Source: Luteitalea sp. TBR-22
Lineage (GTDB): Bacteria; Acidobacteriota; Vicinamibacteria; Vicinamibacterales; Vicinamibacteraceae
Direction: 5' to 3'
Length of the DNA stretch: 64,000 bases
Assembly: GCF_016865485.1 (NCBI RefSeq)
Contig: NZ_AP024452.1
Location: 2,688,501-2,752,500 of the forward strand
Shown: piece by piece, positions 1-64,000 of the stretch
How the letters are laid out: each line of letters begins with the position of its first letter
How positions within the stretch are numbered: the first letter of the stretch is position 1
Notes under the pieces: generated by a model
Seen by the model: the letters and a program-made list of their open reading frames with translations, nothing else
What the model was told of the DNA's origin: nothing
Databases searched by the model: none
Position numbers and translations under genes: made by a program

Positions 1-1584
1 GACGAGGGTGCCGCCGGTCAGTCGCCCTGACGTCGGCGTCATCCCGGTCACCTGCACGTCGGCCGGGGCGGCCGCCGGCTCGCTGATGGGGCCGGTCCAC
101 GGCGTCCCGGCGTTGGCGTGGCCGCCGACGAAGCCGCTCCAGTACATCGCGCGCTCGGCGACGAACGGCTGCGGCGCCGCGCCGACGCTCTCCAGGAAGA
201 CGGCGAAGCGCCGGCCCTGCAGCAGCGCGAACTTCTGGTCGGTCTCGGGGTTGCCGGTCACGGCCGGCCAGATGTTGGTGCGCGTGTTGGCCGGGACCTT
301 CACCGTCGCGGTGACGCCGCTGCCGTCCTCGGTGGCGAACGTCGCCTTCACGTCGATGTCGCTCGCGTTCGGGTTCACCAGCAGGAAGAAGCTGTCGAAG
401 CTGACGCCGCCGGGATCGTCACCCTGTCGGCCCTCGGCGAAGGCCCACTTGACCTCGGGCCGCGCGATGCCGGCCACGACGTGCCCTTCCTTCCACGGGA
501 ACGTCGGCGTCGTGGGATCGTCGGCGGCGGGCGCGCCCCAGTAGACGGCGCGTTCGGCGACGATCGGGATCGAGCTGTCGATGCGCACCGAGAATGCCGT
601 CGACGGCAACAGCAGCGTCCCGTCGTCGGCCCGCTCCTGGTCGGTCCAGATGTTGAAGCGACTCCGCGCCAGGACGGTGTAGGTGCGCGTCACCGGCGCG
701 CCGCTGTCGCGGAAGTAGGTGGCCGTCACCGTCGCCGGCTGCGCGTTGTCGTTGCCGATGAGCAGGAACGTCTCGAACGCGGTCGTCGCGCTTCCGCCCG
801 TGAACCCTTCTGCGAAGTACCAGCTGCGGCGTCCCTCGGTGACGCCGAGCGCGTCGTGGCCGCTGCGGAAGTCGTCGAAGTACATCGCCCGCTCGGCGAC
901 GACCGGCTGGTCCGACTCCACGACGGTCGAGAAGCCCTGGTCGGCGAGCCTCGGATTGGCGCTGGGCCAGAGCGTGGCGCGATTGCCCGCCTCCACCGTG
1001 ATCGCCTCGGAGACGCTGGTCCCGTCGCCCTTGAGGTAGCGCGCCGTGACCCTCGCGGCTCGACTGCCGGGGTTGGCGATGAGGATGAACGTGCTGAAGA
1101 CGCCCGAGGCGCCCTCGGCAAGGATCCAGCGCGTGGCCGGCGCGGTCACGCCGCTGGCGCCGGTGCCACCGGCGTAGGGGGTGCCGCTGAGCGGGAAGAA
1201 CATCGACCGCTCGACGACGATGTCGGCCGGCGTGCTGGTGTCCTTCACCACTGCGGAGACCTGGGCCGAGGCCGCGCCATTGAGTGCCGCGAACTCCTTC
1301 TTGATGTTGACCGTGAGGCGACCGGTCGCCGGCAGGGTGAAGGTCTTCTCCAGCGGGCTGCCGGGAGGCGTGATCAGGGCATCGGGGGCCGGGAGCAGCT
1401 TGACCGTGACGGTCAACGCACTTGCCGACGGATTGCCGACCAGGATGTCCTCGTCGAACGTGCCGTTGCTGGCGCCCTCGGCCAGGAACCACGTGCTGGA
1501 CCCCTGGGCCTCCGCCCGGTCCGCCATCGCCACGCACAGGAGGAGCGCGAGCACGAACCGGGGCCAGGCTGACGGCGAATTCAT
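1..1584 (-). CDS. Secreted WxxAEG-repeat protein with C-terminal IPT domain (3' end beyond window)
   Basis: The reading frame is open from an ATG at 1584 to the window edge (528 codons, no stop), so the C-terminus is missing. Residues 1-26 form a signal peptide (hydrophobic FVLALLLCVAMA, then AEAQ). Four repeats of roughly 115 residues follow. Each opens with a W-x-x-AEG motif (STWFLAEGAS, TRWILAEGAS, RSWYFAEGFT, VKWAFAEGRQ) and ends with a VAERAMYF/VVERSMFF-like strand. The last visible residues (VTGMTPTSGRLTGG) match the start of an IPT/TIG immunoglobulin-like domain. The two downstream paralogues continue from this point into an SGNH-type domain, so one is expected here too (inference). 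No clear Shine-Dalgarno precedes the ATG. The function of the repeats is unknown; an extracellular or surface role is inferred from the signal peptide. Confidence 0.8.
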   Translation of the reverse strand, partial: MNSPSAWPRFVLALLLCVAMADRAEAQGSSTWFLAEGASNGTFDEDILVGNPSASALTVTVKLLPAPDALITPPGSPLEKTFTLPATGRLTVNIKKEFAALNGAASAQVSAVVKDTSTPADIVVERSMFFPLSGTPYAGGTGASGVTAPATRWILAEGASGVFSTFILIANPGSRAARVTARYLKGDGTSVSEAITVEAGNRATLWPSANPRLADQGFSTVVESDQPVVAERAMYFDDFRSGHDALGVTEGRRSWYFAEGFTGGSATTAFETFLLIGNDNAQPATVTATYFRDSGAPVTRTYTVLARSRFNIWTDQERADDGTLLLPSTAFSVRIDSSIPIVAERAVYWGAPAADDPTTPTFPWKEGHVVAGIARPEVKWAFAEGRQGDDPGGVSFDSFFLLVNPNASDIDVKATFATEDGSGVTATVKVPANTRTNIWPAVTGNPETDQKFALLQGRRFAVFLESVGAAPQPFVAERAMYWSGFVGGHANAGTPWTGPISEPAAAPADVQVTGMTPTSGRLTGGTLV

Positions 1585-1699
1585 CTGGAGAAAATCGGTA
1601 CGACCGGGGTTTCAGGGTAGCCCGGCGCCATCTCGGCCGCAAGGCGAGACGCTGCCGCCCCCGCCGCTGCCCGCCGTGCCGGTGCTCATACCAGTTGCC

Positions 1700-1738
1700 C
1701 CGCTGCCGGCTGCCCGGCGCCCGGTATCCGGCACCCGC
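1700..1738. repeat. CCGGYGC-type heptamers between two WxxAEG genes
   Basis: CCGCTGC, CGGCTGC, CCGGCGC, CCGGTAT, CCGGCAC lie just before the stop codon of the 1740-4124 gene (minus strand) and match the unit type of the array at 52446-52645. Confidence 0.7.
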
Positions 1739-1739
1739 C

Positions 1740-4124
1740 CTACTTGATGGCCGCCTTGATGGCCCCGTAGACGAAGCTGGCCATCTGGTCGTAGCCGTTC
1801 TGGGTCGGGTGCACGCCGTCCTCGCCGATCTCGACGCGGGTGTCGAAGTCCACGCGCAGGAACTTCTCCTCGGTGGCCATTGTGGCGATGGCAGACCAGA
1901 GGTCACTGCGCATGACGTGGATGCGGCCCATCACCACGGTGGCGCCGGAGTCGCGCGCCGCGCGCCCCATCGTTCGGAGTCCGTTGGCGATGGTGGTGCC
2001 GGTGAAGACCGTTGCGTTCTGGTCGTTGAAGCCCTCGAGAATCACGACGACGTCGTACTTCTTCGCGGCCACCAGCGTGACGATCCGGTCGACGCCGCGG
2101 GTGGTATTGCTCGAGCACCCGACCGTAGTGACGCACTCCCCGGAATAGCCTTCGTTGTCGACCGTCGCGCCGCTCCCGAACCGCGCGTCGGCGCGGAGCA
2201 GGCCCTGCAGGCCCGCCGGGTAGGGGAGCGCCGCCTGGTACGCGGGGAGTCTGGTCGGGGTCGTGGACGGCGGCACGGGCGGGGCGTACTCGACGATCGT
2301 GCCGTACGTCATGCTGTCGCCCATCGCCAGCACCCGGAACCGGCGCGTGAACGTGCCGACCGTCTGCGTCGTGCCGGCGGTCGTCAGGCGGATGGTGCTC
2401 GCCGCGAGCGTGCCGAAGCCGGTGAGCGCCGTGCGCAGCGGCGCGAGCGCCGTGATCTGCGTGGCGGTCGCCGACTGGATCGTCGCCGCCAGCCCATCCA
2501 CAGTGACCTCGGGCGTGCCGGCGAACCCCGTGCCGGTGATGGTGATCAGCTCGCCGCCGCTGAGGCGCATCTCCCTGGGCGTGTAGCCGGTCACCGTGAC
2601 CGCGCCCGGTGCCCGCGAGGGGCTGACGATTGCGCCGGTCCACGGCGTCCCCATGTTGACGTGGCCGCTGGCGAAGTCGGCGTAGAGGTACACGGCACGC
2701 TCGGCGACGAACGATGCGCCTCCCGTGCTCTCGAGGAACGTCGCGAAGCGGCGATTGGCCAGCGCCGCGAACTCCGGCAGGGCCGCCGTCGGCCAGATGT
2801 TGGCGCGGCCGCGCGCCGGGACGACCACCGTGCTCGTGAGGCCGCCGCCGTCCTCGGCCATGAAGGTGGCCTTGACGGTGACGTCGGCGTTCGAGGGGTT
2901 GGACAGCAGGAAGAACGTGCTGTACGGACGATTGCCGGCGTCGACGCCGTCGCGGCCCTCCGCAAAGGCCCACTTCGGCGACAGCACGGTGGATCCGGCC
3001 GTCGCGTGCCCTTCGCGCCACGGGAACGTCGGCGTGGACGGGTCGGCCGCCGAGGGCGTGCCCCAGTACATGGCGCGCTCGGCGACGATCGGCCGGGTCG
3101 CGGTGACCGTCATGCCGAACGAGGCCGCCTTGAGCCGCGCGTCCGCCTCGCGGCCTTCCTGATCCACCCAGATGGTGAGTCGCTGGTTGGGGCCGAGCGG
3201 GTACGTGCGTGCGACGGTCTGCCCGGAGTCCAGCTGGTAGGTGACCGTGGCCGTGGACGCGGCGTCGCTGGGGTTGGCCAGCAGCAAGAACGTCTCGAAG
3301 GCCGTCGTCGCGTTGCCGCCGGTGAAGCCTTCGGCGAAGTACCAGGTGTTGCTCGCCTCGGGGACCCCCAGCGCATCGTGACCACTGCGGGCGAAGCCGC
3401 TGCCGGTCGTCGACGGATCGAAGTACATCGCGCGTTCCGCGACGATGTCCTCGCCGGCCTCGAGGCTCTCGACCACCGTGGAGAACTCGGCCGACCCGAG
3501 CTGGGTGGGGTAGTCGTTCTGCGGCCAGAAGGTCGTCCGACTGCTCGGTGGGAGCGCCTGGGTGAACGTGATCACCTCGCCGGTGCTCTTGAGATACCTG
3601 ACGCGGACGGTGGTCGACGAGGTGTTGGGGTTGGCCACGAGGATGAACGTGCTGAACGCGCCGCTCGCACCCTCGGCGAGGATCCAGCGGGGTTCGGCCT
3701 GCGTGACGCCGCTCGCGTTGTGCGCGCCGAGGCGCGTGCCGTCGGGGAAGTACATCGAGCGCTCGACGACGATGTCGGCCGGGGTCGTCGAGTTGGCGAC
3801 GGTTGCCGACACCTCGGCAGAGGCGGCGCCGTTCAGACCCGGAAGCTCCTGCGCCACCCGCACCGTGAGGCGGCTGGTCGGGCCGAGGGGGAACGTCTTG
3901 CTCAACACGGCGCCCGGCGCGATGACGGCGCTGGCGTCGGGCAGCAGGCGCACGGTGACGGCCAGCGTCAAGGCGGTCGGGTTGGCGACGAGGATTTCCT
4001 CCTCGAGCACGGCGTTGCTGGCGCCCTCGGCCAGGAACCAGCGCGAGGCGTCCTGGGCTGCCACCGGCACGACCACGACCAACAGGGAGACGAACAGCGC
4101 GGCGACTCGAAGCATGGCAGGCAC
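1740..4124 (-). CDS. Secreted WxxAEG-repeat / IPT / SGNH (GDSL) hydrolase
   Basis: The protein has 794 residues. A signal peptide (about residues 1-24, ending VAAQ) precedes four WxxAEG repeats up to about residue 500, then an IPT/TIG domain (about 505-595) and a C-terminal SGNH hydrolase domain. The catalytic elements look intact: Ser604 in MGDSMTYG, the block-III Asn in EGFNDQN, and Asp769/His772 in DGVHPTQNG. The family cleaves esters of lipids, acetylated sugars or similar substrates; the substrate here is unknown. GTG at 4124 is chosen because an AGAGGA sequence lies about 10 nt upstream; an in-frame ATG at 4115 is the alternative. It begins 15 nt after the stop of the membrane protein at 4140-5846, so the two are probably cotranscribed. 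Confidence 0.85.
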   Translation of the reverse strand: MPAMLRVAALFVSLLVVVVPVAAQDASRWFLAEGASNAVLEEEILVANPTALTLAVTVRLLPDASAVIAPGAVLSKTFPLGPTSRLTVRVAQELPGLNGAASAEVSATVANSTTPADIVVERSMYFPDGTRLGAHNASGVTQAEPRWILAEGASGAFSTFILVANPNTSSTTVRVRYLKSTGEVITFTQALPPSSRTTFWPQNDYPTQLGSAEFSTVVESLEAGEDIVAERAMYFDPSTTGSGFARSGHDALGVPEASNTWYFAEGFTGGNATTAFETFLLLANPSDAASTATVTYQLDSGQTVARTYPLGPNQRLTIWVDQEGREADARLKAASFGMTVTATRPIVAERAMYWGTPSAADPSTPTFPWREGHATAGSTVLSPKWAFAEGRDGVDAGNRPYSTFFLLSNPSNADVTVKATFMAEDGGGLTSTVVVPARGRANIWPTAALPEFAALANRRFATFLESTGGASFVAERAVYLYADFASGHVNMGTPWTGAIVSPSRAPGAVTVTGYTPREMRLSGGELITITGTGFAGTPEVTVDGLAATIQSATATQITALAPLRTALTGFGTLAASTIRLTTAGTTQTVGTFTRRFRVLAMGDSMTYGTIVEYAPPVPPSTTPTRLPAYQAALPYPAGLQGLLRADARFGSGATVDNEGYSGECVTTVGCSSNTTRGVDRIVTLVAAKKYDVVVILEGFNDQNATVFTGTTIANGLRTMGRAARDSGATVVMGRIHVMRSDLWSAIATMATEEKFLRVDFDTRVEIGEDGVHPTQNGYDQMASFVYGAIKAAIK

Positions 4125-4139
4125 GTGGAACGATTCCTC

Positions 4140-5846
4140 TTACGGGACGCGCTCGTACAGGACCGTGGTCTCGTCGCGTGCGATCGCACGCCAGCGTCCC
4201 GAGGCGTCGATCAGGTCGCGGGCTTCGCGACGCTGGCTGCCGTACTCCGCGAGGTGGAGGACGAGGTAGCGCACGCCGGCACGGTCCAGTTCGTCGAAAC
4301 TGGCGCTCCTGAATGGAAAGTACCAGAGGACGTCGGCCCGGCGTCGATACGATTCCGGCGTGAAGCCGCTGTAGCCGTTGAGCAACGGCTTCCAGTGCGT
4401 GGTCGAGTCGAGCATGTAGTTGGCGTTGCGGGGCACGTCGATGCCGCGCCACCAGAACGGCATCTCGGCCACGACCCCGTCGGGGCGGGTCGCCAGCACC
4501 GCGTACACCGACGAGATGGGAGCTGCCGGCACGTACGGCACAGGACCACGGAACGCCTCGACGTTCACCGCCACCAGCGCAAGCCCTGCCAGGACCCCGG
4601 CGCGCTGCGGCCATCGTCGAGCCATCGCCGCGACCCCGAAGGCCGCGAGGATGGCCAGGCCTGTCAGCAGGAGGACGCCGAAGCGAGAGGCGGCGCGCAC
4701 GCCGCTGGCGAACGGCACCAGATGGTAGAAGGCGCGGTACACCGGCGTGGCTGGCCCGAACGACAGCACGAGACCGACGGCAACGAGGCCCATCGCGATG
4801 CGCACGTGTGGGTGTCTCCACGCCGGGACGGCGTCGGTGCCATCGGCCGCGCGGGCCGGCCGGCCAGCCGCGTCCATCGCCCGGGGGCTGCGCCACCCCA
4901 ACGCCGCGAGTGCCAGCAGCACGGCGGCCACTCCGGGGAAGAGGGAATCGCGCGGCTCACGCGTCTGGTACACGTGGCGCGCCCACGCCTCGTGGACGCG
5001 CGCCGGCGTGGCCATGTAGGCCGCGCCGTTGGCCGACATCGCCGCGACGAGGTCGAGCGATCGCTCGAAGCCGTGCGTCGCCTGCATCTCGCGGTAGGCG
5101 TGCATCACCGGCACGACGGGGAGCGCCAGGAGCACGCTGCCGACGACGGCGCCGGCGACGAGGGGTCGCCAGGGCGGCTGCAGCCAGCCGCGCAGGCGCA
5201 CGACCAGCACGATCAGGCCGCAGACGATGCCGAAGATGGCCAGGTAGCCCGAGGTCAGGGCCAGCAGCGCCGTCGCGACGCCGGCCAGCGCGCCGTGCCA
5301 CCAGCGCCGTTCCTGCGGGTCGCCGAGGGCGTCGAGTGCCACCAGGAGCAGCGGCAACCCGTAAGCGTGGATGGCCTGGATGTGGCCCATGCTCACCAGG
5401 GAGTGCGCGTTGAACGCGTACAGGCTGGCGGCGACCAGGGCCGGCCAGAATCGCCCCGTCCATCGCCAGGCCAGCCACCACATGGACCACGCCGACAGCG
5501 CGTATCCGAGCAGCAGCGAGAGGTTGTAGGTCAGCACCGGCCCGGCGCCCGCGGCGCGCACCGGCACCGAGAGCGCACCCGGAATGATGACCGGGTCGGA
5601 GAACGCGATGGTGTTGCGTTCGGGATGGAAGATGTTGCCCGCGAGCACGCGCGAGGGCGCCGTCACCAACGCATGCGCCACCCAGGTGATGGCCCAGGTG
5701 TTGAGGACGGTGTCCTTGTTGTCGTTGCGACTCAGCGTCGCCGGGGCGGATGCCAGCGGCCAGGTGTGGATCACCGAGAGCAGCAGGCAGATGGCGAAGG
5801 CCGCGAGTGCGCGGCGCGCTCGCGGCAGCTGGGGCTCAGGGCTCAA
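4140..5846 (-). CDS. Polytopic membrane protein, GT-C glycosyltransferase-like
   Basis: The protein has 568 residues with about ten hydrophobic segments (for example AAFAICLLLSVIHTWPLA near the N-terminus and VAVGLVLSFGPATPVY in the middle) and a hydrophilic C-terminal part of about 140 residues. The loop after the first membrane helix carries NDNKDTVLNTWAITW, an acidic loop reminiscent of GT-C-fold glycosyltransferases and YfhO/DUF2079-type proteins; no specific family is certain. The only start near the first helix is a TTG at 5846. It lies inside a heptameric repeat array, so residues 2-6 (SPEPQ) are encoded by the repeat and no Shine-Dalgarno is visible. It precedes the SGNH gene by 15 nt. 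A role in glycosylating exported proteins or polysaccharides is a guess. Confidence 0.65.
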   Translation of the reverse strand: MSPEPQLPRARRALAAFAICLLLSVIHTWPLASAPATLSRNDNKDTVLNTWAITWVAHALVTAPSRVLAGNIFHPERNTIAFSDPVIIPGALSVPVRAAGAGPVLTYNLSLLLGYALSAWSMWWLAWRWTGRFWPALVAASLYAFNAHSLVSMGHIQAIHAYGLPLLLVALDALGDPQERRWWHGALAGVATALLALTSGYLAIFGIVCGLIVLVVRLRGWLQPPWRPLVAGAVVGSVLLALPVVPVMHAYREMQATHGFERSLDLVAAMSANGAAYMATPARVHEAWARHVYQTREPRDSLFPGVAAVLLALAALGWRSPRAMDAAGRPARAADGTDAVPAWRHPHVRIAMGLVAVGLVLSFGPATPVYRAFYHLVPFASGVRAASRFGVLLLTGLAILAAFGVAAMARRWPQRAGVLAGLALVAVNVEAFRGPVPYVPAAPISSVYAVLATRPDGVVAEMPFWWRGIDVPRNANYMLDSTTHWKPLLNGYSGFTPESYRRRADVLWYFPFRSASFDELDRAGVRYLVLHLAEYGSQRREARDLIDASGRWRAIARDETTVLYERVP

Positions 5847-6008
5847 GGCGCAGGGGCTCAGGGCTTGACGGCTCAGGGCTCACGGCTCACGGCTCAAAGG
5901 TCAGAAGCTCCGAGTCCCGAGCGCCAAGGCCCAAGACTCAAGGCCCAAGGCCCAAGGCCCAGGGCCCAGGGTCCAGGGTCCAGGGCCCAGGGCCCAGGGC
6001 CCAAGGCC
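5831..6008. repeat. Heptameric repeat array (GGCTCAG then GGCCCAA/GGCCCAG types)
   Basis: Seven-base units run through the gap and into the first codons of the membrane protein gene. They are first of the type GGCTCAG, GGCTCAA, GGCTCAC, then GGCCCAA, GGCCCAG, GGTCCAG. Units vary mainly at the last two or three bases while the GGC core is kept. The register slips in places (for example around 5905-5930). Confidence 0.85.
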
Positions 6009-6015
6009 GAGCGGC

Positions 6016-6050
6016 GCCCTCGGACGCACGAGCGTGCGGCGTCCGAGGGC
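6016..6050 (-). terminator. Terminator-like hairpin downstream of the 6062-8599 gene
   Basis: A perfect 12-bp inverted repeat (GCCCTCGGACGC at 6016-6027, GCGTCCGAGGGC at 6039-6050) with an 11-nt loop lies 11 bases past the stop codon at 6062. No T-run follows on the minus strand, so it is a stable 3' hairpin rather than a canonical intrinsic terminator. Confidence 0.5.
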
Positions 6051-6061
6051 GTGAGCGTGCG

Positions 6062-8599
6062 TTACGGGTTCAGCGGGCAGCCCTTGCCCGGCTTGTCGTT
6101 GCGGCGGTCGCAGGGCTGCAGCGGGAACTCGCGGGCGACCTTGGTGAGCAGGTCGCTCGACACCTGGTCGGCGCCCGACTGCGTGGGAGTGCCGCCCGAG
6201 GTCTGCACCCGGAACAGCGACTGCCGATAGATCTCCGCGCCGAGCGACGTGTCGGTGGTCACGCCCCAGATCGCGTCGCCCAGAGCCTTCACCGACGTCG
6301 AGTCGAGGCTGCCGATGGCGGTCTCTTCCCACTTGGTCATGAAGATGGTGATCTTGCGGTTCTTGGCGCTGGTCACCATGCTGCGCAGGGCGTTGGCCAC
6401 GCTGTTGACCGAGATGCCCGCCTCGACGTCGTTGACGCCCGTGGCGAAGATGACGCCATCGAACTCGTCGGACAGGTTGGCGGCCTTCACCTGGTCGGCC
6501 AGCGACGGGAAGCGCGCCGAGCCCGCCGTGCCGGTGCAGCCGGGACCGGTGGCCGAGGTGCACTCGTTGGCGACGCCGGCGTTGGTCACCTTCACGTACT
6601 CGCCGAACTGCAGCACCTTCTGGCCGGTCGGCGACTGCGCGGCGCTGCCGCTCGTCGTGTAGAGGTCCTTCTGGTACGCCTTGAGCCGGTTCTCGAGGCT
6701 CTTCGGCCATGGCGTCGCGAGGCCGCCGCCGAGCACGTGCTCGTCACCGAAGGCGAGCAGGTTCAGCCGGAACGTGAAGCCGTTGGTCAGCGTCGTGCTG
6801 CTGCCGTCGGGGTTGACCACGCGCACGGTGGTCGGGCCGGCCGTCTGGTAGCCGTTGTAGAAGTCGCGCGCCGGCGTGAGCAGAGTGATGGTCGAGCCGT
6901 CCTGCGACACGACGACGCTCTGGCCCTGGTCGACGTCGGCGAGCACCGTGTTGGCGTTCCGATCGGCGGTCCAGGCCGCGTTGTCGAAGTACACCTTCGC
7001 GCCCTGCTGGAAGCCGCCGCCGCGAATCGTGACCGCCTGGCCACCGCTGATGCGGCCGATCGACGGCGACACCTCGGTGATGGCGAAGGCCGGGGCCACC
7101 GGCGGCGTGGCGATGGTGCCCGTCCACGGCGTGCCGACGTTCACGTGACCGGCCAGGAAGCCGTCGCCCGAGTACACGGCGCGCTCGGCCACGAACGTCG
7201 CGCCAGCGCTCGCCGGGCAGGCGGGATCGGCACTGGCAATCGACTCGAGGAAGGTGGCGAAGCGCTGGCCCGACAACTCCACGAAGTCGGCCGTCCAGAT
7301 GTTGGCGCGCGAGTTGGCCGGCACGCACAGCGAGCGCACGATGCCCTTGCCGTCTTCACGGACGAACGTCGCCTGCACCTTGATCGGCGTGCCGTTGGGG
7401 TTGGCCAGCAGCATGAACGTGTTGAACGTCGTCGCGCTCGTGCCGAAGACGCCCTGCTGTCCCTCGGCGAACGCCCACTTGGCCTGCGCGGCCGTCACGC
7501 CGGCCGTCGCATGGCCTTCACGCCAGGGGAACGGTGCCCAGGTCGGGTCCGAGGCCAACGGGGTGCCCCAGTACAGCGCGCGCTCGGCCACGATTGGCTG
7601 GGTCGCCGTGACGCGCATGCCGAAGGCGGCCGCCTTGAGGCGGGCGTCGACGGCGCGGCCTTCCTGGTCCACCCACACGGTAGTGCGCTGACGGGGCTGC
7701 AGCGGGTAGTTGATCGTCACCACCTGGCCGCTGTCGAGCAGGTAGTCCACCGTCGCGATGGTGGCCGTGTTGTTGGTGTTGGCCAGCAGCAGGAAGGTCT
7801 CGAAGGCGATCGAGCCGTTTCCGGCGGTGTTGCCCTCGGCGAAGAGCCAGGTGGTGCTCGGGCTGGTCACGCCCAGGGCATCGTGGCCGCTCTTGAAGGC
7901 GTCGAAGTACATCGCGCGCTCGGCGATCACCTCGCTGCCGGGCGTGAGCGACTCGATCACCGTCGAGAAGTCTGCCGATCCGAGGGCGACGTGCTCGCCG
8001 CGCGGGTAGAAGGTGACGCGCGAGTTGGCCGGCGCCGTCTGGGTGGTGGTGAACGACTGGCCGGTACCGGTGAGGTACGTGGCGCGCACCTCGGTCGGGG
8101 TGGCGTTCGGGTTGGCCACCAGGACGAAGGTCTCGAACACCCCGCCGGTGCCCTCGGCCAGGGTCCAGGTCTCGGAGAGGCCGTCCTGGGTGACGCCGCT
8201 GGCGTTGTGCGAGCCGGGCTGCGTGGCGCCCTGGAAGTACATCGTGCGCTCGACGACGATGTCGGCCGGGGTCGTGGTGTTGGCCACGACGGCCGTCACG
8301 CGGGCCGAGGCGCTGCCGTTGAGGTTGAAGTCGGACCCGAGGCGCACCGTGAGCCGCGACGAGGCCGCGAGCGGGAACGACTTGGTCAGGGTCGGGGCCT
8401 GCGCGTCGGCCTGCGGCAGCAGGGTGACGGTCACCGTGAGCGCCTGCGAGGACGGGTTGCCGACGAGAATCTCCTCGGTGAAGGTGCTGTTGTTGGCGCC
8501 CTCGGCCAGGAACCACGTCGACGCGCCTTGCGCGAACGCGTGCGGCACGGTGGCCAGGAGGGCGAGGGCCGCCAGAGCGGCGCCACGGAACCAGGTCAT
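6062..8599 (-). CDS. Secreted WxxAEG-repeat / IPT protein with degenerate SGNH domain
   Basis: The protein has 845 residues from the ATG at 8599, chosen because GGAGG sits 6 nt upstream and a signal peptide (GAALAALALLATVPHAFAQ) starts there; an upstream in-frame start would prepend an Arg-rich stretch. It contains four WxxAEG repeats (about residues 25-500), an IPT/TIG domain (about 515-605) and a C-terminal region aligning with the SGNH domain of the neighbouring paralogue. Block III is recognisable (IFATGVNDVE). However, the nucleophile position reads FGDEHVLGG, with Glu620 where Ser is expected. The Asp/His block reads SGGTPTQSG, with Ser801 and Thr804 where Asp and His are expected. It is therefore probably a non-catalytic SGNH fold, perhaps a binding module. 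It is transcribed divergently from the metalloprotease gene at 8928. Confidence 0.82.
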   Translation of the reverse strand: MTWFRGAALAALALLATVPHAFAQGASTWFLAEGANNSTFTEEILVGNPSSQALTVTVTLLPQADAQAPTLTKSFPLAASSRLTVRLGSDFNLNGSASARVTAVVANTTTPADIVVERTMYFQGATQPGSHNASGVTQDGLSETWTLAEGTGGVFETFVLVANPNATPTEVRATYLTGTGQSFTTTQTAPANSRVTFYPRGEHVALGSADFSTVIESLTPGSEVIAERAMYFDAFKSGHDALGVTSPSTTWLFAEGNTAGNGSIAFETFLLLANTNNTATIATVDYLLDSGQVVTINYPLQPRQRTTVWVDQEGRAVDARLKAAAFGMRVTATQPIVAERALYWGTPLASDPTWAPFPWREGHATAGVTAAQAKWAFAEGQQGVFGTSATTFNTFMLLANPNGTPIKVQATFVREDGKGIVRSLCVPANSRANIWTADFVELSGQRFATFLESIASADPACPASAGATFVAERAVYSGDGFLAGHVNVGTPWTGTIATPPVAPAFAITEVSPSIGRISGGQAVTIRGGGFQQGAKVYFDNAAWTADRNANTVLADVDQGQSVVVSQDGSTITLLTPARDFYNGYQTAGPTTVRVVNPDGSSTTLTNGFTFRLNLLAFGDEHVLGGGLATPWPKSLENRLKAYQKDLYTTSGSAAQSPTGQKVLQFGEYVKVTNAGVANECTSATGPGCTGTAGSARFPSLADQVKAANLSDEFDGVIFATGVNDVEAGISVNSVANALRSMVTSAKNRKITIFMTKWEETAIGSLDSTSVKALGDAIWGVTTDTSLGAEIYRQSLFRVQTSGGTPTQSGADQVSSDLLTKVAREFPLQPCDRRNDKPGKGCPLNP

Positions 8600-8927
8600 G
8601 CGAAGCCTCCGCTGCCGCAGGAACCCGGCCATCGGGAACGGCGGCAAACCCTCGGATTATAGGAGAAAGAAGAAGAAAAATCCCCGCAGTCGGATTTGAT
8701 TTCGAATAAAGCGTCGGTCGGCGAATTTGCCCGGGTTTGCGCGCGGCATCCTGGCCCGTTCGAGCCTGCCGTGCCGACGCCGGGCAGACGGCCGTCGGTT
8801 CCGGCCACATTTCTGTCAGGCCGCGTGCAGTTTCGTAATCACGGCCCCTTGCTCCCTCGCGGGGCCAGAGCGGAAACGGCCCCGTGACGGCGTCGATATT
8901 GGAAAACTCGACGGCAGGGGAGTTGCA
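8600..8927. other. Divergent intergenic region between two secreted-protein genes
   Basis: This 328-base region separates divergent genes. The first 110 bases are locally AT-rich (purine-rich GAGAAAGAAGAAGAAAAA at about 8663-8680) and hold the promoter for the minus-strand gene. A GGGGAG ribosome-binding site for the plus-strand gene lies at 8917-8922. No credible ORF or RNA gene is seen. Confidence 0.6.
8656..8661 (-). promoter_or_regulatory. -10 element for the 6062-8599 gene
   Basis: A perfect TATAAT on the minus strand lies 57 bases upstream of the ATG at 8599, leaving a leader of about 50 nt that carries the GGAGG ribosome-binding site. The region 17 bases upstream (GATTTTT) is a poor match to a -35 box. 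Confidence 0.5.
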
Positions 8928-11900
8928 GTGTCGCGGGTTGGCATGTCCCCGCTTCCCCGGACGCCACGTCCCTCGCTCGCTGCCCTCTCTGCGCTGGCCT
9001 GCGCCACATGGCTGGCGTGCGCACCGTCACCTGCGCTTGCCGCCACCCTCAAGGCACGTACCGACGCCGAGGAGATTGCCGCCGCTGACCGCATCGTGCG
9101 CGGACGGGTCGAGTCGGTCCGCACCGAACGCCGCGCCGGGTCGGGCGCCATCGAGACGGTGGCGCGTGTCCGCGTGGTCGACGACTACACGGGCGGCACC
9201 GATCGGGTCATCGAGATCCGTGAACTCGGGGGCACCGTCGGCGACACCACGTTGGTGGTCCCCGGCGCCGCGCGGTTCCTCGTGGGTGACGACATCGTCG
9301 CCCTCGTCGAGCGCAAGGCGGGCGGGTGGCGTCCGTCGGCGATGGGGCGTTCGATCTTCGGCGTGCGCCAGTCGGCCGCCGGCACCGAACTGGTACGCCA
9401 GGACACCGACGAACCCCTCGTCGGTGCGGCGACGCCGGGACCCGGCCGTCGGTCGCTGGCCAGTTTCGACGCCGCCGTCCGGGCAGTGCGCCGGCAGGCG
9501 CCGACGCGGCTGTCTTCTCCCGGCGTCGCCCCTTCCATCGGCGAGGTGGCCGCCGTGATGCCGACCGTGGAAGGCTTCCGCCTCCTCGGCAACATGCGCT
9601 GGCACGAGGCCGACAGCGGCCTGCCGGTGACCTGGTACCGCAACACGCTGACCGCGCCACCGCTGGACTCGGGCAACAGCGAGGCCGAACTCGGGCAGGC
9701 GATGGCCGCCTGGACCAACCCCGCGTCCGCTTCGATCACCCTGGTGTACGGCGGCACGCGGGTGGTGGCCGCCAACGCGACGCTGAACTGCGGCGCGCCG
9801 CCGGTCCCCGGCGGCGGCCTGATCACCTACGAGGATCCTGACGACGACATCACCACGAGCGGCGTGATCGCCATCGGCGGCGCGTGCTCGGGCAGCCCCA
9901 CCAGGATCGTCAACGGCACCACCTTCTCCAGGATCACCTACGGGTTCGTGATCTTCACGACGAAGGCGGAGATGGCGCCCCTGGGTCAGTCCCTGTTCCT
10001 GGCGCGGGTTGCCGAGCACGAGGTCGGGCACGCCATCGGCCTTGGCCACACGCCGACCGATGGCTCGGTCGCCAACGCGACCAGCAACATCATGTACCCC
10101 TCGTGCTGCCAGACGGTGACGCCGGTGCCGCCGGCGATCGGCCCCGACGACCTCGCCGGGCTGCAGTTCATCTACCCGGTCGACAGTGGCAGCGGCGGGT
10201 CGTGCACGTACGACGTGACGCCGTCGGTCCAGTCGATCGGCTACGGCGGCGGCGTGGTGACGCCGTTCTCGGTCAACACCGGCAGCGCCTGCACGTGGAG
10301 CGTGGCGAGCACGGCGTCCTGGCTCACGCTGTCGGGGCCGGCCACCCGCACAGGACCGGGCACCATCAGTTACGTGGCGGCGGCCAACAACGGCACGGCG
10401 CGCGGCGCCGCGGTGACCATCGCCGGCAAGGGCGTGACCGTGCAGCAGGAGGCCTCGCCGGTGATCGCCCCGACCGACACCGACAACGACGGCCTGCCGG
10501 ACGCCTGGGAGATTCAGGCCGGGCTGAATCCTGCGGTCGGGACCGGCGCCGACGGCGCGACCGGCGACCCCGACGGCGACGGACTCACCAACCTGCAGGA
10601 GTACCAGCGTCGCCTGCATCCGCGCGGCGTCGTCCAGCGGTACCTCGCCGAAGGGGTGCAGAACACGTTCTTCGCGACGCGCATCGCGCTGGTCAACCCG
10701 AGCGCGACCGTGACGGCCTACGTGCAGCTCCGCTTCGCGACGCCGCCCGATGCCGACGGCGTGGTGACCACGACCGAGCACTGGGTGACGATCGCGCCGC
10801 GCCGGCGGGCGACGCTGGACGTCGGCACGGTGGCCGGGGTGCGCGACTCGTTCGCCACGACGATCGAGTCGAGCACGCTGGTGGTCGCCGACCGCACGGT
10901 CAGCTGGGATGGCACCGGCTACGGCAGCCACGCCGAGAGCGCCACCGAGGCGCCGCGCACCACCTGGTACTTCGCCGAAGGCGCGACGATGGCCGGCTTC
11001 AACACGTTCTACCTGCTGTTGAACCCGGGTACGGCAGCCGCCGAGACGACGATCACGTACCTGCGCGCCGGTCGTGCCCCGCGGACCAAGTCCTACACCG
11101 TGGCGCCGGGGGCCCGCCTGACGGTCTGGGTGGACATGGAGCGCTGGTCCGACGGTGACTCGCTCGAGGCCGCCGAAGTCTCGGCGCGGATCGACGCCTC
11201 GGCGCCGATCATCGCCGAGCGGGCCATGTACCTCGATCGCAACGGCCAGGTGTTCACGGCGGGCCACGACAGCGTCGCCCTGACGGCGCCGGCCGAGCGC
11301 TGGCTGCTCGCCGAGGGCGCCACGGGCAGCTACTTCGACCTCTTCATCCTGCTCGCCAACCCGTCGAGCCAGGACGCCAACGTGCGTCTCCGGTTCCTGC
11401 TCGGCGACGGCACCGTCATCGAGCACCGGGAAATGGTGCCGGCGATGGCGCGTGGCACGGTCTGGGTCGACGCCCTCGGTCGCGATGCGACCCTGATCGC
11501 CCGCAACCCGGACTACGCACGGTTGGCCGACACCGCGGTCTCGACCGACGTGATCGTCGACAACGGCGTCGGCATCCTGGTGGAGCGGTCGATGTGGTGG
11601 CCGGGGGATTCGAGCACATGGGGCGAGGCGCACAACAGCGGCGGCGTGACGGCCCCGGCGTTAAGGTGGGCTCTGGCCGAGGGGGAAGTGGGCGGCGCGC
11701 GCAACACCAAGACCTACGTGCTGGTGAGCAACCCGTCGGGCACCAGCGCGACCATCACGGTGACGATGGTGTCGGAGACCGGCGCGCCCGAGCAGCAGGT
11801 CTACACGGTGGGCGCCAACAGCCGCTTCAACATCGCCCTGGGCGACGCGGGATTCTTCCCCAGTGCTCTCGGCAAGCGGGTCGGCCTGCTCGTCGAGAGC

Positions 11901-11999
11901 AGCGCCGTGCCGATCGTCGTCGAGCGCGCGATGTACAGCGACGCGGGCGGGCAGCAGTGGGCGGCGGGCACCAATGCGGTGGCGACCAAGCTGCCCTAG
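8928..11999 (+). CDS. Secreted matrixin-like zinc metalloprotease with BACON and WxxAEG repeats
   Basis: The protein has 1023 residues from the GTG at 8928, chosen because GGGGAG lies 5 nt upstream; ATG 8943 is an alternative. The signal peptide spans about residues 1-38. The zinc motif HEVGHAIGLGH (His364, Glu365, His368, His374) and the Met-turn NIMYP (about residue 389) identify a metzincin/matrixin-type peptidase. A BACON-like beta domain follows at about 424-510. A calcium-binding thrombospondin-3-like Asp-rich stretch (DTDNDGLPD ... DPDGDGLTN) lies at about 516-560. Four WxxAEG repeats begin near residues 572, 681, 792 and 912. The same repeats occur in the three neighbouring secreted proteins, so this is probably one surface or extracellular system. 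The substrate is unknown. The stop codon is followed after one base by a composite repeat. Confidence 0.88.
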   Translation: MSRVGMSPLPRTPRPSLAALSALACATWLACAPSPALAATLKARTDAEEIAAADRIVRGRVESVRTERRAGSGAIETVARVRVVDDYTGGTDRVIEIRELGGTVGDTTLVVPGAARFLVGDDIVALVERKAGGWRPSAMGRSIFGVRQSAAGTELVRQDTDEPLVGAATPGPGRRSLASFDAAVRAVRRQAPTRLSSPGVAPSIGEVAAVMPTVEGFRLLGNMRWHEADSGLPVTWYRNTLTAPPLDSGNSEAELGQAMAAWTNPASASITLVYGGTRVVAANATLNCGAPPVPGGGLITYEDPDDDITTSGVIAIGGACSGSPTRIVNGTTFSRITYGFVIFTTKAEMAPLGQSLFLARVAEHEVGHAIGLGHTPTDGSVANATSNIMYPSCCQTVTPVPPAIGPDDLAGLQFIYPVDSGSGGSCTYDVTPSVQSIGYGGGVVTPFSVNTGSACTWSVASTASWLTLSGPATRTGPGTISYVAAANNGTARGAAVTIAGKGVTVQQEASPVIAPTDTDNDGLPDAWEIQAGLNPAVGTGADGATGDPDGDGLTNLQEYQRRLHPRGVVQRYLAEGVQNTFFATRIALVNPSATVTAYVQLRFATPPDADGVVTTTEHWVTIAPRRRATLDVGTVAGVRDSFATTIESSTLVVADRTVSWDGTGYGSHAESATEAPRTTWYFAEGATMAGFNTFYLLLNPGTAAAETTITYLRAGRAPRTKSYTVAPGARLTVWVDMERWSDGDSLEAAEVSARIDASAPIIAERAMYLDRNGQVFTAGHDSVALTAPAERWLLAEGATGSYFDLFILLANPSSQDANVRLRFLLGDGTVIEHREMVPAMARGTVWVDALGRDATLIARNPDYARLADTAVSTDVIVDNGVGILVERSMWWPGDSSTWGEAHNSGGVTAPALRWALAEGEVGGARNTKTYVLVSNPSGTSATITVTMVSETGAPEQQVYTVGANSRFNIALGDAGFFPSALGKRVGLLVESSAVPIVVERAMYSDAGGQQWAAGTNAVATKLP

Positions 12000-12000
12000 C

Positions 12001-12122
12001 AATTTGAGATTTGAAATCTGGAATTGATCGGCGGCCGGCCTGTCGGCCTTGCCGCTCGAGGATCCCGAGGGGCGGCGGCGTAGCCGCGCCCCCGAGAATT
12101 CCAAAGTTCGAATTTCGAATTG
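12001..12122. repeat. Composite repeat: two 26-nt AT-rich arms around a 70-nt GC core (copy 1)
   Basis: The left arm is 12001-12026 and the right arm 12097-12122. Each is three heptamers of the AATTTGA / AATTTCG type followed by AATTG. The core (12027-12096) is GC-rich with nested inverted repeats (GGCGGCCGGCC, GGCGGCGGCGTAGCCGCGCC). It starts one base after the protease stop codon and ends exactly at the udk stop codon. Confidence 0.85.
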
Positions 12123-12758
12123 TCAGCCGCGTGCCACCAGGCCCCGCGCCAGCGTCAGCAGCATCTCGATGGCGACGTCGTTGTGCCCGCCTTGCGGGAC
12201 GATGATGTCGGCGTACCGCTTGCTCGGCTCCACGAACTCGAGGTGCATCGGCTTGACGGTGCCCAGGTACTGGTCGATGACCGACTGCACGGTGCGCCCG
12301 CGCTCGGCGATGTCGCGCTGCAGGCGCCGGATGAAGCGCGTGTCGTCGTCGGCGTCGACGAACACCTTCACGTCCATCAGCTCGCGCAGCGCCTTGTCGG
12401 CGAAGATCAGGATGCCCTCGACGATGATCGCGGCGCGCGGCGCGATGACGTCGCTGGCCTCGAGGCGATTGTGGCGCGCGAAGTCGTACTGGGGCGCCTC
12501 GACCGCCTGCCTGGCGCGCAAGGCGCGCACGTGCTCCACCAGCAGGTCGGTCTCGAGCGAGTCGGGATGGTCGTAGTTGAGGGCGGCGCGTTCCTCGAGG
12601 CGCAGGTCGCTGCGGTCGCGGTAGTAGCGGTCGTGCTCCAGCACGGACACGTGGGCATCGCCGAGCGAGGCGGTGAGCCGCCGCACGACCGTCGTCTTGC
12701 CTGATCCCGAGCCCCCGGCGATGCCGATCACCACGGGCGTCACGCGCGCATCCGTCAT
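12123..12758 (-). CDS. udk: Uridine kinase
   Basis: The protein has 211 residues, the normal length for bacterial uridine kinase, which phosphorylates uridine and cytidine with ATP or GTP in pyrimidine salvage in the cytoplasm. The P-loop GIAGGSGSGKTT lies near residues 10-21. Other family features are visible: the EHDRYYRD substrate-binding segment, YDHPDSLETDLL, a DFARHNR segment and a lid region (RLQRDIAERGRT). ATG 12758 is chosen because the family N-terminus begins there; the open frame upstream is only repeat sequence. TACCAT lies 7 nt before the ATG with no Shine-Dalgarno, which suggests a leaderless message. The gene is exactly boxed between two 120-bp composite repeats. Confidence 0.92.
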   Translation of the reverse strand: MTDARVTPVVIGIAGGSGSGKTTVVRRLTASLGDAHVSVLEHDRYYRDRSDLRLEERAALNYDHPDSLETDLLVEHVRALRARQAVEAPQYDFARHNRLEASDVIAPRAAIIVEGILIFADKALRELMDVKVFVDADDDTRFIRRLQRDIAERGRTVQSVIDQYLGTVKPMHLEFVEPSKRYADIIVPQGGHNDVAIEMLLTLARGLVARG

Positions 12759-12770
12759 GCGCGTGATGGT

Positions 12771-12890
12771 AATTGGAATTTTGAAATTTGAAATTGTGGG
12801 CGGCCGGCCTCCGGCCGTGCCGCTCGATATACCCGAGGCGAGGGGCCGAAGGCCCTCGCCCGAGAATTTCAAATTTCGAATTTCAAATTG
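12771..12890. repeat. Composite repeat: two 26-nt AT-rich arms around a 68-nt GC core (copy 2)
   Basis: The left arm is 12771-12796 and the right arm 12865-12890, both built as three heptamers plus AATTG. The core shares extended blocks with copy 1 (GGCGGCCGGCCT, TGCCGCTCGA, a CCCGAGG block and a terminal CGAG), in the same orientation. It ends 6 bases before the HDOD gene stop codon and begins inside the udk -10-like element. Confidence 0.85.
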
Positions 12891-12896
12891 CCAGCG

Positions 12897-13766
12897 TCAG
12901 TGGAAGCGCTCCTGCCCGGTCCGCATCCGGTCGGTCAGTTCCGAGCAGAAGGTGTGCAGGTCGGTGGGCGAGAAGTTGAGGCGCGCCAGCACGTCGCCTT
13001 CGATCGGGCCGTCGATCTCGGCGATGAGCGGGCCGAAGCCGGACAGCTTGGCGACGCCGTTGGACAGGTGCACCACGTCGCAGATCGTGCTCCGCGCGGC
13101 GGCCGGCGTGTGGTGATGCGTGATGGCGGCGGCGACGCGCTCGGGCAGGCCCCAGTGGCGCGCCACGTACCCGCCCAGTTCACCGTGATCCATGCCGAGC
13201 ACCTGGCGCTCCGCCTCGATGCGCGACAGGCTGCCGCTGGTCCAGGCGGTGCGGAGGGCGGTCAGCGTCGCCTCGTCCATCGCCTCGTCGAGCACCACCT
13301 TGCCCACGTCGTGGAGCAGCGACGCGGTGACGGTTTCCGGTGGGATCGGCGTGCGGGCGCGCCGGGTGACGATCTCGGTGGCCAGCGCGGCGGCGACCGC
13401 GTGCTGCCAGAGGCGGCCCGGCTGCAGGTCGAAGGCCGGCAGGGGCTTGAGGAGCCGCGGCCGGACGCCTTCGGCGATCGCCAGCGACAGGGCCGTGCCC
13501 ACGCCGATCCGCATCAGGGCATCGCGCACCGTGCTCACCGACGGCAAGTGGGCCGTCCAGGCGGAGTTGGCGAACCGGAGCACGCGCGCGGTGAGGCCGA
13601 GGTCGAGCCTGACCACTTCCTCGACGTCGCGGATCATCCACTCGCTCTGGCTGAGGAGCGTGACCAACCGCGTAGCCGTGGCCGGGAGCGGCTCGAGCGC
13701 GTCGGCCTGCCGGAGCAGGCGCTCGCGCGTCAGGGGCGTCGGGGAGCGTGGGTCTGGGGCCACCAT
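12897..13766 (-). CDS. HDOD domain protein
   Basis: The protein has 289 residues from ATG 13766. An HDOD domain covers about residues 15-220: an LPATATRLVTLLSQ start, the helix pair DVEEVVRLDLGLTARVLRFAN, an RDALMRIG segment, and an HD-like LLHDVGKVVLDE near the middle followed by GMDHGELGGYVARHW and HHHTP. HDOD proteins are output or adaptor modules related to HD-GYP phosphodiesterases; catalysis is usually absent and the target is unknown here. It lies 47 nt downstream of the DUF481 gene on the same strand, so the two are probably cotranscribed. No strong ribosome-binding site is visible. Confidence 0.85.
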   Translation of the reverse strand: MVAPDPRSPTPLTRERLLRQADALEPLPATATRLVTLLSQSEWMIRDVEEVVRLDLGLTARVLRFANSAWTAHLPSVSTVRDALMRIGVGTALSLAIAEGVRPRLLKPLPAFDLQPGRLWQHAVAAALATEIVTRRARTPIPPETVTASLLHDVGKVVLDEAMDEATLTALRTAWTSGSLSRIEAERQVLGMDHGELGGYVARHWGLPERVAAAITHHHTPAAARSTICDVVHLSNGVAKLSGFGPLIAEIDGPIEGDVLARLNFSPTDLHTFCSELTDRMRTGQERFH

Positions 13767-13813
13767 CGTGTCTGGACTATCGGCAGTAAGGGGCCATCCC
13801 TGCAGTACCGTCG

Positions 13814-14656
13814 TCAGAAGGTCGCCACGATGGCGGCCGCGGCCACCGTGTCGGCCTTGGTGAAGCCGGGGACGGGCTCGTTCCGGTAGGTGATCTCGTG
13901 TGACAGCTTGAGGGCCAGGACGGCGTTGAGGGCGGCCTGCAGGGCGGCCACGTGCGACAGCCGCCAGTCGCTGGTGCGCTCGACGTCGGCCTTGACCGAG
14001 GCATCGTTGGAGATGCGGTTGCGCCGGGTGAACTCCCACTGGTGCCGCAGGCCGAGGTCCATGGTGGCCAGGTAGCGGCCGGGGCCGCGCGTCCGGTCCT
14101 CGCCGATGTAGCCGAAGCCCGAGTCCAGCGCCAGCCGCTGTGGTTCGCCCTTGATGAGCAGGGCCGTGACGCCCGCCGCGCCGTCGACGCTGTTGTCGAT
14201 GCCCGCGAACGTGTTGCGCAGGTAGTTGGCCCGGGCGAACACCTCCGCCGCATCGCCGATCCGCCGGGCGGTCTTGAACTGGCCGGTGAGGCGGCGCGCG
14301 CGCACGGTGCCATCGGTCCGGGTGCGCAGGAAGCTGCCCCGCGACTCCAGCCGCCAGAGGCCGGGCGAGAACACCGCTTCGGCGCCGGTGCCGATCGTCT
14401 GGGTCGAGGCCGTGCCGCCGGTGGACACGTACGACAGTTCGGCCTTGCCCTTCACCAACTCCGGCTTGCGGGGCGCGGCGGGCTTTGCCGCGGAAACCCG
14501 GGCCACTGGCGCCGGCGGCCCAGGCGGCGCCGTCAACCGGCCCGACACGGCACTTGCCGGCAGGACGATCGGGTCGACGACGAGGGGCAGGGGGGCCGCG
14601 GCCACAGGGGCGGGACCCTGCAGGAGCGCGAGCACGATCCAGACAGCGTCTTGCAT
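13814..14656 (-). CDS. DUF481 (YdiY-like) outer-membrane beta-barrel protein
   Basis: The protein has 280 residues from ATG 14656. An N-terminal hydrophobic segment (AVWIVLALLQ) probably serves as a signal, followed by a Pro/Ala-rich linker. From about residue 75 the sequence has the alternating beta-strand character and landmarks of DUF481: KGKAELSYVSTGG, RARRLTGQFKTARR, an FARANYLRNTFAGIDN segment, GFGYIGED and a C-terminal aromatic residue (IVATF) typical of outer-membrane insertion. DUF481 proteins are small barrels often annotated as salt-induced outer membrane proteins; the function is unknown. A TACACT hexamer about 39 nt upstream of the ATG (near 14695-14700) could be its -10 element. 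Confidence 0.8.
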   Translation of the reverse strand: MQDAVWIVLALLQGPAPVAAAPLPLVVDPIVLPASAVSGRLTAPPGPPAPVARVSAAKPAAPRKPELVKGKAELSYVSTGGTASTQTIGTGAEAVFSPGLWRLESRGSFLRTRTDGTVRARRLTGQFKTARRIGDAAEVFARANYLRNTFAGIDNSVDGAAGVTALLIKGEPQRLALDSGFGYIGEDRTRGPGRYLATMDLGLRHQWEFTRRNRISNDASVKADVERTSDWRLSHVAALQAALNAVLALKLSHEITYRNEPVPGFTKADTVAAAAIVATF

Positions 14657-14934
14657 GGGCGACTGGCGGCCGGGGAGCGACCGCCCACGGGTAGTGTACC
14701 GGCGACCGCGTCCGGCCGCAGCGCACGTGGGGCACGCGAGCACGAAGCCCAGCGGCAGTGACCGGGCCGTGGCGTGCCCATTGGGGCGTTCCGGTGCCCA
14801 CTCACCGCTGGAAACTGCCGCTTCAGGGAAAAGTACGGCTGATGGACAAGGCCCTCGTCATAATTGCGCCGCTGACATCAGGCGTGCTCCGGAGTGGCCC
14901 GAGCCGCGCCCCATGATGAGGACCGAGGACAACG
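14657..14934. other. Divergent intergenic region upstream of the radical SAM gene
   Basis: This 278-base region separates the divergently transcribed DUF481 and radical SAM genes. A CATAAT at 14859-14864 could be a -10 element for the plus-strand gene, giving a leader of about 65 nt, but no matching -35 box is seen. An AGGACAACG ribosome-binding site precedes ATG 14935. No ORF is supported. Confidence 0.4.
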
Positions 14935-17031
<2,097 letters not shown>

Positions 17032-17040
17032 CGGAGTTGC

Positions 17041-17133
17041 AGGCACTTCAGAATTGCAGCAATTTCACCACCGCCTCCGCATCGACCGCTGGCGGCGGTG
17101 GTGAGATTGTGAAACTCTGAAATCGTGAAATTG
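17041..17133. repeat. Composite repeat with octamer arm and GC hairpin
   Basis: A 10-bp inverted repeat (CACCACCGCC 17066-17075, GGCGGTGGTG 17094-17103, loop 18) is flanked by AT-rich arms. The right arm is four octamers at 17102-17133: TGAGATTG, TGAAACTC, TGAAATCG, TGAAATTG. The left arm (about 17045-17065) is an imperfect inverted version. The hairpin could also end the radical SAM transcript. The GTG start of the next gene lies inside the third and fourth octamers. Confidence 0.65.
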
Positions 17134-18063
17134 CCGGTGCCACAACGGGCGCGACGAGCTTCGGCTCCTCGCGCCCGACGTGTCTCTGCCCGCATCGCCT
17201 GCTGCCTCGTCGCCGTGCTCGCGGCCAGCGTGACTGCCAGGCCGCGGGCGGAGGAGCCGTTGTCGCTGCGCGAGGTGCTCGCGCGGGCCGGCCGGGCCGC
17301 CGAACGCTTCGGCAGCGAACTGCAGGGCATCGTCGCGCGCGAGCAGTACCTCCAGACCATCCGACCCTGGACGGGCCGCCTGCCGGAACCGGCGGCGGCC
17401 GGGCCGATCCTCGAGTCGCGCCGCCTGGTCGGCTCGCTGCTCCTGGTCCACGATCCCGCCACGCCGTGGCAGTTGCACCGCGACGTGCTGACCGTCGACG
17501 GCCAGCCGGTGGGCGACCGCGACGCCCGCCTGGCCGAGCTGTTTGCCGATCCGGCCGTCGACGCGAGGGATCGGCTGCGACGCATCACCGAGGACAGCGC
17601 CCGTCACAACCTCGGTCACGTCACGCGCACCATCAACGTCCCGACCTTCCCCCTGATCCTCGTCCACCCGAGCCACGCCGACCGCTTCCGCGCCAGCGAC
17701 CGGGGCCAACTTCACGAGGACGGCGCGCGGGTGCGCCTGGTGCGCCTGCGGGAGCGCGGCCGGCCGCGCCTGATCCGCGGCGATCGCATGCGCGACGTCG
17801 CCCTGGAGGCGTTGCTGGCCATCGACGAGGAGACGGGCGAGATCGTCCGGGCCGTCCTCACGCCGCAGGGCGGCGACCTCAAGGCGCATCTCGAGGTCAC
17901 CTTCGGCCGGATCGACGCACTGCCGGTGCGCGTCCCGGTGCGGATGTGGGAGTGGTACTGGGTGCACGACGTCCCGGAGCGCGACCGGTACGTCGAGGGC
18001 GAGGCCACCTACGACGACTTTCGCCGCTACACGACCGACGTGCACGCGCCGGTGGTCAGATAG
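17125..18063 (+). CDS. Secreted protein of unknown function
   Basis: The protein has 312 residues. An Arg-rich N-terminus is followed by a hydrophobic segment (IACCLVAVLAASVTA) and a processing-like site (ARPRAEE) near residue 43, indicating export. The mature part begins LSLREVLARAGRAAERFGSEL and contains VAREQYLQ, a mixed alpha/beta region with repeated Asp/Arg clusters, and an acidic-aromatic C-terminal part (MWEWYWVHDVPERDRYVEGEA). I do not recognise a named domain. The layout resembles Acidobacteriota secreted hypotheticals with a lipoprotein-carrier-like fold, but that is weak. The GTG start lies in an octamer repeat arm with no ribosome-binding site, so the true start could be elsewhere. 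A 14-unit heptamer array begins directly after the stop codon. Confidence 0.65.
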   Translation: MKLPVPQRARRASAPRARRVSARIACCLVAVLAASVTARPRAEEPLSLREVLARAGRAAERFGSELQGIVAREQYLQTIRPWTGRLPEPAAAGPILESRRLVGSLLLVHDPATPWQLHRDVLTVDGQPVGDRDARLAELFADPAVDARDRLRRITEDSARHNLGHVTRTINVPTFPLILVHPSHADRFRASDRGQLHEDGARVRLVRLRERGRPRLIRGDRMRDVALEALLAIDEETGEIVRAVLTPQGGDLKAHLEVTFGRIDALPVRVPVRMWEWYWVHDVPERDRYVEGEATYDDFRRYTTDVHAPVVR

Positions 18064-18161
18064 GCTCCCGACTCCCGACTCCCGCCTCCCGACTCCCGCT
18101 TCCCGATTCCCGACTCCCGACTCCCGACTCCCGATTCCCGACTCCCGATTCCCGACTCCCG
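18064..18161. repeat. Heptamer array, 14 units of NNTCCCG
   Basis: Fourteen uninterrupted seven-base units begin directly after the TAG at 18061-18063. TCCCG is invariant. The first two bases vary in the order GC, AC, AC, CC, AC, CT, AT, AC, AC, AC, AT, AC, AT, AC. The next unit (GGCTCTTC) breaks the pattern. Confidence 0.92.
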
Positions 18162-18275
18162 GCTCTTCCTGTCATATGCCACGCCCTGCCGTTTGACGGG
18201 CCCCGAGCGTCGCGCGAATATCACCGACGCGTTCCCCGGCACGCGCGCACGAGTCCGGGAGGAGGTCAGACGCAG

Positions 18276-18941
18276 ATGTCCGGTCCGCTCGCCATCAACA
18301 CCAACGCTCCCGATTTCACCGCCACCACCACGCACGGTCCCATCCGCTTCCACGAGTGGCTCGGCGACAGCTGGGGCATCCTGTTCTCGCACCCCAAGGA
18401 CTTCACGCCGGTGTGCACGACCGAGCTCGGCACGGTGGCGCGCCTGGTGCCCGAGTTCGAGAAGCGCAACGTCAAGGTGATCGGGCTGAGCGTCGACCCG
18501 GTGGATCGCCACGAGGCGTGGGCGAAGGACATCGAGGAGACGCAAGGTGCGGCGGTGACCTACCCGATGATCGGCGACCCGGACCTCAGCGTGTCGAAGC
18601 TGTATGGCATGCTGCCGGCCGACGCCGGCGAGACGTCCGACGGCCGCACGGCTGCCGACAACGCGACCGTCCGCAACGTGTACGTGATCGGGCCCGACAA
18701 GAAGATCAAGCTGGTGCTCTCGTACCCGATGACGGCCGGCCGCAACTTCGACGAGATCCTCCGCATCGTCGATTCGCTGCAACTCTCGGCACGCCACAAG
18801 GTCGCCACGCCTGCCGACTGGAAGCCTGGCCAGGACGTGATCATCGGCACCGCTGTCTCCGACGAGGAAGCCAAGGGGATCTACCCGAACGGCTGGCATG
18901 CCGTGAAGCCGTACTTGCGCTATGTACCGCAGCCGAAGTAG
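18276..18941 (+). CDS. 1-Cys peroxiredoxin (Prx6 type)
   Basis: The protein has 221 residues, matching the 1-Cys/Prx6 subfamily, which reduces hydrogen peroxide and organic hydroperoxides in the cytoplasm with an external thiol. The peroxidatic Cys47 sits in DFTPVCTTE, with the supporting Thr44 and an Arg in the downstream VRNVYVIGPDKK strand region. The long C-terminal arm (VATPADWKPGQDVI ... YPNGWHAVKPYLRYV) is characteristic of Prx6, and no resolving cysteine is seen. GGAGGAGG about 10 nt upstream fixes the ATG. The GH16 gene starts 2 bases after the stop codon, so they may be cotranscribed, though no functional link is obvious. Confidence 0.93.
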   Translation: MSGPLAINTNAPDFTATTTHGPIRFHEWLGDSWGILFSHPKDFTPVCTTELGTVARLVPEFEKRNVKVIGLSVDPVDRHEAWAKDIEETQGAAVTYPMIGDPDLSVSKLYGMLPADAGETSDGRTAADNATVRNVYVIGPDKKIKLVLSYPMTAGRNFDEILRIVDSLQLSARHKVATPADWKPGQDVIIGTAVSDEEAKGIYPNGWHAVKPYLRYVPQPK

Positions 18942-18943
18942 GG

Positions 18944-19765
18944 ATGCGCATGCGGACCTCCTCCATCGCGCTGGGCGCGTGCCTCCTGCTGGCACGCGCC
19001 GCTCACGCCCAGGCGCCCGTCCCGCCCACGCCTCAGGGGTACACCCTCGTGTGGCAGGACGAGTTCGACCGCGACGGCCTGCCCGACCCCGCCAGGTGGG
19101 GCTACGACGTCGGCGGCCATGGCTGGGGCAACCGCGAGCCGCAGTTCTACACGGCGCGACGCCCCGAGAACGCGCGCGTCGAGGCGGGGCACCTCGTCAT
19201 CGAGGCGCGCAAGGAAGCCTGGCAGGGCGCGCCGTACACTTCGGCGCGCCTCGTCACGAAGGGCAAGGGCGACTGGACGTACGGCCGCATCGACGTGCGG
19301 GCGATGTTGCCGCGTGGCCGCGGCTCCTGGCCAGCCATCTGGATGCTCGCCACCACGCCCGGCAAGATGAAGTGGCCCGACGATGGCGAGATCGACGTGA
19401 TGGAGCACGTCGGCTTCGACCACGGCGTCGTCCACGCCTCGGTGCACACGAAGGCGTACCACCACAGCATCGGCACGCAGAAGACGGCCCGGACGACCGT
19501 GGCCGACGTGTCGGAGGCGTTCCACGTCTATTCGGTGGAGTGGGACGCGTCCCACGTCCGTATCCTGCTCGACGACCGGGAGTACTTCCGCTACGACAAG
19601 CCGGCCGGCGCCGGCAAGGCGGAATGGCCGTTCGACGGGCCGTTCCACCTGCTGCTGAACGTCGCCGTCGGCGGTGCGTGGGGCGGTGAGAAGGGCATCG
19701 ACGAGACGTCGCTGCCGTACCGGATGCTCGTCGATTACGTCCGCGTGTACCAGCGGACCAGGTAA
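18944..19765 (+). CDS. Secreted glycoside hydrolase family 16 (beta-glucanase/laminarinase-like)
   Basis: The protein has 273 residues. A signal peptide (residues 1-23, ALGACLLLARAAHAQA) precedes one GH16 domain. The catalytic signature EIDVMEHVG (ExDxxE, nucleophile and acid/base glutamates) is intact. Typical flanking strands are visible: LVWQDEFDRDGLPD at the start, YTSARLVTKGKGDWTYGRID, RGRGSWPAIWML and LLLNVAVGGAWGG near the end. GH16 enzymes cleave beta-1,3 or mixed-linkage glucans, agar or related polymers; the laminarinase-like subgroup is the best fit by eye. A second in-frame ATG at 18950 has better spacing from the AGGG sequence and may be the real start. Confidence 0.9.
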   Translation: MRMRTSSIALGACLLLARAAHAQAPVPPTPQGYTLVWQDEFDRDGLPDPARWGYDVGGHGWGNREPQFYTARRPENARVEAGHLVIEARKEAWQGAPYTSARLVTKGKGDWTYGRIDVRAMLPRGRGSWPAIWMLATTPGKMKWPDDGEIDVMEHVGFDHGVVHASVHTKAYHHSIGTQKTARTTVADVSEAFHVYSVEWDASHVRILLDDREYFRYDKPAGAGKAEWPFDGPFHLLLNVAVGGAWGGEKGIDETSLPYRMLVDYVRVYQRTR

Positions 19766-19820
19766 CGCATGCCGGCACTCCCGGCAAGATGGCTGACCGT
19801 CGGCCAAGGCCGACGGCTAC

Positions 19821-19940
19821 GACGCCCGGGTGTCGGCGTCGCCAGTGGCCGACGGCCCCAGACTCCCGGGTGCAGGTGTCGCCCGTGGCCGACGCCCCCG
19901 GACGCCCGGGTGTCGGCGTCGCCCTTGGGCGACGCTCACG
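19821..19940. repeat. Three tandem copies of a 40-bp unit
   Basis: Copies occupy 19821-19860, 19861-19900 and 19901-19940 with an exact 40-base period. All share GAC-CCCGGGTG, then a TGTCGSCGTCGCC-like block, then a GGCCGAC block. The third copy ends in a REP-like palindrome (19916-19935) whose flank runs into the helicase stop codon. No spacers of CRISPR type are present. Confidence 0.85.
19916..19935. repeat. REP-like palindrome R1
   Basis: GCGTCGCCCTTGGGCGACGC is a near-perfect 20-base palindrome followed by CACGAACCGTCAG. The same flank follows copy R6 at 43989-44010. The TCA in this flank is the stop codon (TGA) of the minus-strand helicase. Confidence 0.75.
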
Positions 19941-19945
19941 AACCG

Positions 19946-22513
19946 TCAGGCGATCGGGCCGATCGAGCGCAGGCGCATGACCGGCGCCTGCCGCGCGCGC
20001 GAGGCGGGCACGTCCACCTCGAACTCCGCCATCCAGTCGTTCAGGTCCTCGGGATCGACGAGCACCTGCTGCACCCGCCACGCCTCGGGATCGATGTCGC
20101 GATCCACGTGCGTGTGCTTGGTGTTGCGCCCTTCCGGGTCGAAGCGCACCGCCAGGTGCCCATCGAGGTAGGCCGCGAGCGACTCGGCGAGTCGTTCGGG
20201 TGTCCACGATGGCGTGTCGCTCGCGAGGTCGCCGGCGACGGGTGAGTCGAGGACCGCGAGGGCTGCGGCGTGGTCGCCGTGAGCCCACGGCCGCAGCCAC
20301 AGGAAGATCCGCGATCGAATCGCGGCCATGAAGGCCCGCGCATCGCCCGTGAGGTCGTACGCGGCCGGGCGCCCGGGCCGCAGCGTGAGACCGCCGCCGG
20401 TTGCCGCCAGCGGCACGTAGTCGGGATCCCGCATGCGCTCCCATTCGTCGGCCAGGCTCGCGTCCACGCCCTGCACCAGCGCCTTGAAGTGCCACTCCAC
20501 CTCGAGCACGTCGTCGGTCTTGGCGCCGTCGGGCACGGTCTGGCTGAGGACCTTGTAGACGCTGTTCAGGTGACGGAGCAGCAGCCCCTCCGACCGCTCG
20601 AGGTCGTACTCCATGACGTACTCGGCGAACGACTTGCCCGTTTCGTACATCTCGCGCGCGATCGACTTGGGGCGGATGTTCTCCTGCCCGACCCAGGGGT
20701 GGCGGTCGGCGAAGGCGTTGAACGTGTCGTACACGAAGTCCCGCAGCGGCTTGGGGTACTCGAGCTTCTCGAGTTCCTCCATGCGCTGCTCGTACTCCAT
20801 CCCGTCGGCCTTCATCTGCGCGACGGCGCGGTCCTTGATGCGATCGAGTTGCCGGCGGAGGATCAGCTCGGGGTTCTCGAGGATCGACTCGACCAGCGTC
20901 AGCACGTCGAGCGCGTGCGTCGGCTCGTCGGGGTCGAGTAGCGGCAACGTCTCGATCAGGTACAGCGACAGCGCCTGGTTCATCGAGAAGTCGTCCTGCA
21001 GGTCGACGTTCACCCGCACGCGGGCGCCTTCCGGCGTGCGAGGCACGATCTCGACGATGCCGCGTGAGACGAGGCTGCGGAACAACTGCCAGGCGCGACG
21101 ACGATGGCCGGCCTTGGCGGCGTCGGACTCGTGCGAGTCGCGGATCAACTGGCGCATGGCTGCCACGCCGTCGGTCTTGCGGCTCAGCACGTTCAGCAAC
21201 ATGCCGTGCGTCACCTGGAAGCGCGACACGAGCGGCTCCGGCGGAGCGCCGATCAGGCGCGTCAGCGTGTTCTGGTCCCAGTGCACGTAGTTGTGCTCGG
21301 GCGGCTTGCGCTTGGTCACCTTCTTGCCGTCGCGCGCCGCCTTCTCCGACAGGCGCAGGTTCTCGATCACGTGCTCGGGCGCCTGCACGACGACGAAGCC
21401 CTGGTCGTCGAACCCCTTGCGACCGGCGCGGCCGGCGATCTGGTGGAAGTCGCGGGCGGTGAGGTGCGCGGTCTTCTGGCCGTCGAACTTGCACAAGCGG
21501 GTGAAGACGACGGTGCGGATGGGCACGTTGATGCCGGCGCCGAGCGTGTCGGTGCCGCAGATCACCTTCAGCAGGCCCTGTTGCGCGAGCTGCTCGATGA
21601 GCACGCGGTACTTCGGCAGCAGGCCGGCGTGGTGCAGGCCGATCCCATGCCGCAGCCACTTGCGGATGTGACCGCCGTAGGGGCTCGAGAAGTCGAACGC
21701 GGCGATGCGGTCGGCAATCAGAGCCTTCTCCTCGCGCGTGCAGATCTTCAGGCTGGTGAAGTCCTGCGCGCTGCTGGCTGCATCGGCCTGCGTGAAGTGC
21801 ACCACGTACGCGGGCGTCCTGCCCGCCTCGACCAGCGCCTCGATCGCGTGGGGGAGCGGGACCTCCGAATAACTGAACTCCAGAGGCACGGGGCGGACCG
21901 CCGACCTGATGGTCACCGAGCCCCGGCCGTTGAGCGAGGTCAGCGAGGTCTCGAACGGCGCCGTGTCGCCGAGGGTCGCCGACATCAGCAGGAAGCGCGC
22001 CTGCGGCATCGTCAGCAACGGCACCTGCCAGGCCACGCCGCGGTCGCGATCGGCGTAGTAGTGGAACTCGTCCATCACGACGTGCTGGATGTCGGCGTCG
22101 CCACCCTCCCGCAGCGCGATGTTGGACAGCACCTCGGCGGTGCAGCAGAGGATGGGCGCGTCGCGGTTGACCGACGCGTCGCCGGTCGACAAGCCGACGT
22201 GCTCCGGACCGAACTCGCGACACAGGTCCATCCACTTCTCGTTGACCAGGGCCTTGATCGGGCAGGTGTAGACGGCCCGCTCGCCCCGCGCGAGGGCCGC
22301 AAACAGCAGGGCCGAGGCGACCAGTGACTTGCCCGAGCCGGTCGGCGTGTTGAGGATGACGTTCTGTCCGTCGAGCAGCGCCAGCACGGCTTCTTCCTGC
22401 GCGGGATAGAGGGAGAGGCGCCGGCCGGACACGTAGTCCAGGAACCGGTCCAGCAGGTCGTCGCTGGAGGCATCACGTCGAGGGGGCAGCAGGTCGCCGA
22501 GGAGCGCGGGCAC
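19946..22513 (-). CDS. Ski2-like DExH-box helicase with DUF3516-type C-terminus
   Basis: The protein has 855 residues from GTG 22513. Superfamily 2 helicase motifs are all visible: Walker A TPTGSGKS (about 56-63), DEFH in the DExH position, SATLGD, an LGAGINVP motif V region and [10 protein letters not shown] motif VI. The order and spacing match Ski2/Mtr4-like RNA helicases. From about residue 430 the sequence continues with an alpha-helical region ([14 protein letters not shown], then [22 protein letters not shown]) typical of the DUF3516 bacterial branch. The probable role is ATP-driven unwinding of RNA, perhaps in RNA turnover; the partner is unknown. It is convergent with the GH16 gene. 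Its stop codon falls inside a repeated intergenic element. Confidence 0.9.
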
Positions 22514-22785
22514 GTGTCATTCTCGCCCAGCCTGCGTCATAGCCTCTTGTGCCCGGGCCTGCCGCGCGCTACTGTCGACTCATGGACTCGACGCCCTCGC
22601 TCCGCGTGCCGTCGATGCTCGTCGCCAGTGCCGCCCGGCGCTGCGCGTGTTGTTGTTGATCCCATCCCCCTGACCTTGTGTCCCACCGGCCCCCGCCGGT
22701 GTCGTCCCTGAACACGATCCTCGCGGCCACGACTGCGAGTTCAGGCGCTGCCTCGCAAGCCGGGCGGTGCCGCCGGTACCGTCGC

Positions 22786-23736
22786 ATGACGCTTTCACGT
22801 TCGTTCTCCGTTGCCGCCCTGGCGGCCCTGTTGCTTGCCTCGCCGGTCCTGGCCCAGGAGGCGGCCGGCGCATTCCCGCCCGGCAACCCGCCCGGCGTCG
22901 ACGACTGGCGTCAGCAGTACGAGCAGACCCTGCGCGACGAGTACGGCTGGCTCAGCGTCGCCGGACTGACGTTCCTGCCCGACGGCACGTACGTGATCGG
23001 CAGTGCGCCGGGGAGCGACATCCCGCTCCCGACCGGCCATGCGCCCGCGAAGGTGGGTACGGTGGTGGTTGCCGGGGGCGTGGCGACGCTCCGCTTCGAG
23101 CCGGGTGTCGAAGCGCTGCTCAACGGACAGCCCGCGCCGGCGGAGGTGGTGCTGAAGAAGGCTGAGCGCGGCGCGCCGGGGCAGCCCGCGACGCCGCCCG
23201 ACAAGGTGCGGGTCGGCAAGGTGGAGTTCCATCTGCACGAGAGCGGCCCGCGGCTGGCCATGCGCGTGCGCGATCCCGAGTCGCCGATCCGCATCGGCTT
23301 CCAGGGGCCGAAGTGGTTCCCGGTGTCGGAGGGGGCACGCGTGGTGGCCACGCTCAGGCCGTTCGAGGAGGCCAGGACCGTCGACGTTCGCAACATCCTC
23401 GGTGATCCCGAGCCATACCAGGCGCCGGGGCAACTCGAGTTCCCGTGGGATGGCAAGAAGGTCCGGGTCCTGGCATTCACGAGCACCAAGGGCCGCCTGC
23501 AGGTGATCTTCCGCGACGCGACGATGGGGCGCGAGACGTACGGCACGCGCTACGTGTACGCCGAGCCGACCGGCGATGGTCGCTACGTCATCGACTTCAA
23601 CAGGGCGTACAACCCGCCGTGCGCGTACAACCCGTACACGACGTGCCCGACGCCGCCGAAGGAGAACATCCTGAAGGTGGCCATCCGCGCCGGCGAGAAG
23701 ATCTACGACGGTCCGACCACGCACGCCGCGCGCTGA
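22786..23736 (+). CDS. Secreted DUF1684 protein
   Basis: The protein has 316 residues from ATG 22786, which begins a clean signal peptide (SVAALAALLLASPVLAQ, cleaved near residue 24). The mature region matches DUF1684. It starts with VDDWRQQYEQTLRDEYGWLSVAG, has a FHA-like middle (GSAPGSDIPLP, a VLLNGQPA-like loop), WFPVSEGARVVA, and the very conserved C-terminal block DFNRAYNPPCAYNPYTTCPTPP with two cysteines, then NILKVAIRAGEK. The function of DUF1684 is unknown; many members are secreted or lipoproteins. The 272 bases upstream hold no other gene. Upstream in-frame codons (from 22678) lack signal-peptide logic and are rejected. Confidence 0.88.
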   Translation: MTLSRSFSVAALAALLLASPVLAQEAAGAFPPGNPPGVDDWRQQYEQTLRDEYGWLSVAGLTFLPDGTYVIGSAPGSDIPLPTGHAPAKVGTVVVAGGVATLRFEPGVEALLNGQPAPAEVVLKKAERGAPGQPATPPDKVRVGKVEFHLHESGPRLAMRVRDPESPIRIGFQGPKWFPVSEGARVVATLRPFEEARTVDVRNILGDPEPYQAPGQLEFPWDGKKVRVLAFTSTKGRLQVIFRDATMGRETYGTRYVYAEPTGDGRYVIDFNRAYNPPCAYNPYTTCPTPPKENILKVAIRAGEKIYDGPTTHAAR

Positions 23737-23742
23737 TCCGGA

Positions 23743-23765
23743 GGTAGGGCCGGGTCTCCGCCCCT
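23743..23765. repeat. GGTAGGGC-family element
   Basis: GGTAGGGCCGGGTCTCCG occurs 6 bases after the DUF1684 stop codon. Near-identical copies start at 29962 and 33833. Confidence 0.6.
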
Positions 23766-23892
23766 CGACTTCGCTCGGCGCGGCCTGCGCGAAGTCGAAG
23801 GCCGACCCAGCCGCTTCCCGCGTGCCGTCAGCGCGAGTCGACATGCCCCGACCGGCGCGACGACCTGCCCACCGCGCTACGATAGGCGCAAC

Positions 23893-26700
23893 ATGCGACA
23901 GCCTTCTCTCAGGCACCTGACGCCGCAGGTCTCGCGCGGCGGGCGTGTCATCGTCGTCGTGGCCGCCGTCGCGTTGCTCACGACCCTGACCCTCAGGGCG
24001 CAGGCGCCCCGCGCGCGTCGTGCCGACGACGCGGGCGCCGACTTCTCGCCGAAGCCGCCCGTGCAGGCCTTGACCCCGGCGGAACAGGCTCGCCGGTTCA
24101 TCCTGCCGCCCGGGTACCGCATGGAACTCGTGCTGGCCGAGCCGGTGATCGAGAACCCGGTGGCGATGGCCTTCGACGGCAACGGGCGGCTGTACGTCGC
24201 GGAGATGCGCGGCTACATGCCCGATGCCGACGGCACCAACCAGCATGCGCCGGTCAGCCGCATCAGCCTCCACGAGAGCACGAAGGGCGACGGCAAGTAC
24301 GACCGCCACACGGTCTTCATCGACAACCTCGTCCTGCCCAGGTTCGTCCTGCCGCTCGACGGCAGCATCGTCACTATGGAGACCGACAGCGACGACATGT
24401 ACGAGTACCGCGACACCAACGGCGATGGCGTCGCGGACAGCAAGACGCTCTTCTACAGCGGGGTCGGCCGCCGCGGCAACCTGGAGCACCAGCAGAGCGG
24501 CTTCGTGTGGGGGCTCGACAACTGGATCTACAGCACCTACAACGCCTTCCGGATCCGCTGGACGCCGTCCGGCATCAGGAAGGAGCCCACCGGCCGCAAC
24601 GGCGGCCAGTGGGGGCTCACGCAGGACGATGCCGGGAAGATGTGGTTCGTGGACGCGGGTGGCGAGCGCGGCCCCATGAACTTCCAGGTGCCGATCCATT
24701 ACGGCTCGTTCTCGGTCCGCGATCAGTTCGAGGAAGGCTTCGAGCAGGTGTGGCCGGCGGCGTTCGGCTATGCGGACGTGCAGGGCGGCATGCCCCGCGT
24801 GCGGACACCCATCGGCACGCTGAACCACTTCACCGCGACGTGCGGCCCCGACATCGTCCGCGGCCATCGCCTGCCGGCCGACCTGCGCGGCGACCTGCTG
24901 TTTGCCGAGCCCGTCGGACGCCTGATCCGCCGCGCGAAGATCGACGTCAACGAGGGGCTCACGCAGTTGCGCAATGCGTACCCGGGATCGGAGTTCGTCC
25001 TCAGCACCGACCCGCTGTTCCGGCCCGTGAACCTCGCCACGGCCCCGGACGGCACGGTGTTGGTGGCCGACATGTACCACGGCATCATCCAGGAATCGAA
25101 CTGGACGAAGCCGGGCACCTACCTGCGGAAGAAGATCGAGCAGTACCAGTTCGACAAGATCGTGCGGCGCGGGCGCATCTGGCGGATCGTGCACGACGAT
25201 CACCAGCCGGACCCGACGCGGCCGCGGATGCTTGGCGAGGGTGTCGACGCGCTCGTCGCGCACCTCGACCACCCCAACGGGTGGTGGCGCGACACCGCCC
25301 AGCGGCTGCTGGTCCTCCGGCAGGATCGACGCGTCGTGCCTGCGCTGGTGGAGAAGGCGAGGACGGCGACGGCGCTGGTGGCGCGCTTCCACGCGCTCTG
25401 GACGCTCGAGGGCCTCGGCGCGCTCGAACCCGATCTCGTGCGCGAGCTCATGAAGGACCCGAGCCCGCACATGCGCATCCAGGCGATGCGGGCGAGCGAG
25501 TCGCTGTTCACCGCCGGCGACACGTCCTTCGTGGCGGATGTGCGCGCGCTCACCCAGGATGCGGACACCTCGGTCGTCATCCAGGCGATGCTCACGCTGA
25601 AGCTGTGGAAGGTGACCGACCTCGCCGCGATCGTGAAGGCCGCGCAGGCGACCCGCCCGACGCGCGGCGTCCGCGAGATCGGCGACCAGATCCTCCGGCC
25701 GCCGGTGCCGCCCGGCTTCACCTCCCGCACCATGACCGCCACGCAGCGCGAGGCGCTGCAGCGCGGTGAAGCCGTCTACGACGAGCTCTGCTACGCCTGT
25801 CACGGGACGGACGGCAAGGGCGCGCCGCTGGCCGGGGCGCCAGCCGGGACCCGGATGGCGCCACCGCTCGCCGGCTCACCGCGGCTCCTCGGTCACCGCG
25901 ACTACGCGATCCGCACGCTGCTGCACGGCCTGACCGGCCCCATCGAGGGCACCACGTACCCCGGCGGCGTCATGGCGCCGATGGGCGACCAGTCCGACGA
26001 GTGGATTGCCAACGTGACGTCGTTCGTCCGCAACAGCTTCGGCAATCGCGCCGCCTTCATCAGCGCGGCCGACGTCGCGCGAGTGCGGGCCGCGAGCCGC
26101 GGCCGCCAGGGCAACTGGACGGTCGAGGAACTGCGCTCGGTCGTGCCGCAGCTGATTGCCCCACGGCCGACGTGGGTCGCGCTCGCCAGCCATGAGTCCG
26201 AGACCGCCGCCCGTGCCCTCACTGCCGCCGGCGGGGCGTGGACGTCGCTCGTCCCGCAAGCGGCCGGCATGTGGTTCCAGATCGAGTTCCCCGAACCGAC
26301 GCCGGTCAGCGAACTGCAGTTCGATTCGGTCGCCATCGTGCGGCCTCCGGCCGCGAGTCCGGCCGCGGCGGGGGCCGGGGCAGCTGCCGCCCCGACGGCG
26401 GGCGCGGCCGGGGCAACGGCCCGTCCCGGAGGCCCTCCTGCTCCCGACGTGACCGGCCAACCGGTGACGATCGTCGGTTACCCCCGGCAGTACGTCGTCC
26501 AGACGTCGGCTGACGGGGTGACCTGGAGCCCTGCCATCGCGGAGGGCAGCGGGCGCGGCCTCACGACCGTCATCACGTTCGCACCGGTGACCACGCGGTT
26601 CCTGCGCATCACGCAGACCGCCTCACCGGACGCGGCGCCGCCCTGGTCGATCCAGAACCTGCAGCTGTTCGGCCCGCCGACCACCCTGGCCTCGCACTGA
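23893..26700 (+). CDS. Exported beta-propeller dehydrogenase-like protein with HEAT region, cytochrome c and F5/8-type C-terminus
   Basis: The protein has 935 residues. After a signal/anchor (VIVVVAAVALLTTLTLRAQA) comes a propeller like PVC-type membrane-bound dehydrogenases: ILPPGYRMELVLAEPVIENP, VAMAFDGNGRLYVAEMRGYM, repeated RFLR-free blades and VLVADMYHGIIQESNW. This runs to about residue 440. A helical HEAT-like region follows (about 450-600). A single c-type heme site CYACH (Cys633, Cys636, His637) lies in an LCYACHGTDGKG context. A C-terminal discoidin-like domain (about 755-930) is split by an Ala/Pro-rich linker. It probably oxidises a sugar or related substrate in the periplasm and passes electrons to heme; the substrate is unknown. 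TACGAT lies 9 nt before the ATG with no ribosome-binding site. Confidence 0.82.
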   Translation: MRQPSLRHLTPQVSRGGRVIVVVAAVALLTTLTLRAQAPRARRADDAGADFSPKPPVQALTPAEQARRFILPPGYRMELVLAEPVIENPVAMAFDGNGRLYVAEMRGYMPDADGTNQHAPVSRISLHESTKGDGKYDRHTVFIDNLVLPRFVLPLDGSIVTMETDSDDMYEYRDTNGDGVADSKTLFYSGVGRRGNLEHQQSGFVWGLDNWIYSTYNAFRIRWTPSGIRKEPTGRNGGQWGLTQDDAGKMWFVDAGGERGPMNFQVPIHYGSFSVRDQFEEGFEQVWPAAFGYADVQGGMPRVRTPIGTLNHFTATCGPDIVRGHRLPADLRGDLLFAEPVGRLIRRAKIDVNEGLTQLRNAYPGSEFVLSTDPLFRPVNLATAPDGTVLVADMYHGIIQESNWTKPGTYLRKKIEQYQFDKIVRRGRIWRIVHDDHQPDPTRPRMLGEGVDALVAHLDHPNGWWRDTAQRLLVLRQDRRVVPALVEKARTATALVARFHALWTLEGLGALEPDLVRELMKDPSPHMRIQAMRASESLFTAGDTSFVADVRALTQDADTSVVIQAMLTLKLWKVTDLAAIVKAAQATRPTRGVREIGDQILRPPVPPGFTSRTMTATQREALQRGEAVYDELCYACHGTDGKGAPLAGAPAGTRMAPPLAGSPRLLGHRDYAIRTLLHGLTGPIEGTTYPGGVMAPMGDQSDEWIANVTSFVRNSFGNRAAFISAADVARVRAASRGRQGNWTVEELRSVVPQLIAPRPTWVALASHESETAARALTAAGGAWTSLVPQAAGMWFQIEFPEPTPVSELQFDSVAIVRPPAASPAAAGAGAAAAPTAGAAGATARPGGPPAPDVTGQPVTIVGYPRQYVVQTSADGVTWSPAIAEGSGRGLTTVITFAPVTTRFLRITQTASPDAAPPWSIQNLQLFGPPTTLASH

Positions 26701-26756
26701 ACGACCCGCGAGGGGGCGGCGCGCGCTTGCCGCGCCGTGCGACATAATGCCGCTCC

Positions 26757-27788
26757 ATGCGCGCCTTTCGCGTCGAGCGGCCCGGCTCGGCCGGCCTGGT
26801 GGATCAGGCCATGCCCGTGCCTGGCGCCGGTGAGGTCCTCGTGAGGGTCGAGGCCGTGGGCATCTGCGGGTCCGACCTCGAACTCGTCAAGGGCACGCGC
26901 GACGCGGCGTTCACGCGCTATCCGGTGGTGCCGGGCCACGAGTGGGCCGGTGTCGTCGCCGAGACGTCGGCCGCTCATCCGCATCTGTCGGCCGGCACTC
27001 CCGTCGTCGTCGAGGGGCACCACTTCTGCGGCCACTGCGCGCCCTGCCGCGCCGGACGCACGCATCTGTGCGCCAACTACGACGAGTACGGCTTCACGCG
27101 CGACGGCGGATATCGCGAGTACGTCGCCGCGCGCGCCGACCTCTGCCATCCGCTGCAGCGCGTCGACACGGCCCTCGCCGCCCTGTCCGAGCCCACGGCG
27201 TGCGCGCTGCATGCCGTGGAGCGGAGCGCGATCACGCCGGCCGATCGCGTGGTGGTGATCGGCGCGGGCCCCATCGGCCTCCTGGCGGTGGCGTGCGCGG
27301 CGGGCTGCCATCCCGCGCGTCTCGTCGTCGCCGATGTGCGCGACACGACCTTCGGCGTGGCGCGTGCCGTGGGTGCCACCGATACGGTCTGCGCCAACGC
27401 GCCCGACCTGGCCGCCGCGGTGCGCGACGTGCTCGACGGCGGCGCCGACGTCGTGATCGAGGCGGCGGGGCACCCGCTGGCGCAGGTCGCCGCGGCCGAC
27501 GTGCTCGCGCGCGGCGGGCGACTCACGGTGCTGGGCATCGCGGGCTCCGACCGCACCACGCCGTTCAATTTCGATCCCCTGGTGTTCCGCGACGCGCGCC
27601 TCGAGGCCGTGTTCGCGTATCCCTCCGCCGTGTTCGGCCGTGCCGTGCGGCTCATCGACGAGGGGCGGATCGACCCGTCGCCGCTCGTCACGCATCGCCT
27701 GCCGCTCACGCAGGTCGCCGGCGCGCTGGCGATGCTCGACGCACGCACCGAACCTGCCATCAAGGTCCTTCTCGATCCGCGAGCCTGA
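26757..27788 (+). CDS. Zinc-dependent medium-chain dehydrogenase (sugar/polyol alcohol dehydrogenase)
   Basis: The protein has 343 residues. Catalytic zinc ligands are seen as Cys37 in GICGSD and His61-Glu62 in PGHEW. The structural zinc cluster is Cys91, Cys94, Cys97 and Cys105 (FCGHCAPC...HLC). The Rossmann motif VIGAGPIGLLAVA (about 168-180) binds NAD(P). The sequence is of the sorbitol/threonine/galactitol-phosphate dehydrogenase group and oxidises a secondary hydroxyl of a sugar, polyol or sugar acid. It heads a three-gene set with 3-nt and 1-nt spacings to a U32-like protein and a galactonate-dehydratase-like enzyme, which points to sugar-acid catabolism. CATAAT (26743-26748) ends 8 nt before the ATG and no ribosome-binding site is present, suggesting a leaderless start. 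Confidence 0.9.
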   Translation: MRAFRVERPGSAGLVDQAMPVPGAGEVLVRVEAVGICGSDLELVKGTRDAAFTRYPVVPGHEWAGVVAETSAAHPHLSAGTPVVVEGHHFCGHCAPCRAGRTHLCANYDEYGFTRDGGYREYVAARADLCHPLQRVDTALAALSEPTACALHAVERSAITPADRVVVIGAGPIGLLAVACAAGCHPARLVVADVRDTTFGVARAVGATDTVCANAPDLAAAVRDVLDGGADVVIEAAGHPLAQVAAADVLARGGRLTVLGIAGSDRTTPFNFDPLVFRDARLEAVFAYPSAVFGRAVRLIDEGRIDPSPLVTHRLPLTQVAGALAMLDARTEPAIKVLLDPRA

Positions 27789-27791
27789 CCC

Positions 27792-28805
27792 ATGCCGCTT
27801 CCCGAATCCGCTGCCGCCCGCCTCCTGCGGGCACTCGACCTGCCCACCGGCGACGCCCACGACCTTCCCGCGTCGCCGCATCGCTTCCCCGACGGCGCGC
27901 AGTATCGGGTCGAGATCCCGAGCGTCGAGGGTCCGCGCGTGCTTGCCGCCGTGCTCGACGAGGCAAAGGCGCGTCGTGTGCCGATCCATCGCGTCTCGCA
28001 GGGCTCGGGGATCATGCTGCTCACCGACGCCGAGATCCTCGAGATGTGCGCGATGTGTCGCGCGGAGCGGATGGAGCTGTCGCTGTTCGTCGGTCCGCGC
28101 GCCGCGTGGGACACGGGCGCGACCATCGTGTCGCCGGCCGGCAAGACACTTGGCGCGCAGTTGCGCGGCCAGGACCAGGTGCGTCATGGGTTGGACGACG
28201 TGATCCGGGCAACCGAGTTGGGCGTGCGCAGCGTGCTGGTGGCCGACATGGGCCTGCTGCGCATCCTCGATCTCGCCAAGCAGGCAGGGCACCTGCCGAA
28301 GGACCTGGTCATCAAGATCAGCGTGCAGCTCGCGGCCGCCAACCCGCTCGCCGTCGCCGTCCTCGCCGACGAGGGCGCGACGACGATCAACGTGCCGACC
28401 GACCTGTCGCTGGCGCAGCTGGCGGCCATCCGGCAGCACTGCGACATCCCGCTCGACGTGTACGTGGAAGTGCCCGACGGCTTCGGCGGCTTCGTGCGGC
28501 ACTACGAGATTCCGCAACTGATCGAGTCGGTGGCGCCGGTCTACGTGAAGTTCGGCCTGCGCAACGCGCCCGACATCTATCCCTCGGGCCTGCACCTCGA
28601 GACGGTCGCGATCAACATGGCCCGCGAGCGCGTCCGCCGCGCCGAACTGGGGCTCGCTCTGCTGGCACGCCAGACGGGGACTGCCCCTTCATCCGCTCCG
28701 GGGCCCGATGCCAGGAGCCCGGTGCCCGACGGCGCGGCAGCGCCGCTCATCATGTCGCCCGTCGGCGCCCCCGATGCCCCCGGCATCCCCGCGGAGACGC
28801 ACTGA
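27792..28805 (+). CDS. TIM-barrel protein related to peptidase family U32
   Basis: The protein has 337 residues. It is an alpha/beta protein with alternating strands: YRVEIPSVEGPRVLAAVLDEA, VSQGSGIMLLTDAEIL, VLVADMGLLRILDLA, IKISVQLAAANPLAVAVL, GATTINVPTDLSLAQLAAI and VYVKFGLRNAPDIYPSG. This pattern fits a TIM barrel and resembles the catalytic part of U32-family proteins. The usual U32 peptidase signature is not clear, so peptidase activity is doubtful. The last 45 residues are a Pro/Ala/Gly-rich tail. It starts 3 nt after the dehydrogenase stop and ends 1 nt before the enolase-superfamily gene. A role in the same sugar-acid pathway, perhaps as an aldolase or isomerase, is inference from context. 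Confidence 0.65.
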   Translation: MPLPESAAARLLRALDLPTGDAHDLPASPHRFPDGAQYRVEIPSVEGPRVLAAVLDEAKARRVPIHRVSQGSGIMLLTDAEILEMCAMCRAERMELSLFVGPRAAWDTGATIVSPAGKTLGAQLRGQDQVRHGLDDVIRATELGVRSVLVADMGLLRILDLAKQAGHLPKDLVIKISVQLAAANPLAVAVLADEGATTINVPTDLSLAQLAAIRQHCDIPLDVYVEVPDGFGGFVRHYEIPQLIESVAPVYVKFGLRNAPDIYPSGLHLETVAINMARERVRRAELGLALLARQTGTAPSSAPGPDARSPVPDGAAAPLIMSPVGAPDAPGIPAETH

Positions 28806-28806
28806 G

Positions 28807-29961
28807 ATGAAGGTCACGCACATCGAGACGCTCCTGGTCGGCACGGAGTGGCGCAACTTCACGATCTGCCGCGTCCACACCGACGAAGGGCTCACCGGTC
28901 TCGGCGAGTCGCGCATCCCGAATCACCCGCATGCGCTCGAGGCGTACGCGCAGGCAGCCTCGCGTCACATCATCGGCCGCGACCCGTTCGACATCGAGTC
29001 GCTGGTGATGCGCATGCGCCGCGACGACTACTCGCGGGCCGGCGAGATCATGAGCTCCGGCATCGCCCTCTTCGAGATGGCCTGCTGGGACATCGTCGGC
29101 AAGGCGCTGGGCCAGCCGGTGTACCGGCTGCTGGGCGGGCAGGTGCGCGACCGCATCCGCGCGTACGCCAACGGCTGGTATCGCGTCGAGCGCACGCCGG
29201 AGCAGTTCCATGCGGCGGCGAAGGCCGTGGTCGCCAAGGGCTACACGGCGTTGAAGTTCGATCCGTTCGGCCCCGGCTACTACGAGATGGACGTCGCCGA
29301 GCGTCGCCGCGTGGTCGCGCTCGTCGAGGCGGTGCGCGATGCCATCGGCCCCGACGCAGAGATCCTGCTCGAGATGCACGGCCGCTTCTCGCCGGTGCAG
29401 GCGGTGCAGATCGCCCGCCTCCTCGAGCCGTACGGCCTCGGCTGGATCGAGGAGCCCGTGCCGCCAGAGAACCTGGCCGCGCTGCGCAGTGTGCGCGAGC
29501 AATTGCCTGGCATCACCATCGCGACGGGGGAGCGCATCCACGCCCGCCACGAGTTCCGGGAGCTCTTCGAACTGCGCGCAGCCGACGTGGTGCAGTTCGA
29601 CGTCACGCACATCGGCGGCCTGCTCGAGAGCAAGAAGCTGGCGGCGCAGGCCGACGTGCACTACGTGACGTGCGCGCCGCACAACGTCGGTGGGCAGATC
29701 TCGACGGCCGCCAACCTGCACCTGGCGGCCTGCACCACCAACTTCCGCATCCAGGAATACTTCAACGACTTCGCCGACCCGTGGGTGAAGGACACCGCCC
29801 CCGGCTGCCCGCCGGTGGTCGACGGCTACTTCGCGCTGCCGACGGCGCCGGGGCTGGGCGTCGAGCTCGACGAGGCGGTGTGCGCGGCGCATCCCTGCGG
29901 CAGCACGCACTTCAACCTGTTCGCGGAAGGGTGGGAGAAGCGCGAGGGTGCGGGGCGGTGA
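28807..29961 (+). CDS. Mandelate racemase/enolase-superfamily dehydratase, galactonate dehydratase-like
   Basis: The protein has 384 residues from ATG 28807, one base after the preceding stop codon. Enolase-superfamily residues are visible: Lys150 in LKFDPFGPG, a first metal-ligand region with Glu189 and His191 (LLEMHGRF), Glu215/Glu216 in WIEEPVPPEN, Glu242 in ATGERIHARHEF, DVTHIGGL and the catalytic His in CAPHNVGG, then QEYF. The EMHGRF and EEPVPPEN signatures and the ATGER motif place it near D-galactonate/gluconate-type acid-sugar dehydratases. It would convert an aldonate to a 2-keto-3-deoxy acid. The exact sugar cannot be read from sequence. The GGTAGGGCG element begins at the base after the stop codon. 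Confidence 0.88.
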   Translation: MKVTHIETLLVGTEWRNFTICRVHTDEGLTGLGESRIPNHPHALEAYAQAASRHIIGRDPFDIESLVMRMRRDDYSRAGEIMSSGIALFEMACWDIVGKALGQPVYRLLGGQVRDRIRAYANGWYRVERTPEQFHAAAKAVVAKGYTALKFDPFGPGYYEMDVAERRRVVALVEAVRDAIGPDAEILLEMHGRFSPVQAVQIARLLEPYGLGWIEEPVPPENLAALRSVREQLPGITIATGERIHARHEFRELFELRAADVVQFDVTHIGGLLESKKLAAQADVHYVTCAPHNVGGQISTAANLHLAACTTNFRIQEYFNDFADPWVKDTAPGCPPVVDGYFALPTAPGLGVELDEAVCAAHPCGSTHFNLFAEGWEKREGAGR

Positions 29962-30067
29962 GGTAGGGCGCGATGTCCTCATCGCGCCGTTGGTCGACCG
30001 ACGGGGCTCACGGCGGGGTGGGACACCCCGCCCTACCTGCGTGGGCGGGCGACATCCCGCCCTACCG
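29962..30067. repeat. GGTAGGGCG-family hairpin cluster
   Basis: GGTAGGGCG starts directly after the TGA at 29959-29961. Two hairpins follow: arms GGCGGGGT/ACCCCGCC (30012-30032) and GGGCGGG/CCCGCCC (30043-30062), each ending in CCGCCCTACC, the reverse complement of the head motif. It probably also serves as a 3' hairpin for the sugar-acid operon. Confidence 0.7.
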
Positions 30068-30120
30068 GGGGCGAACCGCTGACTTGTCCGGCGCGTTGGG
30101 CGCGTGTATGCTGGCCGCAA

Positions 30121-30151
30121 TTGCTTCTGAAAACATTAGCGACGCTAATGT
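30121..30151 (+). promoter_or_regulatory. Promoter with perfect palindromic operator for the aromatic hydroxylase gene
   Basis: ACATTAGCGACGCTAATGT (30133-30151) is a perfect palindrome with 9-bp arms around a central A, the most AT-rich spot nearby. TTGCTT (30121-30126) and GCTAAT (30144-30149) have 17-bp spacing and could be -35 and -10 boxes, placing the palindrome over the spacer and -10. A repressor or activator site is inferred; the regulator is not in the window. Confidence 0.55.
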
Positions 30152-30166
30152 CGCGCCAGCAGAGTG

Positions 30167-31078
30167 ATGCCCGCCATGCCCAAGCCCACCATTGTCGAGT
30201 ACGGGGTCGAGATCGCGGCCGACCTGATGATTGCGCCCCCGGATCCGGATCACCTCGACCTCGAGGCCGGGCATCCGGGGCTCGGCGACGCCGCGTACGT
30301 GCAACGACGCCAGCAACTGTTCGACCTGTGTCGCCGCCACCGGCTCGAACGCCTCGGCCCGCCGCAGATCACCTACACGGCGGAAGAGACACGCATCTGG
30401 CGCGAGGTCAGTCCTCGCCTCGACGCGCTGCACCGGCAACACGCCAGCCGCATCTACCTCGATGCCAAGCGGGCGCTCGGCATCGGCGCCGACGAGATCC
30501 CGCAGCTGCGCGATCTCAGCGCCCGCGTCGCGGCCGAGACCGGCATGCACCTGGTGCCGGCCGAGGGGCCGATCCCGTACCGCACCTTCTACGGGTACAT
30601 CGCGGAGTCGGGATTCCCGGTGACGCAGTTCCTGCGGCACGGGTCGCATCCCGAGTTCACGCCCGAGCCCGACATGATTCACGATTGTCTCGGGCACGTG
30701 CCGCCGCTGATGAACCACGACTACGCGTCGCTGCTGACGCGGCTCGGCCAGGCGGCGATGGCCGCGACCTCCGGGGAGCAGGTGCTCGCGCTGAAGCGCT
30801 TCAGCTGGTTCAGCATCGAGTTCGGCCTCATCCAGGAGCGCGGAGAGACCAAGGTGTTCGGCGCCGGTATCCTCTCGTCCACCGGCGAGATCCCGTTCGC
30901 CCTGTCCGACGACGTGGATCGGCGGCGGTGGAAGACGGAGGAGGTCATCGCGACCGACTACGACCCCTCGCGCATGCAGGCGACGCTGTTCGTCATTCCG
31001 TCGTTCGCGTTCCTGCGTTTCGAGGTGGAGCAGTTGGTGGCGCGGCTCGGCCTCGACCTGCCGCATCCGATGCACTGA
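30167..31078 (+). CDS. phhA: Pterin-dependent aromatic amino acid hydroxylase (phenylalanine 4-monooxygenase-like)
   Basis: The protein has 303 residues, the size of bacterial phenylalanine hydroxylases that lack the regulatory ACT domain. The iron ligands are His172 and His177 in MIHDCLGHVP and Glu218 in FSWFSIEFGL. Other family markers are PYRTFYGYIAESGFPVTQFLRHGSH-type helices, the FTPEPD segment before the first His, and VFGAGILSSTGEI. It would convert phenylalanine to tyrosine using tetrahydropterin and oxygen in the cytoplasm. ATG 30167 is used; GTG 30164 and ATG 30176 are alternatives because no clear ribosome-binding site exists. A pterin recycling partner (PhhB) is not adjacent. A palindromic operator candidate lies 16 nt upstream. 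Confidence 0.9.
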   Translation: MPAMPKPTIVEYGVEIAADLMIAPPDPDHLDLEAGHPGLGDAAYVQRRQQLFDLCRRHRLERLGPPQITYTAEETRIWREVSPRLDALHRQHASRIYLDAKRALGIGADEIPQLRDLSARVAAETGMHLVPAEGPIPYRTFYGYIAESGFPVTQFLRHGSHPEFTPEPDMIHDCLGHVPPLMNHDYASLLTRLGQAAMAATSGEQVLALKRFSWFSIEFGLIQERGETKVFGAGILSSTGEIPFALSDDVDRRRWKTEEVIATDYDPSRMQATLFVIPSFAFLRFEVEQLVARLGLDLPHPMH

Positions 31079-31171
31079 GAGGCGAGGCGTCGCGCCGATG
31101 CTCGACGCCTCCTGACCCGCCGTGCGGCCAGGCCGCGGTGCCGCGAACGCCACCGCCGCCAGCGGCCGATG

Positions 31172-31930
31172 TCAGAGCCCGAACGCGCCGTAGATGAGCC
31201 AGGTCGCGACCTTGTCCTTGTAGGGCGCGACGAGCGTCTTGTTGGCGTCGGGGATGCCGACGCCAGGCGTATCACCAATCGGCGCCGCTGGCGTGTCAGC
31301 GGCCGCCCCGGCGTCGGCCGATCCGGGCGTGGTGGCCCGGGCTGCCGCACCGCCGGCTGCCTTGGCGGCCTCGTTGGCCCTGGTGGCCATCTCCTTGACC
31401 GCGTTCATGTCGCCGTCCTTCACCGCGTTGGCCATCTCGCGGAAGTCGATGCCCGTCACCGAGACGCCGGCGGCTTCATAGAAGCGCGACTTGACCCATG
31501 TGTACTCCTCGACCGAGAACCCCTGCGCGTTGAGGGCCTCGACCTGGGCCCGCTTGGCCTCGCCGATGGTGCCGAACAGGTCCTTGTAGACGCCGACCAC
31601 GTCGGTCAGCGCCACGCCGTCCGTGCTCCTGGCGTCGAGGGCCTTGTACTTGGCCTGCAACTCGGTGCCGCGATTGCCCATCCGGGCGTGCAGGGCCTCC
31701 TGGACCGACACGAAGCGCCGCACCTGCGCCTCGGTGAGGACGTCGTCGGCCGGCGGGCTGAACGCCTTCGTGTTGGTCACCTTGGCGTCGAGCTCGGCGA
31801 TCTCGCCGATCTCGGCCAACGATCCGACGAAGGACTTCGCCGGGCGGTACACGAAGTAGTAGAACGCGGCGCTGGCGGCCACGGTGAACAGGATGAGGCC
31901 GAGACCGCATCCGATGACGAGTTTCTTCAC
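31172..31930 (-). CDS. Membrane-anchored protein of unknown function
   Basis: The protein has 252 residues from GTG 31930, chosen because AGGGAG lies 8 nt upstream and the sequence then starts KKLVIGCGLGLILFTVAASAAFYYFVY, a single N-terminal membrane anchor. The outer part is helical and charged (SLAEIGEIAELDAKVTN, RRFVSVQEALHARMG, AKYKALDARS, EYTWVKSRFYEAAG). It ends with an Ala/Gly/Pro-rich linker and a short tail (NKTLVAPYKDKVATWLIYGAFGL). I do not recognise a family. The helical body suggests a scaffold or binding role at the membrane surface. It is divergent from the DUF1080 gene with only 30 bases between starts, so promoters overlap. Confidence 0.7.
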   Translation of the reverse strand: MKKLVIGCGLGLILFTVAASAAFYYFVYRPAKSFVGSLAEIGEIAELDAKVTNTKAFSPPADDVLTEAQVRRFVSVQEALHARMGNRGTELQAKYKALDARSTDGVALTDVVGVYKDLFGTIGEAKRAQVEALNAQGFSVEEYTWVKSRFYEAAGVSVTGIDFREMANAVKDGDMNAVKEMATRANEAAKAAGGAAARATTPGSADAGAAADTPAAPIGDTPGVGIPDANKTLVAPYKDKVATWLIYGAFGL

Positions 31931-31960
31931 GCGACGGACTCCCTGTAGGCTTGGGCCATC

Positions 31961-32632
31961 GTGCCCTCTCTCCAACCGTCAACGAAACCCCGGCCGTTGC
32001 TGAACAGCGGCGTGCCGGTCACCCGCCGTCAGGCCCTCGGCCTGCTGGCCGTCGCGCCGTTCGGCCTGCAGGTCGCGCCGCTCTCGTCGGTGGCGTTGTT
32101 CGACGGCAAGTCGCTGGGGCAGTGGAAGCCGGTTTCGTTCGGCGGCGAAGGCCAGGTCGCTGTCGTCGATGGCGCCATTCGTCTGGAACGCGGCTACGAC
32201 CTGACCGGCATCGTGTGGACCGGCGCCGTGCCCGGGCCGCGGTACCGGCTCGAGGTGGAGGCACGACGCGTGGAGGGGTCGGACTTCTTCTCCACGATCA
32301 CCTTCCCGGTGGGCAAGGCGCACTGCAGCCTGGTGGTCGGCGGCTGGGGCGGCACGGTTGTGGGCTTCTCGAGCCTCGACGGCCTGGACGCCTCGGAGAA
32401 CGAGTCGAGCCAGACCTTCACCTTCAAGGACGGGCAGTGGTACCGCCTCGCGGTCGAGGTGACGCCGGACCTGCTCGAGGGATTCATCGACGGGACGCGT
32501 GTCACCCAGGCGAAGACCACCGGCCGCGAGGTGGACGTGCGGATCGAGATGAACCCCTGCCGCCCCATCGGCATCGCGAGCTGGCGGACGACGAGCGACA
32601 TCCGGGCGATCACGCTGCAGGAGCGGGCGTGA
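31961..32632 (+). CDS. Tat-exported DUF1080 (3-keto-disaccharide hydrolase-like) protein
   Basis: The protein has 223 residues. A twin-arginine signal (TRRQALGLLAVAPFG) is followed by a single DUF1080 concanavalin-like domain: ALFDGKSLGQWKPVSFGG, IWTGAVPGPRYRLEVEARRVEGSDFF, then FKDGQWYRLAVEVTPDLLEGFIDGTRV and IGIASWRTTSDIRAITLQ. DUF1080 members include 3-keto-glycoside hydrolases, but this one may only bind carbohydrate. GTG 31961 is used; GTG 32012 would give a shorter protein that still carries the Tat motif. The stop codon overlaps the GTG start of the metallophosphatase by 4 nt, so translation is coupled. Confidence 0.8.
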   Translation: MPSLQPSTKPRPLLNSGVPVTRRQALGLLAVAPFGLQVAPLSSVALFDGKSLGQWKPVSFGGEGQVAVVDGAIRLERGYDLTGIVWTGAVPGPRYRLEVEARRVEGSDFFSTITFPVGKAHCSLVVGGWGGTVVGFSSLDGLDASENESSQTFTFKDGQWYRLAVEVTPDLLEGFIDGTRVTQAKTTGREVDVRIEMNPCRPIGIASWRTTSDIRAITLQERA

Positions 32633-33837
32633 GCGGGGTCTCGAGGCGCGACTGGTTGCGTTCGGGCTCGGTGGCGGTCGCGGGCGCGTTCGTGCCGGCC
32701 GTGGCGGGCGCCGACGGCATCGTCCGTCCGCCGCAGGACTTCAAGGTGCTCGGTGCCCCGGTCGTGCAGGCGCTGACGCCGACGTCGGTGTCGATCGCCT
32801 GGGCGGTCAACGACACGAGCACGGGGTGGGTGGAGTACGGCGAGGGGGAGACCCTGGGATCGATGGCCGGCGGCGACGCCGACGGGCTGCGGCCGCTTGA
32901 CGCGCGCGTGCAGCGCGTCCGCATCGAGGGATTGCGCCCGGGGACCCGCTATCACTATCGCGCGGTGAGCGTCCCCATCGCGTTCCTCGGCGCCTACGAC
33001 ATCCGCCGGGGGCGTCCCTACGAGAGCCGCACCTACAGCTTCGTGACGCCGGATGCGGGCGCGGCGGGCCGCGTGTCGGCCGCCATCATCAACGACACGC
33101 ACGAGCAGCCCGACACCCTGAAGGGCCTGTTCACGCAACTTGCCGATGCGCCCGGCGATCTCCTGTTCTGGAACGGCGACATGTTCAACGACATCGCCAC
33201 CGAGCAGCAACTCGCCGAGCAGTTGCTGTACCCCGCCGGCATGGCCTACGCCGCGGCGCGGCCGGTGTGCTTCGCGCGCGGCAATCACGACGTGCGCGGC
33301 GCCGAGGCGCGCGCGCTCGGCCGCGTGCTCGACACGCCGGACCGGCACTACTTCTTCACGTTGCGCCAGGGTCCGGTGGCCTTCATCGTGCTGGACACCG
33401 GCGAGGACAAGCCCGACGACGCGCCGGTCTATGCGGGACTGGGGACCTTCGATGCGTACCGGACGCGACAGGCCGCCTGGCTGGCCGACGCCCTGACGCG
33501 CGCCGAGGTCCGCGATGCGCCGTTCCGGGTCGTGGTGGTGCACATTCCGCTGTACGGCGAGAAGCCGGTGCCCTTCCACGGTGGTGCCGACGCCCGCGAC
33601 AAGTGGCACGACACGCTGGTCCGCGGGCGGGTCGACCTGATGATCACCGGCCACACCCATCGCCATGCCTGGCTTCCGCCCGACGCGACGCGCCCGTTCG
33701 GGCAGTTGACCGGCGGCGGTCCGCAGCCGGCGGCGGCGACGCTGATTCGACTCGAGGCCGACACGCAGCGCCTCGTTGCGCGGATGCATCGCCTCGACGG
33801 CAGCGTCATCAGCGAACACGTGATTGCACGAAGGTAG
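32629..33837 (+). CDS. Tat-exported calcineurin-like metallophosphoesterase with N-terminal FnIII-like domain
   Basis: The protein has 402 residues. A twin-arginine signal (SRRDWLRSGSVAVAGAFV) is followed by a purple-acid-phosphatase-type N-terminal beta domain (TPTSVSIAWAVNDTSTGWVEYGEG ... GLRPGTRYHYRAVS). The calcineurin-like domain then shows its metal motifs in order: NDTHEQ, NGDMFND, ARGNHDV, VVVHIPLYG and GHTHRH. It hydrolyses phosphomono- or diesters outside the cytoplasm; the substrate is unknown. The start overlaps the DUF1080 stop codon (GTGA), so the two are an operon. The TAG stop codon at 33835-33837 lies inside a copy of the GGTAGGGCG intergenic repeat, so the repeat forms the end of the gene. 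Confidence 0.88.
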   Translation: MSGVSRRDWLRSGSVAVAGAFVPAVAGADGIVRPPQDFKVLGAPVVQALTPTSVSIAWAVNDTSTGWVEYGEGETLGSMAGGDADGLRPLDARVQRVRIEGLRPGTRYHYRAVSVPIAFLGAYDIRRGRPYESRTYSFVTPDAGAAGRVSAAIINDTHEQPDTLKGLFTQLADAPGDLLFWNGDMFNDIATEQQLAEQLLYPAGMAYAAARPVCFARGNHDVRGAEARALGRVLDTPDRHYFFTLRQGPVAFIVLDTGEDKPDDAPVYAGLGTFDAYRTRQAAWLADALTRAEVRDAPFRVVVVHIPLYGEKPVPFHGGADARDKWHDTLVRGRVDLMITGHTHRHAWLPPDATRPFGQLTGGGPQPAAATLIRLEADTQRLVARMHRLDGSVISEHVIARR

Positions 33838-33858
33838 GGCGCGGTCTCCGGACCTTTC
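33833..33858. repeat. GGTAGGGCG-family element overlapping a stop codon
   Basis: GGTAGGGCGCGGTCTCCGG matches the element at 23743. Its TAG is the stop codon of the metallophosphoesterase. It separates convergent genes with only 28 bases between stop codons. Confidence 0.65.
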
Positions 33859-33865
33859 CGAACCC

Positions 33866-34882
33866 CTACCCGCCGCGCGTGTGCATCTCCAGCTGGGGAG
33901 ACTTGCGCAGGGCGTCCACGCCGACGAACGCGCCGCGATCGGGGGCCGCCAGGCGTGCTTCCGCGCCGCGGTCGGTACGGGCCTGCCATGCCGTGCGGAT
34001 CAGGGCGGTGAGCTCCTCGTCACTGGCCCCGTCGCGCAGCGGCGTGCGGATGTCGAGGCCCCTGGTGGCATACAGACAGAAGAACAGGTGCCCGTCGGCT
34101 GTCAGGCGCAGGCGGTCGCACGTGGCGCAGAACGGCGTCGTCGTCGACGCGATGATGCCGAACACCTGGCCTGATGCGAGGCGGTAGCGGAGCGCCGGCG
34201 CCGGGCCGTCGGAGGGGAGCGCCTCCACGGGGCCGAAGGCGCGCCCGACGCGGGCGAGGATCTCCTCGCGCGACACCACCTTCGCGGCGTCCCAGTGCGT
34301 CGCGCCCGGCACGTCCATGTATTCGATGAAGCGGATCTCCGCACCCCGTTGCGCGGCGTAGGCCAGCAGCGGCTCGATCTCGTCGTCGTTGGTGCCGCGC
34401 ATCAGCACGGTGTCGATCTTGATGCGGCCGAATGCCAGGCTGGCGGCCTCGATGCCGGCCAGCACGTCGTCGAGCTGATCGCGACGGGTCAGTTCCCGGA
34501 AGCGGTCGGCGCGCAGCGTGTCGAGGCTCACGGTGATCCGCCGCAGGCCGGCGTCGCGAAGCCCGGGCGCCAGTGGCGCGAGGAGCACGCCGTTGGTCGT
34601 CATCGCGATGTCGTCGAGCGACCCGATCGCCGACAGTTGCCGGGTCAGGTCGGTGACCTGGGCGCGCAGCAGGGGCTCGCCGCCCGTGAGCCGCACGTGG
34701 CGGACGCCGAGTGCGCTGACCAGGCGCGTCACCCGCGTCAGCTCCTCGAAGGTCAGCAGGGTCGTGCGCGGGAGCCAGACGTAGTCCGGCTCGGGCATGC
34801 AGTAGGCGCAGCGCAGGTTGCAGCGGTCGGTGACCGAAATGCGCAGGTGGCCGAGCGGGCGCTGCCACCGATCGAGAATCAC
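33866..34882 (-). CDS. moaA: GTP 3',8-cyclase (molybdenum cofactor biosynthesis)
   Basis: The protein has 338 residues. The radical SAM cluster is CNLRCAYC (Cys21, Cys25, Cys28) preceded by ISVTDR. LTGGEPLLR, the TNG/SLDT segments and the second cluster motif FCATC...FFC bind a second 4Fe-4S near GTP. The C-terminus ends in Gly-Gly (RGG), as MoaA requires for the MoaC step. It makes the first committed intermediate of molybdopterin, which the IorA/IorB-type enzyme at 60320-63060 would use. The start is GTG 34882. GATAAT on the same strand ends 6 nt upstream and no Shine-Dalgarno is visible, so the transcript may be leaderless. moaC and the other moa genes are not in the window. Confidence 0.95.
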   Translation of the reverse strand: MILDRWQRPLGHLRISVTDRCNLRCAYCMPEPDYVWLPRTTLLTFEELTRVTRLVSALGVRHVRLTGGEPLLRAQVTDLTRQLSAIGSLDDIAMTTNGVLLAPLAPGLRDAGLRRITVSLDTLRADRFRELTRRDQLDDVLAGIEAASLAFGRIKIDTVLMRGTNDDEIEPLLAYAAQRGAEIRFIEYMDVPGATHWDAAKVVSREEILARVGRAFGPVEALPSDGPAPALRYRLASGQVFGIIASTTTPFCATCDRLRLTADGHLFFCLYATRGLDIRTPLRDGASDEELTALIRTAWQARTDRGAEARLAAPDRGAFVGVDALRKSPQLEMHTRGG

Positions 34883-34903
34883 CCGGCGATTATCGCAGAA
34901 CGC

Positions 34904-34944
34904 AGAAAAATGGCCTCCGACCCGGTGCCCGCGGGTCGGAGGCC
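34904..34944 (-). terminator. Rho-independent terminator of amtB
   Basis: A perfect 12-bp stem (GGCCTCCGACCC at 34912-34923, GGGTCGGAGGCC at 34933-34944) with a 9-nt loop is followed on the minus strand by ATTTTTCTGC. It lies 56 bases past the amtB stop codon and 22 bases before the moaA start. This is the only textbook intrinsic terminator in the window. Confidence 0.88.
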
Positions 34945-34999
34945 GAGGCTTCGGCGCGCAGCGCGGAAGCGGAAGGTGTGGCCCGGCTGGGAGGGAGGG

Positions 35000-36343
35000 T
35001 CAGGCCACGTGTTCGAGGAGGGGACGTTCCTCGGGCAACGAATCGAAGGTCGCGGCGACTTCGCCGTGCTGGCTGAGGTCGAGGCCGTCGGCCTCGGCGT
35101 CGGGGGAGACGCGCATCGGCCACAGGGTGTCCACGACGCGGTAGAGCAGCCACGACCCCAGGAACGCGAAGGCCGTGACGACCACCAGGGCGAGCAGGTG
35201 CACGCCGAACGTCCGCCACTGCCCGTTGACGAGGCCGACGTCCTTGGCGAAGACGCCGGTCAGCAGCATGCCGACCATCCCGCCGACCCCGTGACACGGG
35301 AACACGTCCAGTGTGTCGTCGAGCGTGCTCTGCGACTTCCAGTGGACGGCGAGGTTGGACACGATGCTGGCGATCAACCCGATGGCGATGCTGTGGCGGA
35401 TGCTCACCAGGCCAGCCGCTGGCGTGATGGCGACCAGGCCGACGACGGCCCCGATGCAGGCCCCCATCGCCGAGGGCTTGCGCCCCCGCACCATGTCGAA
35501 GAACACCCAGCCGAGCATCGCGGCTGCCGACGCGGTGTTGGTGGTGGCGAAGGCGAGCACGGCGGCGTCGTTGGCGGCCAGCGCCGACCCGGCGTTGAAG
35601 CCGAACCACCCGAACCAGAGCATGCCGGTGCCGAGCAGGACGTAGGGGATGTTGGCCGGCTCGTGCGGTTCGTTGGCGACATGGCTCTGGCGACGTCCGA
35701 GCGACAGCGCCCCGGCCAGCGCCGCCAGGCCGGCCGACATGTGGACCACCGTGCCACCGGCGAAGTCGAGGACCCCCATCTGGCGCAGCCAGCCCTGCGG
35801 GTGCCAGGTCATGTGCGCGAGCGGCGAGTAGATGACGAGGCTGAACAAGACCATGAACAGCAGGTAACTGGAGAACCGGACCCGCTCGGCGAACGCCCCG
35901 GTGATCAGGGCGGGCGTGATGATGGCGAACTTCAACTGGAAGAGCGCGAACAGGAGCAGCGGGATGGTCGGGGAGAGGTCGGGATGGGTGGCGGCACCGA
36001 CGCCGTCGAGCATGAAGAACGTCAGGGGGTTGCCAATCAGGCCGCCGATGCTGTCGCCGAAGGCCAGGCTGAAGCCGACCACGACCCAGAGCAGGCTGAT
36101 TACGCCCAGGGCGACGAAGCTCTGGAGCATGGTGGAGACGACGTTCTTGAAGCGGACCATGCCGCCGTAGAAGAACGACAGGCCGGGTGTCATCAGCAGG
36201 ACCAGCCCAGTGGCCGTGAGCATCCAGGCCACATCACCGGGCTGCCACGGTCCGCCGGCCGGAACCGCCGGCGCCGACCGGGGCAGGAGAGCCGCCAACG
36301 CGACAGCTGTCAGGACGAAGAAGGGGAGTACACGCACGTTCAC
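35000..36343 (-). CDS. amtB: Ammonium transporter
   Basis: The protein has 447 residues. A cleavable or extra N-terminal segment (FFVLTAVALAALLP) precedes the eleven-helix Amt fold. Conserved parts include LVLLMTPGLSFFYGGMVR, the twin pore histidines (VVHMSAGLAAL and CHGVGGMVGMLL), the GWFGFNAGSAL helix and a cytoplasmic C-terminal tail. It conducts ammonium across the inner membrane. GTG 36343 has GAGG 6 nt upstream. No glnK/glnB gene is adjacent, which is unusual because amtB is often paired with glnK. The 212-base upstream gap is AT-rich near 36405-36440, but no sigma-54 TGGC-N9-GC type site is seen. Confidence 0.95.
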   Translation of the reverse strand: MNVRVLPFFVLTAVALAALLPRSAPAVPAGGPWQPGDVAWMLTATGLVLLMTPGLSFFYGGMVRFKNVVSTMLQSFVALGVISLLWVVVGFSLAFGDSIGGLIGNPLTFFMLDGVGAATHPDLSPTIPLLLFALFQLKFAIITPALITGAFAERVRFSSYLLFMVLFSLVIYSPLAHMTWHPQGWLRQMGVLDFAGGTVVHMSAGLAALAGALSLGRRQSHVANEPHEPANIPYVLLGTGMLWFGWFGFNAGSALAANDAAVLAFATTNTASAAAMLGWVFFDMVRGRKPSAMGACIGAVVGLVAITPAAGLVSIRHSIAIGLIASIVSNLAVHWKSQSTLDDTLDVFPCHGVGGMVGMLLTGVFAKDVGLVNGQWRTFGVHLLALVVVTAFAFLGSWLLYRVVDTLWPMRVSPDAEADGLDLSQHGEVAATFDSLPEERPLLEHVA

Positions 36344-36555
36344 GGGGCACCTCGGAGGCGGCAGAGCCGCGAATGTTGAATCGAGAGTGTAGCCGCATGA
36401 ATGCTCTCAGTTCAATATTGCGATAACGCTTTGTAAAACAGTGTGCGTCTGCCGATGCCAGTCAAACTCTGGAGCGTGCCTGATGCACGGAAGGGCGCAG
36501 CTCTTGCCACCCCCGTCGAGAATGCCCGGCCAGGCGCTGCGCTATCGTCGATGCG
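36344..36555. other. Divergent intergenic region between amtB and pabBC
   Basis: It holds a locally AT-rich stretch (about 36395-36445, including CAATATTG and GATAACGCTTTGTAAAACAG) that probably contains the amtB promoter. TATCGT at 36543-36548 lies 7 nt before the pabBC start. No ORF or RNA gene is seen. Confidence 0.4.
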
Positions 36556-38346
36556 ATGGCAGCCACCCCGACGGCCCGCTTCGGAACCGGCGCAACCGAC
36601 GCTGCCTGGGACGTGGACCTGTACCAGCCCAGCGACGTGCGTCGCGCGACCAGACTGGATGAGGTGCCTGAGGTGGTGGCCTGGGCCGAGGCGCAGGCCA
36701 GGGCTCGTCGGTGGGTCGTGCTGCTGCTGACCTACGAAGCCGCGCCCGCTTTCGACGCCGCGTGCGTGACGCAGCCGCCGTCGGGGCCCGTCCCGCTCGC
36801 GTGGGCGGCCGCCTTCGACATCGCCCAGGCCGTCGAGGCACCGGTGCGCGAGGTGGCTCCTGCCGAACTGGCCGCTCCGTCGTGGGCGCCAGCCATCGAC
36901 GAGCGCAGGTTCACGGCAGACCTGCGGCGCATCCACGCGCACATCGCCGCCGGCGATACATATCAGGTCAACTACACGTTTCCGCTGACCGCCCCGTTTC
37001 CGCACGACCCGGGGTCCTGGTTCGCGGCGTGCGCCGAGCAGGCCCACGTCGACTACGCCGCGTACGTCGACATCGGCGAGGCGGTCGTCATGAGCCTGTC
37101 GCCGGAGCTGTTCCTCGAGCGGCGCGGGGATCGCATCAGGACGCGCCCCATGAAGGGCACCGCGCGCCGCGGACGCTGGCCCGGTGAGGATGCGCGCCTG
37201 GCCGCCGACCTGGTCGCGAGCGACAAGGCTCGCGCCGAGAACGTGATGATCGTCGACCTCCTGCGCAACGACCTGGGGCGCGTCGCCGTGACCGGCTCGG
37301 TCCGGGTCCGCGACCTGTGCGCGCTGGAGCGCTATCCGACCGTGTGGCAGCTCACGTCGACCATCGACGCCACGCTGCGCCCCGGGACGTCGCTGGCCGG
37401 CCTGCTCGCGGCCACCTTCCCGTGCGGATCCGTGACAGGCGCGCCGAAGGTTCGCACCATGGAACTCATCGCCGACCTGGAACACGGGCCACGCGGCATC
37501 TACACGGGAGCGATCGCCCTGCTGCGGCCTGGCGGTGACCTGGTGGCGAGCGTCCCGATTCGCACGGCCGTGCTCGACCGGGGCACCGGCGAGATGACGT
37601 ATGGCGTCGGCGCCGGGATCACGGCCGACTCCGACCCGGCGGAGGAGTGGGCCGAGTGCCTCGCCAAGTCCCGCGTCGTGCGCCCGCCTGCGGTGCCTGG
37701 CGATGCGCGGCTGTTCGAGACGATGCGGCTCGAGGAGGGACGACTTCTCAGGCGTGACGCGCACGTCGCGCGGGTCACCGCCTCTGCAGCCCTGTTCGGC
37801 TGGCCGTGTGACCAGGCGCGCCTGGCGCGCGACCTCGACGCGTTGTGCGCGGCGCATCCCACCGGGACCTGGCGTGCCAGGCTCTGGCTGGATCGGGCCG
37901 GGACCACCAGCGCGGAGGCCGTGCCAGTCGACCTCGCGCCGCGACGCTGGCGGGTCGGGCTGGCGGCCTCCCCCGTGGACCCACGCAGCCCGCTGCTCTT
38001 CAACAAGACCAGCCGCCGCGAGATGTACGACGTGGCGCGTGCGACGCGCCCCGACCTCGACGACGTCATCCTGTGGAACGGGCGAGGCGAGCTCACCGAG
38101 GGGACCGTGGGTAACCTCGTCGTCGAACGGGACGGACGCCGCATCACGCCGCCGGTCGCGAGCGGATTGCTGCCCGGGGTGTTTCGCGCCGAGCTGCTGT
38201 CGCAGGGGCGCGTCGAGGAGGGCGTCCTCACCGCGGCCGACCTCGCACGGGCCACGCGCGTCTGGCTCGTCAACAGCCTGCGCGGGTGGATCGACATCGA
38301 CATCGTGCCGCCCGAGGCCGACGTGCCCGCGGACATCGAGGCCTGA
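36556..38346 (+). CDS. pabBC: Aminodeoxychorismate synthase component I fused to aminodeoxychorismate lyase
   Basis: The protein has 596 residues and covers two steps of 4-aminobenzoate (folate) synthesis. Residues about 1-375 are PabB-like (anthranilate synthase I family): DTYQVNYTFPL, SLSPELFLER, RPMKGTARRG, ENVMIVDLLRNDLG and FPCGSVTGAPKVRTMELI are all present. Residues about 385-596 are a class IV aminotransferase-type PabC: RLFETMRLEEG, the FNKTSRREMYD lysine that binds PLP, and NGRGELTEGTVGNLVV. Such fusions are known in several phyla. PabA (the glutaminase) must be elsewhere. The start is ATG 36556; no Shine-Dalgarno is visible, and TATCGT lies 7 nt upstream. Confidence 0.93.
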   Translation: MAATPTARFGTGATDAAWDVDLYQPSDVRRATRLDEVPEVVAWAEAQARARRWVVLLLTYEAAPAFDAACVTQPPSGPVPLAWAAAFDIAQAVEAPVREVAPAELAAPSWAPAIDERRFTADLRRIHAHIAAGDTYQVNYTFPLTAPFPHDPGSWFAACAEQAHVDYAAYVDIGEAVVMSLSPELFLERRGDRIRTRPMKGTARRGRWPGEDARLAADLVASDKARAENVMIVDLLRNDLGRVAVTGSVRVRDLCALERYPTVWQLTSTIDATLRPGTSLAGLLAATFPCGSVTGAPKVRTMELIADLEHGPRGIYTGAIALLRPGGDLVASVPIRTAVLDRGTGEMTYGVGAGITADSDPAEEWAECLAKSRVVRPPAVPGDARLFETMRLEEGRLLRRDAHVARVTASAALFGWPCDQARLARDLDALCAAHPTGTWRARLWLDRAGTTSAEAVPVDLAPRRWRVGLAASPVDPRSPLLFNKTSRREMYDVARATRPDLDDVILWNGRGELTEGTVGNLVVERDGRRITPPVASGLLPGVFRAELLSQGRVEEGVLTAADLARATRVWLVNSLRGWIDIDIVPPEADVPADIEA

Positions 38347-38399
38347 CGCGCTTGACAGGCGTTGCGTTTAGCCGATCCTCGATGCGGAGGTTGCTCCCC

Positions 38400-39257
38400 A
38401 TGTCCCACGTCTGGTTGGTCGGGCGCACGGCACTGGCCTGCGCGCTCGTGCTCGTCACCGCGTCCGCCGAGGCGCAGAGTCCGCGATCGGCCACCAGTGG
38501 CGCCGTCACCGCCCGCCCCCGACCGAGCGCGCCGCGCGCCGCGGTGCCCCTCGTGGCCGATGCGAGCGAGATCCCGGCCGGGGAGCACGACGCGCAGGTG
38601 CTGCCACTCGGTGCGACCCTGCCACGCTGCCTGGACTGCCCGGCGCCGGTGTGGCCCACGCCCGTCACGCAGCGCTGGCGATTCCGCGTCCAGGCCGTGG
38701 TCGACGACACGGGAAAGGTTCGCACCGCACGCATCGTGCAGACCCTCGTGGGCGATCCGAAGGCCAGGCCCGTCGGGGCGATGGGCGACGTGGTCCCGGC
38801 ACTTGCCGCGACGCCTGACGCGCGTGCGGGCCTCGCGGTGCTCGCCGCGGTCCGCCAGTGGCGGCTCGAGCCTCCCGCGGTGGCGCCCCTCCTGCTGGTG
38901 ACCGACGTCGGCGTGTCCGAGGACGTCGCGCTCGCATCGCCCGGGGCGTCGGCGAAGGCGGCGGCGCGAAAGCCCATCCGGGTGGGCGGCGACATTCCCC
39001 CCCCACGCAAGCTGGTCGACGTGCCCCCGGTCTATCCCCCGGACGCGTTGGCCGCCCGCATCACCGGCACTGTCGTCATCGACGCGGTGATCAGCCCAGA
39101 GGGCGATGTGACCAGCGCCAGGGTCGTCAAGGGCGTGCCGATGCTCGACGAGGCGGCGCTCGCGGCGGTCAGGCAGTGGAAATACACACCGACGCTCATC
39201 GACGGCGTTGCCGTACCGGTCATCGTGACGGTCACCAGCAGGTTCTCGCTGCAGTGA
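38400..39257 (+). CDS. Secreted protein with two TonB C-terminal-like domains (first of pair)
   Basis: The protein has 285 residues from ATG 38400, chosen because GGAGG lies 9 nt upstream and the signal peptide (TALACALVLVTASAEAQ) starts there. The mature protein has a first degenerate TonB_C-like unit (RFRVQAVVDDTGKVRTARI ... VLAAVRQWRLEPPAVAP). A canonical second unit follows (DVPPVYPPDALAARITGTVVIDAVISPEGDVTSARV ... AAVRQWKYTPTLIDGVAVPVIVTVT). Canonical TonB has an N-terminal membrane helix and a long Pro-rich spacer to work with ExbB/ExbD; here the domain pair is exported with neither. A periplasmic binding or regulatory role is inferred. Its stop overlaps the next gene's GTG by 4 nt. Confidence 0.82.
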   Translation: MSHVWLVGRTALACALVLVTASAEAQSPRSATSGAVTARPRPSAPRAAVPLVADASEIPAGEHDAQVLPLGATLPRCLDCPAPVWPTPVTQRWRFRVQAVVDDTGKVRTARIVQTLVGDPKARPVGAMGDVVPALAATPDARAGLAVLAAVRQWRLEPPAVAPLLLVTDVGVSEDVALASPGASAKAAARKPIRVGGDIPPPRKLVDVPPVYPPDALAARITGTVVIDAVISPEGDVTSARVVKGVPMLDEAALAAVRQWKYTPTLIDGVAVPVIVTVTSRFSLQ

Positions 39258-39985
39258 CCAGCGTGACGGCCTTTCTCCGCGACGTGGCGCTTGCAGCGCT
39301 CGTGACGCTCCCGGGCGTCGCGGCGGTCGCATCGCCAGGCGCACAGCCGCAGGCGACCCAGGCAGGACCAGGGCCGCTCGAGCAGGTGGCGACCCGACCA
39401 GGGCCCGATGTGGCGCTGCCGCGTGTGGTGTCGCACGTGGCTCCCGCCTGGCCGCCGGGCACCACCGGCGCGGTGCGACTGCGCGTCAACCTCGTGATCG
39501 ATGCCGAGGGGCGCGTCGCCGAGGCGCGCGTCACCACGCCGACGTCGCTCCTGCCGCGCGACCCGTCGGAAGTGGCCGCAGTGCTCGCGGCCGTCAGGCA
39601 GTGGCGCTTCGAGCCGCCCTCGACGGCGCCCCTCCTGCTCTCGACCTACGTCGGCACGTCCGACGACGACGGCGTGGTGGTGCCGTCTGGCCGTTCGCGT
39701 CCGCCGCTGCGCGTGGGGGGCGTGGTCGGACCACCCACGAAGATCCGTCACGTGCCGCCGACCTATCCCGCCGAGGCCCTGTCCGCTGGCATCTCCGGCG
39801 TCGTCATCCTCGAAATCACCGTCGATCCCGACGGTGCGGTCGTCGACGCGCGGCCGGTGCGCAGCATGCCCGGCCTCGATGCCGCCGCCATCGACTCGGT
39901 CAAGCAGTGGCGGTACGCCCCCACGTGGCTCAACGGCGAGCCGGTGTCGATCGTGCTGACCGTGACGGTGAACTTCCAGCCGTAG
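39254..39985 (+). CDS. Secreted protein with two TonB C-terminal-like domains (second of pair)
   Basis: The protein has 243 residues from GTG 39254, overlapping the previous stop codon. A signal peptide (VALAALVTLPGVAAVAS) is followed by the same two-unit plan as its neighbour: unit 1 with VRLRVNLVIDAEGRVAEARV and AAVRQWRFEPPSTAP; unit 2 with HVPPTYPAEALSAGISGVVILEITVDPDGAVVDAR and SVKQWRYAPTWLNGEPVSIVLTVTV. The pair probably arose by tandem duplication. The same two units form the C-terminus of the M56 protein 545 bases downstream. No ExbB, ExbD or TonB-dependent receptor is in the window, so the energy-transducer annotation should not be taken literally. Confidence 0.82.
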   Translation: MTSVTAFLRDVALAALVTLPGVAAVASPGAQPQATQAGPGPLEQVATRPGPDVALPRVVSHVAPAWPPGTTGAVRLRVNLVIDAEGRVAEARVTTPTSLLPRDPSEVAAVLAAVRQWRFEPPSTAPLLLSTYVGTSDDDGVVVPSGRSRPPLRVGGVVGPPTKIRHVPPTYPAEALSAGISGVVILEITVDPDGAVVDARPVRSMPGLDAAAIDSVKQWRYAPTWLNGEPVSIVLTVTVNFQP

Positions 39986-40043
39986 TGGGGGGAATGCCGG
40001 GAATGCCGCGAATGCCGCGAACGCCTCACCCAGGCAGGCGTAG

Positions 40044-40065
40044 GCGTCGAGCTTCAGCTCGACGC
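40044..40065. repeat. REP-like palindrome R2
   Basis: A 22-base palindrome with arms GCGTCGAGCT and AGCTCGACGC around TC, preceded by GTAG. It is identical to R5 at 43949-43970. Confidence 0.75.
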
Positions 40066-40109
40066 GCTCCCGGCGCCGAATGACGCAGGCCTCCGTCCCA
40101 CGCTCGTGC

Positions 40110-40138
40110 TTGACGAACAACTAAATACTTAGTAGATC
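40110..40138 (+). promoter_or_regulatory. Promoter and BlaI-type operator candidate
   Basis: ACTAA-ATAC-TTAGT (40120-40133) is a dyad of the kind bound by BlaI/MecI/CopY repressors and lies just upstream of the blaI-like ATG at 40147. TTGACG (40110-40115) is a good -35 box; TAGATC at 40133-40138 is a weak -10 at 17-bp spacing. The dyad would lie between them, so the repressor probably controls its own operon. Confidence 0.55.
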
Positions 40139-40146
40139 GTAGTGCC

Positions 40147-40530
40147 ATGGCACCGGCCACGACGTTGACCCCGCAGGAACTGGCCATCATGAAGGTCGTG
40201 TGGCGGCTCGGCACGGCCACGGTGCGCGAGGTGCACGACGTGCTGCGCCGCGAGCGCCGCGACGACCTCGCGTACACGACCGTCCTGACGATGATGCGCA
40301 TCCTCGAGCAGAAGGGGATGCTGGGCAAGGATGCCGACGCCGATTCCCGCGCGCATCGCTACCGTCCCCTGCGAACGCAACGGCAGATGATGCGTGTCCT
40401 GGTGCGGGAGTTCGTCGACCGCGTCTTCGACGGCGCCGCCGACTCGCTGGTCGCCCACCTGGTGGCCGACCGCAAGCTCTCGGCGAGCGACCGCGCCGAG
40501 ATCCGGAAGCTGCTCGACAAGGAGGACTGA
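40147..40530 (+). CDS. BlaI/MecI/CopY-family transcriptional repressor
   Basis: The protein has 127 residues, normal for the family. The winged-helix domain shows the signature LTPQELAIMKVVWRLGTATVREVHDVL, YTTVLTMMRILEQKGML as the recognition region, and HRYRPLR at the wing. The C-terminal dimerisation helices (VREFVDRVFDGAADSLVAHLV ... ASDRAEIRKLLDKE) are present. The family represses its operon until cleaved or released by a partner M56 sensor protease. The ATG of that partner overlaps this stop codon (ATGA). No beta-lactamase or penicillin-binding protein gene is adjacent, so the regulated genes are probably the local TonB_C genes or distant ones. Confidence 0.92.
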   Translation: MAPATTLTPQELAIMKVVWRLGTATVREVHDVLRRERRDDLAYTTVLTMMRILEQKGMLGKDADADSRAHRYRPLRTQRQMMRVLVREFVDRVFDGAADSLVAHLVADRKLSASDRAEIRKLLDKED

Positions 40531-42206
40531 TGTCCGCGTATGCCTTCGTCGCCGCGTGGCTGATCCAGTCGACCGTCCTCGGCGCGGTGGCGCTTGCGCT
40601 GCCCGCCGCCTGTCGGATCCGGGTGCCGCGGATGTTGACGGCATGGTGGCTCGGCAACTCAGTCGCCGTGGTGCTGATGCCGCTCGTCCAGGCCTTCCTG
40701 CCCAGGCGAGCTCCGCTTCCGACACCCGTGACCTCCTTCGTCGACGCGACGACCGCGGCGTTCGAGCCGGCGCTCCCTGTCGCCACGGGATGGACGCCGC
40801 TCACGGTGTTGCTTGGCGTGTGGGCCCTTGGCGTGGTGGCGCGGCTGGCCTGGTTGCGTCTCGGCCATCACCGGCTGTCTTCACTTGCCGATCGCGGAGA
40901 CGTCGTCATCGACGATCCCGCACTCGACCAGGCGCGTCGACTGGCCCCCGCGCCGCGCCTGCCGCATCTGTCGGCCGACCGCGTGCCGGTCATCGCCGTC
41001 GCGCAGGCCGGCCCGTGCACGTTCGGGGCACTGCGGCCGCGGATCCTCGTGCCCGTGGTCTTGCGCGAGCGGCCAGACGAGGAGCGTGTCGCCGTGTACC
41101 TCCATGAACTGGCGCACGTCGGGCGTTCGGACATCGGCGCCGCGATGGCCGACGAGGTCTGGCGCGCGCTGTTCTGGTGGCAGCCCGCCGTGTGGTGGCT
41201 GCTCGCACGCCTGCGCCTGTCGCGCGAGTTCGAGGTCGACGCGGTGGTCGTCGAGCGCACCGGCACGCTGCGGTCCTACGTCGATGCGCTGCTGTGGTGC
41301 AGCACCTTGCGGCCGGCGCTGTCGCCGAGCACGCATGTCGGCAGTCGTCGCCACGCCGTGGTGCAGCGCGTGGCCGTCATGTGCAGGGGAGGGGAGATGT
41401 CTCGCATGCGATGGTGGATCACCGGCGGCGTGCTCGTCGTGGTGTGCGGTGGCGTCGGCGGCATCATGGCCGTCGTCGCGCCGTTGCGCGCGGCGGCGCC
41501 GATGGCCTGGGGCAGCCTGCAGGCCGATGACGCCGGGCCACTCGAGCGCGTGGCCGTACGGCCCACGCTGGACGCGCCGGCGCCGCGGCGGACGGTCGCC
41601 GTCGAGCCGGCGTGGAGCGATCCGGGCGTCTCCTATCGCTTCCGCGCGCACGTGGTGATCGATGCAGCCGGGCACGTTGCCGAGGCCCGACTCGTGGGAG
41701 CACCGGCAACCACGCGCGTGCCCGACAGCGTGCTGCCCGATCTCGCCGCGGCACGCGACGCAGCGCTGTCGGCAGTGAGGCAGTGGCAGTTCGAGGCCCC
41801 TGTCGCGGCGCCGATGCTGCTCGTGGTCGATGTGCCGGTCGGGGACTACGCGCGCATCGCGGGGCTCGTCGAACGGTCAGAACAGTCCCTGCGGACGCTC
41901 GCAGCCGGGGCGCCGCAGCCGCTGCGCGTCGGCGGTACCGTGCGCCCGCCGAAGCGGCTCGCGAACGCCTTCCCGATCTACCCAGAGGACGCCAAGGCTG
42001 CCGGCGTGAGTGGCGTGGTGATCATCGAGGCAACGGTGGACACCGAGGGCGCCGTGGCGGACGCTCGCGTGCTTCGGGGCGTGCCGATGCTCGATCAGGC
42101 CGCGCTGGATGCCGTGCGCCAGTGGCGGTACGAGCCGACTCTGCTGAACGGCGAGCCGGTGCCGGTCATCATGACGGTGACGGTGAGCTTCACGCTGGAG
42201 AAGTAG
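40530..42206 (+). CDS. M56 (BlaR1-like) membrane metallopeptidase fused to two TonB C-terminal-like domains
   Basis: The protein has 558 residues. Several membrane helices (AFVAAWLIQSTVLGAVALAL, WWLGNSVAVVLMPLV, LTVLLGVWALGVVA) precede the zinc motif HELAH (His192, Glu193, His196) with EFEVDAVVVERTG downstream, as in BlaR1/MecR1-type M56 peptidases. A last helix (WWITGGVLVVVCGGVGGIMAVV) leads to the external part. Instead of a penicillin-sensor domain, this part has two TonB_C-like units (RFRAHVVIDAAGHVAEARL ... SAVRQWQFEAPVA; NAFPIYPEDAKAAGVSGVVIIEATVD ... DAVRQWRYEPTLLNGEPVPV). It probably senses an envelope signal through them and triggers cleavage of the BlaI-type repressor (inference). 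It is translationally coupled to that gene. Confidence 0.88.
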   Translation: MSAYAFVAAWLIQSTVLGAVALALPAACRIRVPRMLTAWWLGNSVAVVLMPLVQAFLPRRAPLPTPVTSFVDATTAAFEPALPVATGWTPLTVLLGVWALGVVARLAWLRLGHHRLSSLADRGDVVIDDPALDQARRLAPAPRLPHLSADRVPVIAVAQAGPCTFGALRPRILVPVVLRERPDEERVAVYLHELAHVGRSDIGAAMADEVWRALFWWQPAVWWLLARLRLSREFEVDAVVVERTGTLRSYVDALLWCSTLRPALSPSTHVGSRRHAVVQRVAVMCRGGEMSRMRWWITGGVLVVVCGGVGGIMAVVAPLRAAAPMAWGSLQADDAGPLERVAVRPTLDAPAPRRTVAVEPAWSDPGVSYRFRAHVVIDAAGHVAEARLVGAPATTRVPDSVLPDLAAARDAALSAVRQWQFEAPVAAPMLLVVDVPVGDYARIAGLVERSEQSLRTLAAGAPQPLRVGGTVRPPKRLANAFPIYPEDAKAAGVSGVVIIEATVDTEGAVADARVLRGVPMLDQAALDAVRQWRYEPTLLNGEPVPVIMTVTVSFTLEK

Positions 42207-42233
42207 GCTCGAGGCTCAGGGTTCAAGGCTCAG
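42206..42233. repeat. Short heptamer array (GGCTCGA, GGCTCAG, GGTTCAA, GGCTCAG)
   Basis: Four heptamers of the GGCTCAG class begin on the last base of the TAG stop codon of the M56 gene. Confidence 0.75.
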
Positions 42234-42285
42234 AGAGTACGCATGCGGGCGGCTCAGGGCGCGGGGCGACGAGGTTCAGGTGTAG

Positions 42286-42305
42286 GCGTCGGGCTGGCCC
42301 GACGC
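42286..42305. repeat. REP-like palindrome R3
   Basis: GCGTCGGGCTGGCCCGACGC is a 20-base near-perfect palindrome preceded by GTAG, as in R2, and lies 24 bases before the TPR lipoprotein start. Confidence 0.75.
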
Positions 42306-42328
42306 GCCGGTGGCGACGGAAGGAAGAC

Positions 42329-43900
42329 GTGAGGGCACCAGCCTCCTGGCTCGGCATCGTCGTGCTCGCGTTGGTGGTAGCGGCGTGCGGGCCGGCTCGC
42401 GCGCCGGTGGTCGCGCCCGACCAGTGGCCGGCGCAGGTCGCTGCCGCAGATGTCCGGGCGGCGGAGGGTTGTTACCGCTGCCTGGCAGACGCGCTGCAGT
42501 CCTACGAGCAGGCGCTCGCGGTGCGCACGGATGCGGTGCTTGGTGGACGGGCGTATCGCGCCGCCGTGCATCTGGCACTACGGGAGCGCGTGATCGGGCT
42601 GTACCCGGGCGCGTACCGGGACGCGCCTGAGCGGTTGCGGGCGGTGGCCACGGCCGACGACGCGTCAGCGGCCACCGACGTGCTCGAGGCCGTGCCCTGG
42701 CGTCGCGGGACGCTCGTGGCTGGCACCGGGCAGTTTCCCGGACAGGCGACACTTGCGGCGTGGCGGTCGCGACGCAAGGCCCTGGAGGTCATCGCGGACG
42801 CCGACCCGTGGGCCGCAACGCTGCTGATCGCGCTCGCCGGCACCAACCCCATCGTCACCGCCGACGAGGGGCAGCCTCCCACGCGTGGCACGCCGCCGCT
42901 GCTCGCGCCAGAGCGATGGGCGACGCGTCACGCCGACGACGCGTCGTTCACGTTCACGCGGCTGCTACTGTTGCGATCGTCGCTCGAGGAGGTCACCGCC
43001 TTCCACGCGGCTCACCCGACGTTCGACGAGGTGGACGTGCTCGTGGGCGAAGCCGAACTCGGGCGCGGGCGACTCGTGTCGGCCGAGGAAGCGTTCGCGC
43101 GCGCGCTCGCCGCCATGCCGGACCTCGTGCCGGCTCGCGCCCTGACCGGCGACGTCCGCCAGCGCATGGAGGACTTCGAGGTGTCGCTCGCGGCGTACGA
43201 CACGCTGCTGGCGCGCGTGCCCGACCATCGCGAGGCGTTGCTCGGACGCATGAAGAGCCTGGGTTGGCTCGGGCGGCACGAGGAGGCCGTGACCGCCGCC
43301 GATCGCATGATCACGCTCGGCACCTGGTACGTCGGCGAGGCGCAGTACTGGAAGGCCTGGAACCTGTACAACCTGAAGCGGCTCGACGGCGCGCGTGCCG
43401 CCGTGGACGCGGCGCGCAGCCTGATGGTCAACGCCGACCTGTCATACCTCGGTGGCGCCATCGCTTTCCAGCAGCAGCGCCAGGACGACGCCCTGAAGGA
43501 CTTCGACGCGGCGATCGCCCTCGAGTCGCGCCTGTGCGAGGCGCATTTCGACCGGGCGGCGGTCTACCTGATTCGCCGCGACTGGGCGGTGTCGGCGCCG
43601 GGGTTCGACGAGGCCTTCGAGTGCCTGGCCGCGCGCACGCCCACGTTCGAGCAGCGCATCGCCGATGCGCGCGAGGCGCGCCTGGAGGCGACGGCACGTG
43701 CGGCGCTCGTCGCGCGTCGCGAGAAGGCGCTCGTCGAGCATCGGCACCAGAAGGGGTGGGCGCGCTACAACGCCGCCGTCGCGCACGCCAACGCCGGGCA
43801 CGCCGACCTGGTGCAGCCGCGCATCGACGAGGCGCTCGCGCTCGGCGGTCCCGCTGCCGACGCGGCGCGCGACCTGCAGGCGCAGTTGAAGGGGCGGTGA
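42329..43900 (+). CDS. TPR-repeat lipoprotein
   Basis: The protein has 523 residues from GTG 42329 with an AAGGA-type ribosome-binding site about 6 nt upstream. A lipoprotein signal (IVVLALVVAAC, lipobox VAAC, Cys20) indicates attachment to an envelope membrane. A helical region (about 40-240) is followed by TPR-like helix pairs from about residue 250 (HPTFDEVDVLVGEAELGRGRLVSAEEAFARAL; YDTLLARVPDHREALLGRMKSLGWLGRHEEAV; DALKDFDAAIALESRLCEAHFDRAAVYL). TPRs mediate protein-protein contacts; the partner is unknown. It lies 122 bases downstream of the M56-TonB gene with repeats between, so cotranscription is uncertain. The REP palindrome R4 starts at the base after the stop codon. Confidence 0.82.
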   Translation: MRAPASWLGIVVLALVVAACGPARAPVVAPDQWPAQVAAADVRAAEGCYRCLADALQSYEQALAVRTDAVLGGRAYRAAVHLALRERVIGLYPGAYRDAPERLRAVATADDASAATDVLEAVPWRRGTLVAGTGQFPGQATLAAWRSRRKALEVIADADPWAATLLIALAGTNPIVTADEGQPPTRGTPPLLAPERWATRHADDASFTFTRLLLLRSSLEEVTAFHAAHPTFDEVDVLVGEAELGRGRLVSAEEAFARALAAMPDLVPARALTGDVRQRMEDFEVSLAAYDTLLARVPDHREALLGRMKSLGWLGRHEEAVTAADRMITLGTWYVGEAQYWKAWNLYNLKRLDGARAAVDAARSLMVNADLSYLGGAIAFQQQRQDDALKDFDAAIALESRLCEAHFDRAAVYLIRRDWAVSAPGFDEAFECLAARTPTFEQRIADAREARLEATARAALVARREKALVEHRHQKGWARYNAAVAHANAGHADLVQPRIDEALALGGPAADAARDLQAQLKGR

Positions 43901-44010
43901 GCGTCGACCTGAAGGTCGACGCCCACGAACCGCCTCCGAGGTCCTTGGGCGTCGAGCTTCAGCTCGACGCGCGCCGAACCGCCGATGAGCGTCGACCTGA
44001 AGGTCGACGC
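43901..44010. repeat. REP-like palindrome cluster R4-R5-R6
   Basis: Three 22-base palindromes lie at 43901-43922, 43949-43970 and 43989-44010. R4 and R6 have arms GCGTCGACCT/AGGTCGACGC around GA; R5 has arms GCGTCGAGCT/AGCTCGACGC around TC. R4 and R6 share the flank CCACGAACCG. The first starts immediately after the TGA stop codon of the TPR lipoprotein. Confidence 0.85.
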
Positions 44011-44054
44011 CCACGAACCGTCAGCTCGACGCGCGGGTTGCCTGCAGCCTGTTG

Positions 44055-46115
44055 CTACGGCGCAGCAGGCTTCCCAGGCGCCTTCGTGAGATCGGGCGGC
44101 GGGTCGCCGAAGATGTGGTGGTTGAACCAGCCCAGATTGTGCTGGATCACCGCGCGCATCGACTTCGGCTTCGTGATGCCGTGGCCGAAGCCCTTGTAGA
44201 CGATCATCTCCACCGGCACGCCGCGGTCCTCGAGTCCCTGGCGCAGCTCGTAGGCGTTGGCGATCGGCACCCGCTTGTCGAACTCGCCGTGCTGGATCAG
44301 CGTCGGCGTCTTCGCGCCCATCACGTACGACATCGGTGACGTCTTCTTGTAGATGTCCGGATCGGTGGCCGGGTCGGCGTCGAGGTACTGGATCGTGAAC
44401 GGCGTGATGTCGGTGTTGTAGTAGTACGTCGCCCAGTTGGAGATCCCGGCGCCCACCGAGATTGCCCTGAACCTCGTCGTCGAGGTGGTGAGGAACGCGG
44501 AGATGTAGCCGCCCTGGCTCCAGCCCATGCAGCCGAGCCGGTTCGGGTCCACCATCCCCTTGGCGATCAGGCTGTCGATGCCGGACAGCACGTCCCAGGC
44601 GTCGCCGACGCCCAGGTTGCGGACGTTCAACTGGCGGAAGCGCTGCCCGTAGCCGGCGCTGCCGCGGTAGTTCACCTTGAGCACGAGCGCGCCGCGCGCG
44701 ACCCAGAGGTCCGACGGGTAGTAGCGCGCGTCGATGGCCTGCGGTCGGTCGACACCGGTCGGGCCGCCGTGGATGACGCAGAGCAGCGGGTACTTGCGGC
44801 CTGGCTGGAAGTCGCGCGGCTTCACGAGGATGCCCTCGATCGTCTCGCCGTCCTGGCTCTTCCAGCTGATCACCTCGCGCGTGCCGAGCGTCCAGCCGGC
44901 CAGGCGGGTCGACCGCGTGGTGAGCGCGCGAGGGCTGAAGGTGGCGATGTCGGTCACGTACACCTCGGGCAGCGTCGTGCCCGACGAGGCGATCAGGCCG
45001 AGGGTCCGGCCATCGGCCGAGAACGAGCCCGACTGCATGATCAAGCCGTCGGGCGACGACACGCGCGTCACCGTGCGCGCCTGCGGGTCGACGCGGAACA
45101 GGTGCGACGCCGTCTTCTGGAGGGCAGCCACGTAGAGGCCGGTCGGCGTCCACGCCACCAGGCTCGCATCCTCGTCGAGCGCGTCGGTGACCGACGTCGC
45201 GGGCCCGCCCGCGACGTTGACGATGGCGACGCGGCTGTTGGCGTGGAAGTACTTCGGGGCGCCCATCGCCGACCCGAACGCGAGCCGCGTGCCGTCGGGC
45301 GACCACCGGGGGTTGGTGTCCGGCCCCGGCTGCGACACCACCGCGCGCACCGCGTCGGTGGCGAGGTCGAGCACGTGGATGTCGGAGCTGGCGCCGTCGA
45401 TCAGGTCGGGTGTCCGCGTCGCGCCGAAGGCGACGCGCGTGCCGTCGGGCGACACCTCGAAGGCCTGCACATGGCGCCCGGCGCCGCGCGTGCGCTGGCG
45501 CCCCTTGGCCGGCGCCTTCATGGCCTCGACCGCGTCGACCGTCCAGAGGTGCGCCGGCTGGTAGTCGCGACGCACGACGGTGAACTCCCCGTAGGCGTCC
45601 TTGCGGGCCTTGTCGGCGGCCGGCTCTCCCTCGGGGGCAGCGAACACGATGGTGCGACCGTCAGGGCTCCACTCGTGGTTGGTGATCCCGGCATCGTGCC
45701 TGGTCAGCACGATTGCCTCGCCGCCGTCAGGCCTGATGGCGTGGATCTGCGCCTTGTCGTCGACGCTCCTCAGGAAGGTGATCCACCGGCTGTCGGGCGA
45801 CCACTCGAGGTCGCCGATCTGCCGTCCGCGCGTCAGCTGCGCCACGGTGCCCGTCTTCGTGTCGGCGACGAAGACCTGCGCGACGAACGCGTCCTTCTCC
45901 CAGTCGGTGAGGGTCTCCTCGTACGCGATCCAGCGTCCGTCAGGCGAGACGGTGGGGGCGGCGACCGACCCGAGTTCGACGAGTTCGTCGACGGTGGGGA
46001 CGTGCGGCGCCACCGCGGCGGCAGTCTGCGCGCGCGAGGGCAGGGGAGCGAGAAGGAACGCGACGAGGGCCGCGGCGGCCCCTGAAACGACGAAACGGCC
46101 GGTGGGCATGAGCAT
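44055..46115 (-). CDS. S9 family prolyl oligopeptidase-type peptidase
   Basis: The protein has 686 residues. A signal peptide (AAALVAFLLAPLPSRAQT) indicates export. An N-terminal beta-propeller follows with WD-like TolB repeats (VSPDGRWIAYEETLT, WSPDSRWITFLRS, WSPDGRTIVFAAPEG, WSPDGTRLAFGSAMG). The C-terminal alpha/beta hydrolase domain has Ser533 in GCMGWSQGGY, Asp613 in QHGEFDKRV and His645 in GFGHGI, a complete triad in the normal S9 order. It hydrolyses oligopeptides in the periplasm or outside. TACAAT on the minus strand about 18 nt upstream of the ATG is a good -10 candidate and gives a leader of about a dozen bases. It is monocistronic. Confidence 0.93.
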   Translation of the reverse strand: MLMPTGRFVVSGAAAALVAFLLAPLPSRAQTAAAVAPHVPTVDELVELGSVAAPTVSPDGRWIAYEETLTDWEKDAFVAQVFVADTKTGTVAQLTRGRQIGDLEWSPDSRWITFLRSVDDKAQIHAIRPDGGEAIVLTRHDAGITNHEWSPDGRTIVFAAPEGEPAADKARKDAYGEFTVVRRDYQPAHLWTVDAVEAMKAPAKGRQRTRGAGRHVQAFEVSPDGTRVAFGATRTPDLIDGASSDIHVLDLATDAVRAVVSQPGPDTNPRWSPDGTRLAFGSAMGAPKYFHANSRVAIVNVAGGPATSVTDALDEDASLVAWTPTGLYVAALQKTASHLFRVDPQARTVTRVSSPDGLIMQSGSFSADGRTLGLIASSGTTLPEVYVTDIATFSPRALTTRSTRLAGWTLGTREVISWKSQDGETIEGILVKPRDFQPGRKYPLLCVIHGGPTGVDRPQAIDARYYPSDLWVARGALVLKVNYRGSAGYGQRFRQLNVRNLGVGDAWDVLSGIDSLIAKGMVDPNRLGCMGWSQGGYISAFLTTSTTRFRAISVGAGISNWATYYYNTDITPFTIQYLDADPATDPDIYKKTSPMSYVMGAKTPTLIQHGEFDKRVPIANAYELRQGLEDRGVPVEMIVYKGFGHGITKPKSMRAVIQHNLGWFNHHIFGDPPPDLTKAPGKPAAP

Positions 46116-46170
46116 CTCGGAAGACGAGACGCATTGTACCCACCGACCGTTCCTGGTTCACTGCGCGTGC

Positions 46171-46196
46171 AATTTGAAATCCGGAATTTCAAATTG
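46171..46196. repeat. Solo 26-nt AT-rich arm
   Basis: The same 26-base layout as the arms of the udk-flanking elements: three heptamers (AATTTGA, AATCCGG, AATTTCA) plus AATTG. Here there is no partner arm or GC core. It lies between the S9 peptidase start and the ilvC stop codon. Confidence 0.75.
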
Positions 46197-46214
46197 GCGC
46201 AGGCGCGCCAGCGC

Positions 46215-47418
<1,204 letters not shown>

Positions 47419-47422
47419 GAGC

Positions 47423-47973
47423 CTACACCGAGTGCGAGATCAGGTCTTCCTCGGCCTTGGCAGCGCCGAAGTCCTGCTCGTCTTCGGGCGGCTTGCTGGC
47501 CGTGCCGGTGCCGCGGAGCATCGCCAGCCGGCCGGTGCGGGCCATCTCGACGATGCCGTACGGATCGAGCACGTCGATCAGGCTCTGGACCTTGTCCTCG
47601 TTGCCGGTGATCTCGATCACCAGCGACTCGGGCGAGACGTCGATGATGCGCGCGCGATACACCGACGCGAGCTGGAAGATCTGCGCCCGCGTCTCGGGCG
47701 TGGTCTTCACCTTGAGGATGCACAGCTCGCGGAAGATCGACGGGCGGCGCGTCACGTTGTCGACGCGCAGCACCTCGATCAGCTTGTACAGGTTGGCTTC
47801 GATGCGGCGGGCGCCGAACTCGTCGGCCTCCACGGCAATCGTCATCCGCGACACGCCGGCGGTCTCGGTATGGCCGACCGTGATCGAGTCGATGTTGAAG
47901 CCGCGGCGCCGGATGAGCCCACTCACGCGGGTCAGGACGCCAGGATGGTCTTCGACGAGCACCACGAAGGTGT

Positions 47974-47977
<4 letters not shown>
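47423..47977 (-). CDS. ilvN: Acetolactate synthase small (regulatory) subunit
   Basis: The protein has 184 residues. An N-terminal ACT domain (TFVVLVEDHPGVLTRVSGLIRRRGFNIDSITVG) binds branched-chain amino acids for feedback inhibition. The C-terminal domain carries the conserved ELCILKVKT, ASVYRARIIDVSPESLVIEITG and YGIVEMARTGRLAM. A short charged tail (DEQDFGAAKAEEDL) follows. It activates and regulates the catalytic subunit. Its ATG overlaps the ilvB stop codon by 4 nt, so the two subunits are translationally coupled. Confidence 0.96.
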
Positions 47978-49683
<1,706 letters not shown>

Positions 49684-49686
49684 AAC

Positions 49687-49752
49687 AGGCTCAGGGCTCT
49701 AGGCTCAGGGCTCAGAAAGCAGGCTGCAGGCTACGGGCTGCAGGCTACGAGG
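49687..49752. repeat. Heptamer array filling the ilvD-ilvB gap
   Basis: Units of the GGCTCAG, GGCTCTA, GGCTGCA and GGCTACG types run from 3 bases before the ilvB start codon to the base before the ilvD stop codon. Confidence 0.85.
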
Positions 49753-51456
49753 TTACCGAGTCGGATTGGCCAGGGTGGCCGCCGGGCGCGTGATGGCGCC
49801 CTCGGAGGCCGACGACACGAGGCTGGCGTACTTGGCCATGACTCCCGTCGTGTAGCGCGGCGCCGGTGGCACGTACGCCGCGAGCCGCCGCGCGATCTCG
49901 TCGTCGCTCACCGCCATGTCGAGGCGGCGGTTCTTGAGGTCGAAGGTGATGACGTCGCCGTCGCGGATGGCCGCGATGGGTCCGCCGTTGACGGCTTCGG
50001 GAGCGACGTGGCCGGCCATCAGGCCGCGCGTCGCGCCCGAGAAGCGGCCGTCGGTGAGCAGGGCGACCTTGTCGCCGAGGCCGGCGCCCATGATGGCGGC
50101 CGTCACGCCGAGCATCTCGCGCATGCCGGGACCACCCTTCGGCCCCTCGTGGCGGATGACCACGACGTCGCCTGCCTGGATGCTGCCGGCCTGCACGGCC
50201 GCGAAGGCCGCTTCCTCGCCCTCGAACACCCGGGCCGGGCCCTGGTGACCGGCGAGCGACGAGCCGGCAACCTTCACCACGCAGCCCTCGGGCGCGATGT
50301 TGCCCTTGAGGATGAGCAGTCCGCCGGTCGGCTTGAGTGGCGTGGCGAACGGGCGCACGACGTCCTGGCCGGGCGTCTCGACGACCGCCGCGGCTTCCTC
50401 GCCGATGGTCCGGCCGGTGACCGTCGGCGCGCTGCCGTCGATCAGGCCCGCCTGCACGAGCCGCTGGCACACGACGCCCGTGCCGCCCGCCTTGTGCAGG
50501 TCGGCCGCCACGTAGCGCCCACCCGGCTTCAGGTCGGCGAGCAGCGGCGTGCGGTCGTTGATCGGGTTGTAGTCGTCGATGCTCAGGGACACGCCGGCCT
50601 CGGCCGCGATCGCGAGCAGGTGCATCACCGCGTTGGTCGAGCCGCCGGTCGCGACGACGCCGGCGATCGCGTTCTCGACCGACGTGCGCGTGATCAGGTC
50701 GCGCGGCCGGACGTTGCGCGCCAGGTTCTCCATCGCCAGCCGACCGGCCTGCTCGGCTGCCGCTTCCTTGGCCGGGTGCGTCGCCGGGATGCTCACGCTG
50801 CCCATCGCCGCCACGCCGAGGAACTCGGCCACCATGGCCATCGTGTTGGCGGTGAACTGGCCGCCGCACGCGCCCGCGCCGGGGCAGGCCTTGTCCTCGA
50901 GGTCCTTGAGTTCGAGCAGGGTGATGCGCCCGGCGGCCTGCGCGCCGATGCCCTCGAACACGTCCTGGATGGTGACGTCCTTGCCCTGCCAGGTGCCCGG
51001 ATCGATCGACCCGCCGTAGAGGATCACGCCCGGGATGTTCAGGCGCGCCAGCGCCATGATCGTCCCCGGAATCGTCTTGTCGCAGCCGCACAGCATGACG
51101 ACCGCGTCGAGGTGGTGCCCGAAGGTGACCAGTTCGATCGAGTCGGCGATCACCTCGCGGCTCACCAGCGAGGCGCGCATGCCCTCGGCGCCCATCGTGA
51201 TGCCGTCCGACACGGCGATCGTGTTGAACTCCATCGGCGTGCCGCCGGCCTTGCGCACGCCGTCCTTGACGTGCTCGGCCAGGCGCCGCAGGTGGAAGTT
51301 GCACGGGCCGATCTCGGTCCACGTGTTCGCGATGCCGACCAGCGGCTTGGCGAGGTCCTCGTCGGTGAAGGCGCAGGCCTTCAACATGGCGCGCGCAGCG
51401 GCGCGGTTGGGGCCGTCCGTGAGGGCGGCGCTCTTGTGCTTCTTCGGGTCGCTCAT
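49753..51456 (-). CDS. ilvD: Dihydroxy-acid dehydratase
   Basis: The protein has 567 residues. Iron-sulfur ligands are seen in [11 protein letters not shown] and [16 protein letters not shown], as in the IlvD/Edd family. Other markers are [14 protein letters not shown] (the family DAH-type segment), [29 protein letters not shown] and, near the C-terminus, [22 protein letters not shown]. It dehydrates dihydroxy acids to the 2-oxo acids of valine and isoleucine. ATG 51456 overlaps the pheA stop codon (ATGA), so the two are translationally coupled. The normal neighbour order ilvD before ilvBN-ilvC is kept. Confidence 0.96.
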
Positions 51457-52346
51457 GCCTGGGCTCCGGCTGCCACGGGGGCAGGCGCGGTCGTCGAACG
51501 GGGCAGCAGCGTGGAGGGATACGACCCGAGGTTGCGGAGCATGGGGGCGAACTCGCCGAGATGGGCGAGGGCACGCGCGCATCGCGCGTCCTGCGCGCCG
51601 ACCGCGAGGTCGACGTAGAACAGGTACTCCCAGGGGCGCCCGGGGATCGGGCGCGATTCCAGCTTGGTCAGGTCGATGCCCCGCAGCGCGAAGACGCTGA
51701 GCGCCTTGAACAGCGCGCCGGCCTCGTTGGACAGGGTGAAGACGATGGTGGTCTTGTTGGTCGGGGTGCCGGCGTCGACGGCCGCGGGCGACACCACGAG
51801 GAACCGGGTGATGTTGTCGGCGAAGTCCTGGATGCCCGATTGCAGCACCTGCAGGCCGAACACCGCGGCCGCGCGCTCGGAGGCGATCGCCGCCGCGCCG
51901 GCCAATTGCCGGTCCTTGATCAGCTTCACGCTCCCGGCCGTGTCGTACGAGGCCACCACCTCCACACCGGGCAGGTTCCGCAGGTAGCGGTCGCATTGGG
52001 CGAGGGCCTGCGGGTGCGAGTAGATCTGCCGGATCTGGTCCATCGTGGTGCCCGGCAGCGCGATCAGGCTGTGCACCACCCGGAGCTCGACGTCGCCGAC
52101 GATGTGGAGCGGGTGCTCGAGGAGCAGGTCGTAATTGCGGTGGATGGTGCCGCCGATCGAGTTCTCGATGGGCAGGACTCCGAGGCTGGCCGTGCCGCCC
52201 TGGACGGCGCGGAACACGTCCTCGAAGCTGGGACAGGGGAGGAGCGTCGCGTCCGGCGCGTGCTTCTGGGCCGCTGCCTCGCTGTACGCTCCCGGTTCTC
52301 CCTGATACGCCACCACCATGCCCTTCCATGGTGCCGGGGTGGGCAT
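51453..52346 (-). CDS. pheA: Prephenate dehydratase
   Basis: The protein has 297 residues: a PheA dehydratase domain without chorismate mutase, plus ACT. The dehydratase part shows [35 protein letters not shown], a [14 protein letters not shown] segment, [14 protein letters not shown] and the catalytic TRF motif in DNITRFLV. The ACT part ([21 protein letters not shown]) ends in the phenylalanine-binding [15 protein letters not shown]. It makes phenylpyruvate. It heads the branched-chain operon, which is unusual. TATAAC (52358-52363, minus strand) ends 11 nt before the ATG and no Shine-Dalgarno is visible, so the 5' leader is very short. Confidence 0.95.
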
Positions 52347-52445
52347 CGTAAGTCAAAGTTATATTCGTTAGGCAATCATGCGCCGCATTTATTGGATGCG
52401 GCCCGCGCATGGACTGGCGGACTCCGACCTTCGGGCTTCGCAGTC

Positions 52446-52645
52446 GGCCTTGGTCCTTCGGCCTTCGGCCTTCGCTCTTCCCGGTACCCCGTACCCGGTA
52501 CCCGCTACTCGCTGGCCGGTGCCCGGCGCCGGTGCCCGCCGCCCGCCGCCCGCTGCCCGGTGCCCGGCGCCCGGTGCCCGGTGCCCGCTGCCCGCTGCCC
52601 GGTGCCCGGTGCCCGCTGCCCGGTGCCCGGTGCCCGGTGCCCGGC
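52446..52645. repeat. Long heptamer array ending at a -10 box
   Basis: It starts with GGCCTTC/TTCGGCC units, passes through CCGGTAC and CCGCTAC units (about 52481-52515), then about 18 units of CCGGTGC, CCGCTGC, CCGGCGC and CCGCCGC up to 52645. One six-base unit breaks the phase near 52530. TATAAT follows directly. Confidence 0.9.
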
Positions 52646-52651
52646 TATAAT
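52646..52651 (+). promoter_or_regulatory. Perfect -10 box, leaderless start
   Basis: TATAAT lies 9 bases before ATG 52661, leaving a leader of only about 2-3 bases if transcription starts at the usual distance. The -35 position falls inside the heptamer array. Confidence 0.65.
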
Positions 52652-52660
52652 CACCCGTTC

Positions 52661-53185
52661 ATGCTCCGCCCGTACCGTGGCCAATGGCCCCAGCTCGACG
52701 CGTCGGTCTTCATCGACCAGAGCGCCCAGGTCATCGGCGACGTGACGATCGGGCCGGAGTCGAGCGTCTGGATGAACTGCGTGGTGCGCGGCGACGTCCA
52801 CCACATCCGCATCGGCGCTCAATCCAACGTCCAGGACGGCACCATCGTCCACGTGATGCGGGGCACGCACCCGACGACGATCGGCGACAAGGTGACGATC
52901 GGCCACGGGTGCCTGATTCACGGCTGCACGATCGACGACCGCTGCCTGATCGGCATGGGCGCCATCGTGCTCAACGGTGCGGTCATCGGCGCCGACTCGA
53001 TCGTCGCCGCCGGCACGCTGGTGACCGAGCGGACGGTCGTGCCGCCGCGCTCCCTGGTGATGGGCAGCCCGGGCAAGGTCCGGCGCGAACTGACCGACGC
53101 CGAGGTGGCGTCCATCCTCGACTACGCCGCCCGCTACGTGGGCTACCGGCTCGACTACATGGCCCCAGAGGACTCCCGCGGCTGA
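52661..53185 (+). CDS. Gamma-carbonic anhydrase-like hexapeptide-repeat protein
   Basis: The protein has 174 residues of left-handed beta-helix repeats (QVIGDVTIGPESSVWMN, IRIGAQSNVQDG, TIGDKVTIGHGCLIHG, AVIGADSIVAAGTLV). Three histidines in the zinc positions of the gamma-class are present: His64 in GTIVHV, His82 and His87 in GHGCLIHGC. The short form resembles the YrdA/CaiE-like subfamily, in which true carbonic anhydrase activity is often absent. The C-terminal helices (DAEVASILDYAARYVGYRL) pack on the trimer. The start is preceded by a TATAAT and no ribosome-binding site. hisS begins 13 nt after the stop codon, so the two are probably cotranscribed. Confidence 0.88.
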   Translation: MLRPYRGQWPQLDASVFIDQSAQVIGDVTIGPESSVWMNCVVRGDVHHIRIGAQSNVQDGTIVHVMRGTHPTTIGDKVTIGHGCLIHGCTIDDRCLIGMGAIVLNGAVIGADSIVAAGTLVTERTVVPPRSLVMGSPGKVRRELTDAEVASILDYAARYVGYRLDYMAPEDSRG

Positions 53186-53198
53186 TCCGCGGTATCGC

Positions 53199-54569
53199 AT
53201 GGCTTCCACAGCGCCTGCCCGCGGCATGCGGGACTTCCTCCCGGCCGACGTCCGTCGCCGCGCCTACGTGATTGGCGTCATCCGCGGCGTGTACGAGCGC
53301 TATGGCTTCGAGCCGCTCGAGACCCCGGCCGTCGAGAACATCGAGACGCTCCTCGGCAAGTACGGCGAGGAAGGCAATCAGCTCATCTTCAAGATCCTGA
53401 AGCGCGGCGAGCACGAGGCGTCCGGGCAGGCCGATCTCGCCCTGCGGTACGACCTCACCGTGCCGCTGTCCCGAGTGGTCGCCGAGCATCGCGGCGCGCT
53501 CCCCAGGTACTTCAAGCGGTTCCAGATCCAGCCGGTGTGGCGGGCGGATCGGCCGGCCCGTGGCCGCTTCCGCGAGTTCTACCAGTGCGACGTCGACGCG
53601 ACGGGCTCCACCTCGCCCGTGGTCGAGGCCGAACTGTGCGCGGCGGCCTGCGAGGCCATGCAGGCCCTCGGATTCTCCGATGCCGTCCTGCGCCTGAACC
53701 ATCGGGCGGTGCTCGCCGGCGTGCTGGACGTGGCGGGGGTGCCTGCCGACAGGCACGGCGATGCGCTGGTCGCGCTCGACAAGCTCGACAAGATCGGCCT
53801 GGACGGCGTGAAGGCCGAGTACGAGCAGCGCGGCCTCGCACCGGCCCTCGCCGACACGGTCCTGGGCATCCTGGGCGCGGCGGCGATCTCCGGGGCCGTT
53901 GCCGCCGACAACGAAGCGGCCTTGAGCCGGGTGGAGGCGTTCGTCGCCGGCCACGAGGCGGCGACGGCTGGCATCGCGACAATGCGCGAGGTGCTGTCCC
54001 TGGCGGCGCACACGCCGGCGGCGGGGCAGTTGCGCGTCGACCTGAGCCTGGCGCGGGGGCTCTCGTACTACACGGGCTGCATCATGGAGATGACCGTGCC
54101 CGACCTGGCGGGCAGCCTCGGCGGCGGTGGGCGGTACGACAACCTGGTGGGGATGTTCCTCGGGCAGCAGGTGCCGGCCGCCGGGTTCTCGCTGGGCCTC
54201 GAACGCATCCTCGTGGTGATGGGCGAGCGGGGCATGTTCCCGGCGCACATCGCGGCGACCGCGGCCGACGTGCTCGTGGCGCAGTGGAATGCGTCCTCGG
54301 CCGGCGAGGCGCTGGCCCTGGCGCACGCCTTGCGGCGACATGGCCTGCGGGTCGAGGTCTACCCCGACGCCGACAAGCTGGGCAAGCAGTTCAAGTACGC
54401 GGCGTCCACGGGCGTGCCGCTCGTCGTGATCGAGGGCGAGGACGAGAAGGCGGCCGGTGAGCTGACGGTCAAGGACCTGCGCAGCGGCGAGCAGCGGCGG
54501 CTGCCGCGTGCCGATGCCGGTCCGCTGCTGCGCGACCTCCTCACGCCCGCCTCCTCAGGGAGCCTGTAG
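53199..54569 (+). CDS. hisS: Histidyl-tRNA synthetase
   Basis: The protein has 456 residues. Class II motifs are visible: MRDFLPADVRRR at the N-terminus, motif 2 around FKRFQIQPVWRADRPARGRFREFYQCDVD, the histidine-specific segment RGLSYYTGCIMEM, and motif 3 GGGGRYDNLVGMF ... GFSLGLERIL. The C-terminal anticodon-binding domain (ADVLVAQWNASSAGEALALAHALR ... YPDADKLGKQFKYA) is complete. It charges tRNA-His in the cytoplasm. It follows the hexapeptide protein by 13 nt and precedes aspS, a very common order (hisS-aspS) in bacteria. ATG 53199 has no strong Shine-Dalgarno. Confidence 0.97.
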   Translation: MASTAPARGMRDFLPADVRRRAYVIGVIRGVYERYGFEPLETPAVENIETLLGKYGEEGNQLIFKILKRGEHEASGQADLALRYDLTVPLSRVVAEHRGALPRYFKRFQIQPVWRADRPARGRFREFYQCDVDATGSTSPVVEAELCAAACEAMQALGFSDAVLRLNHRAVLAGVLDVAGVPADRHGDALVALDKLDKIGLDGVKAEYEQRGLAPALADTVLGILGAAAISGAVAADNEAALSRVEAFVAGHEAATAGIATMREVLSLAAHTPAAGQLRVDLSLARGLSYYTGCIMEMTVPDLAGSLGGGGRYDNLVGMFLGQQVPAAGFSLGLERILVVMGERGMFPAHIAATAADVLVAQWNASSAGEALALAHALRRHGLRVEVYPDADKLGKQFKYAASTGVPLVVIEGEDEKAAGELTVKDLRSGEQRRLPRADAGPLLRDLLTPASSGSL

Positions 54570-54605
54570 GCTGTACCTGTACCTGCAGGCCTGTCGCCTG
54601 CTTCC

Positions 54606-54623
54606 GGCCGGGCAAACCCGGCC
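54606..54623 (+). terminator. Hairpin between hisS and aspS
   Basis: GGCCGGG-CAAA-CCCGGCC forms a 7-bp GC stem with a 4-nt loop 37 bases after the hisS stop codon. No T-run follows. The aspS -10-like TACGAT begins 2 bases later. Confidence 0.4.
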
Positions 54624-54638
54624 GCTACGATTGCACCA

Positions 54639-56399
<1,761 letters not shown>

Positions 56400-56498
56400 C
56401 CGCAGGCGGCATGCTAGCGTCGACCCCGCGCCACAGGTGGGCAGGCACGGGGCGGCGCTGGCCGCCACGGTAAAGCCGGCTCTCCGAGCCCGGCCGTC

Positions 56499-57506
56499 TT
56501 GCAGGAGAACATCGGTATCGCCATCCCGGCCCCGCGCTCCATTCCGGTCCCCGATCAGGGCGTCGACGTCCTGTTCGGCGCCTACGACGACAACCTGCGC
56601 CTGCTCGAAGACCTCTTCGGCGTGAGCGTCCGCACCAGCGGGCACGAACTCGTCGTGGACGGCGCCTCCGAGCGCCTCGACCGCGTTGAGGCGTTCGTCG
56701 GGCAGTTCGGCGCGCTGCTGCGCGATGGCTACCGGTTCGCGCGTGGCGAGGTCAAGGACGCGATGCGCCTGGCCGCCGAGCATCCGGACCTGGATCTCCG
56801 CGATCACTTCCTGAAGGGCAGCGTGCGGGCGTCGGCCAAGCGACAGGTCGTGCCCAAGACGCCGACGCAGCGCACCTACCTCGAGGCCATCGAGAAGCAC
56901 GACATCGTCTTCGGTGTCGGCCCGGCCGGCACCGGCAAGACGTACCTGGCGATGGCACAGGCGGTGGCCAGCCTGCTGGCCAAGAAGGTGAGCCGGATCG
57001 TGCTCACGCGTCCGGCGGTCGAGGCCGGCGAGAAGCTCGGCTTCCTGCCCGGCGACCTGCAGGAGAAGGTCAACCCGTACCTGCGGCCGCTCTACGACGC
57101 GCTGTACGACATGCTCGAGGCCGACAAGGTCGAGCGCCTGCTCGAACGCGGCACCATCGAGGTCGCGCCGCTGGCCTTCATGCGCGGGCGCACGCTCAAC
57201 GACGCGTTCGTGATCCTCGACGAGGCGCAGAACACGACCTCAGAGCAGATGAAGATGTTCCTCACCCGCCTGGGTTTCGGCAGCAAGGCAGTGGTGACCG
57301 GCGACATCACGCAGATCGACCTGCCGTACGGCCGGCCGTCGGGACTGATCGACGCGATCCGCATCCTCGACAAGGTCGAGGGCCTCGCCTTCGTGCACTT
57401 CACCGACCGCGACGTCGTGCGGCACAAGCTCGTGCAGTTGATCGTCCAGGCCTACGCGGCCCAGGAAGCCGGCGGCCCGGGCGCCCCCGGCAACCCGCGG
57501 GCCTGA
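56499..57506 (+). CDS. phoH: PhoH-family ATPase
   Basis: The protein has 335 residues. A KH-like N-terminal part (residues about 1-90, [15 protein letters not shown]) precedes the ATPase domain with Walker [14 protein letters not shown] and Walker B/DEAQN ([20 protein letters not shown]), then GDITQIDLP. Proteins of this class act with YbeY in ribosomal RNA maturation and quality control. The start is odd: the only canonical option near the conserved region is TTG 56499, but its AGGAG lies just inside the coding sequence, spaced for initiation at the ATC codon of Ile5. No ATG occurs before about residue 87. It is followed by ybeY after 4 nt. Confidence 0.93.
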
Positions 57507-57510
57507 CGCC

Positions 57511-57987
57511 ATGGACGCGGACCCTCCGACCCTGGACATCACCGTGTGCACGCGCGCCGGCCGCCCGGCGCGTGCGCCTGGCCTCGCTCGGTGGCTCGCC
57601 GCGACGGCCCCGGTCCGGGCGCGCGGCACCGTGACCCTGGTGCTGATTGGGGATGCGGCCATGCGCCGCATGAACCGCGACTGGCGCGGCAAGGACTACG
57701 CGACCGACGTCCTGTCCTTCCCGGCCGACGACGACGGGCCGCGCCTGCGCGGGCAGCAGCGGCATCTCGGCGACATCGTCATCGCGACGGGCGTCGCGAG
57801 GCGCCAGGCGCGCGAGGCCGGGCACGCGTACGGCACCGAGCTGAAGGTGCTCGCGCTGCACGGCCTGCTGCACCTGCTCGGCTACGACCACGAGACCGAC
57901 CAGGGACGGATGCGGCGCGTCGAGGCACGGCTGCGCCGCAAGGGCGGCCTGCGCGCCGGCCTCATCGAGCGGGAGTCGCGCGCGTGA
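57511..57987 (+). CDS. ybeY: Endoribonuclease YbeY (rRNA maturation factor)
   Basis: The protein has 158 residues. The zinc motif HGLLHLLGYDH (H-x3-H-x5-H) near residue 120 is complete, with the upstream MRRMNRDWRGKDYATDVLSFP segment and GDIVIATGVARRQA typical of the family. It trims rRNA and takes part in 70S ribosome quality control. It is 4 nt downstream of phoH and overlaps the CorC-type gene by 4 nt (GTGA), giving the conserved phoH-ybeY-corC-era order. Confidence 0.96.
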   Translation: MDADPPTLDITVCTRAGRPARAPGLARWLAATAPVRARGTVTLVLIGDAAMRRMNRDWRGKDYATDVLSFPADDDGPRLRGQQRHLGDIVIATGVARRQAREAGHAYGTELKVLALHGLLHLLGYDHETDQGRMRRVEARLRRKGGLRAGLIERESRA

Positions 57988-59222
57988 TCCCGCTGATCGT
58001 GTTCCTGCTGGCCTGCCTGGCCGTCTACCTCGGCACCGTGCTGGCCGCCTTCAGCGCGATCATGCGCTTCTCGCTGCGGCTGCTGGCCGAGAGCTCGAGC
58101 GGATCGGGCGACGTCCTGACGACGTTCCTCGAGGACCCCCCGGCGTTGTTCTTCCCGGCCCGCGTGCTGCTCGGCATCGACACGGTCATCGTCGCCGTGC
58201 TCCTCGCGCACGTCGAGGGCGTGGGGCGCACCGATCACGGCATCTGGGTGTTCCTGGTGTCGATGATCCTGTTCGTGGTGGTGTGCTTCCTGGTGCTGCC
58301 GCAGGTGATCGTCCGCCGGAACCCCCAGCAGGTGCTCACCCTGCTGCTGCCGTCCTTCACGATCATCGCCCGGGCGTTCGCGCCGCTCACGACGCTGGTG
58401 GCGGGCGCCGACGGCGTCGCCGATCGCCGCGCCGACGGTGACGAGCCGCCGGCCGAGGAGGTGCAGGCGGCCACGCCGGGCGAGGACGCGCCGGAAGCCG
58501 CCGAGGAGGAAGAGGACGCGCGCGAGCTGTTCCGGTCGATGGTGGGTTTCCAGGACCGTCTCGTGCGGGAGGTCATGACCCCGCGCCCCGACATCGTCGG
58601 CATCCGTGCCGACGCGACGCTCGGCGACCTGCGGGCGCGGCTGCGCGAGTCGGAGTACTCGCGGCTGCTCGTGTATCGCGAGAGCCTCGATGACGTGGTC
58701 GGGTTCGTGCACTTGAAGGACGTCTTCCTCAAGGGCGCCGAGCAGGCCGACGAGGCGTCCTTCGAGGCGCTGGTGCGTCCGGCGCACGCGGTGCCGGAGA
58801 CGCGCCGGGCCAACGACGTCCTGAAGGACCTGCAGCGGGCGCGCACGCAGACCGCGCTGGTGGTGGACGAGTACGGCGGGACGGCGGGGCTGGTGACCGT
58901 GGAGGACCTCGTCGAGGAGCTGGTCGGCGAGATCCGCGACGAGTACGACGTCGAGGCGGATCCCATCGTCGAGGAGCCCGACGACACCTGGGTGTTCAGC
59001 GCCAAGGTGGACATCGACGAACTCACCGAACGGCTCGGCGTCGACATCGAGCGCGAGGGATTCGAGACGATCGGCGGGTACCTGCTGAGTCGCCTCGGCC
59101 GGGTGCCGCTGGCCGGCGAGCACGTCGTGGAGGACGGCCTCGACATCGAGGTGCTCGAGGCGGAGCGGCGTCGGGTGCTGAAGGTGCGAGTCCGGCGCCT
59201 GCCGGCGGAAGGGGAGGCGTAG
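57984..59222 (+). CDS. CorC/HlyC-type membrane CBS-domain protein
   Basis: The protein has 412 residues from GTG 57984. Four hydrophobic segments (LIVFLLACLAVYLGTVLAAF, VLLGIDTVIVAVLLAHV, VFLVSMILFVVVCFLVLPQV and LLPSFTIIARAFAPLTTLV) form a CNNM/DUF21-like membrane part. An acidic linker (EEEEDARELF) leads to two CBS motifs (REVMTPRPDIVGIRADATLGDL; VHLKDVFLKGAEQ; TQTALVVDEYGGTAGLVTVEDL). The C-terminal CorC_HlyC domain follows (DTWVFSAKVDIDELTERLGV). The family handles Mg2+ or Co2+ efflux or homeostasis; the old name hemolysin C is misleading. Overlap with ybeY and a 2-nt gap to era indicate one operon. Confidence 0.9.
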   Translation: MIPLIVFLLACLAVYLGTVLAAFSAIMRFSLRLLAESSSGSGDVLTTFLEDPPALFFPARVLLGIDTVIVAVLLAHVEGVGRTDHGIWVFLVSMILFVVVCFLVLPQVIVRRNPQQVLTLLLPSFTIIARAFAPLTTLVAGADGVADRRADGDEPPAEEVQAATPGEDAPEAAEEEEDARELFRSMVGFQDRLVREVMTPRPDIVGIRADATLGDLRARLRESEYSRLLVYRESLDDVVGFVHLKDVFLKGAEQADEASFEALVRPAHAVPETRRANDVLKDLQRARTQTALVVDEYGGTAGLVTVEDLVEELVGEIRDEYDVEADPIVEEPDDTWVFSAKVDIDELTERLGVDIEREGFETIGGYLLSRLGRVPLAGEHVVEDGLDIEVLEAERRRVLKVRVRRLPAEGEA

Positions 59223-59224
59223 CC

Positions 59225-60130
59225 ATGCGGTCCGGATTCGTGTCGTTGCTCGGACGCCCCAATGCGGGCAAGTCGACGCTGCTGAACCGGATGGTCGGCG
59301 CGCACCTGGCCATCGTCTCGGACAAGCCGCAGACGACCCGCACCCGCATCCTCGGGGCGAAGAACCTGCCGGACGGCCAGATCCTGTTCCTGGACACGCC
59401 CGGCGTGCACCGGCCGATGCACCGCATGAACGTCCGGATGGTGGACGCGGCGATTGGCGCGGCGCGCGAGGCCGACGTCGTGGCGCTGGTGGTGGATGCC
59501 TCCGAGGACGTGGGCCGGGGCACGGAGTTCCTGCTCGGGCTGCTGCCGCAGATCGCGCAGCCGGTGGTGCTGGTGCTGAACAAGATCGACCGGCTGAAGA
59601 AGCACAAGCTGCTGCCGGTGATCGAGTGGTTCAGCGGCAAGCACGCGTTTGCCGACGTCGTGCCGGTGTCGGCCGCGACCGGCGACAACGTCGAGGCGCT
59701 CGAACGCGTGCTGTTGTCGCACCTGCCCGAGGGGCCGCCGCTGTACCCGGAGGACTACCTCACCGACCAGTCGGCGCGGTCGCTGGCGGCCGAGATGGTG
59801 CGCGAGCAGGTGCTGCAGCACACGCGCGCCGAACTCCCGTTCACCACCGCGGTCGTCGTGGACCGCTGGGAAGAAGACGAGGAGGACGAGGAGGCGCCGC
59901 TGGCCATCTACTGCAGCATCCTCGTCGAGGAACCGTCGCAGAAGCCGATCATCGTCGGCAAGGGCGGCGAGATGATCAAGGCCATCGGCACCGCGGCCCG
60001 CAAGCAGATCGAGGCGTTCTTCGAGCGGCGCGTCTACCTGGACCTGCACGTGAAGGTCAAGGAGGACTGGCGCGAGAGCGACAGGACCCTCGACGAACTC
60101 GGGTTGCCGCAGACCAAGCGGAAGAAGTGA
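59225..60130 (+). CDS. era: GTPase Era
   Basis: The protein has 301 residues. G1 GRPNAGKST, G2 around the TRTRILG switch, G3 DTPGVH, G4 NKIDR and G5 SAATG are all present in the N-terminal GTPase domain. A type II KH domain closes the protein (AIYCSILVEEPSQKPIIVGKGG, then EMIKAIGTAARKQIE). Era binds 16S rRNA near its 3' end and is needed for small-subunit maturation. It ends the phoH-ybeY-corC-era cluster, starting 2 nt after the previous stop codon. Confidence 0.97.
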   Translation: MRSGFVSLLGRPNAGKSTLLNRMVGAHLAIVSDKPQTTRTRILGAKNLPDGQILFLDTPGVHRPMHRMNVRMVDAAIGAAREADVVALVVDASEDVGRGTEFLLGLLPQIAQPVVLVLNKIDRLKKHKLLPVIEWFSGKHAFADVVPVSAATGDNVEALERVLLSHLPEGPPLYPEDYLTDQSARSLAAEMVREQVLQHTRAELPFTTAVVVDRWEEDEEDEEAPLAIYCSILVEEPSQKPIIVGKGGEMIKAIGTAARKQIEAFFERRVYLDLHVKVKEDWRESDRTLDELGLPQTKRKK

Positions 60131-60319
60131 CGCTCGACGCCTGACGCGTGGCCGCTGAACCGCGACACCCACGAAATCCGGAAACTGGCCGGCAGAAATG
60201 CAGCGCGAGGGGGGGGGCGCGACCCGTCGGAGGTCCGGACCGCACCTCGACGGGCTAAGATATCCGCAGTTCCCAGCAGCCCGGGTGGAGCCCCGTATTC
60301 GAATGCAGGAGTGTCGCTG
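60131..60319. other. Intergenic region with nine-base G tract
   Basis: The 189 bases between era and iorA-like include a run of nine G (60209-60217), a TAAGAT (about 60256-60261) that could be a -10 box for the next gene, and an AGGA ribosome-binding site at 60306-60309. No ORF is seen. Confidence 0.4.
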
Positions 60320-60787
60320 ATGAAGTATTCCCTCGTCGTGAATGGCGAGCCGCGCGCGGTCGATGTTCCCGAGCGCATGCCGCTCTTGTGGGTGCTCCGG
60401 GATGTCCTGGACCTGAAGGGCACGAAGTTCGGCTGCGGGGTGGCCCAGTGCGGCGCCTGCACGGTGCTGATCGACGGTCAGCCCATGCGTTCGTGCATCG
60501 TGGACATCTCCTCGGTCGGCACGGCCGCGGTGACGACCATCGAGAGCCTGCCGCGCGACGGGTCGCATCCGCTCCAGCGCGCCTGGATGGAACTCGACGT
60601 CCCGCAGTGCGGCTACTGCCAGGCCGGCCAGCTCATGGCGGCCTCGGCGCTGCTCAAGGAGACGCCGAACCCGACCGATGCGCAGATCGATGCGGCCATG
60701 GAGGGCAACTTCTGTCGCTGCGGCACCTACATCCGGATCAAGCAGGCCATCAAGGCGGCGGCCGCGGCTGGCAGGAGGGCGGAGTAA
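60320..60787 (+). CDS. 2Fe-2S subunit of a molybdenum hydroxylase (IorA/CoxS-like)
   Basis: The protein has 155 residues. The plant-type [2Fe-2S] site CGVAQCGACTVLIDG with its fourth cysteine in MRSCIVD, and the second [2Fe-2S] site CGYCQAGQ ... CRCGTY, are intact, as in the small subunits of isoquinoline 1-oxidoreductase and aldehyde oxidases. It passes electrons from the molybdenum centre to an acceptor. ATG 60320 has AGGA 9 nt upstream; GTG 60311 is rejected because it touches the ribosome-binding site. The stop codon overlaps the large-subunit ATG by 1 nt (TAATG). No flavin subunit is present. Confidence 0.94.
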   Translation: MKYSLVVNGEPRAVDVPERMPLLWVLRDVLDLKGTKFGCGVAQCGACTVLIDGQPMRSCIVDISSVGTAAVTTIESLPRDGSHPLQRAWMELDVPQCGYCQAGQLMAASALLKETPNPTDAQIDAAMEGNFCRCGTYIRIKQAIKAAAAAGRRAE

Positions 60788-63060
60788 TGGTGCCATCACC
60801 GAAGGCTCTCGACAGGCGTGCGTTCCTGCAGGTGTCGGCGCTGGCCGGCGGCGGCCTTCTGATCGGCCTGTCGGGCGCGGGCGTCGCCGCGCAGGGACGC
60901 CAGGGCGGTCCGGGCGCGTCGGCGGAGTCACTCGCGCCGAACACCTACATCACCGTCAACCCGAACAACACGTTCACGATCATCTCGAAGAACCCCGAGA
61001 CCGGACAGGGCATCCGGACCGCACTGCCGCAGATCATCGCCGACGAGTTCGGCGTCGAGTGGGCGCAGGTGACGCTGAAGCAGGCCGATCTCGACCCGAA
61101 GTACGGCGCACAGTTCGAGGGCGGTAGCCGGGCGATTCCGTCCAATTACCAGAACATGCGCCTGGTGGGGGCCGGCGGCCGCCTGATGATGCTCGCCGCG
61201 GCCGCGCAGCAGTGGAACGTGCCCCAGGCCGAACTGACGGCGAAGGCCGGCGTGGTGACGCATGCGGCGAGCAAGCGGACGGCGACGTACGCGTCGCTGG
61301 CGTCCGTGGTGGCCACGCTGCCCGTCCCCGAGAAGGCCTCCATCGAGGCCGCCCTCAAGAACCCGCGCGACTTCACCATCGTCGGCAAGCGGATCCCCGG
61401 CTACGACAACCTCGACATCGTGACCGGGCGTCCGGTGTTCAGCATCGACGTCGCGTTCCCGGGCATGCTGCACGCCGTGTTCGTGAAGTGCGACGTCTTC
61501 GGCGGGAAGGCCGTCAGCGCCAATCTCGACGAGATCAAGAAGCTGCCCGGCATCCGGCACGCCTTCATCGTCGAGCCTGCCGGGCAGGGCAACAACTCGC
61601 TGGCCTCGGGCGTGGCGATCGTCGCCGACCACTGGTGGCTGGCCAACGACGCGCGCTCGTCGCTGAAGGTGGTGTGGGACGAAGGCGCGGTGGCGACGCA
61701 GAGCAGCGCCGGCTACCTGGCGCAGGCGCGCGCCCTGGCGGCCAAGGCGGCCACTGCGCCTCTGCCGGCGCCGGTGGCACCGCCGGCCCCCGGCGAGCGT
61801 CCGACCGGCCCGCCGCGCGCCGTGATCGGCGACGTCAACGCGGCCTTCAGCACCGCGGCCAAGACCATCGAGGCCGAGTACTTCTTCCCGCTCTTGTCGC
61901 ACGCGCCGCTCGAGCCGCAGAACGCCACGGCGCACTACCACGACGGGAAGCTCGAGATCTGGTCGCCGAGCCAGATTCCGTCCAAGCAGAACCCGGCGCT
62001 TGGCGCCGGCATTCCGCCCGAGAACATCACGTACCACCTCGTGCGTGCGGGTGGAGGTTTCGGCCGACGGCTCGTCAGCGACTACGACGTCGAAGTCGCC
62101 CGGATCGCCCGTACGGTGTCCGAGGAGCGGGTGGCCGCCGGGCTGCCGACGGTCCCGGTCAAGCTGCTCTGGTCGCGCGAGGACGACATGGCGCACGACC
62201 AGTACCGTCCGACGGGGTACCACTTCTTCAAGGCGGGCCTCGATGCCAACGGCAAGCTGATCGCCTATCGCGACTTCGTGGCCAGCACGAACTCCGTGGT
62301 GCCGGCCAACGAGTTCCCGCGCGGCTTCGTCGAGAACGTGTTGATCACGTCCGAGAACGTGGTGCCGTTCGGCATTCCCGTCGGCGCCCTCCGCGCCCCA
62401 CCCACCAACGGCATCTCGTTCGTGAAGCAGGGCTTCATCGACGAGGTCGCCGTCGCGGCCGGCAAGGATCCCCTGCAGTACCGCATCGACCTGCTGAACA
62501 ACCCGGTCGGGCCCGGGGCGACGGGCGGGTTCAACCCGGTGCGTGCGCGCGGCGTGCTCGAAGCCGTGCGGGCGATGTCGGACTGGGACCGTCGAGGCTC
62601 GCTGCCGAAGGGCACCGGCAAGGGCGTGGCGTTCCAGTACGCCCACGCCGGCTACGTCGCGTATGTGGTCGAGGTGTCGGTCGACGCGAAGAAGGCCATC
62701 AAGGTCAATCGCGTGTGGTGCGCGGTGGACGTGGGGCGCCAGATCGTCAACCCCAGTCACTCCGAGAACCTCGTGCACGGCGGGTTCATCGAGGGCATGA
62801 GCCACCTGATGTCGTGGACGATCACCATCGACAAGGGGCGCGTGGTGCAGAAGAACCTTGACGAGTACCAGCCGGCGCGCATGCCGCACGCCCCGGCCAG
62901 CATCGAGGTCAAGTTCCTCGAGACCGACTTCGATCCGACGGGCTTGGGCGAACCGACGATGCCACCCGCGGTTCCCGCGATCACCAACGCCATCTTTGCG
63001 GCGACGGGCGTGCGCATCCGGTCGCTGCCGCTCGAGGCGCAGGGCTTCAGCTGGACGTAG
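60787..63060 (+). CDS. Molybdopterin-binding large subunit (IorB-like), Tat-exported
   Basis: The protein has 757 residues. A twin-arginine signal (DRRAFLQVSALAGGGLLIGL) indicates export, and the small subunit would be co-translocated. Family segments are visible: TFTIISKNPETGQGIRTALPQIIADEFGV, the GYDNLDIVTGRPVFSIDVAFPGMLHAVFVK insert domain, AEYFFPLLSHAPLEPQNATAHY, RAGGGFGRRLVSDYDVE, ALRAPPTNG and WCAVDVGRQIVNP near the C-terminus. This is the isoquinoline 1-oxidoreductase/periplasmic aldehyde oxidase (IorB) type. It hydroxylates an N-heterocycle or oxidises an aldehyde; the substrate is unknown. It needs molybdopterin, and moaA lies in the same window. GTTCGGCC heptamers follow the stop codon. 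Confidence 0.93.
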   Translation: MVPSPKALDRRAFLQVSALAGGGLLIGLSGAGVAAQGRQGGPGASAESLAPNTYITVNPNNTFTIISKNPETGQGIRTALPQIIADEFGVEWAQVTLKQADLDPKYGAQFEGGSRAIPSNYQNMRLVGAGGRLMMLAAAAQQWNVPQAELTAKAGVVTHAASKRTATYASLASVVATLPVPEKASIEAALKNPRDFTIVGKRIPGYDNLDIVTGRPVFSIDVAFPGMLHAVFVKCDVFGGKAVSANLDEIKKLPGIRHAFIVEPAGQGNNSLASGVAIVADHWWLANDARSSLKVVWDEGAVATQSSAGYLAQARALAAKAATAPLPAPVAPPAPGERPTGPPRAVIGDVNAAFSTAAKTIEAEYFFPLLSHAPLEPQNATAHYHDGKLEIWSPSQIPSKQNPALGAGIPPENITYHLVRAGGGFGRRLVSDYDVEVARIARTVSEERVAAGLPTVPVKLLWSREDDMAHDQYRPTGYHFFKAGLDANGKLIAYRDFVASTNSVVPANEFPRGFVENVLITSENVVPFGIPVGALRAPPTNGISFVKQGFIDEVAVAAGKDPLQYRIDLLNNPVGPGATGGFNPVRARGVLEAVRAMSDWDRRGSLPKGTGKGVAFQYAHAGYVAYVVEVSVDAKKAIKVNRVWCAVDVGRQIVNPSHSENLVHGGFIEGMSHLMSWTITIDKGRVVQKNLDEYQPARMPHAPASIEVKFLETDFDPTGLGEPTMPPAVPAITNAIFAATGVRIRSLPLEAQGFSWT

Positions 63061-63080
63061 GCAGGTCGGCGGCCGTCCGC

Positions 63081-63100
63081 GTTCGGCCTTCGGCCTTCGG
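63081..63100. repeat. Short TTCGGCC heptamer run
   Basis: TTCGGCC, TTCGGCC, TTCGGCA lie about 22 bases after the large-subunit stop codon; the same unit occurs near 47280 and 52455. Confidence 0.65.
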
Positions 63101-63146
63101 CATCAATCCTGGACCGATCCACGGGTCGGTTCAGGATTTCTCGTTT

Positions 63147-63785
63147 GTGCACCGTCGCATGCCTTCCATTCGAACGACTGTCCCGGTTGCCGGCCTGCTC
63201 GCCGGCATCCTCGCCGGTGTGATCGCCGGTGCCGGACACCTGCACTCGCAGGCAAGCACCCTCGTCGCCCATGGGTTCGACGGCACCACGCACGGCTGGT
63301 CCGTGTCTGGCGATACCGGCGCTGTCCAACCGCAACTGCACGCGGCGGGCGGCCACCCCGACGGCTACATCTCCCACGTGGATGAAGCGCTGGGGGAGAC
63401 GTGGTACTTCAGCGCCCCCGAGAACGTCCTGCGGGTGCTCGCGTCGGCCGAACACGGCGCGCTTCGCTACGACCTGAAGCAGTCGGCCGACATCGTCGGC
63501 AACTTCGAGGACGACGTGGTGGTGGTCGGACCGGCGGGCCGGATCTCGTACCGGTTCCCGGAGTCGCCGGGCACGGACTGGCGAACGTTCACGGTCTCCT
63601 TCACGGCCGGCAGCGGCTGGCGCTGGAACTGGAACGCACCGGCCACTCAGGCGCAGATCCGCAGCGTGCTGACCAGTGCGACCAGCCTCGAAATCCGCGG
63701 CGAATATCACACCGGTCCCGACGAGGGCGCGCTCGACAACGTCGTCATCACGAACGCACCGACGACGGTCACGTCGAGGCCCTGA
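63147..63785 (+). CDS. Secreted protein with laminin B (domain IV)-like module
   Basis: The protein has 212 residues from GTG 63147 (AGGA about 10 nt upstream; ATG 63159 is an alternative). A signal peptide (VPVAGLLAGILAGVIAGAG) precedes one domain of about 170 residues. Its pattern fits laminin B modules seen in bacterial secreted proteins: HGFDGTTHGWSVSGDTG, a GYISHVDEALGETWYFSAPENVL segment, ALRYDLKQSADIVGNFEDDVVV, and EIRGEYHTGPDEGALDNVVI at the end. The module is a beta-sandwich that probably binds carbohydrate or a cell-surface ligand (inference). No catalytic motif is seen. It is separated from the molybdenum enzyme by 86 bases. Confidence 0.75.
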   Translation: MHRRMPSIRTTVPVAGLLAGILAGVIAGAGHLHSQASTLVAHGFDGTTHGWSVSGDTGAVQPQLHAAGGHPDGYISHVDEALGETWYFSAPENVLRVLASAEHGALRYDLKQSADIVGNFEDDVVVVGPAGRISYRFPESPGTDWRTFTVSFTAGSGWRWNWNAPATQAQIRSVLTSATSLEIRGEYHTGPDEGALDNVVITNAPTTVTSRP

Positions 63786-63848
63786 CGCGTTCTCGCGGTT
63801 GGCTGAGGTGGCTCCGTTGCGCAGACGCGAGGGCCGACGATGTGCCGC

Positions 63849-63892
63849 CGACTGCCTTCCCGACTGCCGACTGCCGACTGCCCACTGCCGTC
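63849..63892. repeat. CGACTGC heptamer array
   Basis: CGACTGC units (with one CTTCC interruption and a CCACTGC variant) lie about 65 bases after the laminin-B-like gene. Confidence 0.8.
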
Positions 63893-63979
63893 AGTTGTCC
63901 TCCCCCGTGATACCTTGACCCGATCAGTGTGGGCCCGGGCGTCGTGGTGACGCCCCGTGGCGCGCGCGCCCTCCCCTCC

Positions 63980-64000
63980 ATGCCGCAGCGCAAGATCGAC
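63980..64000 (+). CDS. Possible start of the next gene (7 codons visible)
   Basis: An ATG at 63980 opens MPQRKID to the window edge. A GTG at about 63950 is a possible upstream start. Too little is visible to assign a family or even confirm a gene. Confidence 0.2.

Follow-up and report, generated by a model that had tools for sequence, protein, structure and literature searches.

Tetrads of ASRAH Domains in Secreted Proteins of Luteitalea sp. TBR-22 and Relatives: A Portable Module That May Close Into a Four-Domain Ring

Introduction

What are the repeat blocks carried by a group of neighboring, apparently secreted proteins of Luteitalea sp. TBR-22, and why does each block hold four repeats? 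The proteins are located at the start of the window, i.e., the whole stretch of 64,000 nucleotides that was analyzed. An initial annotation made from the sequence knew of no described function for the repeat; it was found here to be the ASRAH/ASRT domain, which is already known, as is the existence of tetrads. These were noted in 2009, chiefly in photosynthetic Chloroflexi and in every case with an amidase as fusion partner; dyads and tetrads were suggested to form tetramer-like units, and sugar binding was predicted (De Souza, Iyer and Aravind, PMC2739507). Among the matches listed from the open-access literature, this was the only relevant ASRAH paper, and the open-access literature searched gave no account of closure variants, of an expansion onto free heads or of a count that stays strict across two phyla.

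Results

Gene Layout of the Tetrad Proteins in the Window

Four ORFs of the window (proteins A–D; Table 1) were found to contain four repeats of about 110 residues each, as the initial annotation had stated; for A, the count was completed from the genome (L010:3611-6112), where the protein is complete with four repeats and where its GDSL/SGNH tail is located outside the window. Of the four literal WxxAEG motifs claimed for each protein, D showed only three, one of its four repeats beginning with RYLAEG instead. The genes had been called adjacent, but D is encoded on the opposite strand and a gene for a 568-aa protein separates B from C. In A, B, and C, the SGHD-like end that had been assigned to repeat 3 was detected as SGHDALG at the end of repeat 2. 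For all tetrad proteins, "secreted" refers to a stretch of hydrophobic residues at the N-terminus and an AxA-like site, judged by eye.

Table 1. Tetrad proteins and associated features in the window (positions of the window; strand as read).
Feature	Positions	Strand	Content
Protein A, cut by window start	1–1584	-	Signal-like N-terminus, tetrad, TIG
Tetrad of A	76–1494	-	Repeats 1–4: 1132–1494, 826–1131, 451–825, 76–450 (bounds approximate)
Protein B	1740–4124	-	Signal-like N-terminus, tetrad, TIG (about 2421–2597), GDSL_2 hydrolase (about 1788–2327)
Tetrad of B	2601–4043	-	Repeats 1–4: 3690–4043, 3348–3689, 2976–3347, 2601–2975
568-aa probable membrane protein between B and C	4140–5846	-	Weak GT87 match, 16.4 bits vs. 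cut-off 25
Protein C	6062–8647	-	Signal-like N-terminus, tetrad, TIG, degenerate SGNH-like tail
Tetrad of C	7106–8518	-	Repeats 1–4: 8171–8518, 7853–8170, 7481–7852, 7106–7480
Protein D	8727–11999	+	Signal-like N-terminus, M10-like metalloprotease (about 9993–10175), BACON (10293–10451), TSP3 (10476–10523), tetrad at C-terminal end
Tetrad of D	10635–11996	+	Repeats 1–4: 10635–10961, 10962–11297, 11298–11663, 11664–11996; repeat 1 begins RYLAEG

Three of the proteins had been considered to be of SGNH type. This held for A and B, which match GDSL_2, but not for C, for which no GDSL_2 match was obtained at E 0.001. The tail of C shows GDE instead of the GDS serine of SGNH enzymes and lacks their DxxH motif; with an orthologue of 75% identity in genome G001, protein C may carry a conserved dead esterase. 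The matrixin-like protease proposed for D scored just below the Pfam cut-off (22.4 and 23.5 vs. 24), and the motif HEVGHAIGLGH is present in its sequence. The order A, B, GT87-like gene, C, D was the same in G001, with 65–76% identity, and the GT87-like gene was kept in place (70% identical). All four G001 orthologues contained four repeats, in agreement with the earlier expectation that the repeat number does not vary freely among orthologues.

Identity and Fold of the Repeat

A profile of 121 of the 124 own-genome repeats (alignment A2, from which three weak fourth repeats were omitted, two of L013 and one of L023) matched the PDB sequences of the Anabaena sensory rhodopsin transducer ASRT (2II7; E 2.1e-6) and TM1070 (1NC7; E 1.8e-4), and a W..AEG stretch also opens ASRT itself. 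An AlphaFold2 model of the B tetrad (four sequences; pLDDT 81.1, pTM 0.83) aligned with 1NC7 over 110 residues with a Z of 15.3 and an rmsd of 2.4, the next unrelated row having a Z of 6.1. Because of the profile match and this model similarity, the repeat is assigned to the ASRAH domain in the sense of PMC2739507. Thus, the repeat-profile search and the structure prediction that had been proposed as checks both pointed to the ASRT fold. An unknown fold was ruled out by the profile and model matches. Arrangements that are widespread among Ig-like domains were taken to account for unrelated PDB rows with Z below 7 and for 6XI3, which came first in Foldseek with an rmsd above 41.

Like ASRT and TM1070, the repeats combine this fold with a tryptophan in strand 1, an asparagine in strand 2 and four units. 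The tryptophan at the start of strand 1 was found in 484 of 672 repeats, including 165 of 168 at position 2 of the tetrad; at position 1, it is often replaced by R (41/168) or the strand is absent. The asparagine at the end of strand 2 was present in 665 of 672. ASRT and TM1070 differ in consisting of four separate intracellular chains and in their ligand-contacting His and Cys: at the columns of the ASRT ligand signature SHEshChhN, H (H25) was found in six and C (C29) in 22 of the 672 repeats, and both together in none.

Single own-genome repeats matched, at E up to 1, DUF5719 (PF18986; 37 of 121, best 5e-6) and ASRT (11 of 121). The resemblance to DUF5719 that had been vaguely suggested is thus right at the superfamily level. 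The DUF5719 family, which we take to be the actinobacterial dyad lipoprotein family of the 2009 ASRAH study, has a Pfam gathering score of 26.2, which was passed by several relatives (L090, L109, two of L137, L105, and L170). The four window proteins differed from these: even at E up to 1, none of them matched DUF5719, and they did not reach the gathering score. The initial annotation had further held that a characterized family with a known role would overturn its view, and this is half the case: the family is described, and a role for secreted tetrads has only been predicted.

Count of Four and Inheritance as a Unit

In the genome of Luteitalea sp. TBR-22 (6.47 Mb, one contig), a single-repeat search, which is free of the lean towards four of whole-tetrad searches, gave 125 matches, corresponding to 31 loci with four repeats each and one 69-aa orphan fragment. 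All 31 tetrad ORFs contained exactly four repeats, in tetrads of 431–480 residues. The orphan fragment (L028; G000:C1:1024696-1024905) is located about 2 kb from a tetrad protein with a transglutaminase head. In G001, 122 repeat matches were grouped by hand into 28 tetrad loci and four partial loci, and the two partial loci that were fetched (L180 and L181) were both broken.

Of the fetched ORFs, 158 were not truncated by the end of their locus; 144 of these contained four full repeats, three were permuted tetrads, one had five repeats and 10 were partial pieces, with the qualification that loci L060–L136 represent the best 80 of 548 whole-tetrad matches, so that counts there and around such matches lean towards four. 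The partial pieces (two each in L061 and L141, and one each in L085, L103, L113, L123, L139, and L142) were read as frameshifts or remnants. Because of the five-repeat array (L087:493-3297, Candidatus Solincola sediminis), the count is near-strict and not absolute; its three middle repeats are near-identical, which suggests a recent duplication or an assembly error. Free variation of the repeat number was rejected on these uncut ORFs, and chance or an assembly artefact was ruled out by them together with the own-genome counts.

For 465 of 504 repeats (126 tetrads), the nearest neighbor was the repeat in the same position of another protein, and the position labels changed 52 times on the repeat tree, compared to a mean of 278 in shuffles. 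Judged from these comparisons, position types 1–4 are inherited as one unit.

Heads and Distribution

The view that the tetrad is a common module with exchangeable heads and tails was borne out in the own genome, where the tetrad ends at most 11 residues from the C-terminus in 23 of 31 proteins and is located near the N-terminus in the remaining eight, on unrelated heads. These include GDSL hydrolases with TIG, FG-GAP, fn3, propeller repeats (PD40 and SBBP), DUF11, CarboxypepD_reg, subtilase (two), BACON, cadherin-like, lamin-tail, and transglutaminase families; three of the scanned heads showed no family match, and one head (L029:4497) was scanned apart from the others. By these family matches, glycan enzymes are a minority of the own-genome heads, and amidase families were detected neither there nor in the window proteins.

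Tetrad matches were found in 10 of 24 relatives searched and in five of 297 genomes drawn across the phylum, with five candidates per genome scored; both counts include the own genome. Two distant acidobacterial members in G112 contained four repeats, and the protein from G161 was the permuted form described below. Many Actinomycetota MAGs and one MAG labeled Proteobacteria were shown to carry tetrads among the best 80 of 548 matches. Matching pieces, which are not equal to proteins, were counted in 18 genomes to which tetrad loci had led and numbered 36–159 in 15 of them and 1–6 in three. Heads were scanned in 72 distinct and complete non-acidobacterial ORFs with at least four full repeats, heads above 1100 residues being trimmed at the front. 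SpoIID (10), YkuD (six), Amidase_3 (three), NlpC/P60 (three), and SLH (three) were detected, with counts that may overlap, and peptidoglycan enzymes made up to 22 of the 72 heads. CHU_C matches, obtained with a general library and not a dedicated CTD one, were limited to an Ig-like stretch before the L137 tetrad, with none in tetrad columns.

Compared to the amidase tetrads of PMC2739507, the proteins thus share the same domain in four copies within one secreted chain (secretion being judged by eye here). They differ in that the heads are many and unrelated, with Amidase_3 in three of 72 heads of relatives instead of an amidase in every case, and in that the block can stand at either terminus or be inserted; besides, the own genome holds 31 copies, and closure variants occur.

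Velcro and Permuted Forms

Chain ends were compared in 168 distinct tetrads, 85 from Acidobacteriota and 83 from other organisms, all of which were complete at the 3′ end. The ordinary form, in which repeat 1 starts with its own strand and repeat 4 is not followed by W..AEG, was found in 144 tetrads; the tetrads of the window are also of this form, and none of them is velcro. Another 20 tetrads lack the first strand and carry WYFAEG(Y/C)T (WFFAEGYT in one) in their last residues. The automatic table of first strand versus C-terminal W..AEG was 20/2/2/144; by eye, the four mismatches were one WYFSEG tail, one ORF with an X gap and no tail, and two profile overruns into a motif-free head. After this check, 23 of 168 were velcro forms, i.e., strand 1 of domain 1 is absent in front and present at the C-terminal end. 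Fisher's test gave p = 1e-21 on the raw table, the rows of which are related (the velcro label changes six times on the tetrad tree).

Three proteins (L090, L106, and L109), all paralogues of one Actinomycetota genome, were permuted by half a domain, in the order of a weak end half of a repeat (8–9 bits), three full repeats, a start half (41–44 bits), and then head sequence. The heads of L090 and L109 showed no Pfam family except the repeat, and position profiles scored alike for the candidates for the split domain. The same half-domain permutation, located at the C-terminus, was detected in an acidobacterial propeller protein (L138). The halves of one domain are about 330 or more residues apart, so that folding would require the chain to come back; in both the velcro and the half-domain-permuted forms both ends must meet, which argues for a closed ring. 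The relatedness of the velcro rows and the origin of the three permuted cases from one genome are points against the strength of this support.

For the velcro tetrad of L105, AlphaFold2 (22 sequences) gave a model with a pLDDT of 94.8, a pTM of 0.92 and the tail strand at 421–426; as a predicted model, it matched the ASRT/TM1070 fold with Z 13.2–13.9. The tail is predicted to lie in domain 1, because in 19 of 50 listed rows a single Ig/FN3-like domain aligned over 70–78 residues with both model ends (about 1–5 to 428–433). For the B model, which is of the ordinary form, the alignments cover domain 1 by itself (e.g., 7–90 and 10–88). Thus, the sequences of the velcro and permuted relatives, as well as one predicted model, show chain ends that jointly complete one unit, and the models suggest a rigid four-domain unit.

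Discussion

A Closed Ring as Proposed Explanation

We propose, at a probability of roughly 0.6 for the explanation as a whole, that the tetrad is a closed four-domain ASRAH ring used as a portable module that docks proteins to a surface polymer. Its structural part we regard as very probable. A single chain of four ASRAH beta-sandwich domains would close and do the job of the four-chain ASRT/TM1070 homotetramer, and there would always be four repeats because the ring closes on itself, the number being fixed by closure. The opening of the chain could lie in front of domain 1, behind the first strand of that domain or within a domain, the piece missing there being supplied by the opposite chain end, like the velcro of a beta-propeller; the ordinary form would close as well, as an equivalent of the ASRT tetramer. 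The ring would serve as an extracellular module on heads as unrelated as esterases, proteases, propellers, adhesin-like repeats, and peptidoglycan enzymes. The heads would most probably be docked by it to a polymer at the surface, possibly a glycan of the wall or matrix. We lean, with some reserve, towards docking, while a glycan as the ligand is a tentative suggestion that we place somewhat below even odds. The peptidoglycan-enzyme and SLH heads outside the Acidobacteriota would speak for a glycan, together with the amidase fusions and the sugar argument of PMC2739507; the absence of the ASRT ligand pair (0/672) and the mixed own-genome heads would speak against it.

Three other explanations were considered. 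The one that survives best, itself unlikely, is that the rings stack or tile into an S-layer or fiber on which heads are displayed. The S-layer family Slr4 was matched at E up to 1 by five of 121 own-genome repeats (best 3.6e-5), and some genomes contain tens of tetrad copies, both of which would fit an assembly module; against it, no lattice protein was identified in this analysis, and the order of heads and tails is variable. The Slr4 matches may in themselves indicate a distant link of the repeat to S-layer proteins.

Improbable as well, and ranked after the assembly module, is a string of four independent ASRAH domains acting as a spacer or multivalent binder, in which four would be kept by descent from one ancestral tetrad only. 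The inheritance of position types as a unit would in itself tend to preserve four. However, the strand-swapped and half-domain-permuted forms require both ends to meet, the pTM values of 0.83 and 0.92 indicate fixed domain orientations in the models, and other repeats within the same own-genome proteins vary in number (TIG up to eight and BACON up to four stretches) while the tetrad count is constant. Least likely, the tetrad would be a signal for export or sorting, recognized, like the C-terminal domains of type IX secretion, by a machine dedicated to secretion or anchoring. This would suit the unrelated heads and the fact that 150 of 168 tetrads, and those of 23 of 31 own proteins, end at the C-terminus or close to it, but tetrads are also located near the N-terminus (8/31) and inside the head (L090, L106, and L109), and they are present in both Acidobacteriota and Actinomycetota, the envelope types of which differ.

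Beta-propellers are closed rings of repeats in which a strand is exchanged between the chain ends and closure sets the repeat number. The proposed tetrad ring resembles them in its closure and in the end-strand exchange of the velcro relatives, and differs in that the unit is a whole beta-sandwich domain instead of a four-stranded blade. It appears a little better than an even bet that tetrads represent a propeller-like four-unit ring in which each unit is a whole beta-sandwich domain and the opening point is interchangeable, serving as a general platform for the docking or display of secreted proteins and ranking among the most copied secreted modules (tens per genome) in some uncultured Actinomycetota and in Luteitalea.

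With the proposed ring, the count of four, so far unexplained, would become a structural rule open to test on one protein of 430 residues. A fold is assigned to a module of many hypothetical secreted proteins from little-studied lineages, and naturally occurring chains with one, two or four domains form a series that would trace a route from a homotetramer to a single chain. If docking is true, one module would explain the surface retention of very different enzymes in these bacteria.

Additional Observations

A second cluster, about 80 kb before the window (L009:1730-11743), encodes four proteins with a tetrad and TIG, three of which have in common a cysteine-containing tail (…FPECR) for which no Pfam match was obtained. 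Besides, tandem arrays with a period of seven bases (or 14 or 21) and units differing in sequence were found in the window at 5818–6008, 18065–18165, 49687–49749, 52428–52644, and 63860–63890, the first being located between the GT87-like gene and protein C.

Follow-up and report, generated by a model that had tools for sequence, protein, structure and literature searches.

Heptamer arrays in Luteitalea sp. TBR-22: a constant period of seven, species-specific units and family-specific orientation to replication

The array at 18064-18161 and its surroundings

The window, the whole stretch of DNA analysed here, comprises 64,000 nucleotides of the genome of Luteitalea sp. TBR-22 (6,468,984 bp, one contig), and its relevant features are given in Table 1. 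A tandem array of heptamers directly follows the TAG stop codon of a gene for a protein of unknown function, homologues of which were found in 51 of the 60 relatives searched. Next downstream is a gene for a 1-Cys peroxiredoxin-like protein, and the order of these two genes is preserved in two congeners. The array measures 98 bases, that is 14 units of seven; all 14 carry TCCCG at unit positions 3-7, preceded by AC in eight units, AT in three, and GC, CC and CT in one each. The preliminary description presented these as fourteen perfect heptamers that begin at the base after the stop codon. That 14 heptamers of the form NNTCCCG lie behind the stop is confirmed by the sequence itself, by TRF (score 153, period 7, without indels) and by shuffling: all 12 copies of TCCCGNNTCCCGNNTCCCG in the window lie inside this array, and none appeared in 100 dinucleotide-preserving shuffles, so the chance expectation is zero. 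Perfection, however, is a property of the TCCCG core only and not of the whole unit, and the start at the base after the stop is correct for the NNTCCCG phase, whereas the period itself begins at 18065. The array belongs to the GGGA(G/A)TC family, a kind of repeat with the capacity for G-quadruplex formation, and contains 14 intact G-tracts.

Table 1. Features of the window, with positions counted from its first nucleotide
Feature	Position	Strand	Description	Basis
Period-7 array	5924..6008	+	Unit CCAAGGC	TRF, family list
Upstream gene	17215..18063	+	Protein of unknown function	Gene caller, homologue search
Stop codon	18061..18063	+	TAG, directly 5' of heptamer array	Sequence, ORF list
Heptamer array	18064..18161	+	14 units; C-rich form CTCCCGA on +, G-rich form GGGA(G/A)TC on -	Sequence, TRF, shuffles
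Remainder of intergenic gap	18162..18275	.		Sequence
Downstream gene	18276..18941	+	1-Cys peroxiredoxin-like	Gene caller; motif FTPVCTTELG read from sequence
Period-7 array	52448..52644	+	Longest in window, mostly GCCCGGT	TRF, family list
Period-7 array	63860..63890	+	Unit CCGACTG, GGCAGTC family	TRF, family list

An intrinsic terminator at the array was rejected, as no stem-loop with a T run was found between 17900 and 18400; no stem in the array was stronger than in shuffles, and an Rfam search of the window gave no matches, which led us to reject a known RNA family. The rest of the gap holds no terminator consensus, promoter consensus or partner array.

Several other repeats were noted in the window. 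The 197-bp array at 52448-52644 abuts a TATAAT about 10 bp 5' of an ATG and, if a promoter lies here, spans its -35 region (52448-52671). CGGCCTT heptamers at 47259-47368 and 63070-63101 are partly contained in a 39-bp higher-order repeat (47275-47367), and a GC-rich 40-bp tandem repeat of 3.2 copies (19808-19934) separates a glycosyl-hydrolase-like from a helicase-like gene. At 12767-12893, a GC-rich core lies between inverted arms of AATTTGA repeats; the element has shared flanks (GGCAATTTGAAATTTGAAATTTGAAATTC) and recurs elsewhere in the genome (L040:17913, L042:5066, L049:15030, L086:5493 and L125:14184). It is dispersed and AT-rich in a genome of 70% GC, and resembles a REP/MITE or a bidirectional terminator.

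Period-7 arrays across the genome and in congeners

We surveyed 120 evenly spaced 20-kb stretches together with the window (2.46 Mb, 38% of the genome of this species, which is represented by a single strain), counting arrays with a score of at least 16 and calling genes by codon usage (2025 genes, 90.4% coding). This sample contained 197 period-7 arrays, compared with 0 to 14 for each other period (14 and 21 aside). By extrapolation the genome carries some 500 heptamer arrays, mostly intergenic; 22 of the 197 were intragenic. The largest family in the sample was ACTCCCG (48 arrays; CGGGAGT on the other strand), followed by ACCGGGC (24), AGCCCTG (18), AAACGTC (14), ACTGCCG and AAGGCCC (12 each), AATCGGG (9) and others, and some arrays switch unit in register, for example from TGACGTT to GACGCCG. 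Across the whole genome the two-unit core of the GGGA(G/A)TC family gave 165 + 159 matches. Within codirectional gaps, 51 arrays lay no more than 30 bp from the upstream stop, while random placement gave 29 (maximum 38). At three loci (L112:14379, L142:18087 and L061:3132) arrays overlap or touch two convergent gene ends, with both stops in or beside the array.

Two sets of observations bear on how arrays arise. Outside arrays, exact two-copy 7-bp duplications numbered 164 versus 37 expected (8-bp, 49 versus 12; 10-bp, 2 versus 1.8), and since these are in excess and period 7 dominates, we suggest that arrays would be born by duplication of 7 bp. Array edges are sharp, the flanks matching the unit at background level only, and neighbouring units are alike (0.457 at lag 1 versus 0.335 when shuffled; 0.268 versus 0.331 at lag 4). 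After removal of array bases, codirectional gaps measured 109 bp with arrays and 108 bp without, and divergent gaps, which were not equal, 139.5 and 194. Because edges are sharp, adjacent units alike and bases have been added net in codirectional gaps, arrays may be taken to lengthen by local tandem duplication in 7-nt steps. Slippage of the strands during replication is the simplest process for such duplication, and we infer that it is the most likely one. Arrays would then persist outside coding sequence, where most of them are found, because 7-nt steps disrupt reading frames. Local slippage alone cannot carry one unit to more than 100 loci.

Also outside what slippage explains is a polarity relative to ORF edges that holds irrespective of gene direction. 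Within a family it is usually one particular strand that points outward from the closest edge, be it a start or a stop (105 arrays outward, 29 inward; cross-validated accuracy 0.87). In arrays with C/G skew the G-rich strand has its 5' end a median 14 bp from an ORF edge, compared with 92 bp for the 3' end. The window array departs from this polarity: behind the stop, its C-rich strand is the coding strand. Such a pattern could come from a dedicated active process that adds heptamers next to ORFs, always in 7-nt steps and with one fixed polarity, so that the step rather than the sequence is inherited and each species has its own set of units; an example might be a polymerase that slips backwards by 7 nt along its own product. 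We regard such a process as rather unlikely.

Variation within the unit had been described as confined to two positions, and attributed either to selection on the five-base core or to a copying process tolerant of change at those two positions. Genome-wide pooling bore out that variation is not uniform over the seven positions: mismatches per position of ACTCCCG were 8.0, 23.8, 5.6, 1.5, 1.9, 1.5 and 3.4%, counts that are non-independent since they include shared variants. Private single changes, lying between two consensus units of GGGAGTC arrays, numbered 0, 1, 2, 2, 17, 2 and 1 per position; because 16 of the 17 at position 5 are G>A, two standing units, GGGAGTC and GGGAATC, coexist, and the remaining changes are spread evenly. 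What had appeared as two variable positions is thus mostly one two-state G/A position. A single A/G position is also seen in ACCGGGC (position 1, 6/9 changes) and GGCAGTC (position 4, 4/5). With the two-state variant removed, the GGG tract showed about 1.6% mismatches in the pooled counts versus 4.8% elsewhere, which fits a constraint on the G-tract; pooled GGGARTC and ACCGGGC counts both show the G-tract relatively spared, with no sparing in GGCTCAG. The choice between core selection and two tolerant positions was accordingly too strong: private changes are otherwise even, yet the GGG tract is spared in the pool.

Comparison with related species separated the period from the unit. Behind the stop of the same gene pair, one congener (G001; genome 7,480,314 bp) has period-7 repeats with units GTCTCAG and CCCGGTA, and another (G004) has them with CATGCGG and related units. 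We traced 30 array-bearing and 30 array-free gene ends to G001 via concatenated C-termini, and scored those whose C-terminus was reached at 60% identity or more (24 array-bearing, 18 array-free). Period-7 repeats lay within 250 bp of the orthologous end in 11/24 array-bearing cases versus 3/18 controls, a recurrence of array sites that is only suggestive. None of 20 TBR-22/G001 pairs had identical units, and their rotational distance (mean 3.10) was close to that of shuffled pairs (3.25, p 0.20). The unit TGACGTT has 73 matches in TBR-22 and none in eight relatives, and CGGGTAC has 192 in G001 and 3 in TBR-22. As judged from these genomes, unit families are species-specific, and units would turn over between species while the period persists.

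These results bear directly on TCCCG, which the preliminary description treated as a possibly conserved core. A sequence-specific protein might bind it at 18064-18161, where it is identical in every unit. However, the corresponding gaps of the two congeners hold period-7 repeats with other units, and families with a changed core thrive, GGCAGTC among them. Because the period and not the unit recurs, and because many families have other cores (ACCGGGC, GGCTCAG, TGACGTT, GGCAGTC, GGGCCTT), a binding site of this kind is extremely improbable.

Orientation to replication and number of units

The dnaA gene lies at position 340 and a weak GC skew switches sign near 3.2 Mb. Three further DnaA-domain matches (G000:C1:1560425, 4304143 and 5695458), equal in score and in open-frame length (581 aa), probably represent a multicopy insertion-sequence ATPase gene. 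In the sample, 102 of 153 arrays had the G-form strand running against the fork (p 5e-5), and the ratio of against to with was 30:5 for arrays scoring at least 40, 35:6 for near-perfect and 31:18 for the shortest arrays. The complete whole-genome list of GCCCGGT, counted by array, gave 36:2, in the direction predicted beforehand. CTCCCGA gave 29:3 in the first 2.99 Mb (left half) of TBR-22 and 19:8 in G001, and CGGGTAC, counted in the left half of G001, gave 34:4. In some families the replication fork orients nearly all of the longest arrays, and the window array follows this rule. GACGTTT in TBR-22 showed no orientation (16:18), and TGAGACC in G001 gave 25:21, contrary to the orientation predicted beforehand. 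Since the lists of GGG-bearing families are biased and those of GACGTTT and TGAGACC are not, the fork rule is family-specific. Even within the GGGA(G/A)TC family, arrays dominated by GGGAATC tilt the opposite way (2 against, 7 with).

Two simple sources of the bias were rejected. The first is gene orientation: genes lie on the leading strand in 57% of cases, and stop-associated arrays with the G-rich strand outward would then run with the fork, opposite to what is observed. A G-run as sole cause is suggested by the whole-genome lists (three GGG families biased, two non-GGG families not) but is unsupported by the pooled sample, in which families with GGG (74:37) and without it (35:18) showed no overall difference. 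A polar motif of chromosome architecture, KOPS- or AIMS-like and recognised by a translocase or a replication factor, would account for the near-absolute GCCCGGT orientation along both replichores. Such motifs combine conservation with replichore skew; we found skew in three families and no conservation of the motif, units differing among congeners, and several families lack orientation altogether, while the arrays are tandem and tied to ORF edges. We consider this reading very improbable.

A repeat able to fold in single-stranded form tends to be deleted when it lies on the lagging template. In our reading the + strand is the lagging template in the left half, which would make the G-rich strand the leading template. 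Arrays of several GGG-bearing families would accordingly build up where the G-rich strand serves as template for leading-strand synthesis and corresponds to the nascent lagging strand; G-rich folds might favour loss when they form on the lagging template, or gain when they form on the nascent lagging strand.

Tandem runs of 2, 3, 4, 5 and 6 units of GGGA(G/A)TC numbered 25, 9, 24, 5 and 5. Four units are the minimum for an intramolecular quadruplex and the peak matches that minimum; it was absent from the other families examined. The window array has 14 units, not four. Together with the G-tract, the four-unit preference suggests that G4 folding may filter this family. Selection might go further, with four G-tracts folding at ORF edges and affecting RNA ends or expression. 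Restriction of the peak to GGGARTC, the low variability of the G-tract in pooled counts, the 14 intact tracts of the window array and the sharing of unit kind and rules with Xanthomonas and Nostoc would all agree with such a function. Units, and often arrays too, are nevertheless not retained at orthologous gene ends, families without a G-tract share the period and the edge preference, and the G-rich strand of the window array is antisense to the upstream gene; moreover, Rehm et al. detected no regulatory role (PMC4692102). A functional quadruplex is possible but unlikely.

The four-unit runs also raise the question of dispersal by insertion, in which a mobile process would paste a 30-nt cassette, C(GGGARTC)4G, beside ORFs and longer arrays would grow from it. 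Nearly all of the 24 four-unit runs have C before and G after, one unit occupies many loci in one species and is absent from its sister, and the arrays have ORF-edge polarity. The flanking C and G are, however, equally expected from one extra partial unit, no shared flanks were seen past single bases, and other families have no favoured copy number. A Y1 transposase-borne REP (REP/RAYT) was rejected, the unit not being palindromic and Y1_Tnp matches numbering only two, both near the cut-off, which also weighs against insertion. Overall we find dispersal by insertion quite improbable.

On balance we think it probable that the arrays reflect replication-linked duplication of 7 nt, that orientation, and perhaps G4 structure as well, filters the G-rich families, and that the arrays have no gene-specific function. 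The constant period with unit turnover, the excess of two-copy 7-bp duplications and the fork orientation link this class of repeats to replication.

Relation to known heptamer repeats

The array at 18064-18161 is a real array of a known repeat kind in a new lineage. Of 297 genomes sampled from the phylum, 13 carry GGGARTC triplets, and these 13 belong to scattered families; six viral contigs carry such triplets as well. Dispersed short extragenic repeats are also typical of REP/RAYT systems, but the Luteitalea units are non-palindromic and have no clear RAYT partner. The STRR heptamers of filamentous cyanobacteria are likewise 7-bp intergenic tandem units of unknown function (cited in PMC2670836); they belong to a different phylum and hairpin-forming ones have been described, whereas the 18064-18161 array has no stable stem. 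The TAACTGA heptamers of marine Beggiatoaceae resemble those of Luteitalea in mixing related units, in lying at ORF edges and in showing 7-nt indels between relatives, but consist of a single unit found mostly upstream of start codons (PMC4679880); their author prefers a regulatory role or horizontal transfer (PMC4679880).

The closest counterparts are the heptameric G-quadruplex repeats GGGNATC and GGGGA(C/T)T of Xanthomonas and Nostoc (Rehm et al. 2015; PMC4692102), which prefer four units and whose G-rich strand points outward from the closest ORF edge (PMC4692102). Luteitalea shares a 7-nt unit with a G-tract, intergenic location at many loci, the four-unit preference and, genome-wide though not in the window array, the outward G-rich strand; its GGGAATC is the Xanthomonas unit, and the G/A position of GGGA(G/A)TC parallels the two-state C/T position of the Nostoc unit. 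Why heptamers are the favoured long bacterial repeat has been an open question since 2007, and a slippage preference for 7 nt was earlier hypothesised to reflect polymerase contact length (both cited in PMC4692102). Between two Xanthomonas, 83% of repeats stay in place, and a leading/lagging preference is absent, which was reported as an observation and not as a definition (PMC4692102). Luteitalea differs in having many coexisting unit families, in replacing units between congeners, and in the orientation by replication of the GGG-bearing families GCCCGGT and CTCCCGA (and CGGGTAC in G001). Two traits are new relative to the literature cited here: units turn over while the period stays constant, and some families are strongly oriented by replication.

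Follow-up and report, generated by a model that had tools for sequence, protein, structure and literature searches.

The divergent genes of a prephenate dehydratase (pheA) and of a gamma-carbonic-anhydrase-like protein are separated, in Luteitalea sp. TBR-22, by a gap that holds a heptanucleotide array. This soil/plant bacterium belongs to the Acidobacteriota, class Vicinamibacteria. Positions are those of the whole stretch of DNA analysed (64,000 nucleotides), referred to as the window. The features of the locus are:

51453–52346, minus strand: prephenate dehydratase gene (pheA), the divergent neighbour (translation; Pfam PF00800)
52347–52400, minus strand: conserved block upstream of pheA, AAGTCAAAGTTATATTCGTTAGGCAATCATGC...GCATTTATTGGATGCG / AAGTCAAAGTTATATTCGTTAGGCAATCATGCG...ATTTATTGGATGCG (orthologous gaps aligned)
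52428–52474, plus strand: degenerate run of CCTTCGG heptamers, about 7 units (TRF and sequence)
52480–52644, plus strand: heptamer array, CCCGGTA then CCCG(G/C)TG/CCCGGCG, about 23.7 units (TRF, lag scan, family assignment)
52646–52651, plus strand: TATAAT, a perfect -10 hexamer 9 nt before the ATG at 52661 (sequence and orthologous gaps)
52661–53185, plus strand: gene of a gamma-carbonic-anhydrase-like hexapeptide-repeat protein of 174 aa (translation; Pfam PF00132 Hexapep; orthologues)

An earlier note, made from the sequence alone, had reported a period-7 array near 52446 that runs up to a perfect -10 box 9 nt before an ATG. Both statements are borne out: TRF calls about 27 heptamer units at 52448–52644 (CCTTCGG, then CCCGGTA/CCCGGTG), the lag-7 scan scores this interval at 94, and the array ends at 52644 with the single base C52645 between it and TATAAT. 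In the 52480–52644 array perfection is highest on the gene side, the final three units being perfect. This array is assigned to the ACCGGGC family; read along the coding strand of the gene that follows, it is C-rich, and its minus strand reads (GGGCACC)n. Across the gap, the block of about 50 nt at 52347–52400 is strongly conserved in four Luteitalea species (TBR-22, G003, G004 and G001, the last of which we take to be L. pratensis); it is probably promoter or regulatory DNA of pheA, i.e. a candidate site.

The -10 box and the adjoining array

TATAAT is present in the five Luteitalea species read (5/5), in each case 9–10 nt before the ATG. The DNA upstream of it varies: in G003 and G004 the pheA/gamma-CA gap is array-free, with about 50–65 nt from the conserved pheA block to TATAAT, in L. 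pratensis a degenerate region precedes the hexamer, and in G002 another array, (GCCGGTT)n, lies just upstream of it. Because TATAAT and its spacing are kept in five species while the arrays are absent or different, an old -10 stands here beside a recent array. The conserved -10 is independent of the array. If the G002 array is independent, a heptamer array would have arisen at least twice upstream of this TATAAT. At 52446 the run would have expanded in the gap after the split from the array-free relatives, and would so have come to adjoin an old leaderless -10 that may still work without a recognisable -35.

The position of the hexamer at 52646–52651 predicts a leaderless transcript or one with a leader of 1–3 nt. 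Such closeness of a -10 to the start codon is not unusual in this genome. Over the whole sample, near-matches of TATAAT are most frequent exactly 6 nt ahead of starts (17 cases), a peak which suggests that many transcripts of Luteitalea may be leaderless. We found no -35-like hexamer upstream of the 52646–52651 box (the best match is 3/6), a promoter scanner finds no promoter there, and a -35 is not obvious upstream of TATAAT in the array-free relatives.

In favour of a copy-number switch of expression (phase variation) is the long imperfect repeat in promoter position, adjoining a perfect -10; as had been noted, a -35 would fall within the array. The further claim, that a change of one unit would shift the phase of a -35, is not supported. 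When any of the last six units is lost or duplicated in silico, at least 22 bases before TATAAT stay unaltered, since the sequence that moves in is again the same unit, and no gain or loss of units creates a -35. These in silico changes thus leave the spacing of promoter elements unaltered, unlike unit-number changes in phase-variable promoter repeats. The locus shows no -35 that could be shifted, the -10 is retained in array-free relatives, and both flanking genes encode housekeeping-type enzymes. The heptamers of Xanthomonas and Nostoc, repeats of the same kind, show no link to phase-variable gene classes, and phase variation was judged unlikely for them (PMC4692102). The in silico changes and the array-free orthologues lead us to reject a -35 phase switch; phase variation at 52446 is highly improbable and the 52448–52644 array is unlikely to be an on/off switch.

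Two further candidates were rejected. The array and TATAAT do not form a repeated promoter cassette: -10 matches (5/6 or better) are no commoner beside arrays, being found at 5 of 64 array-bearing genes and at 68 of 990 others. Nor does the 52448–52644 array form a notable RNA or DNA hairpin, its stability in folds computed without G4s being no better than that of shuffles (z -0.02 and 0.28 for RNA and DNA respectively).

Abundance, families and orientation of the arrays

The chromosome is closed (6,468,984 bp), and the window spans its bases 2,688,501–2,752,500. We scanned 120 evenly spread pieces of at most 20 kb plus the window, i.e. 2.46 Mb or 38% of the chromosome, with one scoring rule for every period (T=20); genes came from a simple caller of our own. 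Since the assembly is a hybrid led by short reads, unit counts may be inexact (PMC8852301). The scan returned 147 arrays of period 7 covering 7,553 bp, and 0, 0, 0, 9, 5, 0, 1 and 0 arrays of periods 4, 5, 6, 8, 9, 10, 11 and 12 respectively; first-order Markov controls gave 0. The earlier note had proposed period 7 as the shared property of the arrays, to be compared with periods 5, 6, 8 and 9 in intergenic DNA. With gaps only and a lower threshold, period 7 reaches 213 arrays against 0, 1, 23 and 6 for these four periods (0–1 for periods 4–6): the enrichment in the sampled gaps is genuine and strong, and the comparison set by the note comes out in favour of its observation. Of 1,208 gaps with a length of 30 nt or more, 178 (15%) carry an array, and among 164 arrays 149 are intergenic and 12 lie inside predicted genes. 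The array at 52446 is one of several hundred in intergenic DNA of TBR-22. Period-8 arrays form a smaller class (23–33) in the sampled gaps, where periods 5 and 6 are nearly absent.

The gamma-CA loci of other Acidobacteriota (296 kb) contain 12 period-7 arrays against 0–1 of any other period, and these 12 use yet other units. No period-7 array was found in 523 kb from other phyla.

Eight array sites had been listed in the window. Arrays are confirmed at 5831, 18064, 52446 and 63849, at 47261 in degenerate form and at 49687 as short runs, whereas the sites near 1700 and 42206 hold scattered degenerate units below any threshold. Besides the 52446 locus these are:

5832–6008, unstranded: two arrays in one gap, GGGCTCA family at 5832–5896 and CCAAGGC family at 5924–6008 (TRF, lag scan)
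18065–18165, minus strand: 14 units of CTCCCGA (GGGAGTC on the minus strand), beginning 1 nt past a stop codon (TRF)
47259–47368, unstranded: degenerate GGCCTTC/GGCATTC heptamer run (TRF)
49687–49749, unstranded: short GGCTCAG and GGCTNNN heptamer runs (TRF)
63860–63890, unstranded: 4.4 units of CCGACTG, ACTGCCG family (TRF, lag scan)

Other repeats were seen in passing. AAATTTG heptamers form inverted arms round a related GC-rich core (GGCGGCCGGCC...) at 12000–12123, 12759–12896 and 46116–46214, and such MITE-like hairpin elements lie also at about 0.444, 0.555, 2.647 and 4.814 Mb. Short palindromes, GCGTCGACCTGAAGGTCGACGC / CGTAGCCGTCGACCTTCAGGTCGACGGCTACG, occur at 43901–44054 and in orthologous L. 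pratensis gaps; they recur in both species and are REP-like, and Y1_Tnp genes are few in these genomes. At 19808–19934 a tandem repeat with a 40-bp unit (3.2 copies) adjoins a gene end.

The 164 arrays are built from 33 canonical units, and nine families account for 136 of them (83%). The largest family, GGGAGTC with GGGAATC, comprises 50 arrays, plus 6 scored as GGGAATC; the others include GGCTCAG (18), CCCGGTG (17), TTGGGCC (16), GGCAGTC (11), TGACGTT (9), GGCGTTC (5) and AAATTTG (4). The earlier statement that each locus has a different unit is thus not sustained. Its GGCTCAG, GGCCCAA, CTCCCGA, CCCGGTG and CGACTGC correspond to five recurring families, and units look locus-specific because a 64-kb window samples each family only once or twice. 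Over the whole genome, matches number 480 for (CCCGGTG)3 (at most 3 mismatches), 409 for (GGGARTC)4 (at most 1) and 151 for (GGCTCAG)4 (at most 2); the reversed controls give 4, 0 and 0.

The arrays are oriented relative to the nearest gene edge. On the top strand those at the left edge of a gap are G-rich (56:10) and those at the right edge C-rich (70:12). This skew form of the rule amounts to 126:22 in TBR-22 (p=1e-18), holds at both 3' and 5' gene ends, and decays with distance from the ORF, from 71:7 within 10 nt to 35:9 at 10–30 nt, 13:3 at 30–60 nt and 9:7 beyond 60 nt. The rule is better stated by unit identity, each family having a fixed orientation relative to the edge: 139 of 157 arrays are consistent, where 94 +/- 4 are expected and the maximum of 2000 simulations is 111. 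The rule is mirror-symmetric in the gap: a unit that reads one way on the left appears on the right as its reverse complement, whatever the direction of the genes. In gaps with two arrays the G-rich one precedes the C-rich one 16 times and the reverse order is never seen (0); the two share their family in 8 of 23 gaps (12% expected). Within 10 nt of an ORF, 3' ends are preferred over 5' ends (85:26, p=6e-10) with frequent contact to the stop codon, and in the TGACGTT family the stop TGA forms part of the unit.

Such a layout might be expected of functional gene-boundary elements, in which mirror-symmetric DNA or RNA structures terminate transcripts, shield the 3' ends of mRNAs or insulate genes, the edge orientation being under selection and the exact unit free to vary. 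The strict orientation and its decay with distance, the 3'-end preference and the inverted pairs in G-then-C order only all fit, and among the similarly arranged Xanthomonas and Nostoc repeats, starts and stops of transcripts are commoner within those that form G4s than in controls (PMC4692102). However, most gaps have a single array and thus no hairpin partner, only the minority of gaps counted above carry arrays at all, and these are gained and lost between congeners. Moreover, 26 of the arrays within 10 nt adjoin 5' ends, and folding of the 52448–52644 array shows no gain over shuffled sequence. The strongest competitor of the explanation that we favour below is selection for a part in ending transcripts or keeping genes apart; we regard boundary elements as possible but doubtful.

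Four units with a GGG tract every 7 bases would make one G-quadruplex, which might act on the G-rich strand. A GGG/CCC unit is present in 113 of 164 arrays, the largest family is GGGAGTC/GGGAATC, of which GGGAATC forms a G4 in vitro (PMC4692102), and the minus strand at 52446 is itself (GGGCACC)n. Yet nearly one third of the arrays have no GGG, and these families keep their orientation all the same (GGCAGTC 10/11, TGACGTT 9/10, AAATTTG 5/5; skew p=7e-4), so that G4 formation is rejected as the sole cause. Periods 5, 6, 8 and 9 would also allow G4s and are nearly absent. An explanation by G-quadruplex elements is quite unlikely.

Orientation was also considered in the frame of replication, with dnaA at base 1 and the GC-skew turn near 3.1 Mb. 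Among loci with 0–1 mismatches, 25 of 28 carry CCCGGTG on the leading strand, and the GGCTCAG and TTGGGCC families lean to the same replichore orientation. The largest family, GGGAGTC, does not, and replichore polarity, strong in the former three, was rejected as a general cause.

Turnover between species and known heptamer repeats

Between TBR-22 and L. pratensis 50 orthologous gaps were compared: 36 are array-free, 3 have arrays in both species, 3 in TBR-22 only and 8 in L. pratensis only. In all three gaps with arrays in both, the unit differs. The gap orthologous to 5832–6008 has no array in L. pratensis, and the one orthologous to 18065–18165 has another unit (ACCTGAG family) at the same edge. 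Arrays are thus gained, lost and replaced by other units at the species level. Degenerate ends gave no significant direction of growth, the 5' half of the G-strand being cleaner in 26 of 45 arrays.

The vocabulary of units is lineage-specific. In four congeners (CCCGGTG)3 has 383, 309 (G002), 154 and 12 matches, and in the sister genus (g2) 0–2, i.e. background; G002 lacks arrays of GGGARTC and of GGCTCAG. The same search in other genera points to CCCAGTG and CCCGGAG (G023), CTCGGTG (G025), CCCGGTT (G030) or the reversed pattern (G055). A 400-kb block of L. pratensis keeps the G/C-skew rule 13 times and breaks it 12 times; its commonest family, AACGCCG, is consistent in the TBR-22 sense (8/8), a thin result from few arrays.

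Heterocystous cyanobacteria carry STRRs, short tandem heptanucleotide arrays in intergenic DNA, and the likening of the window's arrays to such cyanobacterial repeats was apt. Both are intergenic heptanucleotide arrays; their units appear to differ. Calothrix repeats are cited in PMC4692102. Among known systems the nearest are the repeats of Xanthomonas and Nostoc, with units GGGNATC / GGGGA(T/C)T, for which G4 formation was reported in vitro (Rehm et al. 2015, PMC4692102). As in TBR-22 these have period 7, are intergenic and form dozens to hundreds of dispersed arrays; they lie near the ORF neighbouring them 5' on the G-rich strand, whatever its direction, touch stop codons, occur singly or as inverted pairs, are depleted between divergent genes and are unlinked to phase-variable gene classes (PMC4692102). 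A dispersed and mostly intergenic 7-bp unit is what we find (147 arrays against 0 for periods 4–6; 149 of 164 intergenic), and the edge position also agrees in TBR-22 (126:22), while the small L. pratensis sample shows it in the unit-identity form only. The unit GGGAATC of the Xanthomonas/Nostoc type (PMC4692102) occurs literally in TBR-22; that consensus is matched by the largest family and not by GGGCACC of 52446 or by the families without GGG.

The differences from this precedent are that TBR-22 has at least nine coexisting families, some without GGG, under one orientation rule, that Luteitalea belongs to a different phylum, and that its arrays turn over and change unit whereas 83% are shared between two Xanthomonas species (PMC4692102). 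Other direct repeats, TAACTGA, are described from Beggiatoaceae, cyanobacteria and Bacteroidetes (MacGregor 2015, PMC4679880). These too are intergenic heptamer arrays scattered through the genome, but with one AT-rich unit placed mostly right before starts, in contrast to the several GC-rich units, mostly at stops, of TBR-22 (PMC4679880). Finally, a 2007 survey (ref 33 in PMC4692102), as far as its citation there conveys, described long SSRs of large GC-rich genomes in which heptamers are over-represented. TBR-22 resembles this class in its longer units, non-pathogenic host, large GC-rich genome and excess of unit length 7; the survey as cited there gives counts, to which our analysis adds, for Vicinamibacteria, families, orientation, ortholog turnover and one promoter-adjacent case (PMC4692102).

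The earlier note knew of no described equivalent. This stands for the Acidobacteriota, for which we found no paper on such repeats among open-access papers, and falls more generally, since the Xanthomonas/Nostoc repeats are of this kind and obey the same rule of position (PMC4692102). New are the occurrence in Acidobacteriota (a third phylum), the coexistence of several families, non-G4 units under the rule and the replacement of units between species.

Origin and meaning of the arrays

Abundance, period specificity, family structure, the edge rule, the preference for 3' ends and turnover are all direct observations. They are probably best explained by about nine families, peculiar to the lineage, whose arrays keep arising in gaps, growing, disappearing and giving way to other units, with a fixed orientation to the edge; the arrays are most likely fast-turnover repeat DNA. 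Growth would occur by replication slippage, new sites and inverted partners may be seeded by template switching or by copying between gaps, and arrays would persist where tolerated, at gap edges. Any effect on transcript ends or on upstream promoter DNA would be modest at most. Slippage alone does not account for the recurrence of units at dozens of gaps, for the length of 7 only, or for an orientation tied to the edge; these three features suggest selection or a specific copying mechanism. Against the explanation by recurrent families stands L. pratensis, where the 400-kb sample does not show the skew form of the rule and has few arrays for the unit-identity form.

Dispersal by a mobile agent was also considered. 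In this case the arrays would be arms of MITE/REP-like hairpins that a transposase, e.g. a RAYT, has spread. The AAATTTG elements do have inverted arms with a shared core, a recurring core adjoins GGCTCAG arrays, and identical units are dispersed. But Y1_Tnp (PF01797) has 2 matches in TBR-22 and 0 in G002, a congener with 309 (CCCGGTG)3 matches, and the absence of the transposase from this array-rich genome leads us to reject spread by RAYT. Most families have neither a common core nor a fixed array length, so that the association of a conserved palindromic core with a transposase, typical of RAYT/REP or MITE elements, is not found for them, and orthologous gaps mostly show replacement of units instead of clean empty sites. 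Mobile hairpins are thus a very unlikely source.

A bolder idea, which we hold to be unlikely, is that Vicinamibacteria actively make arrays by a process specific for unit length, which would write 7-bp units into gene edges in a fixed, mirror-symmetric orientation, with the unit swapped between lineages. Its agent could, as speculatively, be an enzyme that copies units or a mechanism coupled to replication and primed by hairpins, each genus having its own heptamer set. The replichore preference of three families (CCCGGTG, 25/28) is noted alongside.

The evidence supports the conclusion that these arrays are ordinary in kind and unusual in regularity. An array beside a -10 should not be read as a switch. 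In Luteitalea the shared property, i.e. length 7 and edge orientation, is separable from unit sequence and G4 potential, a separation beyond the reach of the Xanthomonas/Nostoc work with its one unit type. The pattern poses the real question of how heptamer repeats spread and why seven. Why bacterial repeats of length 7 are in excess, and what lays them down, is an old question that can be put to the test in Luteitalea, a genus that is culturable and has two closed genomes.
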